Source: Poseidonibacter ostreae (GTDB taxonomy: Bacteria; Campylobacterota; Campylobacteria; Campylobacterales; Arcobacteraceae). From it: 48,230 nucleotides of DNA. The notes beneath the pieces were generated by a model that did no database searches, had not been told where the DNA came from, and saw only the letters and a list, made by a program, of their open reading frames with translations. The stretch is taken from NCBI RefSeq assembly GCF_009208075.1, contig NZ_WFKJ01000022.1:1-48230 (forward strand), read 5' to 3'. Below, piece after piece: positions 1-48,230 of the stretch; the first letter of the stretch is position 1; each line of letters starts with the position of its first letter. The translations under genes were made by a program, and so were the position numbers.

Positions 1-73
1 AACTTAAATGACAATAAAACAAATCTTTATACATTATATTATATACTTCGCTTACTAATTTAAAGGAATTTAT

Positions 74-568
74 TTGAACGTAGATATTACAAAAATAGCT
101 AATGTGATTTTATACATGTTACATAAAAAAGTTGACCACCTAAATGATAAGAAAGTATCAATTATGCTTTTTCTAATGGAGTATAATCATCTTAAGTTTT
201 GTGAGAAAAAGATATTTAATGAAGAGTATATTAAAAGCTCAAGAAACCCAGAACCAGTACTTTTAAGTGAACTTTTTGATGTGATTGCTAATAATGAAGA
301 TTTAGAAGAAGAGGATGAAAGACTTTATTTTATTCAAGAACTTTTAGATTATTTAGATATTGAAGTTATTGAAAGAAAAAAATTCGCTGAGTTAAAGTTT
401 ATTAAAATGGAAGAAGATTTTGATGAATCACTTTTTACAGAAGATGAAATGAAAACAATTCATAAAGTTGTAAGTGAGCATAAAAGTACAAGCCCTAGAA
501 ATATTGCAAATGCATGTTTTCAAATTGATGATTTAAGAAAAATACCAAATGGACAAGTTATTATTTAA
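74..568 (+). CDS. SocA/Panacea-like (DUF4065-type) protein
   Basis: A 164-residue soluble acidic protein. The N-terminal part (KIANVILYML, then KVSIMLFLMEYNHL and a region around NPEPVLLSELF) has the helical layout of the Panacea/SocA (DUF4065) family. That family includes antitoxin-like and proteolytic-adaptor proteins, often near toxins or phage genes. No toxin gene is adjacent here, so this is probably a chromosomal housekeeping homologue. The start is TTG at 74, preceded by a good AAAGGA Shine-Dalgarno at 62-67; no ATG fits better. The stop abuts the convergent protease gene with no spacer. Family assignment is from pattern recognition only, and the biological role is unknown. Confidence 0.6.
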   Translation: MNVDITKIANVILYMLHKKVDHLNDKKVSIMLFLMEYNHLKFCEKKIFNEEYIKSSRNPEPVLLSELFDVIANNEDLEEEDERLYFIQELLDYLDIEVIERKKFAELKFIKMEEDFDESLFTEDEMKTIHKVVSEHKSTSPRNIANACFQIDDLRKIPNGQVII

Positions 569-1507
569 TTAAAAGTTTTTCTTAAAATTTAAAATATCAC
601 TTTGTGTTAAAGATAGTTGATTTATCTGATTTTTTTGTAATATCGGATTCATTAACGCATCTTTATCATCTATATGTGGGATTCCAACTAAATGCGCAAT
701 CTCATGTGCAATTATAGCTTTTAATTCGTTTCTACTCTCAAAACCATAGATTTCTATCTTATTCATTATATTTTTAACACTTTTTTCTTTTACTCTTTTT
801 CCATCTTTATAAAAAATTTTTGAAGTAACTTCTTTTATACCAAATGCATTGCCTTTTACTTTTTTAAAACTTCTATTCATTCTTTCAACTTCATTATTTA
901 ATCTATTAAAGTCTCTAATTAAAGAATTTTGCAAATTTACTTTTTGGTTGTATAAATTTACTTTTGATTGTATTTTTCTTTGATTTCTTTTAAAAGTATT
1001 TGTATAGGATTTGACCTTTGTTTGTTGTTCTTTTATATAAGCTTTGATTTTTGTATACTCTTGTTTTGAGAAGTTTTTTTGTTTATTAACCTCTTTTACA
1101 TAATCATTTAAAGTTTTAATTTTTTTATTTAATATAAGATGTTCTTCTTCTATAAACTCTTTTTGCTTATTAATATATTCTAATCTTTTAAGTAAAGAGT
1201 TTTGAATCTTTTCTATTTTTGCTTTTTTTAACTTTAGTCTTTGGATTTTTCTATCTATTCTTTTTTCAAGTTTAGAACTTGGAACATAAAGGATATCAAT
1301 AACTTTTCCATCATTTGAATAATCAAAAATATTCATATTAAGCTGTGATTCAAAAGTATGTTCTATTTCATCTAAGATATTACGAACTTCTTGATAATTT
1401 ATTTTATCTTTATAATAGTTATCTATTTTGCCAATTTTTATTTTTTCAAAAGAGGCATTACAAAAAGTTGATAAAAGTAGGATTGGTAATATTATTTTTG
1501 TAAACAT
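569..1507 (-). CDS. Secreted matrixin-type zinc metalloprotease with coiled-coil body
   Basis: A 312-residue protein. Residues 1-18 form a signal peptide (hydrophobic IILPILLLS, probable cleavage after CNA). Residues about 80-220 are Lys/Glu/Gln-rich and strongly coiled-coil. The C-terminus has a complete zinc motif HEIAHLVGIPH (268-278, HExxHxxGxxH) followed by a Met-turn (ALMNP, Met about 286), the signature of the metzincin/matrixin (M10) superfamily. It is likely a periplasmic or exported protease; the substrate is unknown. Most bacterial matrixins carry the catalytic unit with a propeptide or adhesion domains, so a long coiled coil ahead of a short catalytic tail is unusual. It ends end-to-end with the upstream convergent gene. 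Confidence 0.75.
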   Translation of the reverse strand: MFTKIILPILLLSTFCNASFEKIKIGKIDNYYKDKINYQEVRNILDEIEHTFESQLNMNIFDYSNDGKVIDILYVPSSKLEKRIDRKIQRLKLKKAKIEKIQNSLLKRLEYINKQKEFIEEEHLILNKKIKTLNDYVKEVNKQKNFSKQEYTKIKAYIKEQQTKVKSYTNTFKRNQRKIQSKVNLYNQKVNLQNSLIRDFNRLNNEVERMNRSFKKVKGNAFGIKEVTSKIFYKDGKRVKEKSVKNIMNKIEIYGFESRNELKAIIAHEIAHLVGIPHIDDKDALMNPILQKNQINQLSLTQSDILNFKKNF

Positions 1508-1582
1508 ACTTTATTCTAATAAAATATATATTTATCATAGCTTATTTAGATATAGTATTAAGCAAAAAATAGAAGGAACAAT

Positions 1583-2002
1583 ATGTCAATAAAAGAGAAG
1601 CAAAATATTACATTAAATTATGAATTAAAACTAAATGATGAAATAATTGATACAAACATGGATAAAGAGTCTATATCTTTTGTATATGGTTCAGGACAAA
1701 TAATAAGTGGTTTAGAATTAGGAATAAAAGATATGAATGAAGGTGAAACTAAAATCATAAAAGTAAGTCCTAAAGACGCTTATGGAGAATATGATGAAAA
1801 ACTCTCTGAAACTCTTGATATTTCTGAGTTTGAAGGAATTGATTTACAAATTGGAATGGTTTTAGAAGCTGAAAATGATAGAAAAGAACCTATTAGAGCA
1901 ACTGTAACAGATGTAACAAAAGAACATGTTACAGTAGATTACAATCACCCATTAGCAGGTTGTGAATTAGAATTTAAAGTTATTATAAAATCAATTATCT
2001 AA
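1583..2002 (+). CDS. slyD: FKBP-type peptidyl-prolyl isomerase, SlyD-like
   Basis: A 139-residue cytoplasmic FKBP-fold prolyl cis-trans isomerase and chaperone. The FKBP core is split by an insert-in-flap region (about residues 68-118). The motifs YGSGQIISGLELGI and VTVDYNHPLAGCELEF are typical of SlyD. The His/Cys-rich metal-binding tail of enterobacterial SlyD is absent, as is common outside that group, so a role in nickel delivery is less certain. A clear AGAAGGA Shine-Dalgarno precedes the ATG. The 3' end overlaps by 12 bp the convergent UGA-containing thioredoxin-like gene. Confidence 0.9.
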   Translation: MSIKEKQNITLNYELKLNDEIIDTNMDKESISFVYGSGQIISGLELGIKDMNEGETKIIKVSPKDAYGEYDEKLSETLDISEFEGIDLQIGMVLEAENDRKEPIRATVTDVTKEHVTVDYNHPLAGCELEFKVIIKSII

Positions 2003-2368
2003 CAAGTAAGTTTTAACACTTTGCTTTATTAAAGCAGGTGTTTTAACACCAAGTTCTCTTTCTTGAATTTCATCATCTTTAAAATATATTAAAGTGGGAA
2101 TTACCCTGACACTAAACTCTTTTGCTAAACTTTTTTGTTTATCGATATCAACTTTATAAATCACTACATCATCTTGCTTGTTTTTATTATAGATTGTTAA
2201 GCTTTCACCTAAAGCCTTACAAGCTCCTCAAGTTTGCGAATAAAAGTCTAAGATTACCTTTTTACCAATTGTTTTCTCTTCAAAATTTTCTTGAGTTAAA
2301 TCTTCAAAGGCAAAAAGTATACTATTCAAAAAAAATAAAGAGACTAAAACTAGTAGTTTAATTTTCAT
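1991..2368 (-). CDS. Thioredoxin-like selenoprotein (UGA = Sec47), periplasmic
   Basis: Reading through one UGA at 2228-2230 gives a 125-residue protein with a signal peptide (residues 1-20, hydrophobic, ending ILFA) and a thioredoxin fold: KKVILDFYSQT, the active site U-G-A-C (47-50), the VDID strand, and cis-Pro in VRVIPTLIYF. The UGA sits exactly at the first, nucleophilic Cys of CxxC. The frame is otherwise intact to a final UGA at 1991-1993. An AAAGGA Shine-Dalgarno lies 5 nt before the ATG at 2366-2368. A SECIS-like hairpin lies just 3' of the UGA. Sec insertion would need SelA, SelB, SelC and SelD from elsewhere in the genome. The likely role is a periplasmic thiol or peroxide redox carrier. 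The alternative is a pseudogene with a single nonsense codon. I infer a real selenoprotein. Confidence 0.8.
2198..2219 (-). promoter_or_regulatory. Bacterial SECIS-like hairpin
   Basis: In the mRNA sense, TAAG, a bulged G and CTTT pair with AAAG and CTTA around the loop AGGTG. The stem starts 9 nt after the UGA and the loop AGGU occupies nt 18-21 after it. From memory, the E. coli fdhF SECIS has an AGGUCU loop beginning at the same distance, also above a bulged stem. SelB recognises the GU in this loop. The stem is AU-rich, as expected for this genome. Confidence 0.7.
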
Positions 2369-2426
2369 ATGAGTCCTTTTATATTATGATTAATAATTAT
2401 AACAATTTTTCACTAAAGGATTAAAT

Positions 2427-3236
2427 ATGAAACCTTTACCTCTTTTTTTACTATTCTTTTTATCACTAAATTTTTTTGCAAAAGAAATACATATTGCTAG
2501 ATTTGAGTATAAAAATGAAATATATTATGGTCAAATAAACAATGACTATATCCAAGCATTAGATTCAAATATCTATAAAAGTTTAAAACCAGTTGGCGAG
2601 AAAATCCCAATTAACAAAGTTAAGTTTTTACTACCTACTAAAGCTCAAAATGTATTTGCAGTTGGAATGAACTTTGCAAGTCATCTCTCATCTGCTTCAA
2701 ATATGCCACCGCCTTTGTTTTTTAAATCACCCTCTTCTTTAATTTTAAGTGAAGAAACTATTGTCTTACCAAAAGATTCAACAAATGTACATTTTGAGGG
2801 AGAATTAGTTTTAGTAATTGGTAAAAAAGCAAAAAATGTTTCTATTAAAGATGCAAAAGATTATATTTTTGGTGTGACAGTTGGAAATGATTTAACTGAA
2901 AGAAATTGGCAAGGAAGTGATTTACAATGGATGAGAGCAAAAGCATCAGATGGCTTTGGACCAATTGGCTCAACAATAGCTCTTGGAGTTGATTATAATA
3001 ATCTATTATTAACAACAAAACTCAATGGTAAGATTGTACAACAAGAAAATACAAAATATATGATTCATAAACCCTCAAAAGTTGTAAGTTATTTAAGTCA
3101 GTACTTTACACTAATGCCTGGAGATTTAATATATATGGGAACACCAGGAAGAACACAAAGTTTATCAAATAAAGATATAGTATCTGTAGAGATTGAGAAA
3201 GTTGGAAAAGTTACTAATAGAATATCTACAAAATAA
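2427..3236 (+). CDS. Exported fumarylacetoacetate hydrolase (FAH) family protein
   Basis: A 269-residue FAH-fold enzyme. The core is typical: AVGMNFASH, the metal-binding FEGELVLVIG (acidic ligands), VGNDLTERNWQ, and the C-terminal MPGDLIYMGTPGR. The family hydrolyses, decarboxylates or isomerises 2-oxo acids using Mg2+ or Mn2+. Residues 1-18 (KPLPLFLLFFLSLNFFAKE) form a convincing signal peptide placed before the point where cytosolic homologues begin (IARFEYKNEIYYG). The protein is therefore probably periplasmic, which is unusual for this family. It is divergent from the thioredoxin-like selenoprotein gene, 58 bp away. The substrate is unknown. Confidence 0.8.
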   Translation: MKPLPLFLLFFLSLNFFAKEIHIARFEYKNEIYYGQINNDYIQALDSNIYKSLKPVGEKIPINKVKFLLPTKAQNVFAVGMNFASHLSSASNMPPPLFFKSPSSLILSEETIVLPKDSTNVHFEGELVLVIGKKAKNVSIKDAKDYIFGVTVGNDLTERNWQGSDLQWMRAKASDGFGPIGSTIALGVDYNNLLLTTKLNGKIVQQENTKYMIHKPSKVVSYLSQYFTLMPGDLIYMGTPGRTQSLSNKDIVSVEIEKVGKVTNRISTK

Positions 3237-3295
3237 GAACCTATTTTTAAGTATCATATAGTAAAATACACAAAATTTAAATAGGTATTAAAAAT

Positions 3296-4156
3296 ATGAA
3301 TAAACAGACTATTGCATATCAAGGTGTAGGTGGGGCTTACTCTCATCTTTCTTGTAAAAATGTATTTCCACAAGCCCAAACAATCGCTTGTCAATCGTTT
3401 AAAGAAGCTATGTATTTAGTTGAAACTGGCGTTGCTAATTTTGCTATGATTCCAGTTGAAAACTCAACAGCAGGAAGAGTTGAAGAGATTTATAGATTAA
3501 TTCCTAAAATGGAATTAACTATTATTGATGAGCATTTTGAACCTATTAAACACTGTTTACTAGGTCTTAAAGATTCAACTCTTAGAGATATAAAATATGT
3601 GTCATCTCATCCTCAAGCACTTGCTCAATGTCTTGGGAATATCACAAAAATGAATATACAAGCAATCGCAAAGTTTGATACAGCAGGTGCTGCACAAGAA
3701 CTAACTCATATGAAAGATAAAGCACATGCAGCAATTGCTTCAAGTTTATCAGCAGAACTTTATAATTTAAATATTTTAGATGATAACTTTGGGGATCATC
3801 ATGGAAATACTACAAGGTTCTTAATACTTGGTAAAAATAATGAAATACCTGAATATATTGAAAATGAAAAATATATTACATCTTTAGTTTTTGAAGTAAG
3901 AGATATTCCATCTGCTTTATATAAAGCATTAGGTGGTTTTGCTACAAATGGAGTAAATCTTATTAAACTTGAAAGTTACTCTATTCCAGGTACTATGAAT
4001 GCTAGTCAATTTCATATAGATATTGATGGACATATAAGTGAAAAAAGAATGCAATTTGCAATTGAAGAGTTAAAGTTTTTTGCAAAAGATATGAAGCAAT
4101 TAGGTATATATAAAAGAGATTCTTATAGAGATATAATGGAAACTTTTAAAAATTAA
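3296..4156 (+). CDS. pheA: Prephenate dehydratase (monofunctional, with ACT domain)
   Basis: A 286-residue enzyme converting prephenate to phenylpyruvate in phenylalanine synthesis. The dehydratase domain covers residues about 5-178, with IPVENSTAGRV and the catalytic TRF motif (173-175, in GNTTRF). The C-terminal ACT regulatory domain (about 195-275) carries the phenylalanine-binding ESY (226-228). No N-terminal chorismate mutase domain is present: the protein begins directly with AYQGVGGAYSH. This contrasts with the fused P-protein of many proteobacteria, so chorismate mutase must come from another gene. The Rof-like gene follows 18 bp downstream and is probably cotranscribed. Confidence 0.93.
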   Translation: MNKQTIAYQGVGGAYSHLSCKNVFPQAQTIACQSFKEAMYLVETGVANFAMIPVENSTAGRVEEIYRLIPKMELTIIDEHFEPIKHCLLGLKDSTLRDIKYVSSHPQALAQCLGNITKMNIQAIAKFDTAGAAQELTHMKDKAHAAIASSLSAELYNLNILDDNFGDHHGNTTRFLILGKNNEIPEYIENEKYITSLVFEVRDIPSALYKALGGFATNGVNLIKLESYSIPGTMNASQFHIDIDGHISEKRMQFAIEELKFFAKDMKQLGIYKRDSYRDIMETFKN

Positions 4157-4174
4157 ATATTAGGAAAGAAGTAA

Positions 4175-4408
4175 ATGTACAATCCAATCTCATGTGAATT
4201 TTTTGATCAATTAAATGTTGCAATGCAAAGAAAAATCCCTTCAACTATTGTCTATTTAAAAGATGAAGAACAAAAAGAAACTTTAAAAGGAATTGTAAAA
4301 ACTATGGAAGTAATAGATGGTATAGAGTTCATGGTTTTAGATTCCAATGTGAAAATAAGATTAGATACAGTTCTTACTTTCAATGGAAAAAGACATAAAG
4401 AAGAATAA
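4175..4408 (+). CDS. Rof/YaeO-like Rho-binding protein
   Basis: A 77-residue protein. The opening YNPISCEFFDQLNVAMQRK, the central GIVKTMEVIDGIEFMVL and the closing KIRLDTVLTFNGK match the layout of the ROF family (a PI-C-x-x-x-D-L start, a small Sm-like beta barrel and a final R-L-D-x-I/V-x-x-F). Rof proteins bind Rho and inhibit termination. The gene is preceded by AGGAAAGAAG and lies directly after pheA, probably in the same transcript. Assignment is by motif pattern and is moderately secure. Confidence 0.55.
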   Translation: MYNPISCEFFDQLNVAMQRKIPSTIVYLKDEEQKETLKGIVKTMEVIDGIEFMVLDSNVKIRLDTVLTFNGKRHKEE

Positions 4409-4438
4409 AAGACTATTTAAAACTAGTCTCTTATTCTT
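4401..4438. terminator. Bidirectional terminator between pheA-rof and NYN gene
   Basis: An AAGAATAA arm and an AGACTA arm pair with TAGTCT and TTATTCTT, with one mismatch and an 8-nt loop. It spans the stop codons of both convergent genes and is AT-rich with short T runs on both sides. Confidence 0.6.
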
Positions 4439-5148
4439 ATATAAATATGAACATTATCTGAATCATCATTAAATTTTCTTTCATCAATTAAAATATAGTT
4501 TAAATCTCTAATTAATTTTCCTAACTTATCATAACCATAATTTCTAGGGTCGAAAGAAGGATGCTTTTTATTTATATATGCTCCTAAATTTGAAAGTCTT
4601 GCCCATCCATCATCTTTAGATACTGCATTTATTGCTGAAATAATAATAGGCCTTAATTCAGTATTATTAGCCTCTTCAACTTCTACAGTATCAGTATCAG
4701 TATCTTTTTTCTCTCGTAAAATCTCGGTAAATACAAACTTATCACAAGCAGCGATAAAAGCTTCAGGAGTCTTTTTTTCACCAAAACCATATACTATCAA
4801 ACCTGATTCACGAATTCTTGTAGCAAGTCTTGTAAAGTCACTATCAGAGGAAATTAGACAAAAGCCATCTAAAGAGTTTTCATGTAAAATATCCATTGCA
4901 TCAATAATTAATGAAGCATCTGTTGCGTTTTTACCTTGTGTATAAGAGAATTGTTGAATAGGTTGAATAGCATGCGAATTTAAATGCTCTTTCCACTGCT
5001 TTAGATTTGGAGTTGTCCAATCACCATAAGCTCTTTTTATACTTGCAACTCCAAACTTTGCTACTTCTGCAAGTAGTTCTGCAACTACAGAAGCTTGAGC
5101 ATTATCTGCATCAATTAGTACAGCTAGTTTCATTGTTTTATCTCGCAT
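4423..5148 (-). CDS. NYN-domain ribonuclease-like protein with C-terminal LOTUS/OST-HTH
   Basis: A 241-residue protein. Residues 1-150 form a NYN/PIN-like (DUF88, LabA-type) domain with the conserved acidic residues in VLIDADNAQ, a Gly/Asn/Lys segment in SYTQGKNATDASLIIDAMD and SSDSDFTRLATRIRE. These match the metal-binding site of NYN nucleases. Residues about 165-241 (IISAINAV, ARLSNLGAYI, YGYDKLGKLI) have the pattern of the OST-HTH/LOTUS winged-helix RNA-binding domain. The protein is probably an RNA-processing or decay factor. An AAGGAT Shine-Dalgarno supports the ATG at 5148. A short Thr-Asp repeat region links the domains. Confidence 0.82.
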   Translation of the reverse strand: MRDKTMKLAVLIDADNAQASVVAELLAEVAKFGVASIKRAYGDWTTPNLKQWKEHLNSHAIQPIQQFSYTQGKNATDASLIIDAMDILHENSLDGFCLISSDSDFTRLATRIRESGLIVYGFGEKKTPEAFIAACDKFVFTEILREKKDTDTDTVEVEEANNTELRPIIISAINAVSKDDGWARLSNLGAYINKKHPSFDPRNYGYDKLGKLIRDLNYILIDERKFNDDSDNVHIYIRIRD

Positions 5149-5215
5149 TATTATCCTTATATTCTATACATATTACGACATCTTATCTAGATAAATGTTA
5201 GTTTATACTTCAAAT

Positions 5216-5454
5216 TTACCATTTAGGATGAAATTCAACTCTTGTACCATCATCAGTTGTATACTCTTCCAAAGAGTTTTCTTTTGCCTGAATTACAATA
5301 TATATAATTGTCTCATCAGAAGAATTACGTATACCTCTTATACCTTCAGGCCCAACTATTATTACACTACCCTCTTTTATATCAATAACTTTTCCATCTA
5401 CTTGAAAAAACCAAACCCTTTTAATATAATATATGTCTCTTCATTTTTTATTCC
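5216..5454 (-). pseudogene. Cupin-domain remnant, N-terminally deleted and frameshifted
   Basis: On the minus strand a cupin C-terminal half is readable: NEETYIILKGFG in one frame, then FFQVDGKVIDIKEGS and on to HPKW in another. The frames join if one T is added to the T6 run (A at 5405-5410 on the plus strand). No start codon exists, and the HxH half of the metal site is missing. The remnant begins in effect at the stop codon of the CGNR gene, so a deletion has probably joined the two. It looks non-functional unless the T run is a sequencing error, and even then the N-terminus is absent. Confidence 0.7.
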
Positions 5455-6026
5455 TTAACTTTTTTTCGTTTACTAAAGCTATTGACTTTTGACCTATTTC
5501 CACAAATATCCATACTACACCATCGTCTAGAGTGATTTTTCGAAGTATCTATAAAATATAAACTGCACTTATGATTATCACATTTTTTTAGATATTTAAA
5601 CTTTTCTGAGCTCAAAAGTTTTATAAACTCAATTGCTAAGATCGATAATAATCTATTATGATTTGATGTATTACTAATATATTCTAATACATAAATATCA
5701 TCTTTTATTAGTATTTGAGGGTGTACTGAACTTTTTAATAAAATATTATTACTAACTTTAATCAAATTATCTAAAGAAGAGTTATGCTCAAGATAGTTTT
5801 TAAAACTATCTCTTATTAATTTTCTATAATTCAATATCTCTTCAAAATACTTTTTCTTTTTATCAATACTTAATTCATCAAATTTCTTTACTAATCCTAC
5901 TTTTAAAAACCACTCTTGGACATCAGAATAATTTATTAATAACTCAATAACTTCACTATGTGGAGTATATATAGTATTTATAAAATCTGTTATGTGATTA
6001 GAACCAATAAATAGAAAAGATTTTAT
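5448..6026 (-). CDS. ABATE/CGNR zinc-finger regulator, apparent ATA start
   Basis: The frame from 6026 encodes 192 residues. The N-terminal ABATE-like region contains FINTIYTPHSEVIELL and DVQEWFLKVG. The C-terminal CGNR zinc finger has CDNHKC (about 149-154), WCSMDICGNR (Cys170, Cys175) and a basic tail. The family is thought to be transcriptional regulators, often of oxidation or stress genes. A good AAAAGGA Shine-Dalgarno lies at the proper distance from codon ATA at 6024-6026, where ATG is expected. The first conventional start (TTG, 5834) would delete 64 residues of the conserved domain. Either ATA is used or the start codon is mutated. A cupin remnant follows directly, which suggests operon decay. 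Confidence 0.7.
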   Translation of the reverse strand: MKSFLFIGSNHITDFINTIYTPHSEVIELLINYSDVQEWFLKVGLVKKFDELSIDKKKKYFEEILNYRKLIRDSFKNYLEHNSSLDNLIKVSNNILLKSSVHPQILIKDDIYVLEYISNTSNHNRLLSILAIEFIKLLSSEKFKYLKKCDNHKCSLYFIDTSKNHSRRWCSMDICGNRSKVNSFSKRKKVKE

Positions 6027-6080
6027 GACTATTCCTTTTTATTTTTATAATAGCATGAAATAAATTAATATATAATTTTA

Positions 6081-6112
6081 ACTAACCTTCTAAAATTACT
6101 TGACAGGTTAGT
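6081..6112. promoter_or_regulatory. Inverted-repeat operator candidate, VOC/CGNR divergent region
   Basis: ACTAACCT (6081-6088) and AGGTTAGT (6105-6112) form a perfect 8-bp inverted repeat with 16 bp between the arms. The half-site centres are 24 bp apart, a little over two helical turns. It lies between the divergent CGNR regulator and VOC genes, with the right arm overlapping the -35 region of the VOC promoter. This suits repressor or regulator binding, possibly by the CGNR protein. The regulator identity is inference. Confidence 0.5.
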
Positions 6113-6128
6113 AAAAAAGTGATAAGAT
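6100..6128 (+). promoter_or_regulatory. Sigma70-type promoter for VOC gene
   Basis: TTGACA at 6100-6105, a 17-bp spacer and TAAGAT at 6123-6128 form a near-consensus promoter. It is unusually complete for a Campylobacterota gene, where the -35 box is normally absent. The transcript would start about 40 nt before the ATG at 6175. Confidence 0.5.
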
Positions 6129-6174
6129 TTATATTAACTATCTAAACTTATTTAAATGGTTAACAAGGATATAA

Positions 6175-6612
6175 ATGAAAATAGGACATATAGGAATTAA
6201 TGTAAATAATATGGAGGAATCAAAAGAGTTTTATTTGAAACTTTTTGGATTTGACATTCTTTTTGAGGAGATATTAGAAGATAAAAAATACATTTTTTTA
6301 GGAAAAGATAAAGAAATCATCGTAACTTTATGGGAACAATCAGATAAAAAATTTTCAACTTCTACAGCAGGACTTCATCATTTAGCATTTATAGTAAATT
6401 GTGTAGATGAATTAAAAGCCTTTGAAAAAAAATTAGAAGAATATAAAATTACAAAAATTTATAATGGAATAGTAACACATTGTGAGGGCTCTTCCTCTGG
6501 TGGTGTATTTTTTCTAGATCCAAATGGTATAAGATTAGAAGTTTGCATTGCAGAAGGGATTAATGAAAAAAATCAAAGTAATCATAAACATTCATCTTGT
6601 GGATTTTTTTAA
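6175..6612 (+). CDS. VOC (glyoxalase/bleomycin-resistance fold) family protein
   Basis: A 145-residue protein. The vicinal-oxygen-chelate fold is shown by IGHIGINVNNMEESKEFY (metal His), then AGLHHLAFIVN and FFLDPNGIRLEVCI (metal Glu). These are the usual His/Glu ligands of two beta-alpha-beta-beta-beta repeats. Members act as glyoxalases, dioxygenases, epimerases or antibiotic-binding proteins; the substrate is not predictable here. The short tail rich in His, Ser and Cys (HKHSSCGFF) is notable. The start is supported by AAGGAT upstream. The gene is divergent from the CGNR regulator and probably controlled through the inverted repeat at 6081-6112. Confidence 0.85.
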   Translation: MKIGHIGINVNNMEESKEFYLKLFGFDILFEEILEDKKYIFLGKDKEIIVTLWEQSDKKFSTSTAGLHHLAFIVNCVDELKAFEKKLEEYKITKIYNGIVTHCEGSSSGGVFFLDPNGIRLEVCIAEGINEKNQSNHKHSSCGFF

Positions 6613-6614
6613 AG

Positions 6615-6659
6615 CTTGCTATTATAAAAAATTAAAGTGATTTTTAGAAGAATAGCAAG
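6615..6659. terminator. Hairpin between convergent VOC and EthD genes
   Basis: CTTGCTATT and AATAGCAAG are perfect 9-bp arms, with an inner AAAAAT/ATTTTT pairing extending the stem. It lies between two converging stop codons and is a probable terminator in both directions, though T tracts are short. Confidence 0.5.
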
Positions 6660-6674
6660 ACTTTTATAAAGAGA

Positions 6675-6986
6675 TTAAATTATAATTTCACTAATTTGAA
6701 TTTGGGGCTGTGAATTTGTAAAGTTTGGAATATCTGAAAGTATTTCTTCTGCATGAACTGCAAAGATACTTTGAAAAGCCTCAATAGAATCAAATGTCAT
6801 TTGAGTTATCACTACATATAAAGCAGGAGTTCCTGGTACACCACCAGCTAATCCAAAATCTACTTGTGCATTTTTTAATGCATCACCTAATAATTTTGAA
6901 ACTAAAGGAACATGTTTATTACAGTAATATTCTTTATCAAATACTACATCTTCTGAGTTTGGATACATTACACTTACTTTAATCAT
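6675..6986 (-). CDS. EthD-family protein
   Basis: A 103-residue ferredoxin-like dimeric alpha/beta-barrel protein. The EthD family pattern is present: VSVMYPNSEDVVFDKEYY, then KHVPLVSKLLG and the late FQSIFAVHAEEILSDIPNF. The first EthD was found with an ether-degrading P450; most homologues are small-molecule oxidoreductase or decarboxylase accessory proteins of unknown substrate. A weak AGGAAAATATA Shine-Dalgarno precedes the ATG. It converges on the VOC gene, and the two may belong to the same small detoxification or catabolic island. Confidence 0.8.
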   Translation of the reverse strand: MIKVSVMYPNSEDVVFDKEYYCNKHVPLVSKLLGDALKNAQVDFGLAGGVPGTPALYVVITQMTFDSIEAFQSIFAVHAEEILSDIPNFTNSQPQIQISEIII

Positions 6987-7077
6987 TATATTTTCCTATT
7001 TTTGAATTTAAGCAATAAGTAACTTAAGTAAAAAGTTTATCATATGAATATAGCAAGAGTATATATTATTGAAGATT

Positions 7078-7109
7078 TTAGAAGTTGAAAAATAAAATCC
7101 AACTTCTAA
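7078..7109 (-). terminator. Hairpin downstream of adk
   Basis: TTAGAAGTTG and CAACTTCTAA form a perfect 10-bp stem with a 12-nt loop, located 18 bp after the adk stop. There is no good T tract in the adk direction, so it may terminate weakly or protect the mRNA 3' end. Confidence 0.45.
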
Positions 7110-7126
7110 GTTATATATATTTTAGA

Positions 7127-7771
7127 TTATTTAGAAAGTGCAGTAAACATATCAGCAGTTACTTCTGATACATCCTTTGTTCCATCAAGTTCTACCATAA
7201 CACCCATTTTTGTATAGAAATCAATAAGTGGTGCTGTTTGGTCATGATATGCACCTAATCTACTTTTAACAGTTTCAGCATTATCATCTTTTCTAATAAT
7301 TAATTCTGATTCACAGTAATCACATATATCTTCTTTTTTTGATGGATTAAAATCTACATGGAAAGATGCTCCACAAGAAGAACAAACTCTTCTACCTGTA
7401 ATTCTTCCAACAATTAATTCATCTGGAACATTTAAAGAAATTACTTTATCTAAAGAAATATTCATATTAGACATTAATTCACTTAATGCTTCAGCTTGAC
7501 CTAGAGTTCTTGGGAAACCATCAAGAATAAAACCTTTTTTACAATCATCTTGGGCTAATCTATCTTTAATAATACCAATGATAGTTGAATCAGGAACTAG
7601 TTTTCCTGCATCCATAAAGTTCTTAGCTTCCATACCCATATCAGTTTTATCTGCAATTGCTGCTCTTAAAATATCACCTGTAGAGATTTGAGGGATATCA
7701 TACTTTTCTATTAAAAATTTAGCTTGTGTACCTTTTCCTGCGCCAGGAGCTCCAAATACCATTAAATTCAT
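7127..7771 (-). CDS. adk: Adenylate kinase, long form with zinc-type lid
   Basis: A 214-residue enzyme interconverting ATP + AMP and 2 ADP. The P-loop GAPGAGKGT lies at residues 7-15, and the AMP-binding regions contain STGDILRAAI and GFILDGFPRT. The lid carries two Cys-x2-Cys pairs (CSSC and CDYC, about residues 130-153), so it should bind structural zinc as in Gram-positive adenylate kinases. The start is the ATG at 7771, spaced correctly from AAGGAAG; an upstream in-frame TTG overlaps that Shine-Dalgarno. The gene is probably a single transcription unit. Confidence 0.95.
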   Translation of the reverse strand: MNLMVFGAPGAGKGTQAKFLIEKYDIPQISTGDILRAAIADKTDMGMEAKNFMDAGKLVPDSTIIGIIKDRLAQDDCKKGFILDGFPRTLGQAEALSELMSNMNISLDKVISLNVPDELIVGRITGRRVCSSCGASFHVDFNPSKKEDICDYCESELIIRKDDNAETVKSRLGAYHDQTAPLIDFYTKMGVMVELDGTKDVSEVTADMFTALSK

Positions 7772-7856
7772 GTTCAACTTCCTTGATTTTCTTTTACGTG
7801 ATTGTATAAAAAAACTAGTTAATAGTACCTAAGAGATAAAAACTACATACTAAATT

Positions 7857-8615
7857 TTACTCTTTAGCAAACTCTTCTATTTTAGAGGCAAAATACACAG
7901 GACATTCTAACATTGGATAATGTCCTGCTTCTTGACATTCAATAATTTCTAAATCTTTATAATAAGGGAAGAATAGTTTTGTAACTGATTTTAATGCAAA
8001 AATAGGAAAATCATATTTCCCAACAATTATTTTAATAGGTATTTTTATATTTTCAACTTCTTGTGAAAAATCAGTTTCTAAATACATTTTCATATACCCA
8101 ATTCGTGCATTAAGTATTGAGGATTCATATGCCATTTTAATTCTAGATTTAGCCCACGTTTTATTGTGTCTTTTACTTGCACTATAAACTATCTCTTCAA
8201 TTTTATTTTTATTTTCTTTCATTTCATCTATAAGTTTATCTTTTGCAATTTGTGATAATTTTATTCCAGTAGGAGGGATTGGAGTAATAAGTATAAGTTT
8301 TGAAATTCTTGAATCAATAAGTGCAGTTTTTTGTGCAATAAGTGTTGACATTGAGTGTGCAATTAAAACAACATCTTCTAAATCTAGTTGTGTTATAAGA
8401 TTTTTAATATCATTAGATGCTTCAACACAAGAATAAACACCTTCAATATCTTTTGATAATCCATAACCACGTAAATCTACAAATACAAAAGTAAAATCAT
8501 CTGTATTTAAGTAAGGGAAAATAGGCTCATAATTTTTATAGTTTCCCATTAGTTCATGCAAAACTATTATATTTTTTTTACCCGTTCCAATTATTTTATG
8601 GCCTAACTTTATCAT
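7857..8615 (-). CDS. Alpha/beta-fold hydrolase
   Basis: A 252-residue cytoplasmic hydrolase. An oxyanion-type segment is in IIVLHELMGNYKNYEP. The nucleophile elbow is AHSMS (Ser about 118), the acid is Asp in IIVGKYDFPI and the base is His in QEAGHYPMLE, giving a complete triad. The substrate (ester, lactone or C-C bond) cannot be told. It lies upstream of adk on the same strand, with 85 bp between them, and may be separately transcribed. Confidence 0.85.
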   Translation of the reverse strand: MIKLGHKIIGTGKKNIIVLHELMGNYKNYEPIFPYLNTDDFTFVFVDLRGYGLSKDIEGVYSCVEASNDIKNLITQLDLEDVVLIAHSMSTLIAQKTALIDSRISKLILITPIPPTGIKLSQIAKDKLIDEMKENKNKIEEIVYSASKRHNKTWAKSRIKMAYESSILNARIGYMKMYLETDFSQEVENIKIPIKIIVGKYDFPIFALKSVTKLFFPYYKDLEIIECQEAGHYPMLECPVYFASKIEEFAKE

Positions 8616-8748
8616 TACTATCCTATATATTTATTTGTTTAGCAAAAAGTTTAACATCTAAACTCTTATATATAAATTTAGAAATCGATATAAAAGATGC
8701 TTTAAAAATCTTTTAGATACACTTCTTTTAGACCTAATGGAGTAAGTA

Positions 8749-9003
8749 ATGCAAAGAGATAAACAAATAGAACAAATATTTGATAGCATAAGAAAAGTAG
8801 CTTTTTATGTAGGACATGGAAAGTATAATGATTATATGACTACAGATGAAGTTTTTAAAATCAAAGCAACACTAGAAAAAATACTAGAAAGTGAAAAAGA
8901 GTATGAAGAAGCAAATACAGATAAAGAAAAAGAGCTTATTTATGAAAAAATAGCTGTATTTAAAACTTTTACTGTAAAAGATTTTATTAATTTTGACATA
9001 TAA
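8749..9003 (+). CDS. Small conserved-looking protein of unknown function
   Basis: An 84-residue charged, helical protein (MQRDKQIEQIFDSIRKVAF, then KYNDYMTTDEVFKIKATLEKI). I do not recognise a family. There is no signal peptide, membrane span or Cys motif. It is likely real: a GGAGTAAGTA Shine-Dalgarno precedes the ATG, codon use matches the neighbours and it lies only 27 bp before the thiamine-binding-like gene, so the two are probably cotranscribed. Confidence 0.6.
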   Translation: MQRDKQIEQIFDSIRKVAFYVGHGKYNDYMTTDEVFKIKATLEKILESEKEYEEANTDKEKELIYEKIAVFKTFTVKDFINFDI

Positions 9004-9030
9004 TTTGATAAAAAAACAAAGGAGAAAACA

Positions 9031-9357
9031 ATGTTATCAGTACTTTTAGAATTTGCAATGTTTCCTACATCAGATGATGGAAGAGAAGGTTCTTCTGTTT
9101 CAAAAGAAGTAAGTAAAGTAATCGATGCTATTGATAAAAGTGGAATACCATATCAATTAACAGCAATGGGAACCATTATAGAAGCAAGCAGTATGAAAGA
9201 AGCTTTAAGTATCGTAGAGTTAGCTTATGAGCAATTAGAAGATTGTGATAGAGTATATAGTTCACTAAAATTTGATATACGTAAAAACTGTGAAAATAGA
9301 CTCAAAACAAAAGTTGAAAAAGTAGAAAAAACTTTAAATAGAAAAGTTAATAGTTAA
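9031..9357 (+). CDS. MTH1187/YkoF-type thiamine-binding family protein
   Basis: A 108-residue ferredoxin-like protein. The start LSVLLEFAMFPTSDDGREGSS, the SKEVSKVIDAIDKSGIPYQL segment and the TAMGTIIEA strand are diagnostic of the MTH1187 (DUF77) family, whose members bind thiamine or related pyrimidines in a tetramer. It probably acts in thiamine homeostasis; transport or enzyme partners are not nearby. GGAGAAAAC precedes the ATG. It is likely cotranscribed with the small upstream gene. Confidence 0.82.
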   Translation: MLSVLLEFAMFPTSDDGREGSSVSKEVSKVIDAIDKSGIPYQLTAMGTIIEASSMKEALSIVELAYEQLEDCDRVYSSLKFDIRKNCENRLKTKVEKVEKTLNRKVNS

Positions 9358-9373
9358 AGATTTTATAAGCAAA

Positions 9374-9727
9374 TCAAATATTATATTTCTTTCCCATAAT
9401 AATAAGAATAAACTTTCTAATAGATTTAATAATAGGATAAATAATACTTCTAAAAAGATAATTATCAGGGAAATAAATTTTCTTCTTTACTAGATTATTT
9501 AAAAAAGAAATAGCATCAACACCTTGAAAAAGCTCATTATTTTCAACTCTTATAATAAATCCATTATTAATATCTAAGCCTTGTAATCTGAACTTTTCTA
9601 ATTCAATGATACTTTGGCTATCCCTAACATTAATAAGTATTAATTTATGTTTTTCTTTTAGCTTAATATAGTTTGCATAAAATTTACAAAAAGGACACTC
9701 TTTATCATAAAATAGTTCTATTTTCAT
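9374..9727 (-). CDS. DCC1-like thiol-disulfide oxidoreductase family protein
   Basis: A 117-residue protein of the DUF393/DCC family. The N-terminal LFYDKECPFCKFY gives the family DxxCPxC motif (Cys11, Cys14), and GVDAISFLNNL is the second conserved segment. The C-terminal part (RSIIYPIIKSIRKFILIIMG) is hydrophobic and may associate with the membrane. It is predicted to be a thioredoxin-fold redox protein of unknown partner. It is convergent with the thiamine-binding gene and lies downstream of guaB beyond a strong terminator. Confidence 0.8.
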   Translation of the reverse strand: MKIELFYDKECPFCKFYANYIKLKEKHKLILINVRDSQSIIELEKFRLQGLDINNGFIIRVENNELFQGVDAISFLNNLVKKKIYFPDNYLFRSIIYPIIKSIRKFILIIMGKKYNI

Positions 9728-9737
9728 AAGTGAGATT

Positions 9738-9766
9738 AAAAAAAGAGGTTTTATAAACCTCTTTTT

Positions 9767-9768
<2 letters not shown>
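9738..9768 (-). terminator. Strong intrinsic terminator of guaB
   Basis: GAGGTTT and AAACCTC form a stem with a 3-nt loop, extended by seven A:T pairs and followed by a T7 tract on the minus strand. The guaB stop codon (9767-9769) lies within the T arm. Confidence 0.85.
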
Positions 9769-11224
<1,456 letters not shown>

Positions 11225-12586
11225 TTATTTTTTATAATTAATTGCTTTTTCTAGTGATAAAGCACCGTCAAACATAGTTTGTTCATCATAAGCTTTTGCG
11301 ATGAATTGAAGACCAACTGGCATTCCATTTTCATCCTTATCAACTGGTAATGAAATTGCAGGTAATCCTGCTAAATTTACTGAAATTGTATATATATCAC
11401 TTAAGTACATTTCTAATGATGTTTTAAAACTTCCAAATTCAGGTGCTGTTGTAGGAGCAACTGGAGAAAGAATTAAGTCTGCTTCATTAAATATAGCTTC
11501 ATATTCATCTTTAATTAAGTGTCGAACCTTTTGTGCTTTTATATAGTATGCATCATAATATCCTGAACTTAATACAAAAGAACCTAACATAATTCTTTTT
11601 TGTACTTCATCTCCAAATCCTTGAGATTTAGTTTGAACATACATATCTTTTAAACCACTTTCACCTTTTCTATTTCCATATCTAACACCATCAAATCTTG
11701 AAAGATTTGCAGATGCTTCAGCAGTTGCTACGATATAGTAAGAAGAAAGAATCTTTCCTGTATCTAACATATTTTTATGAATAATTTTATGTCCTGCTTC
11801 TTCTAAAGCTTTTATAGATTTTGTGAATGCATTTTTAATAGCTGGACTAGCTTGATCAATAAAATTATCAATAACTGCAATAGTTAATTTTTTATTAGCA
11901 TCTAGTTTTGGAGTAACTGCTTCATAATCAACATTTGCAGAAGTAGAATCTTTTTCGTCATGTCCTGAAATAATATCGTATAAAATTGCAGCATCTTCAA
12001 CATTTTGAGTAATCGGTCCACATTGATCTAGTGAAGAAGAATATGCAGTAATTCCATATCTTGAAACTCTTCCATAAGTTGGTTTCATTCCAACAACACC
12101 ACAGTAAGCAGCTGGTTGTCTAATACTTCCACCAGTATCAGTTCCTAAAGCAGCAATAGCAATACCACCAGCAACAGCAGCAGCAGAACCCCCAGAGCTT
12201 CCTCCTGGAACTTTATTATTATCTATTGGATTTAAAGTTTTTCCATAACAAGAAGATTCAGTTGAACTTCCCATTGCAAACTCGTCCATATTAGCTCGTC
12301 CAAATGGACTTAAACCTGCTTTTTCTAAATTATTGATTACAGTTGCATTGTATGGTGAAATATAACCTTTTAAAATATTACTAGAACAAGTAATTTCCCA
12401 ATTTTTAACATTTATATTATCTTTTATAGCAATTGGAATTCCATGTCCTGTAGTAGAAATATCTGTTGAAGTTAGTTGTTCAACATACGCACCAGTTTTG
12501 TTTTCTTTAATTTTTGTAGTTAAATCATCTCTTAATTTTTTAATATCGTCACTAGCTAAAGTTAGTGCTTCTTTTAGAGTTATCAA
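11225..12586 (-). CDS. gatA: Glutamyl-tRNA(Gln)/Asp-tRNA(Asn) amidotransferase subunit A
   Basis: A 453-residue amidase subunit of the GatCAB complex, which converts misacylated Glu-tRNA(Gln) (and often Asp-tRNA(Asn)) to the correct species using glutamine. The amidase signature Ser-cisSer-Lys triad is seen as Lys in PIAIKDNINV, PGGSSGGSAAAVA and GTDTGGSIRQPAA. Length fits the family. GatB and GatC are not in the window, so the complex is encoded in separate loci, as is usual in Campylobacterota. It is upstream of guaB on the same strand with a 12-bp gap. Confidence 0.95.
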   Translation of the reverse strand: MITLKEALTLASDDIKKLRDDLTTKIKENKTGAYVEQLTSTDISTTGHGIPIAIKDNINVKNWEITCSSNILKGYISPYNATVINNLEKAGLSPFGRANMDEFAMGSSTESSCYGKTLNPIDNNKVPGGSSGGSAAAVAGGIAIAALGTDTGGSIRQPAAYCGVVGMKPTYGRVSRYGITAYSSSLDQCGPITQNVEDAAILYDIISGHDEKDSTSANVDYEAVTPKLDANKKLTIAVIDNFIDQASPAIKNAFTKSIKALEEAGHKIIHKNMLDTGKILSSYYIVATAEASANLSRFDGVRYGNRKGESGLKDMYVQTKSQGFGDEVQKRIMLGSFVLSSGYYDAYYIKAQKVRHLIKDEYEAIFNEADLILSPVAPTTAPEFGSFKTSLEMYLSDIYTISVNLAGLPAISLPVDKDENGMPVGLQFIAKAYDEQTMFDGALSLEKAINYKK

Positions 12587-12731
12587 ACATGTCTCCTGTG
12601 AATTGTAATTATAGTATTACACCCGATTTTATCTAAAAAATGATTAAAATATGGTGAAGCAAATATTAATTAAAAAGGAAAAGGAAAATTTAAGTTTTGA
12701 GGAAATAATATTATTGAAGATATTTTTGTGT

Positions 12732-12765
12732 AAAAAAAAAGGTAGGAGAAAACTCCTACCTTTTT
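12732..12765 (-). terminator. Intrinsic terminator of ribosomal protein/rpoA operon
   Basis: GGTAGGAG and CTCCTACC form a perfect 8-bp GC-containing stem with an AAAA loop. On the minus strand it is followed by a nine-T tract; T5 on the other side would also stop plus-strand transcripts. It lies 20 bp downstream of rplQ. Confidence 0.9.
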
Positions 12766-12784
12766 AATCAATAAAAACTAATAA

Positions 12785-13135
12785 TTATACGAATGAAATG
12801 AATGCCATTTGAGTAGCATCACCTCTTCTAATTCTTGTTTTAATAATTGAAGTATATCCACCATTTCTGTCTTCATACTTTGGTGCAATTTCATTGATTA
12901 ATTTTTTAGTAGCTTCTTTACTTTGTAAAGCAGCAAATACTTGTCTATGAGTATTTAAATCTGCATTTCTTGCAGTTGTTACTAATCTTTCAATGTATCT
13001 TCTTAATTCTTTTGCTTTTGGAACAGTTGTTTCAATCTTTTCTCTTTCGATAATAGCAATCGCCATGTTTTTTAACATTGCTTTTCTATGAGAAGAAGTT
13101 CTACTTAACTTTCTATATCCGTGCTTATGTCTCAT
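12785..13135 (-). CDS. rplQ: Ribosomal protein L17
   Basis: A 116-residue 50S protein near the exit tunnel. The N-terminus [17 protein letters not shown] is the L17 signature, followed by [25 protein letters not shown]. It has the short bacterial length. It is the last gene of the operon, 15 bp after rpoA, followed by a strong terminator. Confidence 0.98.
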
Positions 13136-13150
13136 ATTCTAAACCCTTAA

Positions 13151-14149
13151 TTATGCTTTAAGTTGCTCTAACTTTCTTCTTAATGCAGAAGCAACATTTT
13201 CTGGAAGTGTATCTTCAACTGGGAAACCAAGTGACTCAAGCTTTTCAGCAATTTCATCATAAGATTTTTTCCCAAGATTTTTGATATTTTTTACTTCAAC
13301 TTCACTCATAAGTACTAATTCACCTAAGAATTTTAATCCAGCTCTATCTAAAGAGTTGAATGATCTAGCACTTAAATTTAAGTCATCAATTTTGACAACT
13401 AAATCTTTTAGTTCTACTGGTTCTTCACCTGCATCACTAACTGTTACTTCAGATAAATCAAATACTTTGTTAAATACTGACATTTGAGAATACATAACAG
13501 AAACTGCTTCTTTAAAAACAGTTATTGGAGAAATTTGTCCATTTGTTTGTACATTAAATACAGCTTTTTCAAAGTTAGGATTATCTTCAACTAACATTTT
13601 TTCAATATCGTAAACAACTTTTTTTACAGGAGTAAAGAAAGCATCTACAGGAATATAATCTGGTCCAACAATTTCTCTAATATCTTCAGAAGGCATATAA
13701 CCAATACCTTTTTGAATAATTACAGAGAATGTTAAATTACAATCCGAATTAATTGTAGCTAAGTGAACATCAGGAGAAACAACTTCAACATCAGAGTTGA
13801 TTAAGTCCTCACCTTTAATTTCTTTTGGTCCATCAAAAGAATATTCTACTACTACTTGTTCTTCATCACTATTAATTTTAAATTTAATATTTTTAAGATT
13901 AATAATAAAAATAGCTATATCTTCAAGCATCCCTCTTAACGAGTCAAACTCGTGAGAAGCTCCTTCAATTTTAACTGCAATTGGTGCGTAACCAACTGAA
14001 GAACTTAAAAGAAGTCTTCTTAAAGGGTGTGCCAAAGTTATTGCAAAACCACTTTCAAATGGATATGCAGAAATCTTAGCTTCATTATCATTGATAGTTT
14101 CGATTTCAACTTCTGTTGGTAAAAACGGTGTATCTGCAAACTTTTTCAT
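13151..14149 (-). CDS. rpoA: RNA polymerase alpha subunit
   Basis: A 332-residue alpha subunit. The N-terminal dimerisation/assembly domain contains FAITLAHPLRRLLLSS and EFDSLRGMLEDI. The alpha-CTD (about residues 250-320) contains ARSFNSLDRAGLKFLGEL and NIKNLGKKSYDEI, the helix-hairpin-helix that contacts UP elements and activators. It is in the standard position between rpsD and rplQ. Confidence 0.98.
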   Translation of the reverse strand: MKKFADTPFLPTEVEIETINDNEAKISAYPFESGFAITLAHPLRRLLLSSSVGYAPIAVKIEGASHEFDSLRGMLEDIAIFIINLKNIKFKINSDEEQVVVEYSFDGPKEIKGEDLINSDVEVVSPDVHLATINSDCNLTFSVIIQKGIGYMPSEDIREIVGPDYIPVDAFFTPVKKVVYDIEKMLVEDNPNFEKAVFNVQTNGQISPITVFKEAVSVMYSQMSVFNKVFDLSEVTVSDAGEEPVELKDLVVKIDDLNLSARSFNSLDRAGLKFLGELVLMSEVEVKNIKNLGKKSYDEIAEKLESLGFPVEDTLPENVASALRRKLEQLKA

Positions 14150-14165
14150 TGGCTACCTTTACTTA

Positions 14166-14792
14166 TTACTTAGAATATAACTCTACGATTAATCTTTCTT
14201 CAACTGGAATAACTACTTCTTCTCTTGTAGGAATTCTAGTAAAAATACCAAATGCTTTAGTTGTATCAACATCTACCCAATCAACAATACCTGTTTGATT
14301 AGTTAATTCTAATGCTCTAACGATTTGAGGATTAGATTTAGATTTTTCTTTAATCTCAATTTTTTGACCTGGTTTAACAACGTAAGAAGGAATATCTACT
14401 TTCTTTCCGTCAACTAAAACGTGCCCATGAGTTGTAAATTGTCTAGCATTTGCTCTAGTTGTAGCAAATCCCATTCTATAAACAACATTATCTAATCTTT
14501 GCTCAATTGTTGTAATTAAGTTAGATCCTGTATTACCTTCAGAAGAAGCTGCTTTTTTGAAGTATTTTCTGAATTGTTTTTCAGAAACACCATACATAAA
14601 TTTAGCTTTTTGCTTTTCTCTTAATTGTAATCCATACTCAGAAATTTTAGTTCTTCTTTGTCCGTGTTGTCCTGGAGCAAATGGTCTTTTTTCTAAAGCA
14701 GATTTTCCGTTAAGTCTTCTTTCACCTTTTAATCCAAGGTCTGCATCAAGTCTTCTCTCGATTTTTTCTACTGGTCCTCTATATCTTGCCAT
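14166..14792 (-). CDS. rpsD: Ribosomal protein S4
   Basis: A 208-residue primary 16S rRNA-binding protein of the 30S body. The N-terminus [20 protein letters not shown] and an S4 RNA-binding domain ([20 protein letters not shown], then [18 protein letters not shown]) are clear. No zinc-binding Cys cluster is seen, so it is the zinc-free form. In many bacteria S4 autoregulates this operon; no leader structure was identified here. Confidence 0.98.
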
Positions 14793-14802
14793 CTATTGCC
14801 CC

Positions 14803-15195
14803 TTACACTCTTCTTCTTTTAGGAGGTCTACAACCATTATGTGGTAATGGTGTAACATCCTTTAACCATGTAACTCTGATACCTTCAATTGCACCAACAG
14901 CTTTAACTGCAGTGTCTCTACCTGAACCAGGTCCTTGAATTTTGATACCAATGTTTTTAATTCCATGTTCCATAGCTTTAGCCATTGCATCTTCAACAGC
15001 AGCTTGTGCAGCAAATGGAGTAGACTTTTTAGAACCTTTAAATCCTAAGTTTCCAGCACTTGACCAAGCAATAGCATTACCTACGCTGTCTGTAACTGTA
15101 ACCATAGTGTTGTTGAAAGTAGCCGCAATATGAACGATACCGTCAGCAATATTCTTTTTTACAACTTTTTTTCTAGTAACTTTTCTTTTTGCCAT
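14803..15195 (-). CDS. rpsK: Ribosomal protein S11
   Basis: A 130-residue 30S platform protein. [36 protein letters not shown] and the C-terminal [15 protein letters not shown] are the S11 hallmarks. There is a 10-bp gap from rpsM and to rpsD. The short basic N-terminal extension ([14 protein letters not shown]) is normal. Confidence 0.98.
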
Positions 15196-15204
15196 TAGTT
15201 ATCC

Positions 15205-15573
15205 TTACTTCGCTGCTGCGCCAACAGTTTTCTTTTTACCTTTTCTTGTTCGAGCATTAGTTTTAGTCTTTTGCCCTCTACATGGTAAACCTTTTCTATG
15301 TCTTAAACCTCTGTATGAACCAATGTCCATCAATGATTTAATATCCATAGCAACTTTTTTTCTAAGATCACCTTCAACTACGTAGTCTTTTTGGATCTCT
15401 TGTCTAATTGCTGCAGCTTCATCTTCAGTTAATTCATGAGCTCTTTTATTTCTATCAATTCCAACAGCGTCTAAAATTAATCTTGAGTTATGTAACCCAA
15501 TTCCAAAAATATACGTTAAAGCATATTCCATTCTTTTTTTATTTGGTAAATCAACACCTGCGATTCTTGCCAT
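15205..15573 (-). CDS. rpsM: Ribosomal protein S13
   Basis: A 122-residue 30S head protein contacting tRNA and the 50S bridge. [20 protein letters not shown] and the C-terminal [20 protein letters not shown] motifs are diagnostic. It lies 5 bp after rpmJ in the operon. Confidence 0.98.
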
Positions 15574-15578
15574 GTGTC

Positions 15579-15692
15579 TTATCCTTGTCTTTGTTTGTGT
15601 TTTTTAGTTTCGCAAATCACTCTTACGACACCTCTTCTTTTGACAATTTTACATTTGTCACACATCTTCTTTACTGAAGCTCTAACTTTCAT
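15579..15692 (-). CDS. rpmJ: Ribosomal protein L36 (zinc form)
   Basis: A 37-residue 50S protein, too short for ordinary ORF cut-offs. It reads [17 protein letters not shown] and ends with KKHKQRQG. Cys11, Cys14, Cys27 and His33 form the CCCH zinc ribbon, so this is the zinc-containing paralogue type. It is followed by rpsM with a 5-bp gap. It is the first ribosomal gene of the block. In many Campylobacterota infA precedes rpmJ, but here the upstream neighbour is a divergent HIT gene, so the cluster has been split. Confidence 0.96.
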
Positions 15693-15769
15693 AAGTCGTC
15701 CCTCTTTTTTGTGTATTTGCCAATATTACAACAGGACTGAACGATTAAGTACATTCCTAATACATTCAT
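15689..15769 (-). other. Possible 26-codon leader ORF coupled to rpmJ
   Basis: An ATG at 15769 opens a 26-residue frame ([19 protein letters not shown] and a charged end) whose UGA overlaps the rpmJ ATG as ATGA. An AAAGAG sequence lies a few bases upstream. The ATGA overlap is typical of translational coupling, but an ORF this short can arise by chance and the sequence has no recognisable homology. Confidence 0.25.
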
Positions 15770-15932
15770 CCAACTCTTTATAAAACACAAAACATTTTAT
15801 AAAAACTTCTTTTATGGTTGTAAAATGGATTTGGATTATATTTAATTTTTACTTAAAGGTAGGTTAATGTATTGTATTTAAGTAGTTTAATAAAGCTTAT
15901 AGTAGAATTTCATAAATTATCAAAGGTAAATT

Positions 15933-16295
15933 ATGTCAATAATATATAAAAATGAATTAATTAAAATAGAAATAGAAAATAGTGAAATTCCATGGTTGAA
16001 AATATTTACAAATAAAGAAATTAAAGAATTTTCTCAATGTGATAACGAAACAAAAATGGAAATCTTTAGATGTTTAGATATTTGTGAAAAAGAGATGTTA
16101 GCTTATTTTAAACCTACAAAAATAAATATTGCATCATTTGGAAACTATGTACCACATGTGCATTTTCATATTATGGCTAGATTTGAGGAAGACTCATACT
16201 TTCCTGAACCTATGTGGGGAAAAGTTCAAAGAGAAGCAAAACTTGATTTACCCTCTTTTGATGAGTTTTTTGAAATTATAAAAAATAAGCTATAA
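15933..16295 (+). CDS. HIT-family protein
   Basis: A 120-residue histidine-triad protein. The catalytic segment NYVPHVHFHIMARF contains the HxHxH triad, preceded by the family Asn/Ser-containing strand and followed by PEPMWG. HIT proteins hydrolyse nucleoside phosphoramidates or dinucleoside polyphosphates. The class is closer to short diadenosine-tetraphosphate-hydrolase-type HITs than to HINT, but the substrate is uncertain. It is preceded by AAAGG and divergent from the ribosomal operon across a 240-bp gap. Confidence 0.9.
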   Translation: MSIIYKNELIKIEIENSEIPWLKIFTNKEIKEFSQCDNETKMEIFRCLDICEKEMLAYFKPTKINIASFGNYVPHVHFHIMARFEEDSYFPEPMWGKVQREAKLDLPSFDEFFEIIKNKL

Positions 16296-16310
16296 ACTTA
16301 TTTGATAAAG

Positions 16311-17240
16311 TTAACCATCTTGGTTAATTTTATCAATTAATTCATCTAATACTTCCATTGCATTTTCAATATCAATTTGACATCCACCTGCAGCTTTATG
16401 TCCACCACCATTATAAGAAAGCATTAATTCACCAATATTTGTTTTTGACGATTTATTAATAATAGATTTTCCTGTACTAAATACAATGTTTTGTTTATCT
16501 TTACCCCAAACAACATGTATAGAAATATTAGCTTCTGGATACATAGCATAAACCATAAATCTATTACCTGGATAAATAATCTCTTCATCTCTATAATCAA
16601 TTATTAAAAGATTACCTTTAACAGTAGTACATCTTTTTAATTGTTCTTTAAAATCTTCTTCGTATTTAAAGTATAAATCAATTCTTTCTTTTACATCTGG
16701 TAATTCAACTATTTCATCAATATTATGTTTTACACAGTAATCAATTAAATCCATCATTAATTGATAGTTTGAAATTCTAAAATCTCTAAATCTTCCTAAC
16801 CCCGTTCTAGAATCCATTAAAAAACTTAAAAGTGGCCATCCTCTTGGACTTAAAATTTCTTCTTCAATAAAGTCTGCTGAATCAGCTTTATTAGCTCCAT
16901 TCATCATTCCTGTAAAATATCCTGGAAATTTATCATCCCCTCCGTAGTATTCAAAAACTACTTGTGCAGCACTTGCTGCATCTGGGTTTATTATATGATT
17001 ATCTTTTTTTTCATTTCTTAATGTTTCAGAATAATGATGATCAAAACATAAGTATACACCCTCTACATAAGGTAGATTAGTAGTAATATCACTTGAAGTA
17101 AGTTCAATTTTCCCATCTTGCATGTCTTTTGGATGTACAAATTTTATTTCATCTATTACACCAATATATTTTAATAGAGTTCCACAAACAAGACCGTCCA
17201 TATCACTACGTGTTACTAATCTGTATTTTTTTTCATTCAT
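16311..17240 (-). CDS. DHH-family phosphoesterase (exopolyphosphatase-like)
   Basis: A 309-residue protein. The DHH domain shows TRSDMDGLVCGTLL (motif I), YLCFDHHYSE (motif III, the DHH signature) and NPDAASAAQVVFEYYGG. The C-terminal DHHA1 domain carries the GGGHKAAGG motif. Relatives cleave phosphodiesters, oligoribonucleotides (NrnA), polyphosphate or c-di-AMP. The exact substrate is not determinable from sequence alone. It converges on the HIT gene with 15 bp between stops. Confidence 0.85.
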   Translation of the reverse strand: MNEKKYRLVTRSDMDGLVCGTLLKYIGVIDEIKFVHPKDMQDGKIELTSSDITTNLPYVEGVYLCFDHHYSETLRNEKKDNHIINPDAASAAQVVFEYYGGDDKFPGYFTGMMNGANKADSADFIEEEILSPRGWPLLSFLMDSRTGLGRFRDFRISNYQLMMDLIDYCVKHNIDEIVELPDVKERIDLYFKYEEDFKEQLKRCTTVKGNLLIIDYRDEEIIYPGNRFMVYAMYPEANISIHVVWGKDKQNIVFSTGKSIINKSSKTNIGELMLSYNGGGHKAAGGCQIDIENAMEVLDELIDKINQDG

Positions 17241-17339
17241 AATCTGATTTTCCTATTTAGGCTTTTTACAATTTTAACATAAAAATTATTAATTACAATA
17301 AAAAAAGTTATTTAAATGAAGAATAAGGGTAGAGACATA

Positions 17340-17360
17340 AAGAAGGCAAGGTGCCTTCTT
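17340..17360 (-). terminator. Hairpin terminator of leuD-leuB
   Basis: AAGAAGGCA and TGCCTTCTT form a perfect 9-bp stem with a 3-nt loop, starting 2 bp after the leuB stop. The T tract on the minus side is short, so termination may be partial. Confidence 0.7.
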
Positions 17361-17362
17361 TA

Positions 17363-18430
17363 TTATTTGTTTATATAGTTAGCGATTACATCGCCCATTT
17401 CTGTAGTAGATAAAACTTCTTTAGCATCAAAAGCACTTAAGTCTTTTGTTCTATATCCGTCTTTTAATACATTTCTAATTGCTTTTTCTATCATATTCGC
17501 AGCTTTTTCTTCACCTAGTGAATATCTTAGCATCATTGCAGCAGATTCAATTGTTGCAATTGGATTTGCAATTCCTTGTCCTGCAATATCAGGTGCACTA
17601 CCATGAATTGGTTCATAAACTGCTGTTTTATCTCCTGTTGATGCACTTGGTAATAATCCAATTGACCCTACTACCATTGAGGCAGTATCTGATAAAATAT
17701 CTCCAAAAATATTTCCTGTTACTATTACATCAAATTGTTTTGGGTTTCTTACAAGTTGCATAGCTGCATTATCAACATACATATGTGATAATTCAACTTC
17801 TGGGTAATCTTTTGATAATTCATTCATTGTATCTCTCCAAAGTTGAGATACTTCTAAAACATTAGCTTTATCAACAGAGCATAATCTCTTATCTCTTTTC
17901 ATTGCAAATTCAAATGCTTGTTTACCAATTCTAATAATTTCATCTTTTGTATAAACCATAGTATTATATGCTTTTTGTCCATCATTTGCTCTTGGTTGAC
18001 CAAAGTAAATTCCACCAATAAGCTCACGCACTACCATAATATCACAACCCTCAATTACTTCAGGTTTAAGTGTTGATGCATTTACTAATTCATCATATAC
18101 AATTGCTGGTCTTAAGTTTGCATAAACTCCAAGCTCTTCTCTTAATTTTAAAAGTCCAGTTTCTGGTCTTAATTCTCTTGGAAGATTATCCCATTTTTCT
18201 CCACCAATTGATCCAAATAAACAAGCATCAGAAGCTAAAACTCCAGGAACTGTTTCAGGAGGTAAAGGAACACCTGTTTCATCAATAGCAATTCCACCCA
18301 TTAAATACTCTTTATAATCTAATGTAAAATCACAAGCACCAGAAACTGCATCTAATACTTTTATTGCTTCATCAATGATTTCTGGACCTATTCCATCACC
18401 TTTGATTACTGATATATTATAATTTTTCAT
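17363..18430 (-). CDS. leuB: 3-isopropylmalate dehydrogenase
   Basis: A 355-residue NAD-dependent enzyme of leucine synthesis that oxidises and decarboxylates 3-isopropylmalate. [13 protein letters not shown] at the N-terminus, the [10 protein letters not shown] segment, [12 protein letters not shown] and the nucleotide-binding [14 protein letters not shown] with metal aspartates in [12 protein letters not shown] are all typical. It overlaps leuD by one base, so the genes are translationally coupled. leuA and leuC are not in the window. Confidence 0.96.
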
Positions 18431-18933
18431 TACTTACTTTCCTTTGACATTTCTTCTTTTGCATAATTAATTAATCCACCACTTGCAATTAACTCTTGCA
18501 TAAAAGGAGGAATTGGAGTAAATTCATAATCTTTATTTGTAGTTTCATTTGTAATAACACCGTTATCTAAATTGATACTAATTGTTTCACCCTCTTTAAT
18601 TTCTAAAGATTCTGGAAGTTCAAAGATTGGTAAACCCATGTTAAATGCATTTCTATAAAAAATTCTTGCAAAAGATGGAGCAACAATAGCAGCAACACCT
18701 GCAGCTTTTAATGCAATTGGTGCATGTTCTCTTGAACTTCCGCATCCAAAGTTTTCTCCAGCAACAATAATATCACCTCTTTGTAACTTATTTGGAAATT
18801 CAGGGTCAGCATCTTCCATAACATACTTAGCTAAGTGCTCTGGATCTGAACTATTTAAATACCTTGCAGCAATAATAACATCAGTATCAATGTTAGCTCC
18901 AAAATTCCAAACTTTACCTTCAATCTTATTCAT
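18430..18933 (-). CDS. leuD: 3-isopropylmalate dehydratase small subunit
   Basis: A 167-residue swivel domain partner of the Fe-S LeuC large subunit, isomerising 2- to 3-isopropylmalate. [34 protein letters not shown] and [16 protein letters not shown] are the family signatures. The ATG at 18933 has AAGGAT at the proper distance; an in-frame TTG 21 bases upstream contains that Shine-Dalgarno and is not the start. It is the first gene of the leuD-leuB pair and divergent from rpoD. Confidence 0.95.
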
Positions 18934-19066
18934 ATTTTGTATCCTTGTTTTCAATAAATTTCTTGATATTTTCTAAGAATTATTTTTTTAAAGTTGCATT
19001 TTATCTAATAATTTAGTAATTTTTGATTAAATATAAAAAACTAATCATATTTTTAGGTAATTTCGG

Positions 19067-19072
19067 TATAAT
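19067..19072 (+). promoter_or_regulatory. rpoD -10 element
   Basis: A perfect TATAAT preceded by TTTCGG and an AT-rich region lies about 35 bp before the rpoD ATG. A -35 box is not evident, as is usual in Campylobacterota, where periodic T stretches replace it. Confidence 0.6.
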
Positions 19073-19106
19073 ATCCATCTATTTAAAAGAGAGGAATCTT
19101 CATTAT

Positions 19107-20954
19107 ATGAGCGCAAAAGATTTAAATAAAGCAATAGAACAAACTGTAAAAGAGTACAAAGACTCTATACTAACTTATGAAAAAATTATTAAGATCTTTC
19201 CTAAAGCACCATCAGGTGCCAATGTAAAAAAACTTTTAGCTTTTATCCAATTATACAATGTTACGATAATTAGTTCGCAAGAACAAGCAAAAAGAATGAA
19301 TGCAGAAGAGGCAAAGAAAAGAAAAGAACAAAGAGAAAAACTAATAATGAACGAAGATGAAGTTTACGATCTTCTGAAAAATAAAGAGTTATTAGAATGG
19401 TCTAGATCTGACTCTCCTGTGAGAATGTACTTAAGAGAAATGGGACAAATCCCATTACTTACAAAAGAAGAAGAGATTGAAATTTCTAAAAAAATTGAAA
19501 TGGGTGAAGATGTAATTCTTGATGCGATTTGTTATGTACCATACTTAATAGATTTTATTTTAGAGTACAAAGAACCTTTAGTAAATAGAGAAAGAAAAGT
19601 AAAAGAACTTTTTAGAAACTTTGATGATGAAGAATCAGATGATTCAAATGATGATACTGCTGAAGTTGAAGTTGATAAAGAAAAAGAAGATGGTAAAAAA
19701 CAAAAGAAGCTTGATAAAAGAGCACAAACTATTGTTGAAGCATTTAAAATATTAGAAAAAGCAAAAAAAGATTGGTTAAAATTTTTAAATAAAGAAGTTG
19801 CTAAATCAGATGGAGAATCTGATCAAATGCAACATAACCTTGCGATTGCTTTTAAGAAAAGAATTTTAAAAGAAGCATTGTTAGACTTAGGGCCTACTTC
19901 AAAACTTATTACAGAAATTGTAAAAGCTATGGAAACTGCACTTAAATCTGATACTGGTTTTGATCATGAACTTAAAAGACTTGAGTATAAATTACCTTTA
20001 TTTAATGATACTTTATTACAAAATCACCAAAAGATTTTAGATAATATTGTTAATTTAACAAAAGTTCAAATTACAACTATGGTTCCAGAAGCTACTATGG
20101 TTTCTACATATATGGAAATTAAAAAGCTTTTCCAAACAGCAGAAGCATCAAAAGATGGTTTTGATTTAGATCCAGAAGAACTTAAAAACGTTTTAGAGCA
20201 AATTAAACGTGGTAAAGATATTACTGATAAATCTAAAACTAGAATGGCAAAATCAAACCTTAGACTTGTTGTATCTATTGCAAAAAGATATACAAATAGA
20301 GGTTTACCTTTCTTAGATTTAATTCAAGAAGGTAATATTGGTCTTATGAAAGCTGTTGATAAATTTGAGTATAAAAAGGGATATAAATTCTCTACTTATG
20401 CAACATGGTGGATTAGACAAGCAATTTCAAGAGCAATTGCAGATCAAGCTAGAACTATTAGAATTCCAATTCATATGATTGAAACTATCAACAGAATTAA
20501 TAAAATTATTAGAAAAGGAATTCAAGAAAATGGTAAAGAGCCAGATGTTGATGAGATTTCTAAAGAAGTAGGATTACCTGTAGATAAAGTTAAACAAGTA
20601 ATTAAAATTACAAAAGAACCTGTATCACTTGAAGCTCCTATTGGTTCTGATGATGATGGTAAATTTGGGGATTTTGTTCCTGATGAAAAAGCTCCAACAC
20701 CAGTTGATAATATTATGAAAGAAGACTTACAAGGTCAGATTGATCAAATATTAGCTCAGCTTAATGAAAGAGAGCAAGCAGTTGTTAGAATGAGATTTGG
20801 ACTTATGCATGATGCGTCTGATAGAACACTAGAAGAGATTGGTAAAGAACTTTCTGTTACAAGAGAAAGAGTTAGACAAATTGAATCAAGTGCTATTAAG
20901 AAATTAAAACATCCAAAAGTAGGTAAAAACCTTAAGAATTACGTAGAAAGTTAG
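19107..20954 (+). CDS. rpoD: RNA polymerase primary sigma factor RpoD
   Basis: A 615-residue sigma70. An N-terminal region 1.1-like segment is followed by region 1.2 ([17 protein letters not shown]) and a long acidic non-conserved insert. Then comes region 2 ([40 protein letters not shown] with the -10 recognition helix), region 3 and region 4.2 ([20 protein letters not shown], the -35 helix-turn-helix). The ATG at 19107 starts [12 protein letters not shown] and has a GAGAGGA Shine-Dalgarno; longer frames upstream have none. It is followed after 3 bp by a conserved-looking gene, so they are cotranscribed. Confidence 0.97.
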
Positions 20955-20957
20955 AAG

Positions 20958-21638
20958 ATGAATTTTTTTGAAGATTGGGTTGAGTTAGATCTCAACCCTG
21001 TTATTTCTTTTTCTTCGACTTCGAAGATATTATATTCTAATAGTGAAGCTCAGTTTTTACTAAATAGAATAAAACAAAAAGAACTTTATGAACTAGCATT
21101 AAAATATGCTCCAAAATCTTTTGGAGCAGAAACTTCATATATAGATTTAACTATACAAAACTATACATTTTATGCTATTACTGTTAAATATGATAATGAA
21201 GATGAAATTCATATGAAACTTTACAAAAGTACAATGGCTAAAAAAGAGTCAACTCTTAATATTAAAAATATAAATAGTACTAATATTTTTACACTTGTTG
21301 ATTTAGCAATATCTACAAATAAGATAAAAACAGATACTACATATAAAAAGAATTATGATCCATCAATACCAGAGTTTAAATTAGATGCAAGTTCATTTAT
21401 AAAAGCTCTTACACAAGTATTTGAAGCCTTTCAAGGTTCTGATGAGATAAATTGTTCTATCTTACTTAAAATTGGTGAATATATAAAAATTGAAAAGAAA
21501 AAATACTCTTTAATTACAGTAGAAATAACTTCTAACAAAAATGCAATAAAAGAGATTCTTCAATATAAAGAAGATAGCTCATTTATTTTATCTTGTGATA
21601 AAAATAAAATCACAATTGATTTACCTTTAATTATCTAA
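20958..21638 (+). CDS. Unknown protein cotranscribed with rpoD, PAS/sensor-kinase-like
   Basis: A 226-residue soluble protein, 3 bp after rpoD. The N-terminus (NPVISFSSTSKILYSNSEAQFLL) resembles the first strands of a PAS domain. The middle and C-terminal parts (ALTQVFEAFQGSDEINCSIL, then VEITSNKNAIKEIL) could be a degenerate histidine-kinase-like module, but no H-box or ATP-binding N/G boxes are present. It may be an accessory regulator acting with the housekeeping sigma factor. I do not recognise a named family, so this is inference from pattern and position. Confidence 0.55.
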   Translation: MNFFEDWVELDLNPVISFSSTSKILYSNSEAQFLLNRIKQKELYELALKYAPKSFGAETSYIDLTIQNYTFYAITVKYDNEDEIHMKLYKSTMAKKESTLNIKNINSTNIFTLVDLAISTNKIKTDTTYKKNYDPSIPEFKLDASSFIKALTQVFEAFQGSDEINCSILLKIGEYIKIEKKKYSLITVEITSNKNAIKEILQYKEDSSFILSCDKNKITIDLPLII

Positions 21639-21649
21639 AAAATATTACT

Positions 21650-21680
21650 CAAAGCTTTTATTTTTTATCTAAAAGCTTTG
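21650..21680. terminator. Hairpin at the convergent ends of rpoD operon and membrane gene
   Basis: CAAAGCTTTTA and TAAAAGCTTTG form a perfect 11-bp stem with a 9-nt T-rich loop. The stop codon of the minus-strand gene lies inside the left arm. It probably serves transcripts from both sides. Confidence 0.55.
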
Positions 21681-22206
21681 AAAGTAATACGCCAATAGGT
21701 ACAATTGCTAAACCCATAATAAAAGCTAGCGGAAGAAATAGTTTGTTGTTATTTAAAGCGAAGAAACCTAATATTAAAGTTGCATAACCTAAAACTCTAT
21801 ATATAGATAAAAAACCTGTTGCAGAGAAAATAGTATTCTTTACAGAATTCTTTTTTACTTTTGCTTTTTCCTCATTAATAATCTCTTTTATTTTTTCAGG
21901 TGTTAATTCATCTTCTGGGATTTGTTCATATTCAGTATATAAATCATAAGGGTCATCAATTTCATCAACCTTATCTCTTTGTTCTGCATTTACTTGCTTT
22001 GATAAATCAAGGTTTGATAATCTTCCTTGTATATTTTTTTTATATGAAAGAAAAGATGCAATAGTTATAAATAAAGATGAGATAAAAGCAACTTGAGTAT
22101 TTAATAGCCAAATAGAACTATTAAATACTAATGCATATATTATTAAACAAAGGTCTAAAGTTATAAAAACTAAAGCAAAGTTTTTTAAAGATTGATTAAT
22201 CTTCAT
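21658..22206 (-). CDS. Membrane protein linked to AtpZ-like gene
   Basis: From the ATG at 22206 the protein has 182 residues, beginning MKINQSLKNFALVFITLDLC. It has two N-terminal transmembrane helices (about 9-30 and 38-58), a soluble middle with an acidic stretch (DDPYDLYTEYEQIPEDEL) and two C-terminal helices (about 130-150 and 155-175). It overlaps the end of the AtpZ-like gene by 11 bp, implying coupling. Longer frames start inside the upstream gene and lack a Shine-Dalgarno. I do not recognise the family. An ATP-synthase assembly or membrane role is suggested only by the neighbour. Confidence 0.6.
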   Translation of the reverse strand: MKINQSLKNFALVFITLDLCLIIYALVFNSSIWLLNTQVAFISSLFITIASFLSYKKNIQGRLSNLDLSKQVNAEQRDKVDEIDDPYDLYTEYEQIPEDELTPEKIKEIINEEKAKVKKNSVKNTIFSATGFLSIYRVLGYATLILGFFALNNNKLFLPLAFIMGLAIVPIGVLLSKLLDKK

Positions 22207-22516
22207 CGTCATTAAATTCTTTATCACCATGTTTTGCTCTGTGAGCATATCTTGGGTCATTTTCCATACCCTCAAAAGATTTTTGTGCTCGTTTATAAGC
22301 TTTATAAATATTAAGACCAGCTGCTGCTATTCCCCAAAATAAACCTAACCATAATAACCAATCAATTTCAAATAGTGATTTTAATCCATATCCTATACCA
22401 AAACCAATAGCAATTGCTGCTGCCATTGATATACCTAAAGATAAGTTATCTAAGGCTTCGATTTTATCTCTATGCTTAGGAGTAATCTTTTCTATTTTTT
22501 CTTTTTCTTCTGCCAT
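22196..22516 (-). CDS. AtpZ/AtpI-family F0F1-ATPase accessory membrane protein
   Basis: A 106-residue protein. Two transmembrane helices (LSLGISMAAAIAIGFGIGYG and LLWLGLFWGIAAAGLNIY) and the short loop between them match the AtpZ/AtpI (ATP synthase gene 1) family. That family is implicated in F0 c-ring assembly or Mg2+/Ca2+ movement. The N- and C-termini are highly charged. The structural atp genes are not nearby, and a stand-alone location is known in Campylobacterota. It is in an operon with the downstream membrane protein and follows ppnP by 11 bp. Confidence 0.7.
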   Translation of the reverse strand: MAEEKEKIEKITPKHRDKIEALDNLSLGISMAAAIAIGFGIGYGLKSLFEIDWLLWLGLFWGIAAAGLNIYKAYKRAQKSFEGMENDPRYAHRAKHGDKEFNDDED

Positions 22517-22527
22517 TAATTATCCTA

Positions 22528-22842
22528 TTACTTAATATAAGAACAACAATAGTCAGTTATTGTTTTTACTTTAATATCAAAATCAGAATTACCTTTTACA
22601 TTAAAAGATGTATTTTCTGTATAAGTATTCCAAGTATCTTCTCCTGCAAGTTTAACTTCAACCTCACCTGCTAATATTTCCATTAATTCTGGTTCATTTG
22701 TTCCAAAGTTATACTCTCCTGGCATCATAATTCCTAAAGATTTTTTAGAACCATCTGTATCTATAAATGTTCTACTTGTAACATTTCCATTGAAATATAT
22801 ATTTGCTTTTTTTACTAAATCTACGTTTGCTAATACTTCCAT
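22528..22842 (-). CDS. ppnP: Pyrimidine/purine nucleoside phosphorylase (DUF1255)
   Basis: A 104-residue cupin-type protein. The sequence IYFNGNVTSRTFIDTDGSKK, then LGIMMPGEYNFGTNEPELME, GEVEVKLAG and FNVKGNSDFDIKV is the PpnP family pattern. PpnP homologues phosphorolyse many nucleosides (adenosine, uridine, cytidine and others) to base plus ribose-1-phosphate, supporting salvage. It lies between hemL and the AtpZ-like gene on the same strand, with 10-11 bp gaps. Confidence 0.92.
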   Translation of the reverse strand: MEVLANVDLVKKANIYFNGNVTSRTFIDTDGSKKSLGIMMPGEYNFGTNEPELMEILAGEVEVKLAGEDTWNTYTENTSFNVKGNSDFDIKVKTITDYCCSYIK

Positions 22843-22852
22843 TTCTAATCTC

Positions 22853-24133
22853 CTAAAATTCTTTCATAACTTCTGATGCAGCAGCGATACAAGCATCAAT
22901 ATCTTCATTTGTAATTACAGTTGAAATAAATCCAGCTTCATATTGAGAACAAGCAAAATAGAAACCTTTTTTTAACATTTCATGATGAAACTTTGCAAAT
23001 CTTTCAAAGTCACACTTTCCTACTTCTTTTATATTTGTAGGTTCATTTTCACAAAAAAAGAATCCAAACATAGAACCTCTTGTATTAATTTGTAAAGGAA
23101 TATTATTAGAGTTTGCAACTTCTTTTAAACCATTTACAAGTCTTAATGCTTTTTCATTTAACTCATTATAAATTGAAGGATTTGCTTTTAATTTTCTAAG
23201 AGAAGTTAATCCAGCACTCATTGCAACTGGATTTCCACTTAAAGTTCCCGCTTGATAAACTGTTCCATCAGGTGATAAGTGATCCATAATCTTCTTTGAA
23301 GATGCAAAAGCACCAACTGGCATTCCTGCACCTATTACTTTTCCAAAAGTGATAATATCTGCTTTTGTTTCTAATAATCCACTTGCACCTGTTAAAGAAG
23401 CTCTAAATCCAGTCATTACTTCATCAAAAATCAGTAATGCTCCATTAGCATCACATAATTCTCTACAAGCTTTTAAAAACTCAGGACTTGCAGGAACTAA
23501 TCCCATATTTCCAGCAATTGGTTCAATTATAATACAAGAAATATCATCACTATCTTCAAAACATTTTTTTAAATTTTCAATATTGTTGTATTCGCAAAGT
23601 AATGTATGTTTTGTTAAATCAGCAGGAACTCCAGGTGAACTTGGTGTTCCAAAAGTAGCTAATCCAGAACCTGCTTGTACTAATAAAGAATCAGAATGTC
23701 CATGATAACATCCCTCAAACTTTAAGATATCATTTTTACCAGTAACACCACGTGCAAGTCTAATTGCAGACATTACAGCTTCAGTTCCAGAACTAACAAA
23801 TCTAACTTTATCAATATAATCATACATCTCAACAATTTCTTCTGCTAATAATGTTTCTAATTCAGTTGGTGCACCAAAAGATAAACCATTTTTAACAGTT
23901 TTAATAACAGCTTCTTCAATATCTTTATCACAATGACCAAAGATTAAAGGCCCCCAAGATTGCACAAAGTCTAAGTATTTATTACCATCTACATCATACA
24001 TATATGCACCCTCACCTCTTTCTATAAAAGGTGGAGTTCCTCCAACACTTTTAAACGCACGAACGGGAGAATCAACACCACCTGGTATTACTTCACAAGC
24101 TTGAGTATATGCTTTTACTGAATTATCAAACAT
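22853..24133 (-). CDS. hemL: Glutamate-1-semialdehyde 2,1-aminomutase
   Basis: A 426-residue PLP enzyme making 5-aminolevulinate from glutamate-1-semialdehyde in the C5 haem pathway. [10 protein letters not shown] at the N-terminus, [16 protein letters not shown], the [13 protein letters not shown] region, [11 protein letters not shown] and the PLP lysine in [11 protein letters not shown] are typical. Length is normal. It is the first gene of a hemL-ppnP-atpZ-like-membrane protein operon and divergent from the TonB-like gene across 49 bp. Confidence 0.96.
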
Positions 24134-24182
24134 TTAATTTCCTATTAATTTTCTATTAGCGATATTCTACTATAATCACGTT

Positions 24183-24947
24183 ATGAAACTTATTATACTA
24201 GCAGCTTTTATTTCAATATCTTTACATTTATTATTATTTAATGATTATGAGCTTACAAAAAAAAATGAAGTGCCAAAAGAAACTTTAAAAAAAGAGAAAA
24301 AAGCCACTATTGCTTTTGTAAAAATTAAAAAAGAAAAGATAGAAAAGAAAGTAGCTAAAAAAGTTGAAGTTAAAAAGTCTAAAGCAATTAAAAAGAAAAT
24401 AATTAAAAAAACCAAAAAGAGCATAAAAAAAAGAGCTATTACAAAAAAAGTATCAAAGAGATTAAAAAAAGCTCCTAAAAATATAACATATGAAAAGAAA
24501 AGAGTTACTAAAATACCAAGTCAAAAAAAAGTAAAAGCTCTTGAAAATAGAACATTAGAAGATTTTTTATCTCAAGAAGACCCTGTAGATAAAAAAGTAT
24601 TAAGTCAAATTCAAAGATTATATGGAAGAGAGTTTGAAACATTTACAAAAGTACAAAAAGCTTTTATCAAAAAAAACTTTAATAGTTTCCAAGTAATTAC
24701 ACAAAGAGTATTAACAAGATTAGGATACCCTGAGCTTGCTATACAAAAAAGATTATCCGGAATTAATGTAGTAGAGTTTTTATTTCATCCAAATGGAGAT
24801 ATTTCAAATTTAAGAATAACAAGATCATCAGGTTATGCAGTATTTGATAAATATTCAATTAAATTAATAGAAATTGCTTATAAAAATTATCCAAGACCGA
24901 AGACTACAACTTTGCTAAAATTTAATGTTCAGTATCGTTTGTATTAA
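24183..24947 (+). CDS. TonB-like energy transducer
   Basis: A 254-residue protein. There is one N-terminal membrane anchor (IILAAFISISLHLLLF), then a long periplasmic linker very rich in lysine (residues about 30-120) rather than the usual proline. The C-terminal domain follows (GINVVEFLFHPNGDISNLRI, SSGYAVFDKYSIKLIE, YPRPKTTTLLKFNVQYRLY), matching the TonB C-terminal fold. It would couple ExbB/ExbD to outer-membrane receptors. No exbB, exbD or receptor gene is nearby. A Lys-rich linker might still span the periplasm but would be more flexible. Confidence 0.85.
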   Translation: MKLIILAAFISISLHLLLFNDYELTKKNEVPKETLKKEKKATIAFVKIKKEKIEKKVAKKVEVKKSKAIKKKIIKKTKKSIKKRAITKKVSKRLKKAPKNITYEKKRVTKIPSQKKVKALENRTLEDFLSQEDPVDKKVLSQIQRLYGREFETFTKVQKAFIKKNFNSFQVITQRVLTRLGYPELAIQKRLSGINVVEFLFHPNGDISNLRITRSSGYAVFDKYSIKLIEIAYKNYPRPKTTTLLKFNVQYRLY

Positions 24948-24964
24948 AATAAAGAAGGAAATAG

Positions 24965-25684
24965 ATGTCAGAAAATAAAAACCCATCATATTTAAAAAGA
25001 CTTATAAAAGGAAATATAACTTTAAGTATAACTTTTTGGCTATGGTTCGTATTTGTTACATTAGGTATAAATATATTTATAGATAATAGTTTTAATCAAG
25101 TTAATTATCACCAAAATAGTGAGGATCAGATATTTAGTATTATTGTTTATTTATTAACTTTTATTTATTCGATTTTAATATTTATTGCTATTTATAGAAG
25201 TGCAGATAATTATAAAGGAAATAAATTATGGTCATTTTTAGCAAAAGTAATTATTACAATAAATCTTTTTTTCTCACTATTTTCAGCTTATGATTTATTA
25301 AAAGTATCATTATTTGAAGATTACGCAATTAAAAGTGAGATAAATAGTTTTAAAGATTCTTTACCTTTAAAAGTGAACTCATTTAGTGAATTAATTGATA
25401 TTGGAATAAATGAAAAAAACATATATTACACATATAAGTTAGATAGAATGGATAAAAAAAGTAGTGATAATTATAATTTAAAAAAATTCAAATCACAAGT
25501 TCAAGACTCATTATGTGAAGAAGATAATACTTTAAAACTACTAAAAAAAGATTATATTTTAAACTATACATATATTGATAAAAATGAAGAAAAACTAATA
25601 AATATAATAACCAATAAACTAAGTTGTGGTGATGGTATATACGATTTAGACATAATAAAAGAACTAATTAGACAAGGTAATTAA
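24965..25684 (+). CDS. Membrane protein of unknown function
   Basis: A 239-residue protein with three predicted transmembrane helices (about 16-37, 55-77 and 88-112), followed by a soluble charged C-terminal half (DSLPLKVNSFSELIDIGINE and on to two Cys, SLCEEDN and SCGDG). I recognise no family. It follows the TonB-like gene by 17 bp with an AGAAGGAAATAG Shine-Dalgarno and is 3 bp from the next unknown gene, so a three-gene transcript is likely. Confidence 0.6.
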   Translation: MSENKNPSYLKRLIKGNITLSITFWLWFVFVTLGINIFIDNSFNQVNYHQNSEDQIFSIIVYLLTFIYSILIFIAIYRSADNYKGNKLWSFLAKVIITINLFFSLFSAYDLLKVSLFEDYAIKSEINSFKDSLPLKVNSFSELIDIGINEKNIYYTYKLDRMDKKSSDNYNLKKFKSQVQDSLCEEDNTLKLLKKDYILNYTYIDKNEEKLINIITNKLSCGDGIYDLDIIKELIRQGN

Positions 25685-25687
25685 TAA

Positions 25688-26131
25688 ATGAATTTAGAAC
25701 AAATACAAGAAAAAATCATAAGTGATTTTGATTTTGAAAAAGTTATGAATATATTAGAAAAATTGAATGAAGAGTATGAAAAAGAAGATTTAATTAATAA
25801 TGTAAAAGGTCTTGTAAAAATGGCATATCTTTCAAGAGAAATGGAAGATGTTAGTTTTGGCTCTGGGCATTTTATAATAAATAGATCTTATTATGAGGGA
25901 GAAGAAGTTCAATATGATTTAAGCTTTTTACTTGAAGTAAATGCAAATTTAAATTATGAGTTAGAAAAACCTTTTGAAACAAAAAACATAAATGAAAAAG
26001 AAGCTTTATTAAAGAAAAAACTTGAAGAGTTACTTTTAATAAATATAAATGCAAATAAAGAAGAAAACGATAACTATATTTATGAAGCAAATATTCAAAG
26101 AATTGAAAGAATGATTGAAATTTTAGATTAA
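25688..26131 (+). CDS. Soluble protein of unknown function
   Basis: A 147-residue acidic, helix-rich protein with no signal peptide, membrane helix or known motif. It starts 3 bp after the preceding membrane-protein gene and is probably translated from the same message. The last gene of the TonB-like unit, it is closed by the bidirectional hairpin at 26139-26169. Only the context and intact frame support its reality. Confidence 0.6.
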   Translation: MNLEQIQEKIISDFDFEKVMNILEKLNEEYEKEDLINNVKGLVKMAYLSREMEDVSFGSGHFIINRSYYEGEEVQYDLSFLLEVNANLNYELEKPFETKNINEKEALLKKKLEELLLININANKEENDNYIYEANIQRIERMIEILD

Positions 26132-26138
26132 ATAAAAT

Positions 26139-26169
26139 GTTAAATAAAAGTATTAAACTTTTATTTAAC
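26139..26169. terminator. Bidirectional terminator, unknown gene / speB
   Basis: GTTAAATAAAAGT and ACTTTTATTTAAC form a perfect 13-bp stem with loop ATTAA between convergent genes. The speB stop codon (26161-26163) lies inside the right arm. It is AT-rich but long. Confidence 0.7.
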
Positions 26170-27012
26170 CGTAGCTAATATCAACTCTCTTAAAGTTTTA
26201 CAAGCAACTGCTGTTGAAGCTCCACTTGTATCATATTTTGGTGATAATTCAACTACATCCATCCCAACTACATTTTCCAACTTTGATAAAGTTTCAATAA
26301 TTTTTAACATGTCATGAAAGTTTATTCCACCTGGTTCTGGAGTACCAGTTCCTGGAAAAACAGAAGGGTCAAATACATCTAAATCAATAGTTATATAAAC
26401 TGGTTTATTTTTTAAAACATTTACACGTTCTTCTAAAGTATTGTAGGTAAATTTTTCTAAATGAGAATGAGTTTTTGCCCATTGGAACTCTTCTTTTAAA
26501 CCACTTCTTATACAAAATTGATTTAATCTATCATCACCTAACTGATCATAAATTCTTCGTAAAACAGTTGCATGACTTAAGGCTTCTCCTAAATACTCAT
26601 TTCTTAAATCGGTATGTGCATCAAAATGAATAATATGTAAGTCATCATATTTTTTACTTAAAGCTTTTATGGGAGCTAATGAAACTAAATGCTCTCCACC
26701 TATCATAATAGGAATTTTATTTGCATCAATAATTTCTTGAACATGCTCTTGAATTATTCGTAAAGCTGTTTTTTTATCTCCATAAGGAAGCTCTAAATCA
26801 CCAAAATCAAAAAGATTTAAATCTTCTAAATCCTTATCAAAATAAGGAGAATAACTCTCTATATACCAAGAATCTTCTCTCATAGCACTTGGTGCAAATC
26901 TAGCACCTGGTTTAAAAGAAGTAGTACCATCAAATCCTGCTCCAAATATTATAGCACTTGATTCATCAAAGCTCTTCTCACATCCAATAAAACAATTATT
27001 TTGTGCTTCCAT
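26161..27012 (-). CDS. speB: Agmatinase (arginase/ureohydrolase family)
   Basis: A 283-residue dinuclear-manganese ureohydrolase, most likely agmatine to putrescine plus urea. The metal ligands appear as GGEHLVSLAP (His variant of the GGDH motif), IHFDAHTDLR (DxHxD) and ITIDLDVFDPS (DxDxxDP). The family uses agmatine, guanidinobutyrate or other guanidines, and specificity is inferred from overall similarity. It is 2 bp from rodA upstream on the same strand. Confidence 0.85.
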   Translation of the reverse strand: MEAQNNCFIGCEKSFDESSAIIFGAGFDGTTSFKPGARFAPSAMREDSWYIESYSPYFDKDLEDLNLFDFGDLELPYGDKKTALRIIQEHVQEIIDANKIPIMIGGEHLVSLAPIKALSKKYDDLHIIHFDAHTDLRNEYLGEALSHATVLRRIYDQLGDDRLNQFCIRSGLKEEFQWAKTHSHLEKFTYNTLEERVNVLKNKPVYITIDLDVFDPSVFPGTGTPEPGGINFHDMLKIIETLSKLENVVGMDVVELSPKYDTSGASTAVACKTLRELILATVK

Positions 27013-27014
27013 AA

Positions 27015-28121
27015 TTATAGTTTCCTCTCATAATTATATAAATCCATATACCTAAAGGCTAACAAATTTTCTAATATTGCAAAAATCACAATAAAATTAA
27101 TAAAAGAACTTCCACCATAAGAAAATAGTGGTAAAGGAAGTCCAACAACGGGTGCAAAACCAATAACCATTAAGATATTTACACTCATATTAAAAAACAG
27201 TAATAGCCCCAACCCTGAGGCAAATACCCGTATGACGTAGTCATCTTTGAAATAATAGTTTAAAGTAAGTAAATGTGCTATTAATAATCCATATAAGAAT
27301 ATAAGACCAATTGCACCTAAAAAACCATATCTCTCTACAAAATATGCAAAAATAAAATCACTTGTAGCAATTGGTAAAAATTTTAGTTGAGTTTGTGTAG
27401 CATCTTCACTTAATTTTCCAGTTAATCCACCTGAACCAATTGCAATAATAGATTGTTGAACATGATAACTAGGCTTTTCAGATATAAAATCTTTTATTCT
27501 TTTCTTTTGATAATCTTTTATCAAATATGTATAAATAAAAGGAGAAGATATTCCCATTACTAAAACAATTGATGTCCAAATTTTCCAATTTACTCCAACA
27601 ATAAATAAAATTCCATAACCTACAAGTAATAATACAAGCGCTGTTCCTAAATCAGGCTCTTTTGCAATTAAAATAAATGGCAATAATATATAAAAAGAAA
27701 AGTAAGCAAAATCATTAAAGCCATACCCTTTTTTAGGTGGTGGTCTATTATGAATTAAATACCCAAGCATTAAAATATATATAGGTTTTATAAGCTCTGA
27801 GGGTTGCATTGTTGTATTTAAAATAGGTAGAGGAAGCCACCTTTTAGCTCCTAGTTTAGTAACACCCCAAAACTCTACAGCAAGTAAAAGTAAAATACCT
27901 AACCAGTAAAGAAAAGGAATAAGTCGTAACTTTTTTCTAATAGGTAAAATAAAAACTATAATAAATGCAAAAAAAGAAAGTGTAAAGTATATTAATTGTT
28001 TATTTGCTAATATTTCATTAGTTTCACTAATTAGATGATATGATAAATATATCAACGGTAAAACAAAAAGTATTAACAAATAGTCAAAATGGGAAATTAT
28101 TCTCTTATCAAATAAACGCAT
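27015..28121 (-). CDS. rodA: Rod-shape determining SEDS glycosyltransferase RodA
   Basis: A 368-residue polytopic inner-membrane protein of the SEDS family (RodA/FtsW/SpoVE) with about ten helices. Conserved segments include KLGAKRWLPLP, PSELIKPIYILMLGY, AKEPDLGTALVLLLVG (the catalytic Asp lies in this PDLGT segment) and PVVGLPLPLFSYGGSS near the end. It polymerises lipid II during elongation with PBP2. Its ATG at 28121 is almost back-to-back with the divergent pseudouridine synthase gene, so the promoters of the two must lie inside each other's coding ends. speB follows after 2 bp. Confidence 0.92.
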   Translation of the reverse strand: MRLFDKRIISHFDYLLILFVLPLIYLSYHLISETNEILANKQLIYFTLSFFAFIIVFILPIRKKLRLIPFLYWLGILLLLAVEFWGVTKLGAKRWLPLPILNTTMQPSELIKPIYILMLGYLIHNRPPPKKGYGFNDFAYFSFYILLPFILIAKEPDLGTALVLLLVGYGILFIVGVNWKIWTSIVLVMGISSPFIYTYLIKDYQKKRIKDFISEKPSYHVQQSIIAIGSGGLTGKLSEDATQTQLKFLPIATSDFIFAYFVERYGFLGAIGLIFLYGLLIAHLLTLNYYFKDDYVIRVFASGLGLLLFFNMSVNILMVIGFAPVVGLPLPLFSYGGSSFINFIVIFAILENLLAFRYMDLYNYERKL

Positions 28122-28140
28122 AGTGAAAGAGTATCTAAAA

Positions 28141-29127
28141 ATGTATAAAAATTTTATTGTTCAAGAAGCAAATAGATTAGATAAGTTCCTAGCATCACAA
28201 ATTGATGCTTCAAGGAACCAAATAGAGCAACTTATAAAAAAAGAGTTTGTAAAAGTAAATGGTAAAACTGTAAGTAAAACAGGTTTGAAATTAAAAGAAA
28301 ATCAAGAAATTGAAGTTCATTTTCCAAAAGCAGAATTTGAAGATGTGAAAGATGAGGCTTTTGTAAAAGAATCATTATCAGGGAAAGATGTAAAAATCAT
28401 TTATGAAGATGAACATATTCTTGTTATAAATAAACCTGCAAATCTTACAATTCATGATGCTCCAAGTGTAAAAGATGCTACTTTAGTTGATTGGTTAAAA
28501 TTAAATAATATATCCTTATCAACAATTTCGGGGGAAGAAAGACATGGAATTGTTCACAGATTAGATAAAGGAACAACAGGTGTAATGGTCGTTGCAAAAA
28601 CAAATGAAGCCCATACTTCACTTTCAGAACAATTACAAGATAAAACTATGGGAAGGTATTACCTTGCTATTACTGATTTAGCCTTAAAAGATGATGTAAT
28701 AATTGATAAACCAATAGGTAGGAATCCAAACAATAGGTTAAAAATGTCTATAGAAGAGAATGGAAGAAATGCCAAATCTGCTTTTAAGAAAATTGATATT
28801 AGTAAAGACGAAAAATATGAACTAGTTGCAGCTAAATTATTTACAGGAAGAACACACCAGATAAGAGTACACTTAAGTTCGATAAATAGGCATATACTAG
28901 GAGATAATTTATATGGTTTTAAGGGCGATTTGAATAAAATAAATAGATTTTATTTACATGCATACAATCTGTATTTAATTCATCCAAAAACAGGTGAATT
29001 AATGACCTTTAAAGCAGATTTGCCAAATGACATGAATGAATTTTTAATCAAACATTTTCAAATGGAGAATATACATGACAAAATTGATGCAAACAACATC
29101 ATTGACAGCTTTACTTCTTTTACTTAG
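28141..29127 (+). CDS. RluA-family 23S rRNA pseudouridine synthase
   Basis: A 328-residue enzyme from the ATG at 28141. It has an S4 domain at the N-terminus (RLDKFLASQIDASRNQIEQL, KEFVKVNGKTVSKTG) and the RluA catalytic domain with HGIVHRLDKGTTGVMVVAK (catalytic Asp in RLD) and a late TGRTHQIRVHL motif. The RluD/RluC/RluA subfamily cannot be decided. The upstream GTG at 28123 is possible but has no Shine-Dalgarno. The 3' end overlaps the next gene by 53 bp, in a different frame. Confidence 0.9.
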   Translation: MYKNFIVQEANRLDKFLASQIDASRNQIEQLIKKEFVKVNGKTVSKTGLKLKENQEIEVHFPKAEFEDVKDEAFVKESLSGKDVKIIYEDEHILVINKPANLTIHDAPSVKDATLVDWLKLNNISLSTISGEERHGIVHRLDKGTTGVMVVAKTNEAHTSLSEQLQDKTMGRYYLAITDLALKDDVIIDKPIGRNPNNRLKMSIEENGRNAKSAFKKIDISKDEKYELVAAKLFTGRTHQIRVHLSSINRHILGDNLYGFKGDLNKINRFYLHAYNLYLIHPKTGELMTFKADLPNDMNEFLIKHFQMENIHDKIDANNIIDSFTSFT

Positions 29128-30358
29128 TGGTTGTTCAAATTTAAACAATAATTTAAATGCGCCTATTAAACCAAAAATTGATGAAACACTTGAAGTTATT
29201 GATAATAACTCATTAAAATCTATTTCAGATATGACAGCGATTGCATTTGAATGGAAAAAAGTAGATGATGCTAGAGTTATTGGGTATAACTTCTACAGAG
29301 CAAATATGCACAAAGACGGTAGAAGACTTAAACTAATTGAATCTGTAAATAATAAATATACAACACATTTTGTTGATACTGAACTTGAACCAAATACAAA
29401 ATATGTGTATCAAATCTCTTCAAAAGCTGCTAATGGTATTGAATCAAATACTACAAATGCTTATATAACACAAACTCTTCCAAGAATTGTTCCTGTTAGT
29501 TTTGTTCAAGCCTTATCAGATTTACCAAATAGAATTAAAATTATTTGGAGACCACATCCAGACTTAAGAGTTGAATATTACAAAGTTGAAAAGTTCAATT
29601 CTACGCTTAACGAATGGAATACAGAAAAAAAAGTTAAAGGTAGATTGCAATCAGAATATATCGATACAAGCTTAGATAATAACGAATCGTTTAGATATAG
29701 AGTAACTGCATATACATTTGAAGATGTTTCTACAAATCCTAGTGAAGTAGTAACTGCTAAAACAAAAGCCTTACCAATTGGCGTTCAGAACTTAAAAGCT
29801 ACAAGTGATGAACCTAAGAAAATTATATTAGGTTGGGAACCATCTGTTACTTCTGATATTATTAAATATGAAATCCATAGAAGTTCAATAAAATCTTTTG
29901 GATTTAACAAAATCAAAGAAGTAAATAATAATACTTTTGCCTTTGTAGACCAAATAGAAGAAGATGGGAAAGAGTACTATTACAAAGTTATCTCTGTGGA
30001 TAAAGACAACTTAAAAAGTTCATCAAAAGTTGATGCAGTAAAAGGTTCTAGTTTAAATAAACCAGCAAAACCAACAATTACTTTAGCTCAAATACAAGGC
30101 TCTAAAGCAATTTTAAATTGGACAGTATCTGATAATAGAGCTATTTCGTATAATGTTTACAAAAAAACAATGCTTAATTTCTTTGAGTCTAAAACTGAAA
30201 AGTTTACAGATGTTAAAGATTTAAGATTTGAGGATAATAATATTATTACAGGAGTTGAATATAAATATTCAATTCAAGCAAATGACACTTATGGCTTAAT
30301 GTCTGAAAAAACAGATGAAGCATCATTGATTTTACCAAAAATCCCTGTTAAAAAGTAG
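29075..30358 (+). CDS. Fibronectin type III repeat lipoprotein
   Basis: A 427-residue envelope lipoprotein. The signal ends in the lipobox LLSGC, with Cys about 20. The body holds about four fibronectin type III-like beta repeats. Typical strands are AIAFEWKKVDDARVIGYNFY, NKYTTHFVDTELEPNTKYVY, KIIWRPHPDLRVEYYKVEKF and KIILGWEPSVTSDIIKYEIH. The last repeat contains AILNWTVSDNRAISYNVY. No catalytic residues are seen. It overlaps the pseudouridine synthase gene by 53 bp and has a GGAGAATATAC Shine-Dalgarno. It may be part of an outer-membrane adhesion or assembly system; its partner is unknown. Confidence 0.85.
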   Translation: MTKLMQTTSLTALLLLLSGCSNLNNNLNAPIKPKIDETLEVIDNNSLKSISDMTAIAFEWKKVDDARVIGYNFYRANMHKDGRRLKLIESVNNKYTTHFVDTELEPNTKYVYQISSKAANGIESNTTNAYITQTLPRIVPVSFVQALSDLPNRIKIIWRPHPDLRVEYYKVEKFNSTLNEWNTEKKVKGRLQSEYIDTSLDNNESFRYRVTAYTFEDVSTNPSEVVTAKTKALPIGVQNLKATSDEPKKIILGWEPSVTSDIIKYEIHRSSIKSFGFNKIKEVNNNTFAFVDQIEEDGKEYYYKVISVDKDNLKSSSKVDAVKGSSLNKPAKPTITLAQIQGSKAILNWTVSDNRAISYNVYKKTMLNFFESKTEKFTDVKDLRFEDNNIITGVEYKYSIQANDTYGLMSEKTDEASLILPKIPVKK

Positions 30359-30367
30359 TTTTAGAAT

Positions 30368-31558
30368 ATGCCTCATATAGTATTTAATAAAGCCCCATTA
30401 GTAAATACACCATCAAAAAAAGATGGTGTAGACTTTAAGTTTATTGCAAAATCATATAACTTTACACAACACGAACGAAATACAGAATATAAAATTGCAG
30501 TTGAAAATGAAAATAAAGAGTTTCTATTAACTTTAAAAAACAAAGATGATGATCAAATGATTAAAATCGATAAAGTTACAAGAATTGCTCCAATTACATT
30601 AGTAAAAGATGCTTTAAATGTTTACACTAACTCAATTGAAGCTAAAGTAGTATTCTCAAATACTAATACGATTAATCAAAAAGCTGAACCAAATAAAGAG
30701 TATTTAAAAGATATTAATTATTTTGTAGATGAATTTCAAACAGACAAAGAGATTCAAATAGAAGTTGGTTTTGGTAGCGGTAGACATTTATTACATCAAG
30801 CTAAAAAAAACCCTAATGTTCAATTTATTGGACTTGAAATTCATACACCATCAATTGAACAAGCATTAAAACAAATGAAACTACAAGATATTACAAATGT
30901 TCTTATAGTAAATTATGATGCAAGATTATTTATGGAGTTTATTGATTCAAATAAAGTTGGAAAGATTTTCGTTCATTTCCCAGTTCCATGGGATAAAAAA
31001 CCTCATAGAAGAATTTACTCAAATGAATTTATCAATGAAGCTTTAAGAGTTTTAAAAGTTGAGGGAACACTTGAGCTTAGAACTGATAGTAGAAAATATT
31101 TTGATTACTGTACTGAACTTCTTACAAATCTTCCAACAGGAAAGATTACAATTGATATTAATAAAGATTTAGAAATAACAAGTAAATATGAAGATAGATG
31201 GAGAAAGCAAGGTAAAAATATTTATGATGTAGTTTTATTATCTCATAGTATTGATAAACCTTTAGAAATTCAAAAAGACTTTTCATTTGATTTTGAAATC
31301 AATTATGAAGAAAAAATTAAAAATATTCCTACTAAGTCTATTGTAGAAAAAGACTTTTTTGTACATATTGAGGATTTATTTACAATTCTTAATGAAGAAA
31401 ACTCTGGTTTAATTCAATTAACAATGGGTAATTTTGATAGACCTGTTAGCAAATATTTAATTATTAAAAATGGGAAAGTGTCATATTATCAAGGTACACC
31501 GATTCCAACAAGTTCAAATATAAAAGCTCATAATAAGCTAAAAGAGATTCTTAACTAA
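30368..31558 (+). CDS. trmB: tRNA (guanine-N7-)-methyltransferase
   Basis: A 396-residue protein. The SAM-binding core (about residues 115-270) shows EIQIEVGFGSGRHLLHQA (motif I), GLEIHTPSIEQALKQM and FVHFPVPWDKKPHRRIYS, a variant of the PDPWxKxRHxKRR motif that binds tRNA position 46. E. coli TrmB has about 240 residues; the extra N-terminal 110 residues and C-terminal 130 are typical of Campylobacterota versions and of unclear function. The UAA shares its last base with the ftsE ATG (TAATG), so it heads the ftsEX unit. Confidence 0.93.
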   Translation: MPHIVFNKAPLVNTPSKKDGVDFKFIAKSYNFTQHERNTEYKIAVENENKEFLLTLKNKDDDQMIKIDKVTRIAPITLVKDALNVYTNSIEAKVVFSNTNTINQKAEPNKEYLKDINYFVDEFQTDKEIQIEVGFGSGRHLLHQAKKNPNVQFIGLEIHTPSIEQALKQMKLQDITNVLIVNYDARLFMEFIDSNKVGKIFVHFPVPWDKKPHRRIYSNEFINEALRVLKVEGTLELRTDSRKYFDYCTELLTNLPTGKITIDINKDLEITSKYEDRWRKQGKNIYDVVLLSHSIDKPLEIQKDFSFDFEINYEEKIKNIPTKSIVEKDFFVHIEDLFTILNEENSGLIQLTMGNFDRPVSKYLIIKNGKVSYYQGTPIPTSSNIKAHNKLKEILN

Positions 31559-32220
31559 TGCTTGAAGCTAAAAACATCTACCTATCATACGATGATAATA
31601 AATATATTATAAAAAAAGGAAACTTTTCTATTAAACCTAAAGAGTTCATCTTTATTGGTGGAAACTCAGGAAGTGGAAAGTCTACTTTACTAAAGTCTTT
31701 TTATGGAGAAATTCCATTAAAACATGGAAGTTTAAAAATTGATGGTGTTGAAGTTTTTGGAATTAAAGGGAAAAAACTAAGAGTTCTAAGAAAAGATATT
31801 GGAGTTATTTTTCAAGATTATAAACTTGTAAATGAATATACTATTGAAGAGAATATTATGATTCCTCTTAAAATAAATGGTTATTCAAATGAAATATCAA
31901 AAGACCAAGCAGATAAATTACTATCACATGTAAAACTATCACATCGAGCAGGATATTATCCAAATGAACTTAGTGGTGGAGAGCAACAAAGAGTTGCAGT
32001 TGCAAGAGCCTTAGCACATAATCCAAAGATTATAATTGCAGATGAACCAACTGGAAATCTTGATGATTATTCAGCTGAAGTTGTATGGAATTTATTAAAA
32101 GGTGCAAATGAACAACTTGGAATTACAATTGTAGTTGTTACACATAGAGTTCCTAAAAACCTAGGAATAAAATTCAGACAGTTATCGTTAGAGGATGGTA
32201 TGATTTATGAAGTTTCTTAA
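31558..32220 (+). CDS. ftsE: Cell-division ABC transporter ATPase FtsE
   Basis: A 220-residue nucleotide-binding subunit. Walker A is [10 protein letters not shown] (34-43), the Q-loop is VIFQDYKLV, the signature is [15 protein letters not shown], Walker B is [13 protein letters not shown], and there is a switch His in VVVVTHRVP. FtsE with FtsX does not transport solute but transmits ATP hydrolysis to a periplasmic murein hydrolase activator. ftsE overlaps trmB by 1 bp and ftsX by 14 bp. Confidence 0.97.
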
Positions 32221-33025
32221 AAACATATTTGCCTTCTTAATACCTCTTTGTGCAATGCTACTTACATTTACATTATACTTATTAATTGATAATGTAGTAG
32301 AAAACTATAAAAAGAAAATTTCAAGAGATTACTCTATTGTTATAGTTACAAATACGCCATTAATTAAAGAGAATATTGATGAACTTGCAGGTATAAAAGT
32401 TGAGAGAATTCAAACCTTACCTAAAGAAAAAATCATAAATGACATTAAATCAAACCTATCTACTAGTTCTGTTGAATTATTAAAGAAAAAACTTCCTCAT
32501 TTTTATCAGATATATTTAGAAGTTTTTCCAACAACTAGTGAGTTAGAAACAATTAAAGAAACTCTACTTCAAAATAAAAATGTTAGAAAAGTAGAAGTGT
32601 TCTATAAGAACCACAATCAAACTTATTTACTTTTAGTTTTATTAAGTAGTATTTCATTTATACTATTTTTTATCATTACTATTTTTGCAATTATTATAAT
32701 CGCAAAACAAATAAAACTATGGTTTCATGAGCACAGTACTAGAATTGCGATATTAAGACTTCATGGAGCTTCTGTTTTATATAGTGCATCTACAGTATTA
32801 AATTATGCAATTATTAGTTCATTTTTAGCTTTTCTAATTGTTGGTGCACTTTTATACTATATTTCAAATAACATGGGAATATTATTTCCAATTGAATTAC
32901 ATGAAATTATAAATGTAGAGATTAATTTAAACTATGAGTTAGTTAAACTATTTACATTATCTTTTACTATTTCAATTTTTACAATACTTGGTGTACTATT
33001 AAAGTACAAAATCAATGATGAGTAA
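32207..33025 (+). CDS. ftsX: Cell-division membrane protein FtsX
   Basis: A 272-residue inner-membrane protein with four helices: one near the N-terminus (NIFAFLIPLCAMLLTFTLYLL), a large periplasmic loop (about 30-140) and three at the C-terminal side. The FtsX-type segment RLHGASVLYSASTVLNYAI is present. It is the membrane partner of FtsE; the periplasmic loop would contact the EnvC-like protein encoded next. It overlaps ftsE by 14 bp and the next gene by 11 bp. Confidence 0.94.
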   Translation: MKFLKNIFAFLIPLCAMLLTFTLYLLIDNVVENYKKKISRDYSIVIVTNTPLIKENIDELAGIKVERIQTLPKEKIINDIKSNLSTSSVELLKKKLPHFYQIYLEVFPTTSELETIKETLLQNKNVRKVEVFYKNHNQTYLLLVLLSSISFILFFIITIFAIIIIAKQIKLWFHEHSTRIAILRLHGASVLYSASTVLNYAIISSFLAFLIVGALLYYISNNMGILFPIELHEIINVEINLNYELVKLFTLSFTISIFTILGVLLKYKINDE

Positions 33026-34343
33026 AATACTATTTATATTATTACTTATTGTTAGTAATATTAGTTTTGCATCAACAAAAGCTATTGATAATAAAATTAA
33101 AAACAATAAAAATAACTTAAATAAAAATGTATCAAAAAAGAAACAAACATCTTTAAAAGTAAAATCCCTAGCAAATAAGATTAATATACAAAATAAAAAT
33201 ATAATAAAACTAGAAAAAAATATTAATAAAGTAAATACAGATATTGATGAGCATGAAAAACTTCTTGAAGAATCAAAATCAAAACTTGAACAATTAAGAG
33301 AAAAATCTTCAAACTTAATAAAAGAAAAAAAAGGTAACGAAGTACAAATAGTTGATACAATTATTGAAGATTTTTCTACTTCTATTGCACTTAAACTTGC
33401 TTCAAAAAATACTTTAGGAGAATTAATTGATAGTGAAATATATACTATTCTTTCAGAAAATTCTAAAGATCAAATACTTAAATTAGATAACAATTATGAT
33501 TTATTAACAAATAATACGAAAAAAAATAAAAAGAAAATAAAAACTATTTCAACATATATTGAAAAGAGAAAGAAAACAAAAAAAACACTAAATACACTTA
33601 AAAACAAACACTCTAAATCTTTAAGTGATTTAGAAAACCAACATAAGTCTTATCAAAAAGAGTTAAAAAAAGTTGTAGAACAACAAGAATCTTTAAAAAA
33701 GCTTTTATCTAATTTAAATATTTTAAAAGAAGCAGAATTAAGAAAAGAAAGAATTAGAAGGGCTAAACTTCAAAGATTACTTGCACAAAAAAAGAAGAAA
33801 GCAGAAGCAAAAAGAAGAAAAAATTCAAAATCTTCAAAAAAAGTAGCAGAAGAAGTTCAAACAGCAGAAGTAAGAAATCAAAAATATGCTAAAAACTTAA
33901 ACTTAGATGTTAAAAAAATAGGTTCATCAAATTCAGGAGTTAAAGTAGTAAGATATAGGGGAGCTAAAACTATTGCACCTTTAAAATCTTTTAATGTAGT
34001 TAAAAAATTTGGTACATATTATGACCCTATTTATAAAATAAAATTGTTTAATGAATCAATTGTTTTAAAAACAAAAAGACCTAAAGCAAAAGTTGTTTCT
34101 GTATTAAATGGAAAAGTTGTATATGCTAAGAAAAATTCAGGAATGCTTGAAAATGTTGTTATTATTCAACATGAAAATGGACTACATACAATCTATTCTC
34201 ACTTAGATGAAATAGCTCCAACACTAAAGGTTGGGAAATGGATTAAAAAAGGTTATGTTGTTGGTCGTGTTGATAAGAACTTAACTTTCCAAGCAACTAA
34301 AAACTCTTCACATATTAATCCAAAAGATTTATTTAGAATTTAA
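33015..34343 (+). CDS. EnvC-like murein hydrolase activator
   Basis: A 442-residue periplasmic protein. A signal peptide (KILFILLLIVSNISFA) is followed by a very long Lys-rich coiled coil (about 25-285). The C-terminus is a LytM/M23-like domain (KFGTYYDPIYKIKLFNESIVL, VVSVLNGKVVYAKK, HENGLHTIYSHLDEI). The canonical zinc ligands are not all retained: the first His/Asp pair is absent and the HxH strand reads LTFQ. It therefore probably activates amidases rather than cleaves peptidoglycan, like E. coli EnvC. Position directly after ftsEX fits this. Confidence 0.85.
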   Translation: MMSKILFILLLIVSNISFASTKAIDNKIKNNKNNLNKNVSKKKQTSLKVKSLANKINIQNKNIIKLEKNINKVNTDIDEHEKLLEESKSKLEQLREKSSNLIKEKKGNEVQIVDTIIEDFSTSIALKLASKNTLGELIDSEIYTILSENSKDQILKLDNNYDLLTNNTKKNKKKIKTISTYIEKRKKTKKTLNTLKNKHSKSLSDLENQHKSYQKELKKVVEQQESLKKLLSNLNILKEAELRKERIRRAKLQRLLAQKKKKAEAKRRKNSKSSKKVAEEVQTAEVRNQKYAKNLNLDVKKIGSSNSGVKVVRYRGAKTIAPLKSFNVVKKFGTYYDPIYKIKLFNESIVLKTKRPKAKVVSVLNGKVVYAKKNSGMLENVVIIQHENGLHTIYSHLDEIAPTLKVGKWIKKGYVVGRVDKNLTFQATKNSSHINPKDLFRI

Positions 34344-35080
34344 TGAATAGATTTAAATATCTTCATATTTATCTTCCTGTCTTTTTTGTTTTATGGATTG
34401 GACTTTTTATTGATAGTAAATTAGTAGCTAATCACTTTGTAAATAATCAATATATCACAAATATATTAGTTCTTATTGTTTTTGTTTGGATTTATTTAAA
34501 AGTGTCTGTAAAAATAAAAAAACTAATGCTTTATGGATTAATTTTAGCATTTTTAGGAGAAGCATTATTTGCCCTTGTATTAGGAATGTATACATATAGA
34601 TTAGAAAACCTACCTTTATATGTTCCACTAGGACATAGTATGATTTATGCAGCTGTTTTTTATATAGCAAAAGAACCTATCTTAAAAATAAACAAAGAGT
34701 TAAGTATAAATATTCTTTTTGTTTTAATGCTAATTTATTCAACAGCATGGCTTGTTTTTGCAAATGATGTTTTTGGATTTCTTTGTATGTTAGTTATAGT
34801 TTATTTATTTAGAAGAAAACCACATACTAAACTATTTTTTCTAATAATGTTTTTTATGATTGTTTATTTAGAACTTATTGGAACATATTATGAAAACTGG
34901 TATTGGCCTGAAATTTGGTTTGATAAAATATCTTTTATTCCAAGTGCAAACCCACCAAGTGGAATTAGTGTTTTTTACTTTGGTTTTGATGTTGGTTGTT
35001 TACTAATTTATAAACTATTAAATAAGCAAAAATGGAAAAGATTACGTAATTTACAAAAAATAAAAAGAGAAAAAATATGA
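34343..35080 (+). CDS. Polytopic membrane protein of unknown function
   Basis: A 245-residue protein with about seven transmembrane helices, e.g. YLPVFFVLWIGLFI, NILVLIVFVWIYL and LMLYGLILAFLGEALFAL. Conserved-looking polar pieces include YVPLGHSMIYAAVFYIAKEP and YYENWYWPEIWFDKISF. I do not recognise a family. The ATG shares a base with the stop of the EnvC-like gene, and its end overlaps the YaiI-like gene by 4 bp, so it is in the ftsEX transcript. Any link to the cell envelope is inferred from position. Confidence 0.65.
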   Translation: MNRFKYLHIYLPVFFVLWIGLFIDSKLVANHFVNNQYITNILVLIVFVWIYLKVSVKIKKLMLYGLILAFLGEALFALVLGMYTYRLENLPLYVPLGHSMIYAAVFYIAKEPILKINKELSINILFVLMLIYSTAWLVFANDVFGFLCMLVIVYLFRRKPHTKLFFLIMFFMIVYLELIGTYYENWYWPEIWFDKISFIPSANPPSGISVFYFGFDVGCLLIYKLLNKQKWKRLRNLQKIKREKI

Positions 35081-35523
35081 TATTATATATAGATGGAGAT
35101 GCCTTTCCAAATTTATTAAAACCTATTGTTTTAAGAGCAATTGAAAGATTAGAACTTAAAACTATAGTAATAGCAAATAAAAAAATAAATATAGGAAACT
35201 CAAATCATATTACATATATGATAGTTGATGCTGGTGCTGATGAAGCTGATAATAAAATAGTTGAACTTTTAAATATAGACGACTTAGTAATAACAGCAGA
35301 TATTCCACTAGCAGATAGAGTGATATCTAAAAAAGCGCATGCAATTGATCATAGAGGTGCTATGTACACAGAAGATAATATAAAACAATATCTTGCATAT
35401 AGAAACTTAATGCAAGAAATAAGAGATAGTGGAGAAATGACAAAAGGCCCAGCTGCTTTTTCTTCAAAAGATTCACAACAATTTGCAAACTCATTAAACA
35501 AATTTTTGCAGAATATAAAATAA
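35077..35523 (+). CDS. YaiI/YqxD-family (DUF188) protein
   Basis: A 148-residue PIN-like protein. LYIDGDAFPNLLKPIVLRA, then MIVDAGADEADNKIVELL, LVITADIPLADRVISKKA and a terminal region with DHRGAMYTEDNI are the DUF188 (UPF0178) signature, with several conserved aspartates. The fold suggests a nuclease, but the function is not established. It starts in an ATGA overlap with the previous gene. Confidence 0.9.
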   Translation: MILYIDGDAFPNLLKPIVLRAIERLELKTIVIANKKINIGNSNHITYMIVDAGADEADNKIVELLNIDDLVITADIPLADRVISKKAHAIDHRGAMYTEDNIKQYLAYRNLMQEIRDSGEMTKGPAAFSSKDSQQFANSLNKFLQNIK

Positions 35524-35548
35524 TTTAACATAAGACAAAGGATTTACC

Positions 35549-36430
35549 ATCATTTTAATAGACCAAGCAACAAAAAAACAATTTAACTCATTTTGTAAGA
35601 AAAATAATCCAAAAGATTTAGAAACTGCAATTGAATACTTTACTATATTTGGTGGGATGAATATTGATATTGATATTACAATTCCTTTAAAAGATTTAAT
35701 ACAAACAGAAATTTTAGATAAATATAGATATTTAAAAAACCAAATCAATGCAATTACTGGTGGATATAGTGTAGACCAAGCAGTATTAAGTGGTATTGCA
35801 TTAGGAGATAGAAGAACAAACTCATCTTTTAAAAGAGCCTTTGTAAGCTTTGAAGAGGGAATGAAGTGTGTTGATGGACTTGTTGAGAGAGGTATTATAG
35901 AAATAGAATCATCACAACATTTCTTACTAAATCAAAGAGGAGATAGTAAGATATCTAAAAAACTTCTATTTACAACTCCTTTTTTAAGATTCTGGTTTGC
36001 CTTTGTTTCACCTATTTATAAGGGTATTAAAGAGGGTAATTATGATGAGTTTTATAAAAATTATGAAAATAGAAAAGCTGAGTTTACAGGTTTTGTATTT
36101 GAAGAATTAGCAATGGAATTTTTAAGAGATGCCTATGCAGATGATGAAATTAAAAATATTGGTAAATATTGGGATGATAAAAATAGTATTGATTTAGTTG
36201 CTAAAACAAAATCTGGAAAAACAATAGCTGCATCTTGTAAATATGTTAACTCTAAAATCAAAAAAAGTGAATTAAACAACTTAAAAAACACTTGTAAAGA
36301 AGTTGGCTTTGAACCTGATATTTGTATATTATTTACAAAAAAAGGCTTTACAAACGAACTTAAGTCATTAAAAGACGAAACACTAAGATTATATACTGCA
36401 AAAAGTTTTAAACTACTACTTGATAAATAA
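35549..36430 (+). CDS. DUF234-domain protein, apparent ATC/ATT start
   Basis: The continuous frame from 35549 encodes 293 residues. Residues from QATKKQFNSFCKKNNPKDLE on look conserved, followed by a winged-helix-like region (GGYSVDQAVLSGIALGDRRT) and the DUF234 C-terminal segment (FVFEELAMEFLRDA, then DDKNSIDLVAKTKSGKTIAA) resembling a PD-(D/E)xK-like fold. DUF234 is normally the tail of archaeal-type ATPases; here the ATPase part is absent. AAAGGA lies 6 nt before ATC at 35549-35551 (then ATT). The first ordinary start is ATG at 35657, without a usable Shine-Dalgarno. An ATG-to-ATC change or a rare start is likely. Function unknown. Confidence 0.65.
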   Translation: MILIDQATKKQFNSFCKKNNPKDLETAIEYFTIFGGMNIDIDITIPLKDLIQTEILDKYRYLKNQINAITGGYSVDQAVLSGIALGDRRTNSSFKRAFVSFEEGMKCVDGLVERGIIEIESSQHFLLNQRGDSKISKKLLFTTPFLRFWFAFVSPIYKGIKEGNYDEFYKNYENRKAEFTGFVFEELAMEFLRDAYADDEIKNIGKYWDDKNSIDLVAKTKSGKTIAASCKYVNSKIKKSELNNLKNTCKEVGFEPDICILFTKKGFTNELKSLKDETLRLYTAKSFKLLLDK

Positions 36431-36432
36431 AT

Positions 36433-37500
36433 ATGAATTTAGTTGGACTTGATTATGTAAATGATAAAGATAAAGAGTTAACTAAACTCTTTATTGAATC
36501 AAAAGGTATAAAAAAATATATCTTAGGAATAAATAAACTTGGAAAAAGTGTATTAAAACATCTAGAAGTTGATGGAATAATAGATGACTTTACAAGAGTA
36601 CAAAAATCAAGAAAAAAAACAGTACTTCAAATAGAAGATGTTCCTAAAGACTCTATTATTTTAACAGTTGCTACAGGAAGTCCACTTGAAGTAAATAATA
36701 AACTAGATGAGTTAGGATATACACACTTTAACTATTTAGCCTTTATAAGATACTCAAAATTAGATTTAATTCACCCTCCTTTTATTATGGACTTTAAAGA
36801 TGATTTTTTAGAAAACAAAAGTAGATACCAAGAGACTTACAATCTTTTAAGCGATGATAAATCAAAAGAAGTTTTTGAAAAAGTAATAAATTTTAAAATG
36901 AGTTTTGATTTGAGTTTTATGAAAGGTTTTACAAATAACTTTGATGAACAATATTTTGATAAAGATTTAATTCCAAATATTAAAAATATAACTTTTGTAG
37001 ATGGTGGTGCATATGTTGGTGATACACTTCCAAATATAATACAAAACTTTCCTGATTATAAAAAGATATATTGTATTGAACCAAATGATTTACATATAAA
37101 GATTGCCAAAAGAGACTTTTCAACTCAAAGAGATATAGAATTTATAAACTGTGGTTTAGGAAAAGAAAAAATAGAAATCAATCAAGCCCAAGAAACACAA
37201 GATATATGTGCACATGACTATCAAGCAATAAATATAAACACAATTGATAATCTAATAAAAGAAAAAGTAGATTTTATAAAACTTGATATTGAAGGTGCAG
37301 AACAAGATGCAATTATCGGTGCAAAAGAAACTATATTAAAGAATCATCCAATTTTAGCTATTTGTATCTATCATAAAGCTCAAGATTGGTATAAAGTGCC
37401 CCAGTTAGTACTTAGTGTTAGAAATGACTATAAAGTCTTTATACGCCATTATATGGAAGGCATTTATGAAACTGTTATGTATTTTATTCCAAAGAAGTAG
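36433..37500 (+). CDS. FkbM-family methyltransferase
   Basis: A 355-residue protein. An N-terminal domain of about 110 residues (KKYILGINKLGKSVLKHLE, KTVLQIEDVPKDSIILTVA) resembles a nucleotide-binding fold. The C-terminal FkbM methyltransferase domain has NITFVDGGAYVGDTLPNII (SAM motif I), KKIYCIEPNDLHIKIAKRD and VDFIKLDIEGAEQDAIIGA. Such enzymes O-methylate sugars or natural products. The substrate is unknown; the gene sits 2 bp after the DUF234 gene. A role in glycan modification is possible but unproven. Confidence 0.85.
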   Translation: MNLVGLDYVNDKDKELTKLFIESKGIKKYILGINKLGKSVLKHLEVDGIIDDFTRVQKSRKKTVLQIEDVPKDSIILTVATGSPLEVNNKLDELGYTHFNYLAFIRYSKLDLIHPPFIMDFKDDFLENKSRYQETYNLLSDDKSKEVFEKVINFKMSFDLSFMKGFTNNFDEQYFDKDLIPNIKNITFVDGGAYVGDTLPNIIQNFPDYKKIYCIEPNDLHIKIAKRDFSTQRDIEFINCGLGKEKIEINQAQETQDICAHDYQAININTIDNLIKEKVDFIKLDIEGAEQDAIIGAKETILKNHPILAICIYHKAQDWYKVPQLVLSVRNDYKVFIRHYMEGIYETVMYFIPKK

Positions 37501-37534
37501 AGATTAAAACCCTTACTTCTAAAGATAAGAAAAA

Positions 37535-37885
37535 CTAGTTTTTAGCAGCAGTAACTATAATCTCAACTAAAGTTTCTACACTTGCCATATTTGTTTCAAC
37601 ACAAGCACGTGCTGGTGGATTTTCTTTTGAAACCCATTCATCCCAAACACTATTAAAACCTGCAAAGTCTCTATAAATATCCTTTACAAATATTTCTACT
37701 CTTAAAATATCATGCTTAGTAACTTCAACTTCAGCAAGTCTTTCTTCAGCAATTGCTAAAACTCTAGCAGCTTGACCTTTGATATCAAGTGTTTTATCAT
37801 CAGATACAATTCCAGCTAAATATACCGTATTATTGTGAACTACTGTTCTACTCATTCTTTCGTTTACTTGTTTTCTAATAACCAT
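37535..37885 (-). CDS. RidA/YjgF-family protein
   Basis: A 116-residue trimeric deaminase-fold protein. HNNTVYLAGIVSDD, the QAARVLAIAEERLAEV helix and the conserved arginine in NPPARACVETNMAS identify the RidA superfamily. RidA hydrolyses reactive enamine/imine intermediates; some subgroups differ, so the subfamily should be checked. It lies 11 bp after the ABC-F gene on the same strand. Confidence 0.9.
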   Translation of the reverse strand: MVIRKQVNERMSRTVVHNNTVYLAGIVSDDKTLDIKGQAARVLAIAEERLAEVEVTKHDILRVEIFVKDIYRDFAGFNSVWDEWVSKENPPARACVETNMASVETLVEIIVTAAKN

Positions 37886-37896
37886 TTTATTTCCTT

Positions 37897-39729
37897 TTAT
37901 TGTAGCTTTTCTATTTTAGCATTATACTCGTCTAAAATTTCATCCATTTTTAATTGTTCAACTTCTAAAGCTGCAAATTTTTCATCGATTTTACTTTGAT
38001 TAACTTTTACAGCTTTTGAAAGTTCCATAACTTTTGCATTATCTCCTGCATTTGAAGCTTGTACTAGTTCATGTTGTTCTGTTTCTATTATATCTTCAAT
38101 TTCCATGATCTCATTTTCATATTTTTCAACTTTTTTCTTTAATGAAGAAGTTAATTTATTTCGCTCTGTAAGTAAAGCTGTTCTTTTCTTTTTATTCTCT
38201 TTTTTATTAACTTTAGGTTTAGATTTAACTTTTACTTCACCCTCTTCTTCTTCCCAACCAATCTTTTCTAAGAAGTCATCATATCTTCCATCAAAATAGT
38301 CAGCTCCACCTTTTGAGAAGATAATTAGTCTATCACATACACGTCTTAAAAGTTCTTCACTATGTGTTACAACAATACATGAACCAGGGAAGTTTTCAAT
38401 AGCAGTTGTTAAAGAATCAATTGATTCCATATCAAGGTGATTTGTAGGCTCATCTAGAAATAAGATATTTACATCTTTTGCTAATATTTTTCCAAGCATT
38501 ACTCTAGATTTTTCACCACCTGAAAGTAATGATACTTTCTTTTTACTATCATCTCCTGAAAACATCATAGAACCAGAAATTGCACGTACACTAGATTCTG
38601 CTAGTTTTATATTTCCTGTTTGGATTTCATCCATAACTGAATTTTCTGGATTTAAATGGTCAATATTTGTTTGTCCAAAGTGTCCAAAAGTACTAGTTCC
38701 ATGATAATCAACTTTTCCACTTAATTGTTTAAGTTCACCTGCAATTACATTTAGTAGAGTTGATTTTCCTTTACCATTTTTTCCAATAATTCCTAAAGTC
38801 TCACCTTTTTTAAGTGTAAAAGAAATATCTTTAAAAAGAATATTATCACTTGAGTATCCAAAACCAACATCTTTAACATCTAATAATACTTTTGCAGGAG
38901 TTTCTTTAAAGTTAAAATCAAAGTCTAAAGTATTATCATGAACAATTGAGCTTAAATCATCCATTTTATCAAGCTCTTTTTGTTTTGATTGTGCTTGTGC
39001 TGCCGTTGAAGCTCTTGCTTTATTTTTAGCAATAAACTCTAATAGTTCTTTTCTTTTTTTATCTTGAGTTGCTTTTTGTTTTTCATGATGTTCATCATTT
39101 GATGCTATTTGTGCATAAAATTTATGAGTATTTCCAGGTATTACTTCAAGATTTCGTCTTACTAATCCCATAGTATGTGTAGTAACATGATCCATAAAAT
39201 CTCTATCATGGGTAATAATTATAACCTCACCCTCGAAACTTTTTAAAAATGCTTTTAACCAACGTAAAGATAGAATATCAAGGTAGTTTGTAGGCTCATC
39301 TAGTAATAATAAGTTTGGTTCAGTTACTAATAATTTAGCAAGATTTATTCTAATTTGATAACCCCCTGAAAAAGATAAAGGATCTTTATCTAAATCTTCA
39401 TCTGTAAAACCTAAACCAAATAAAATCTTTTCAACTTTATAAACATTATACATATCTTCTTCACTCAAAGATAAAGCAGCTTCATCTCTTACAGTTTTTT
39501 CAGTGAAAACTAAGTGCTGTTTTAATGCACCAATTTTATAGTTTTTAGGAATACTAATTACTCCCTCATCACTAAATTCTTCTCCTAGAATTAGTTTAAA
39601 TATTGTAGATTTTCCACTACCATTTCGTCCAACAAGTCCTATTTTATTACCTTTGTTTAATCTAAAGTTTAAATTAGAAAATAGTTCTTTTTGACCATAG
39701 GATTTGGATACATTTATAAGTTCTATCAT
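37897..39729 (-). CDS. ABC-F ATPase, Uup-like
   Basis: A 610-residue cytoplasmic protein with two ABC domains. The first has GRNGSGKST, LSFSGGYQIRINLAK and LLLLDEPTNYLD. The second has GKNGKGKST, LLSGGEKSRVMLGK and ILFLDEPTNHLD, and the domains are joined by a linker with basic helices. There is no membrane domain. The C-terminal extension (about 510-610) is a charged coiled coil like that of Uup. ABC-F proteins act on ribosomes to relieve stalling or modulate the E site. The role is inferred from the family. Confidence 0.92.
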   Translation of the reverse strand: MIELINVSKSYGQKELFSNLNFRLNKGNKIGLVGRNGSGKSTIFKLILGEEFSDEGVISIPKNYKIGALKQHLVFTEKTVRDEAALSLSEEDMYNVYKVEKILFGLGFTDEDLDKDPLSFSGGYQIRINLAKLLVTEPNLLLLDEPTNYLDILSLRWLKAFLKSFEGEVIIITHDRDFMDHVTTHTMGLVRRNLEVIPGNTHKFYAQIASNDEHHEKQKATQDKKRKELLEFIAKNKARASTAAQAQSKQKELDKMDDLSSIVHDNTLDFDFNFKETPAKVLLDVKDVGFGYSSDNILFKDISFTLKKGETLGIIGKNGKGKSTLLNVIAGELKQLSGKVDYHGTSTFGHFGQTNIDHLNPENSVMDEIQTGNIKLAESSVRAISGSMMFSGDDSKKKVSLLSGGEKSRVMLGKILAKDVNILFLDEPTNHLDMESIDSLTTAIENFPGSCIVVTHSEELLRRVCDRLIIFSKGGADYFDGRYDDFLEKIGWEEEEGEVKVKSKPKVNKKENKKKRTALLTERNKLTSSLKKKVEKYENEIMEIEDIIETEQHELVQASNAGDNAKVMELSKAVKVNQSKIDEKFAALEVEQLKMDEILDEYNAKIEKLQ

Positions 39730-39784
39730 ATTACTCTTTTTTATTTATTTATAAATCGGATTATACGCAATAAGGAGTTATAGC

Positions 39785-41812
39785 CTAATTAAAAAAGCCT
39801 ATTTTTTTTATATCTTCAATTATCTTTTCAAAATCATTTCCATAAGCAAAGCAAACACCAATTTTACATGCTAAATATTTTTTATCTCTATTTATCTTTT
39901 TTAATATAAATGGCAAATCTGGCATAGTTTTATTTTTAAACATATCTTTTCTAGCTTTTAAAACTATATACCCATTTTCATAAGCTATATAACTACGTAA
40001 TAACCATGATACTGAGCTTGGATTTGAATAGAGTATTGTACTACTTGATTTAATAGATTCTTTAGCAATATTTTGTAAATTTAAATCATCATCTAAAGCT
40101 GCAATTTTTAGTATATTATCAATCATATTTGACAAGGAACTTTTATAAGCGCTATCATAAACATCAGCATTTGCTATAAAACTATCATCACTCATTTTCC
40201 ATCTTTTATCTTTATAAAATTTGACTATTGCTTCTTTATTTAACTTTTTTGCCATATCTAAATATTTTGAATCTAAGGAATAATCATAAGCTTTTAAAAG
40301 TGCAGTAATTATAAAAGAATAGTCTTCTAATAAGGCCTTAACTTTTGGTTTTTTATCTATTAGTTTTTGGTGATATAAAGTATTATTTATATATAAATTT
40401 TCAAGTAATATATTTAAGTGTTTTAATCCCTTTTTACTATACTCTTTATTGATTTTTCCTGCTTCAAATAATGAAGAGATATATAAACTATTCCAAGATG
40501 TCAAAATCTTATAATCAATAAAAGGGTATTTTTTCTTTTCTCTAAATTCTTTTAAATCTTTTTTTATTTGTTGAAGATTAATAGGAATATTTTCCAAGGA
40601 TTTTTTTGTTAAATAAGGATTGTTATAGTTGTATTCAAAATTTCCCTCTAAAACAATATTAAAGTACTCTAAAATATTTTCAATTTGATTTTCATCATAT
40701 CCTTTTTGCTCTAGAAATTCATATACTTCATCATAAACAAATACAAAATAAACACCCTCTTCTTTTTTGCCATCAAATAAACTATCAGCATCACTTGCAC
40801 TATAAAAAAGATTTTGCTTGTTAAACCTTATATCTACAAAAGATATAATTTCATCTAGAATATTTTTATAAAAGATATCATTAGTTATTCTATAGGCTTT
40901 TGAATAAACACCTAATAGTTCTGCATTTGTATAAAGCATTTTTTCAAAGTGTGGAATCATCCACATTTTATCTACACTATATCTATAAAAACCTCCCTCT
41001 ATTTGATCATAAATACCACCATTTGCCATACTTTTTAAGGTTTTTGTAGCTATTTCTAATGCTTTTTTATTTTTTGTTATTGCATAAATATCAAGTAAAG
41101 TTTCTATTTTAGAAGCATTAGGAAATTTAGGTCTATTTGAGAAGCCGTGATATTTTTCATCAAAACTATCTTCAACTTGCTTTATATATTTATCAACTAT
41201 TTGTTTTTCTAAACTTGTGGGTTTAAAACTTTGATTTTCATACTCTTTTAAAACCTCTTCTATTTCTTGTGCAGTTTTTACAACTTTTTCATTTTCATTA
41301 ATGAAAATATCATTAATGTTTTTTAAAACTTCTCTTATTCCAACACTACCATTTCTAGCATCATAAGGTATATATGTATTTGCAAAAAATGCTTTTTTAT
41401 TAGGTGTTAATATTACAGTAAGTGGCCAACCACCACTTCTATTATTTATTAGACTATGAACATTTTGATAATATTTATCTATATGAGGCATTTCTTCTCT
41501 ATCAATTTTTATTGATATATAGTTTTTATTTAAAATATTTGCAACTTCAATATTCTCAAAAGATTCTTCTTCCATAACATGACACCAATGACAAGTGCTA
41601 TATCCAATAGATAAAAAAATTGCTTTATTTTCTTGTTTTGCTTTTTTAAAAGCTTCTTCATTCCATGCATACCAGTTAACTGGATTATGTGAGTGTTGTT
41701 TTAAATAAGGAGAATCTTCATTGATTAATGAGTTTGTATAAGTCTCTTTTGCATTTAAATATAAAAAGAATATAGGAAAAAATAGTAAAAGTATTAAGTT
41801 TTTAAATTTCAT
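39785..41812 (-). CDS. DUF255 thioredoxin-domain protein (YyaL/SPATA20-like), exported
   Basis: A 675-residue protein. An N-terminal signal peptide ([19 protein letters not shown]) is followed by a thioredoxin-like domain with [17 protein letters not shown] (CxxC) and [16 protein letters not shown] long (alpha/alpha)6-barrel glucosaminidase-like domain follows ([42 protein letters not shown]). The family is the DUF255 group, whose enzymatic function is unresolved. Unlike many family members, it appears to be exported. Confidence 0.85.
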
Positions 41813-41874
41813 AACATTATCCTAATATATGATAATTATATATTAGGATAAGTATGTTTAGTATTTGTTAATTA

Positions 41875-43062
41875 CTAGTGTAAATCAGCGTTTAATTTGA
41901 TTTCTCTAGTTGATCTCATTGCAATAATTTGACCATTTACAGAGTTTTGTCTAAAGTGAACTCCATTTACACCTAAGAAATCCATACCTCTCATAAGAGA
42001 TTTAATTTCTTTTTCTGGATTAGCTTTAGCAATTGCTTCAACAGCTTTTTCAGATAATGTGATTTTTGTTCCTGGTAAAATAGTTACACCAGCATCTAAA
42101 ATACAACCATCACCAATAGCAGTACCAGTACAAGAGTTTGCACCTAATAATGTATTTTCACCAATAGAAACAGGAACACCATCAGTTCCAGAAAGAACAC
42201 CTAAAATAGAAGCTCCACCACCAACATCAGAACCAGCACCAACTACAGCAGATGAAGAAATTCTTCCCTCAACCATTACTGAACCTTCAGTTCCAGCATT
42301 AAAGTTAATATATGCAGCACCAGGCATTACAGTAGTACCAGCTGCTAATTGTGCACCCATTCTTACTTTTGAAGTTTCTAAAATTCTTGTGTTATCTGCT
42401 AAGATTACATGAGATAATAATCTTGGGAATTTATCTACCATATCAATTGCAGGATATTTTCCTGATAATTTTAATGAAATTTCATTAGCTCTTAACCAGT
42501 CTAATTCAAGTGGTTGATTTCCAACCCATGCACAGTTATGAAGTTTTCCAAATACACCATTTAAGTTTAATGATCTTAAAGCTGCTTTTCCAGTTGATAA
42601 TGCATATAATTTTAAATATGCAGTTTCAGTTGAAGCAACATCTGCATCTTCAAAAATAAATACAACTTTATAATCATCAGCAGTTAATCCTGAATCAATT
42701 GGTAAAGATGCAAGTGTTGAAATAACTTGAACATTTTTATGATCTTCACCTTTTGCTTCTGCAATATAAGGAGTAAATGCTTTAACACACTCTTCTAAGA
42801 ATACATCAGAAATATTACAAACTAATTCAGAACCTGTTGTATCTACATTTTCACCAGCAATTTTAAGTGCATTTAATAAAACAGCTGCACTACCGTTGTT
42901 TTCGTTCCAGTTAATAATTGGGAAAGTTGCTTGTAAGATTTTTGAAGAGTCTAATTGACCTCTATCTACTTTTGCAATACCAAATCCAATTGGGTTTCTA
43001 TACCAGTCTTGTGATTGTACATCTTCTATTAATTGTTTAAATTCTTCTTTAGTGTTAGCCAT
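41875..43062 (-). CDS. dapD: Tetrahydrodipicolinate N-succinyltransferase, long form
   Basis: A 395-residue enzyme transferring succinyl from succinyl-CoA to tetrahydrodipicolinate in lysine/meso-DAP synthesis. The left-handed beta helix hexapeptide repeats run from ILETSKVRMGAQLAAGTTV through GRISSSAVVGAGSDVGGGA and VSIGENTLLGANSCTGTAI. The length matches the long DapD of Campylobacterota rather than the 275-residue E. coli enzyme. The ATG at 43062 has GGAG 6 nt upstream; an in-frame ATG at 43089 lies further out without a Shine-Dalgarno. The promoter -10 is at 43088-43093. Confidence 0.92.
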   Translation of the reverse strand: MANTKEEFKQLIEDVQSQDWYRNPIGFGIAKVDRGQLDSSKILQATFPIINWNENNGSAAVLLNALKIAGENVDTTGSELVCNISDVFLEECVKAFTPYIAEAKGEDHKNVQVISTLASLPIDSGLTADDYKVVFIFEDADVASTETAYLKLYALSTGKAALRSLNLNGVFGKLHNCAWVGNQPLELDWLRANEISLKLSGKYPAIDMVDKFPRLLSHVILADNTRILETSKVRMGAQLAAGTTVMPGAAYINFNAGTEGSVMVEGRISSSAVVGAGSDVGGGASILGVLSGTDGVPVSIGENTLLGANSCTGTAIGDGCILDAGVTILPGTKITLSEKAVEAIAKANPEKEIKSLMRGMDFLGVNGVHFRQNSVNGQIIAMRSTREIKLNADLH

Positions 43063-43087
43063 TAAAAACTCCATAATTTTTTGGGGC

Positions 43088-43093
43088 ATTATA
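43088..43093 (-). promoter_or_regulatory. dapD -10 element
   Basis: TATAAT on the minus strand, preceded by TAG (TAGTATAATGCC), about 25 bp before the dapD ATG. No -35 box is seen. Transcription would start near 43081, giving a short leader of about 19 nt. Confidence 0.5.
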
Positions 43094-43155
43094 CTATAAA
43101 GTAAAATAAAGGAAGTTTAAAAGATACAAATATATTTCAATAACAACTCTTAATA

Positions 43156-43188
43156 TTTGTAATCATTTTGTAATTTCCAATATATAAA
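43156..43188 (+). promoter_or_regulatory. Pho-box-like direct repeats and -10 for phoX
   Basis: TTTGTAAT occurs at 43156-43163 and 43167-43174, an 11-nt period, followed by TATAAA at 43183-43188. Repeats with an 11-nt period that stand in place of a -35 box are the organisation of PhoB boxes. The sequence itself is not the E. coli consensus. The phoX ATG is 28 bp further on. Confidence 0.5.
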
Positions 43189-43215
43189 ATGTCATCAATA
43201 AAAAAAGGATAAAAT

Positions 43216-45405
43216 ATGAAAACACCACTTAGTAAAAATCATCCAATGTCACCAAATGGTCAAGATTCAATTTCTAAAAACAATTCAAATAGTTTATCAA
43301 TAGAAGAAATTATTGAATCTAGGGTTTCTAGAAGAACGTTAATAAAAGGTAGTTTAGCACTTGTTGCAGGAAGTTTCTTAGGTTTAAATTCAACAGCACA
43401 TGCTAGTAGTAAAAATAGTATTTCAAATGCAGTAGCAAATGCCCTATTAGATTTCAATCCAGTGCCAAAAAACTTAAATGATGTAGTTACAATACCTGAA
43501 GGCTATAGCGTAGATGTATTATATAGATTAGGTGATCCTATAAATAACTTTACTTCTGAGTATAAAAATGATGGAACAGATACAGACTTTAATAATAGAG
43601 CTGGAGATCATCATGATGGAATGTTCTATTTTGGAATGAATGATGAAGGAACAGCAAAAGATTTAAATAATTCTAATAGAGGATTATTATGTATGAATCA
43701 TGAAAATATTACAGAGATATTTTTACATACTGAAAAGGAATGGGATAATTATGATAGAACAAGTAGAACAGCTGCACAAATAGATAAAGAAGTATCAGCT
43801 CATGGTGTATCAGTTATTGAAATCAAAAAAGGTAAAAATGGCTTTAATTTAAATAAAAATTCAGTTTTTAATAAAAGAATTACTGCACAAACTCCAATAG
43901 ATATTAACGGTCCTTTACAAAATCATGATTTAGTAAAAACTAAATACTCAAAAGATGGTTCACAAACAAGAGGAACTTTAAATAACTGTGCTAGTGGATT
44001 AACTCCATGGGGAACTTATCTTACATGTGAAGAAAATTGGGCAGGATATTTTAAAAGATCAAATAGTACTTTATTATCTGATAAAAAAGCAGCTAGTACA
44101 CAAAATAGATATATGGGATCAAAAGAGTCAGATGGCTCTTATGGTTGGGCAAATTCTAAAACTAATAATGATCTTTATGATAGATGGAATATTATTCCTA
44201 ATGCAAACCAAGCAGTTGAAGATTACAGAAATGCAGCAAATACATTTGGTTGGGTAGTTGAAATTGATCCTTTTAATCCAACAATGACTCCTAGAAAAAG
44301 AACAGCACTTGGAAGAATGGGACATGAAGGTGCAATGCCAGGAAATGTAAAAGAAGGAGAACCTTTAGTTTATTATATGGGTGATGATTCAAAAGGTGAA
44401 TATGTTTATAAATATGTATCAAGATTAAAATGGAATGAAAAAGATAGAAATGGTGGATTAGATATTGGAAATAAATACTTAGATGATGGAAAACTTTTTG
44501 TTGCAAAATTTAATGAAGATGGTTCAGGAGAATGGCTAGAATTATCAATGTCAAATGAAGATATTAAATCTTATAAAAAATATTCATTTGATGATTTAGG
44601 AGATTTATTAGTAAATACTAGACATGCAGCTGATGCAGTAGGAGCAACTCCAATGGACAGACCAGAATGGGCAGGAATTCATCCAAACACAGGAGATATT
44701 TACGTAACATTAACTAATAATTCAAAAAGAGGAAATAGTATGCAATTAGATGCATCAAATCCAAGATATTATTCTGATACAAAAAATAGTTCTTCAAGAG
44801 ATGGAAATGTTAATGGTCAAATTATGAGAATTCAAGAACTTGAAAATAATGCAAGTGTAAGCTCTTTTAACTGGGATATTTATTTATTTGGTGCACAAGC
44901 TGATGCTAATGGAAATATAAATATTTCAAAACTAACAGATGATAATGACTTTTCAAGTCCTGATGGATTATATTTTAGTCAGGCTTCAAAAGGTTTAATG
45001 TGGCTACAAACTGATGATAGTGCTTATACAGATGTCTCAAACTGTATGATGCTTGCTGCACTTCCTGGAAAACACAATGATGGAGGAAGTACACAAATCA
45101 CAAATAAAAGTGTTCCTACAAATAATAATCAAGATGAAACAATAACTACAAAAGTAGGGGCAGAAGCTTCAACTAAAAATCTAAAAAGATTTTTAGTTGG
45201 TCCAAAAGAGTGTGAGATTACTGGAATTGCTGAAACTCCTGATGGAAAAACAATCTTTGTAAATATCCAACACCCAGGTGAAAAAACTAAAGATTTAAAG
45301 AATGCATCATTATATGGAAGTAATTGGCCAGATAAAGGAACAGCTAGACCTAGGTCTGCTACTGTTGTTATTACAAAAAATGATAATGGAATTGTTGGTT
45401 CATAA
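43216..45405 (+). CDS. phoX: PhoX-family alkaline phosphatase, Tat-exported
   Basis: A 729-residue secreted phosphatase that frees phosphate from organic esters, expected to use Ca2+/Fe. The twin-arginine signal SRRTLIKGSLALVAGSFLG is about residues 36-54, followed by an AHA cleavage site, consistent with Tat export of a cofactor-loaded enzyme. PhoX/DUF839 features include LLCMNHENITEIFLH, CASGLTPWGTYLTCEENWAG, GRMGHEGAM, VYYMGDDSKGEYVYKYVS and FSSPDGLYFS. The Tat motif lies after a 35-residue hydrophilic N-extension. It should be induced by phosphate starvation; 11-nt direct repeats lie upstream. It is a single-gene unit closed by a hairpin. Confidence 0.92.
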   Translation: MKTPLSKNHPMSPNGQDSISKNNSNSLSIEEIIESRVSRRTLIKGSLALVAGSFLGLNSTAHASSKNSISNAVANALLDFNPVPKNLNDVVTIPEGYSVDVLYRLGDPINNFTSEYKNDGTDTDFNNRAGDHHDGMFYFGMNDEGTAKDLNNSNRGLLCMNHENITEIFLHTEKEWDNYDRTSRTAAQIDKEVSAHGVSVIEIKKGKNGFNLNKNSVFNKRITAQTPIDINGPLQNHDLVKTKYSKDGSQTRGTLNNCASGLTPWGTYLTCEENWAGYFKRSNSTLLSDKKAASTQNRYMGSKESDGSYGWANSKTNNDLYDRWNIIPNANQAVEDYRNAANTFGWVVEIDPFNPTMTPRKRTALGRMGHEGAMPGNVKEGEPLVYYMGDDSKGEYVYKYVSRLKWNEKDRNGGLDIGNKYLDDGKLFVAKFNEDGSGEWLELSMSNEDIKSYKKYSFDDLGDLLVNTRHAADAVGATPMDRPEWAGIHPNTGDIYVTLTNNSKRGNSMQLDASNPRYYSDTKNSSSRDGNVNGQIMRIQELENNASVSSFNWDIYLFGAQADANGNINISKLTDDNDFSSPDGLYFSQASKGLMWLQTDDSAYTDVSNCMMLAALPGKHNDGGSTQITNKSVPTNNNQDETITTKVGAEASTKNLKRFLVGPKECEITGIAETPDGKTIFVNIQHPGEKTKDLKNASLYGSNWPDKGTARPRSATVVITKNDNGIVGS

Positions 45406-45426
45406 AATTAAAAACTAAATAAGAAT

Positions 45427-45452
45427 ATCTATCTAAATATACTAGATAGATG
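45427..45452 (+). terminator. Hairpin terminator after phoX
   Basis: ATCTATCTA and TAGATAGAT form a 9-bp AT-rich stem with a 7-nt loop, followed by GTTCTGTTTT. It starts 21 bp after the phoX stop. Confidence 0.55.
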
Positions 45453-45565
45453 TTCTGTTTTATTAGTCATAGATTTTTGCTAATAATTCTTCATGAATAA
45501 TATTTTCTATTTTTAATTCATACCTATTATTTCTTTTATTCCTATTCCCTTTCTCTAGCTTGTTA

Positions 45566-45895
45566 TCATTTCGTTTTAAGTAATCTTTGAAATAGTACAT
45601 CTTCTAAATTTCTACTTGAATCTACTACTAATAAAATATATACTTTTTTATCATCAAATTTATATATTATTCGCCATCTTTTATATATAATTTCTCTATA
45701 TTTTAAAATACCTATTTGCTGTAACTCGGGTACAATTCTTTTTCTTTTTGGAAAAGTATATAAACTATTACACTCTTCTTTAATTCCAAAAAATATTTTC
45801 TTTGCAATACTTAAACTATCAATTTTAATGTATTCAATAATTGATTCTAAATCAAATTGGGCACTATTTGTCCATATCACTTCAAATTGGTTCAT
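45566..45895 (-). CDS. ParE/RelE-superfamily toxin
   Basis: A 109-residue toxin. FEVIWTNSAQFDLESIIEYI (helices alpha1-alpha2 of the RelE/ParE fold), the SLYTFPKRKRIVPEL segment with conserved Pro-x-x-x-Arg, and YREIIYKRWRIIYKFDDKKVYIL are typical of the family. The late VVDSSRNLEDVL segment fits the ParE branch. ParE toxins act on gyrase and RelE toxins on mRNA; which applies here is not settled. It is 6 bp downstream of its Phd/YefM-type antitoxin. Confidence 0.88.
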   Translation of the reverse strand: MNQFEVIWTNSAQFDLESIIEYIKIDSLSIAKKIFFGIKEECNSLYTFPKRKRIVPELQQIGILKYREIIYKRWRIIYKFDDKKVYILLVVDSSRNLEDVLFQRLLKTK

Positions 45896-45901
45896 ATGAT
45901 T

Positions 45902-46174
45902 TTATCCAAATAGTTTATCTTCTAAAGTGTCAAACATTTTTTCTTGTTTTGTGGTATTATTGTTCTCGATATCATTTTCACTTTGAACAATTAATTTTAA
46001 TAAATTTAAAGAATTCTGTAAGTTTTCATAAGTTTTAATATCTTGAACAACTGCTTTAGCCTCACCATTTTGCGTTATGATTATAGTTCTTTGATTTTCA
46101 TTTACACTATTTATAATATCAGCTGTTTTTGTTTTTAAATAACTAATTGGTTTTATATCTTGACTCAAATGCAT
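45902..46174 (-). CDS. Phd/YefM-family antitoxin
   Basis: A 90-residue antitoxin from the ATG at 46174. DIKPISYLKTKTADIINSV and IIITQNGEAKAVVQDIKTYE are the Phd/YefM DNA-binding and dimerisation signature. The C-terminal tail (NNTTKQEKMFDTLEDKLFG) would wrap the toxin. AGGTGG lies before this ATG; a GTG 9 nt upstream is in frame but overlaps the Shine-Dalgarno. It is likely to repress its own promoter with the toxin. Confidence 0.92.
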   Translation of the reverse strand: MHLSQDIKPISYLKTKTADIINSVNENQRTIIITQNGEAKAVVQDIKTYENLQNSLNLLKLIVQSENDIENNNTTKQEKMFDTLEDKLFG

Positions 46175-46382
46175 TTTATCCACCTTTAAATTTATGATAA
46201 TATATTGTATTAAATTTAGTCTTAATTTAGTATTATTTTTAATTATATCCTATGGTGATATACGAATAAATCTATTCTTATTTTAGTTGGTATAATAAAT
46301 CCTTTTGGATTTTTAATAATATTATATTTTATTTAATTAAAAAGAAGTGTTCTTATTTGAAAAGTGGAAATTCATGACCTGA

Positions 46383-46562
46383 CCCCTATTTTTTTTAAAT
46401 AATGAAGAGTTACCCCAAGAAGCTAGAGACCATTTTCTAAGTGGAGAGTGGAAAGATACAAAAGAGTTTCATATAAGTGGTGATTTACTTGTAATTTATA
46501 TGATAACTGATAATACTCTGCAACTTCTTAGAATTGGAACTCATTCTCAACTTTTTAAATAA
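46383..46562 (+). pseudogene. YafQ-like toxin fragment, 5' end missing
   Basis: The frame from just after an in-frame TGA reads LNNEELPQEARDHFLSGEW, DTKEFHISGDLLVIYMI and LQLLRIGTHSQLF, matching the C-terminal two-thirds of YafQ-type RelE toxins. No start codon exists and the N-terminal third is absent, as is an antitoxin. It abuts TGACCTGACCCC at 46375-46386, a string often seen at REP/IS200-like element ends. It is probably an inactive remnant. Confidence 0.7.
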
Positions 46563-46636
46563 AATTTTTTACTCAGAACCTTTTTATTCAAAAACACATA
46601 TTATGGCTTTTTAATTATAATATTTAGGAATAAACA

Positions 46637-46954
46637 ATGTTATTTGCTACTGTACATCCTTATAAATTTTGGTTACTATATCCATATTGGTGGTATTTTC
46701 CCTATGAAAAAGAGTATACATTTGAACAAGCAGAAAAGGAATATTTACAATATAGAAGAAAATTAGGGGGATATTTTCCCTTTGAAGAATCAACTAACTT
46801 TTTAGAAAGTTTTAAAGCAAAAAAACAAGAAGGTGATAAATTATATTTATATAGAAGTCCTACTCGTAATTGGTTTCGTTTAGCGGGAGTAGAAAAATTT
46901 ATTTTAGTTAGAGATGGTAAAACTATTGCTTCTTCAAGAATATATGGCAATTAA
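46637..46954 (+). CDS. Aromatic-rich small protein of unknown function
   Basis: A 105-residue protein with an unusual N-terminus rich in Tyr, Trp and Phe (PYKFWLLYPYWWYFPYEKEY). A soluble region follows (AEKEYLQYRRKLGGYFPFEE, then DKLYLYRSPTRNWFRLAG). The end, FILVRDGKTIASSRIYGN, resembles a short beta-sheet module. There is no signal peptide and I recognise no family. It is preceded by TTTAGGAATAAACA and lies between the toxin fragment and a convergent secreted protein. The frame is likely real but the role is unknown. Confidence 0.55.
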   Translation: MLFATVHPYKFWLLYPYWWYFPYEKEYTFEQAEKEYLQYRRKLGGYFPFEESTNFLESFKAKKQEGDKLYLYRSPTRNWFRLAGVEKFILVRDGKTIASSRIYGN

Positions 46955-47016
46955 AATTAACTTTAAATATAATCTATTTTTATTAAATGAGAAACTTTTC
47001 AATAATTTATATATTT

Positions 47017-48186
47017 TTATATCGATTCAAAAATATCATTTTCTTCTTTAATAAAAACTTTTTCACCGATTATTTTTACTTTTAAATAACTATCAAAAAT
47101 TTTATTATTATTTCCATAAATTACATCTTTTCTATAAATAATAGTAAAGTCATTTTCTGTTTCTTGTTGAATCCCTAAAATTTTACTTTTCATGTTAAAA
47201 TTTGGGTATTTTTTAAAAAGTCTTTTTTTATCTTTTAGTACATTTTCTTTACTATAATTTTTTGAATTATAATAAGAAATGCTGTTTAAATAAAAAATAT
47301 TTAATAAATCTGAATTTTTTGTATTGTGTGCTTTGTCAAAATTATTTATAAAGTTATTTAGAGTTTCATTTTTTAATTCGATTCCATTTGAATCATATGA
47401 TTTCCTATACCAAAAAGCACCACCTTCATCATGGTAACCTTTCAATACAAGATTAATTATTTTCTCTGAATTTATAGTTTGAACACTTGCTAGACTACCG
47501 TAACCTATTAAATTCATTTCAAAATTAACCAAATCTAGAATATATATACCACTTGCTGTATCACTCCCAAAATGAATTAATAATTTTTGATTATTTAAAA
47601 AAAGATACTCCTCTGTAAAATCAAAAGGTTCAAAAGCAAAATCTTTAAATGAAACTTTTCCATAAGGAGATTCAATTTCTACAAAACTAGGTCTATTATA
47701 TCCATCATATTCACTTTTAATTAAATAATCTGCTCTATATTCAATAACTTTTGATTTTTTATCAGGAGAATATTTAATTGTATTTTGATTCCATGAATTT
47801 ATCATTTGATTAAGCATGTTTATCGTGTAAGTATCATTACTATTTGTTTTTCTATAAATTTGTAAAGAATTTTTAATTAAATCAACAGCTGTGTTTTGAG
47901 TAGGTATTATTTCTGCATCTATTAGTTTTTTCAATTCATTTGAATAAATAATCATAAATTCATCATAATCATTTTTTTCAAAAATATCTTTAGCTACTTT
48001 AATATTTTGTTCTTTGCCTTGTCCAAAATAATATTCTGCACCTAAGATATAATTTTTATAATCTGTTTGTTCATATTGCTGATAAGTTTTTTCCAACTCT
48101 ATTAAATTAGCTTTTGTCTTAAATGGATTATTTGTATCTGCAAAACTTAATGTTATAAAAAGTACTAATATTGATAATATTTTCAT
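47017..48186 (-). CDS. Secreted protein with a Sel1-like repeat, unknown function
   Basis: A 389-residue protein with a signal peptide (KILSILVLFITLSFADT, cleavage about 16-17). A single Sel1/TPR-like unit follows (YILGAEYYFGQGKEQNIKVA). The rest is a mixed alpha/beta region with Asn/Tyr/Lys-rich stretches. Beta-rich segments include FVEIESPYGKVSFKDF and EKIINLVLKGYHDEGGAFW. It is probably periplasmic. No catalytic motif is recognised. A single-gene unit, it reaches almost to the right end of the window, with GAGATCC Shine-Dalgarno-like bases before its ATG. Confidence 0.6.
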   Translation of the reverse strand: MKILSILVLFITLSFADTNNPFKTKANLIELEKTYQQYEQTDYKNYILGAEYYFGQGKEQNIKVAKDIFEKNDYDEFMIIYSNELKKLIDAEIIPTQNTAVDLIKNSLQIYRKTNSNDTYTINMLNQMINSWNQNTIKYSPDKKSKVIEYRADYLIKSEYDGYNRPSFVEIESPYGKVSFKDFAFEPFDFTEEYLFLNNQKLLIHFGSDTASGIYILDLVNFEMNLIGYGSLASVQTINSEKIINLVLKGYHDEGGAFWYRKSYDSNGIELKNETLNNFINNFDKAHNTKNSDLLNIFYLNSISYYNSKNYSKENVLKDKKRLFKKYPNFNMKSKILGIQQETENDFTIIYRKDVIYGNNNKIFDSYLKVKIIGEKVFIKEENDIFESI

Positions 48187-48230
48187 TGGATCTCTTTAAT
48201 TGTAATTTATTTAATTCTATCACATATATA

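Follow-up and report, generated by a model that had tools for sequence, protein, structure and literature searches.

Minus-strand positions 1991–2368 of a 48,230-nt stretch of Poseidonibacter ostreae DNA (contig NZ_WFKJ01000022.1; the whole stretch is called the window) almost certainly hold a genuine, conserved gene for a small, probably exported thioredoxin in which selenocysteine (Sec), encoded by UGA, takes the nucleophilic position. The frame, predicted fold, conservation, hairpin, Sec machinery and DsbD gene described below were all read from genome sequence. The features of the locus were as follows.

1991–2368, minus strand: coding sequence of the predicted Sec-containing thioredoxin, 125 codons and a TGA stop, with the UGA at codon 47 read as Sec.
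2374–2379, minus strand: Shine-Dalgarno-like AAAGGA preceding the ATG.
2309–2368, minus strand: signal-peptide-like N terminus, residues 1–20, MKIKLLVLVSLFFLNSILFA, common to relatives.
2228–2230, minus strand: TGA codon 47, predicted Sec at the nucleophilic position of U-G-A-C; relatives have either U or C here.
2219–2221, minus strand: TGT codon of Cys50, the resolving Cys of UxxC, invariant across aligned relatives.
2194–2222, minus strand: SECIS-like hairpin with a 4-bp lower stem (UUGU/ACAA), an A-A mismatch, a 7-bp apical stem and the loop AGGUG (2206–2210).
2096–2098, minus strand: Pro91 at the thioredoxin cis-Pro position, invariant in the alignment and placed there in the predicted structure.
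1583–2002, plus strand: convergent FKBP-type peptidyl-prolyl isomerase, overlapping the thioredoxin 3′ end by 12 bases; this neighbour is conserved in the nearest genome and is given as context only.

The minus-strand frame was exactly as the first-pass annotation had claimed, with 125 codons, the TGA at codon 47 as the sole interruption and a good Shine-Dalgarno sequence upstream. The translation opened with MKIKLLVLVSLFFLNSILFAFEDLTQENFEEKTIGKKVILDFYSQTUGACKALGES, which includes the active site. The length of the open frame was rejected as evidence for a gene, since another 14 frames in the window, each 100 codons or longer, were likewise interrupted by a single TGA. The gene stood above chance because thioredoxin homology lay on both sides of the TGA, relatives had the same TGA codon, dN/dS downstream was 0.075, and the hairpin covaried. 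It appeared to stand alone, convergent with the FKBP-type isomerase gene. The terminator of the frame at 1991–1993 was TGA too. The SECIS model gave no match at this codon and relatives terminated at its position with other stop codons; therefore, it was taken as the true stop. A second Sec at the terminal TGA was rejected, there being no SECIS, and the conserved frame beyond it lay antisense to the last part of the FKBP gene.

The Pfam Thioredoxin model (PF00085) spanned residues 23–118, across the TGA, with an E-value of 1.4e-19 and 70.4 bits against a gathering score of 23.5. The NCBIfam thioredoxin equivalog TIGR01068 scored 78.5 bits, under its curated cut-off of 96.8; the protein is thioredoxin-like and was not filed as the equivalog. 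The best solved chain by sequence was Helicobacter pylori thioredoxin, and U was opposite its first Cys, in agreement with the claim that the UGA aligns with the first Cys of CxxC. The structure was predicted with U entered as C. The predicted fold was that of a standard thioredoxin (mean pLDDT 86), in which helix 2 began with U47-x-x-C50 and Pro91 occupied the cis-Pro position. TM-scores against thioredoxin crystal structures were 0.73–0.79 by query length. The thioredoxin fold and cis-Pro noticed earlier were thus borne out by the PF00085 match, the predicted fold and the invariant P91. The N terminus was hydrophobic, ending LFA before FE, and was conserved across relatives; a helix at residues 4–14 was predicted with low confidence. 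Judged solely from this signal-peptide-like N terminus, the thioredoxin is probably exported to the periplasm.

The host genome (2.96 Mb) is close to that of Poseidonibacter lekithochrous A1R12 (G003), whose copy encoded a 94% identical protein with TGA at the same codon. Within the genus, UGA was found at this codon in G003 and in a further genome (G002), and Cys in another (G004), in which the gene was otherwise intact; the active-site stretch was FYTIGUSAC in G002 and FYTIGCSAC in G004. Comparison of the window gene with the G003 copy gave a dN/dS of 0.03 upstream of the UGA and 0.075 downstream. Such strong purifying selection behind the UGA indicates that translation continues beyond the codon. 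That the gene is a decaying pseudogene ending at codon 47 is very improbable: the standard code stops the frame there and no intact ORF was listed, but the TGA recurs in a separate genome, dN/dS stays low after it, no other disruption was found, and UGA forms occur family-wide. The earlier argument from the intact remainder against random decay also stood, as near relatives have UGA or Cys at the codon without other disruption.

A scan of named genomes with the single protein as query returned few relatives. Across Arcobacteraceae, the residue aligned with codon 47 was U or C; both the Cys-containing and the UGA-containing relatives that the first-pass annotation had proposed to look for were found. 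The UGA form of the subfamily was present in 20 of 104 genomes of the family, these UGA relatives being non-independent samples. Sampling 299 genomes of the order revealed just one UGA form outside the family. selB was present in 19 of the 20 UGA-form genomes (Fisher P 0.003, kinship ignored), and the exception was 86% complete. UAG in place of UGA was rejected, because the "1 TAG" flags, raised in three genomes, marked normal stop codons at the C terminus.

The SECIS-like hairpin lay immediately downstream of the UGA. Its loop AGGUG began 18 nt past the UGA, with G in the apical loop. In 17 distinct Sec sequences, 92.5% of cells were paired, far above slid versions. Three pairs (16-30, 17-29, and 19-27 of alignment A1) showed compensatory variation, amounting to 17 two-sided changes. 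One sequence (L014) was omitted from the 17; its stem was shifted by one base, and 5/7 were paired in the common register. In 22 Cys sequences, 69.4% were paired with 4 two-sided changes, and there was no excess over shuffles. The Cys relatives were mostly without the hairpin. Total pairing of the window hairpin gave P 0.0065 under a codon-preserving shuffle; several relatives were individually non-significant, and pairing in AT-rich relatives was partly due to composition. The single-sequence fold of the window hairpin was unexceptional against shuffles (z −1.09).

A model trained on these hairpins was used to search the whole genome. The convincing matches were two thioredoxin genes only, the window hairpin being among the model's own sequences. 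A weak match on contig C123 was rejected, having neither TGA nor frame. No Rfam family reached its gathering threshold within the window. In the P. lekithochrous genome, the second paralogue (L021, 1495–1872), a Cys form with CPSC, kept all 11 pairs and an AGGTA loop. This hairpin is probably a fossil, left behind when Sec recently gave way to Cys.

In the host genome, selA (549 bits), selB (290 bits) and selD (347 bits) all scored above their curated cut-offs. selB lay directly after selA, and selD had its own in-frame TGA at the AAGUAAK position. A tRNA-Sec (selC) candidate with a full-length model match and a UCA anticodon lay beside selA-selB on the opposite strand. It scored 43 bits, slightly below the Rfam gathering score of 47; epsilonproteobacterial tRNA-Sec has been reported to be atypical, with a 7 bp acceptor stem (PMC4607533). 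The alpha subunit of formate dehydrogenase, FdhA, also had an in-frame TGA (motif ARIUHSS). With selA, selB, selD and the tRNA-Sec candidate found, the genome therefore encodes the Sec pathway, with other recognisable selenoproteins for it to serve. Lack of selB or selC had been named as grounds for abandoning the Sec reading, and neither lack was encountered. A SelW (Rdx) homologue was sought in the genome and was not found. The FdhA gene (L095, 1465–3849) and the selD gene (L041) share one contig (G000:C70).

Reading of the UGA by leaky suppression, or as Trp, would also make use of the open conserved frame after the codon, as any readthrough could. This is very unlikely: aligned relatives have Cys and not Trp, most forms already have a Trp just before the UGA (TWU), the UGA comes with the hairpin, and the genome encodes a complete Sec machinery along with further UGA selenoproteins. 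That the TGA is a misread or misassembled Cys codon is extremely unlikely, for although a single base change would turn TGA into TGT or TGC and there are Cys forms, TGA stood at the same codon in independent assemblies, including the separate genome of the 94% identical protein, 18 further genomes had UGA forms of the subfamily, and the hairpin was a feature of Sec forms. The Sec-containing thioredoxin proposed in the first-pass annotation was thus supported by homology, UGA/Cys alignment, the hairpin and the Sec machinery.

For the Sec-containing thioredoxin, the following mechanism is proposed. Sec-tRNA would be made by SelA, SelD and tRNA-Sec. SelB would bind the hairpin just 3′ of the UGA and deliver Sec into the U-G-A-C active site in the cell. 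After export, the protein may act as a periplasmic thiol/selenol-disulfide oxidoreductase with Sec as the nucleophile. Sec47 would attack the disulfide of a substrate, and Cys50 would then resolve it. One full-length DsbD gene was found in the genome. DsbD is a plausible electron donor, and re-reduction would probably be carried out by it.

A tree of 51 members required five Sec/Cys changes, at least four of which were forced by well-supported branches. It is fairly likely that, in this probably exported thioredoxin subfamily of Arcobacteraceae, Sec and Cys have replaced each other at the catalytic position repeatedly, and in recent times. In G002, two genes lie in tandem, one a UGA form (VWUGSC) and the other a Cys form that has diverged (TWCDIC) (L022/L038; G002:C1:911447-912215). 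The host genome encodes another UGA thioredoxin of this subfamily (TWUGSC), divergent next to selO (L083, G000:C121; 3676–4053 and 2061–3515). selO also adjoins UGA forms of the subfamily in further genomes, other genera included.

The Sec-containing thioredoxin (Trx, PF00085, UxxC) is listed among the selenoprotein families of prokaryotes that have been verified by experiment (PMC13188914; earlier PMC1794560). The present subfamily shares with it the thioredoxin fold, UxxC with a Sec nucleophile, SelB-type machinery and a UGA with SECIS, and differs in its signal-peptide-like N terminus and its near-confinement to Arcobacteraceae among the genomes searched. For Epsilonproteobacteria, a single annotated thioredoxin selenoprotein is on record (PMC4607533); by its description, it belongs to the same bacterial class and the same protein kind. 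Marine metagenomes are rich in Trx-like selenoproteins (PMC2398784); again by description, Trx-like 1, 2, and 3 share UxxC, many Cys homologues and a marine setting with the present subfamily. Cytosolic H. pylori Trx (PDB 6bkv) has the same fold, with 32% identity in the structural match, but has Cys for Sec, a CGPC motif and no signal peptide. No papers joining Arcobacteraceae and selenocysteine were found in a search that left subscription journals mostly outside. The window gene is a well-supported addition to the already known class of Sec-containing UxxC thioredoxins.

Ordinary gene callers would drop or truncate such UGA genes. Hence, counts of both thioredoxins and selenium use are probably too low for this family, which is widespread and largely marine. 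The most useful part of the finding is the repeated Sec/Cys exchange. Together with the Cys gene that has an intact SECIS-like hairpin, this exchange provides matched natural pairs for gauging the contribution of selenium to an exported thioredoxin. If true, the fossil SECIS in a Cys gene and the Sec and Cys members within one genome would form a natural system for asking why bacteria choose selenium.

Elsewhere in the window, positions 569–1507 encode a protein whose N terminus is signal-like and whose middle resembles a coiled coil; its C terminus, which contains an HEIAH motif, is matrixin-like (Peptidase_M10).
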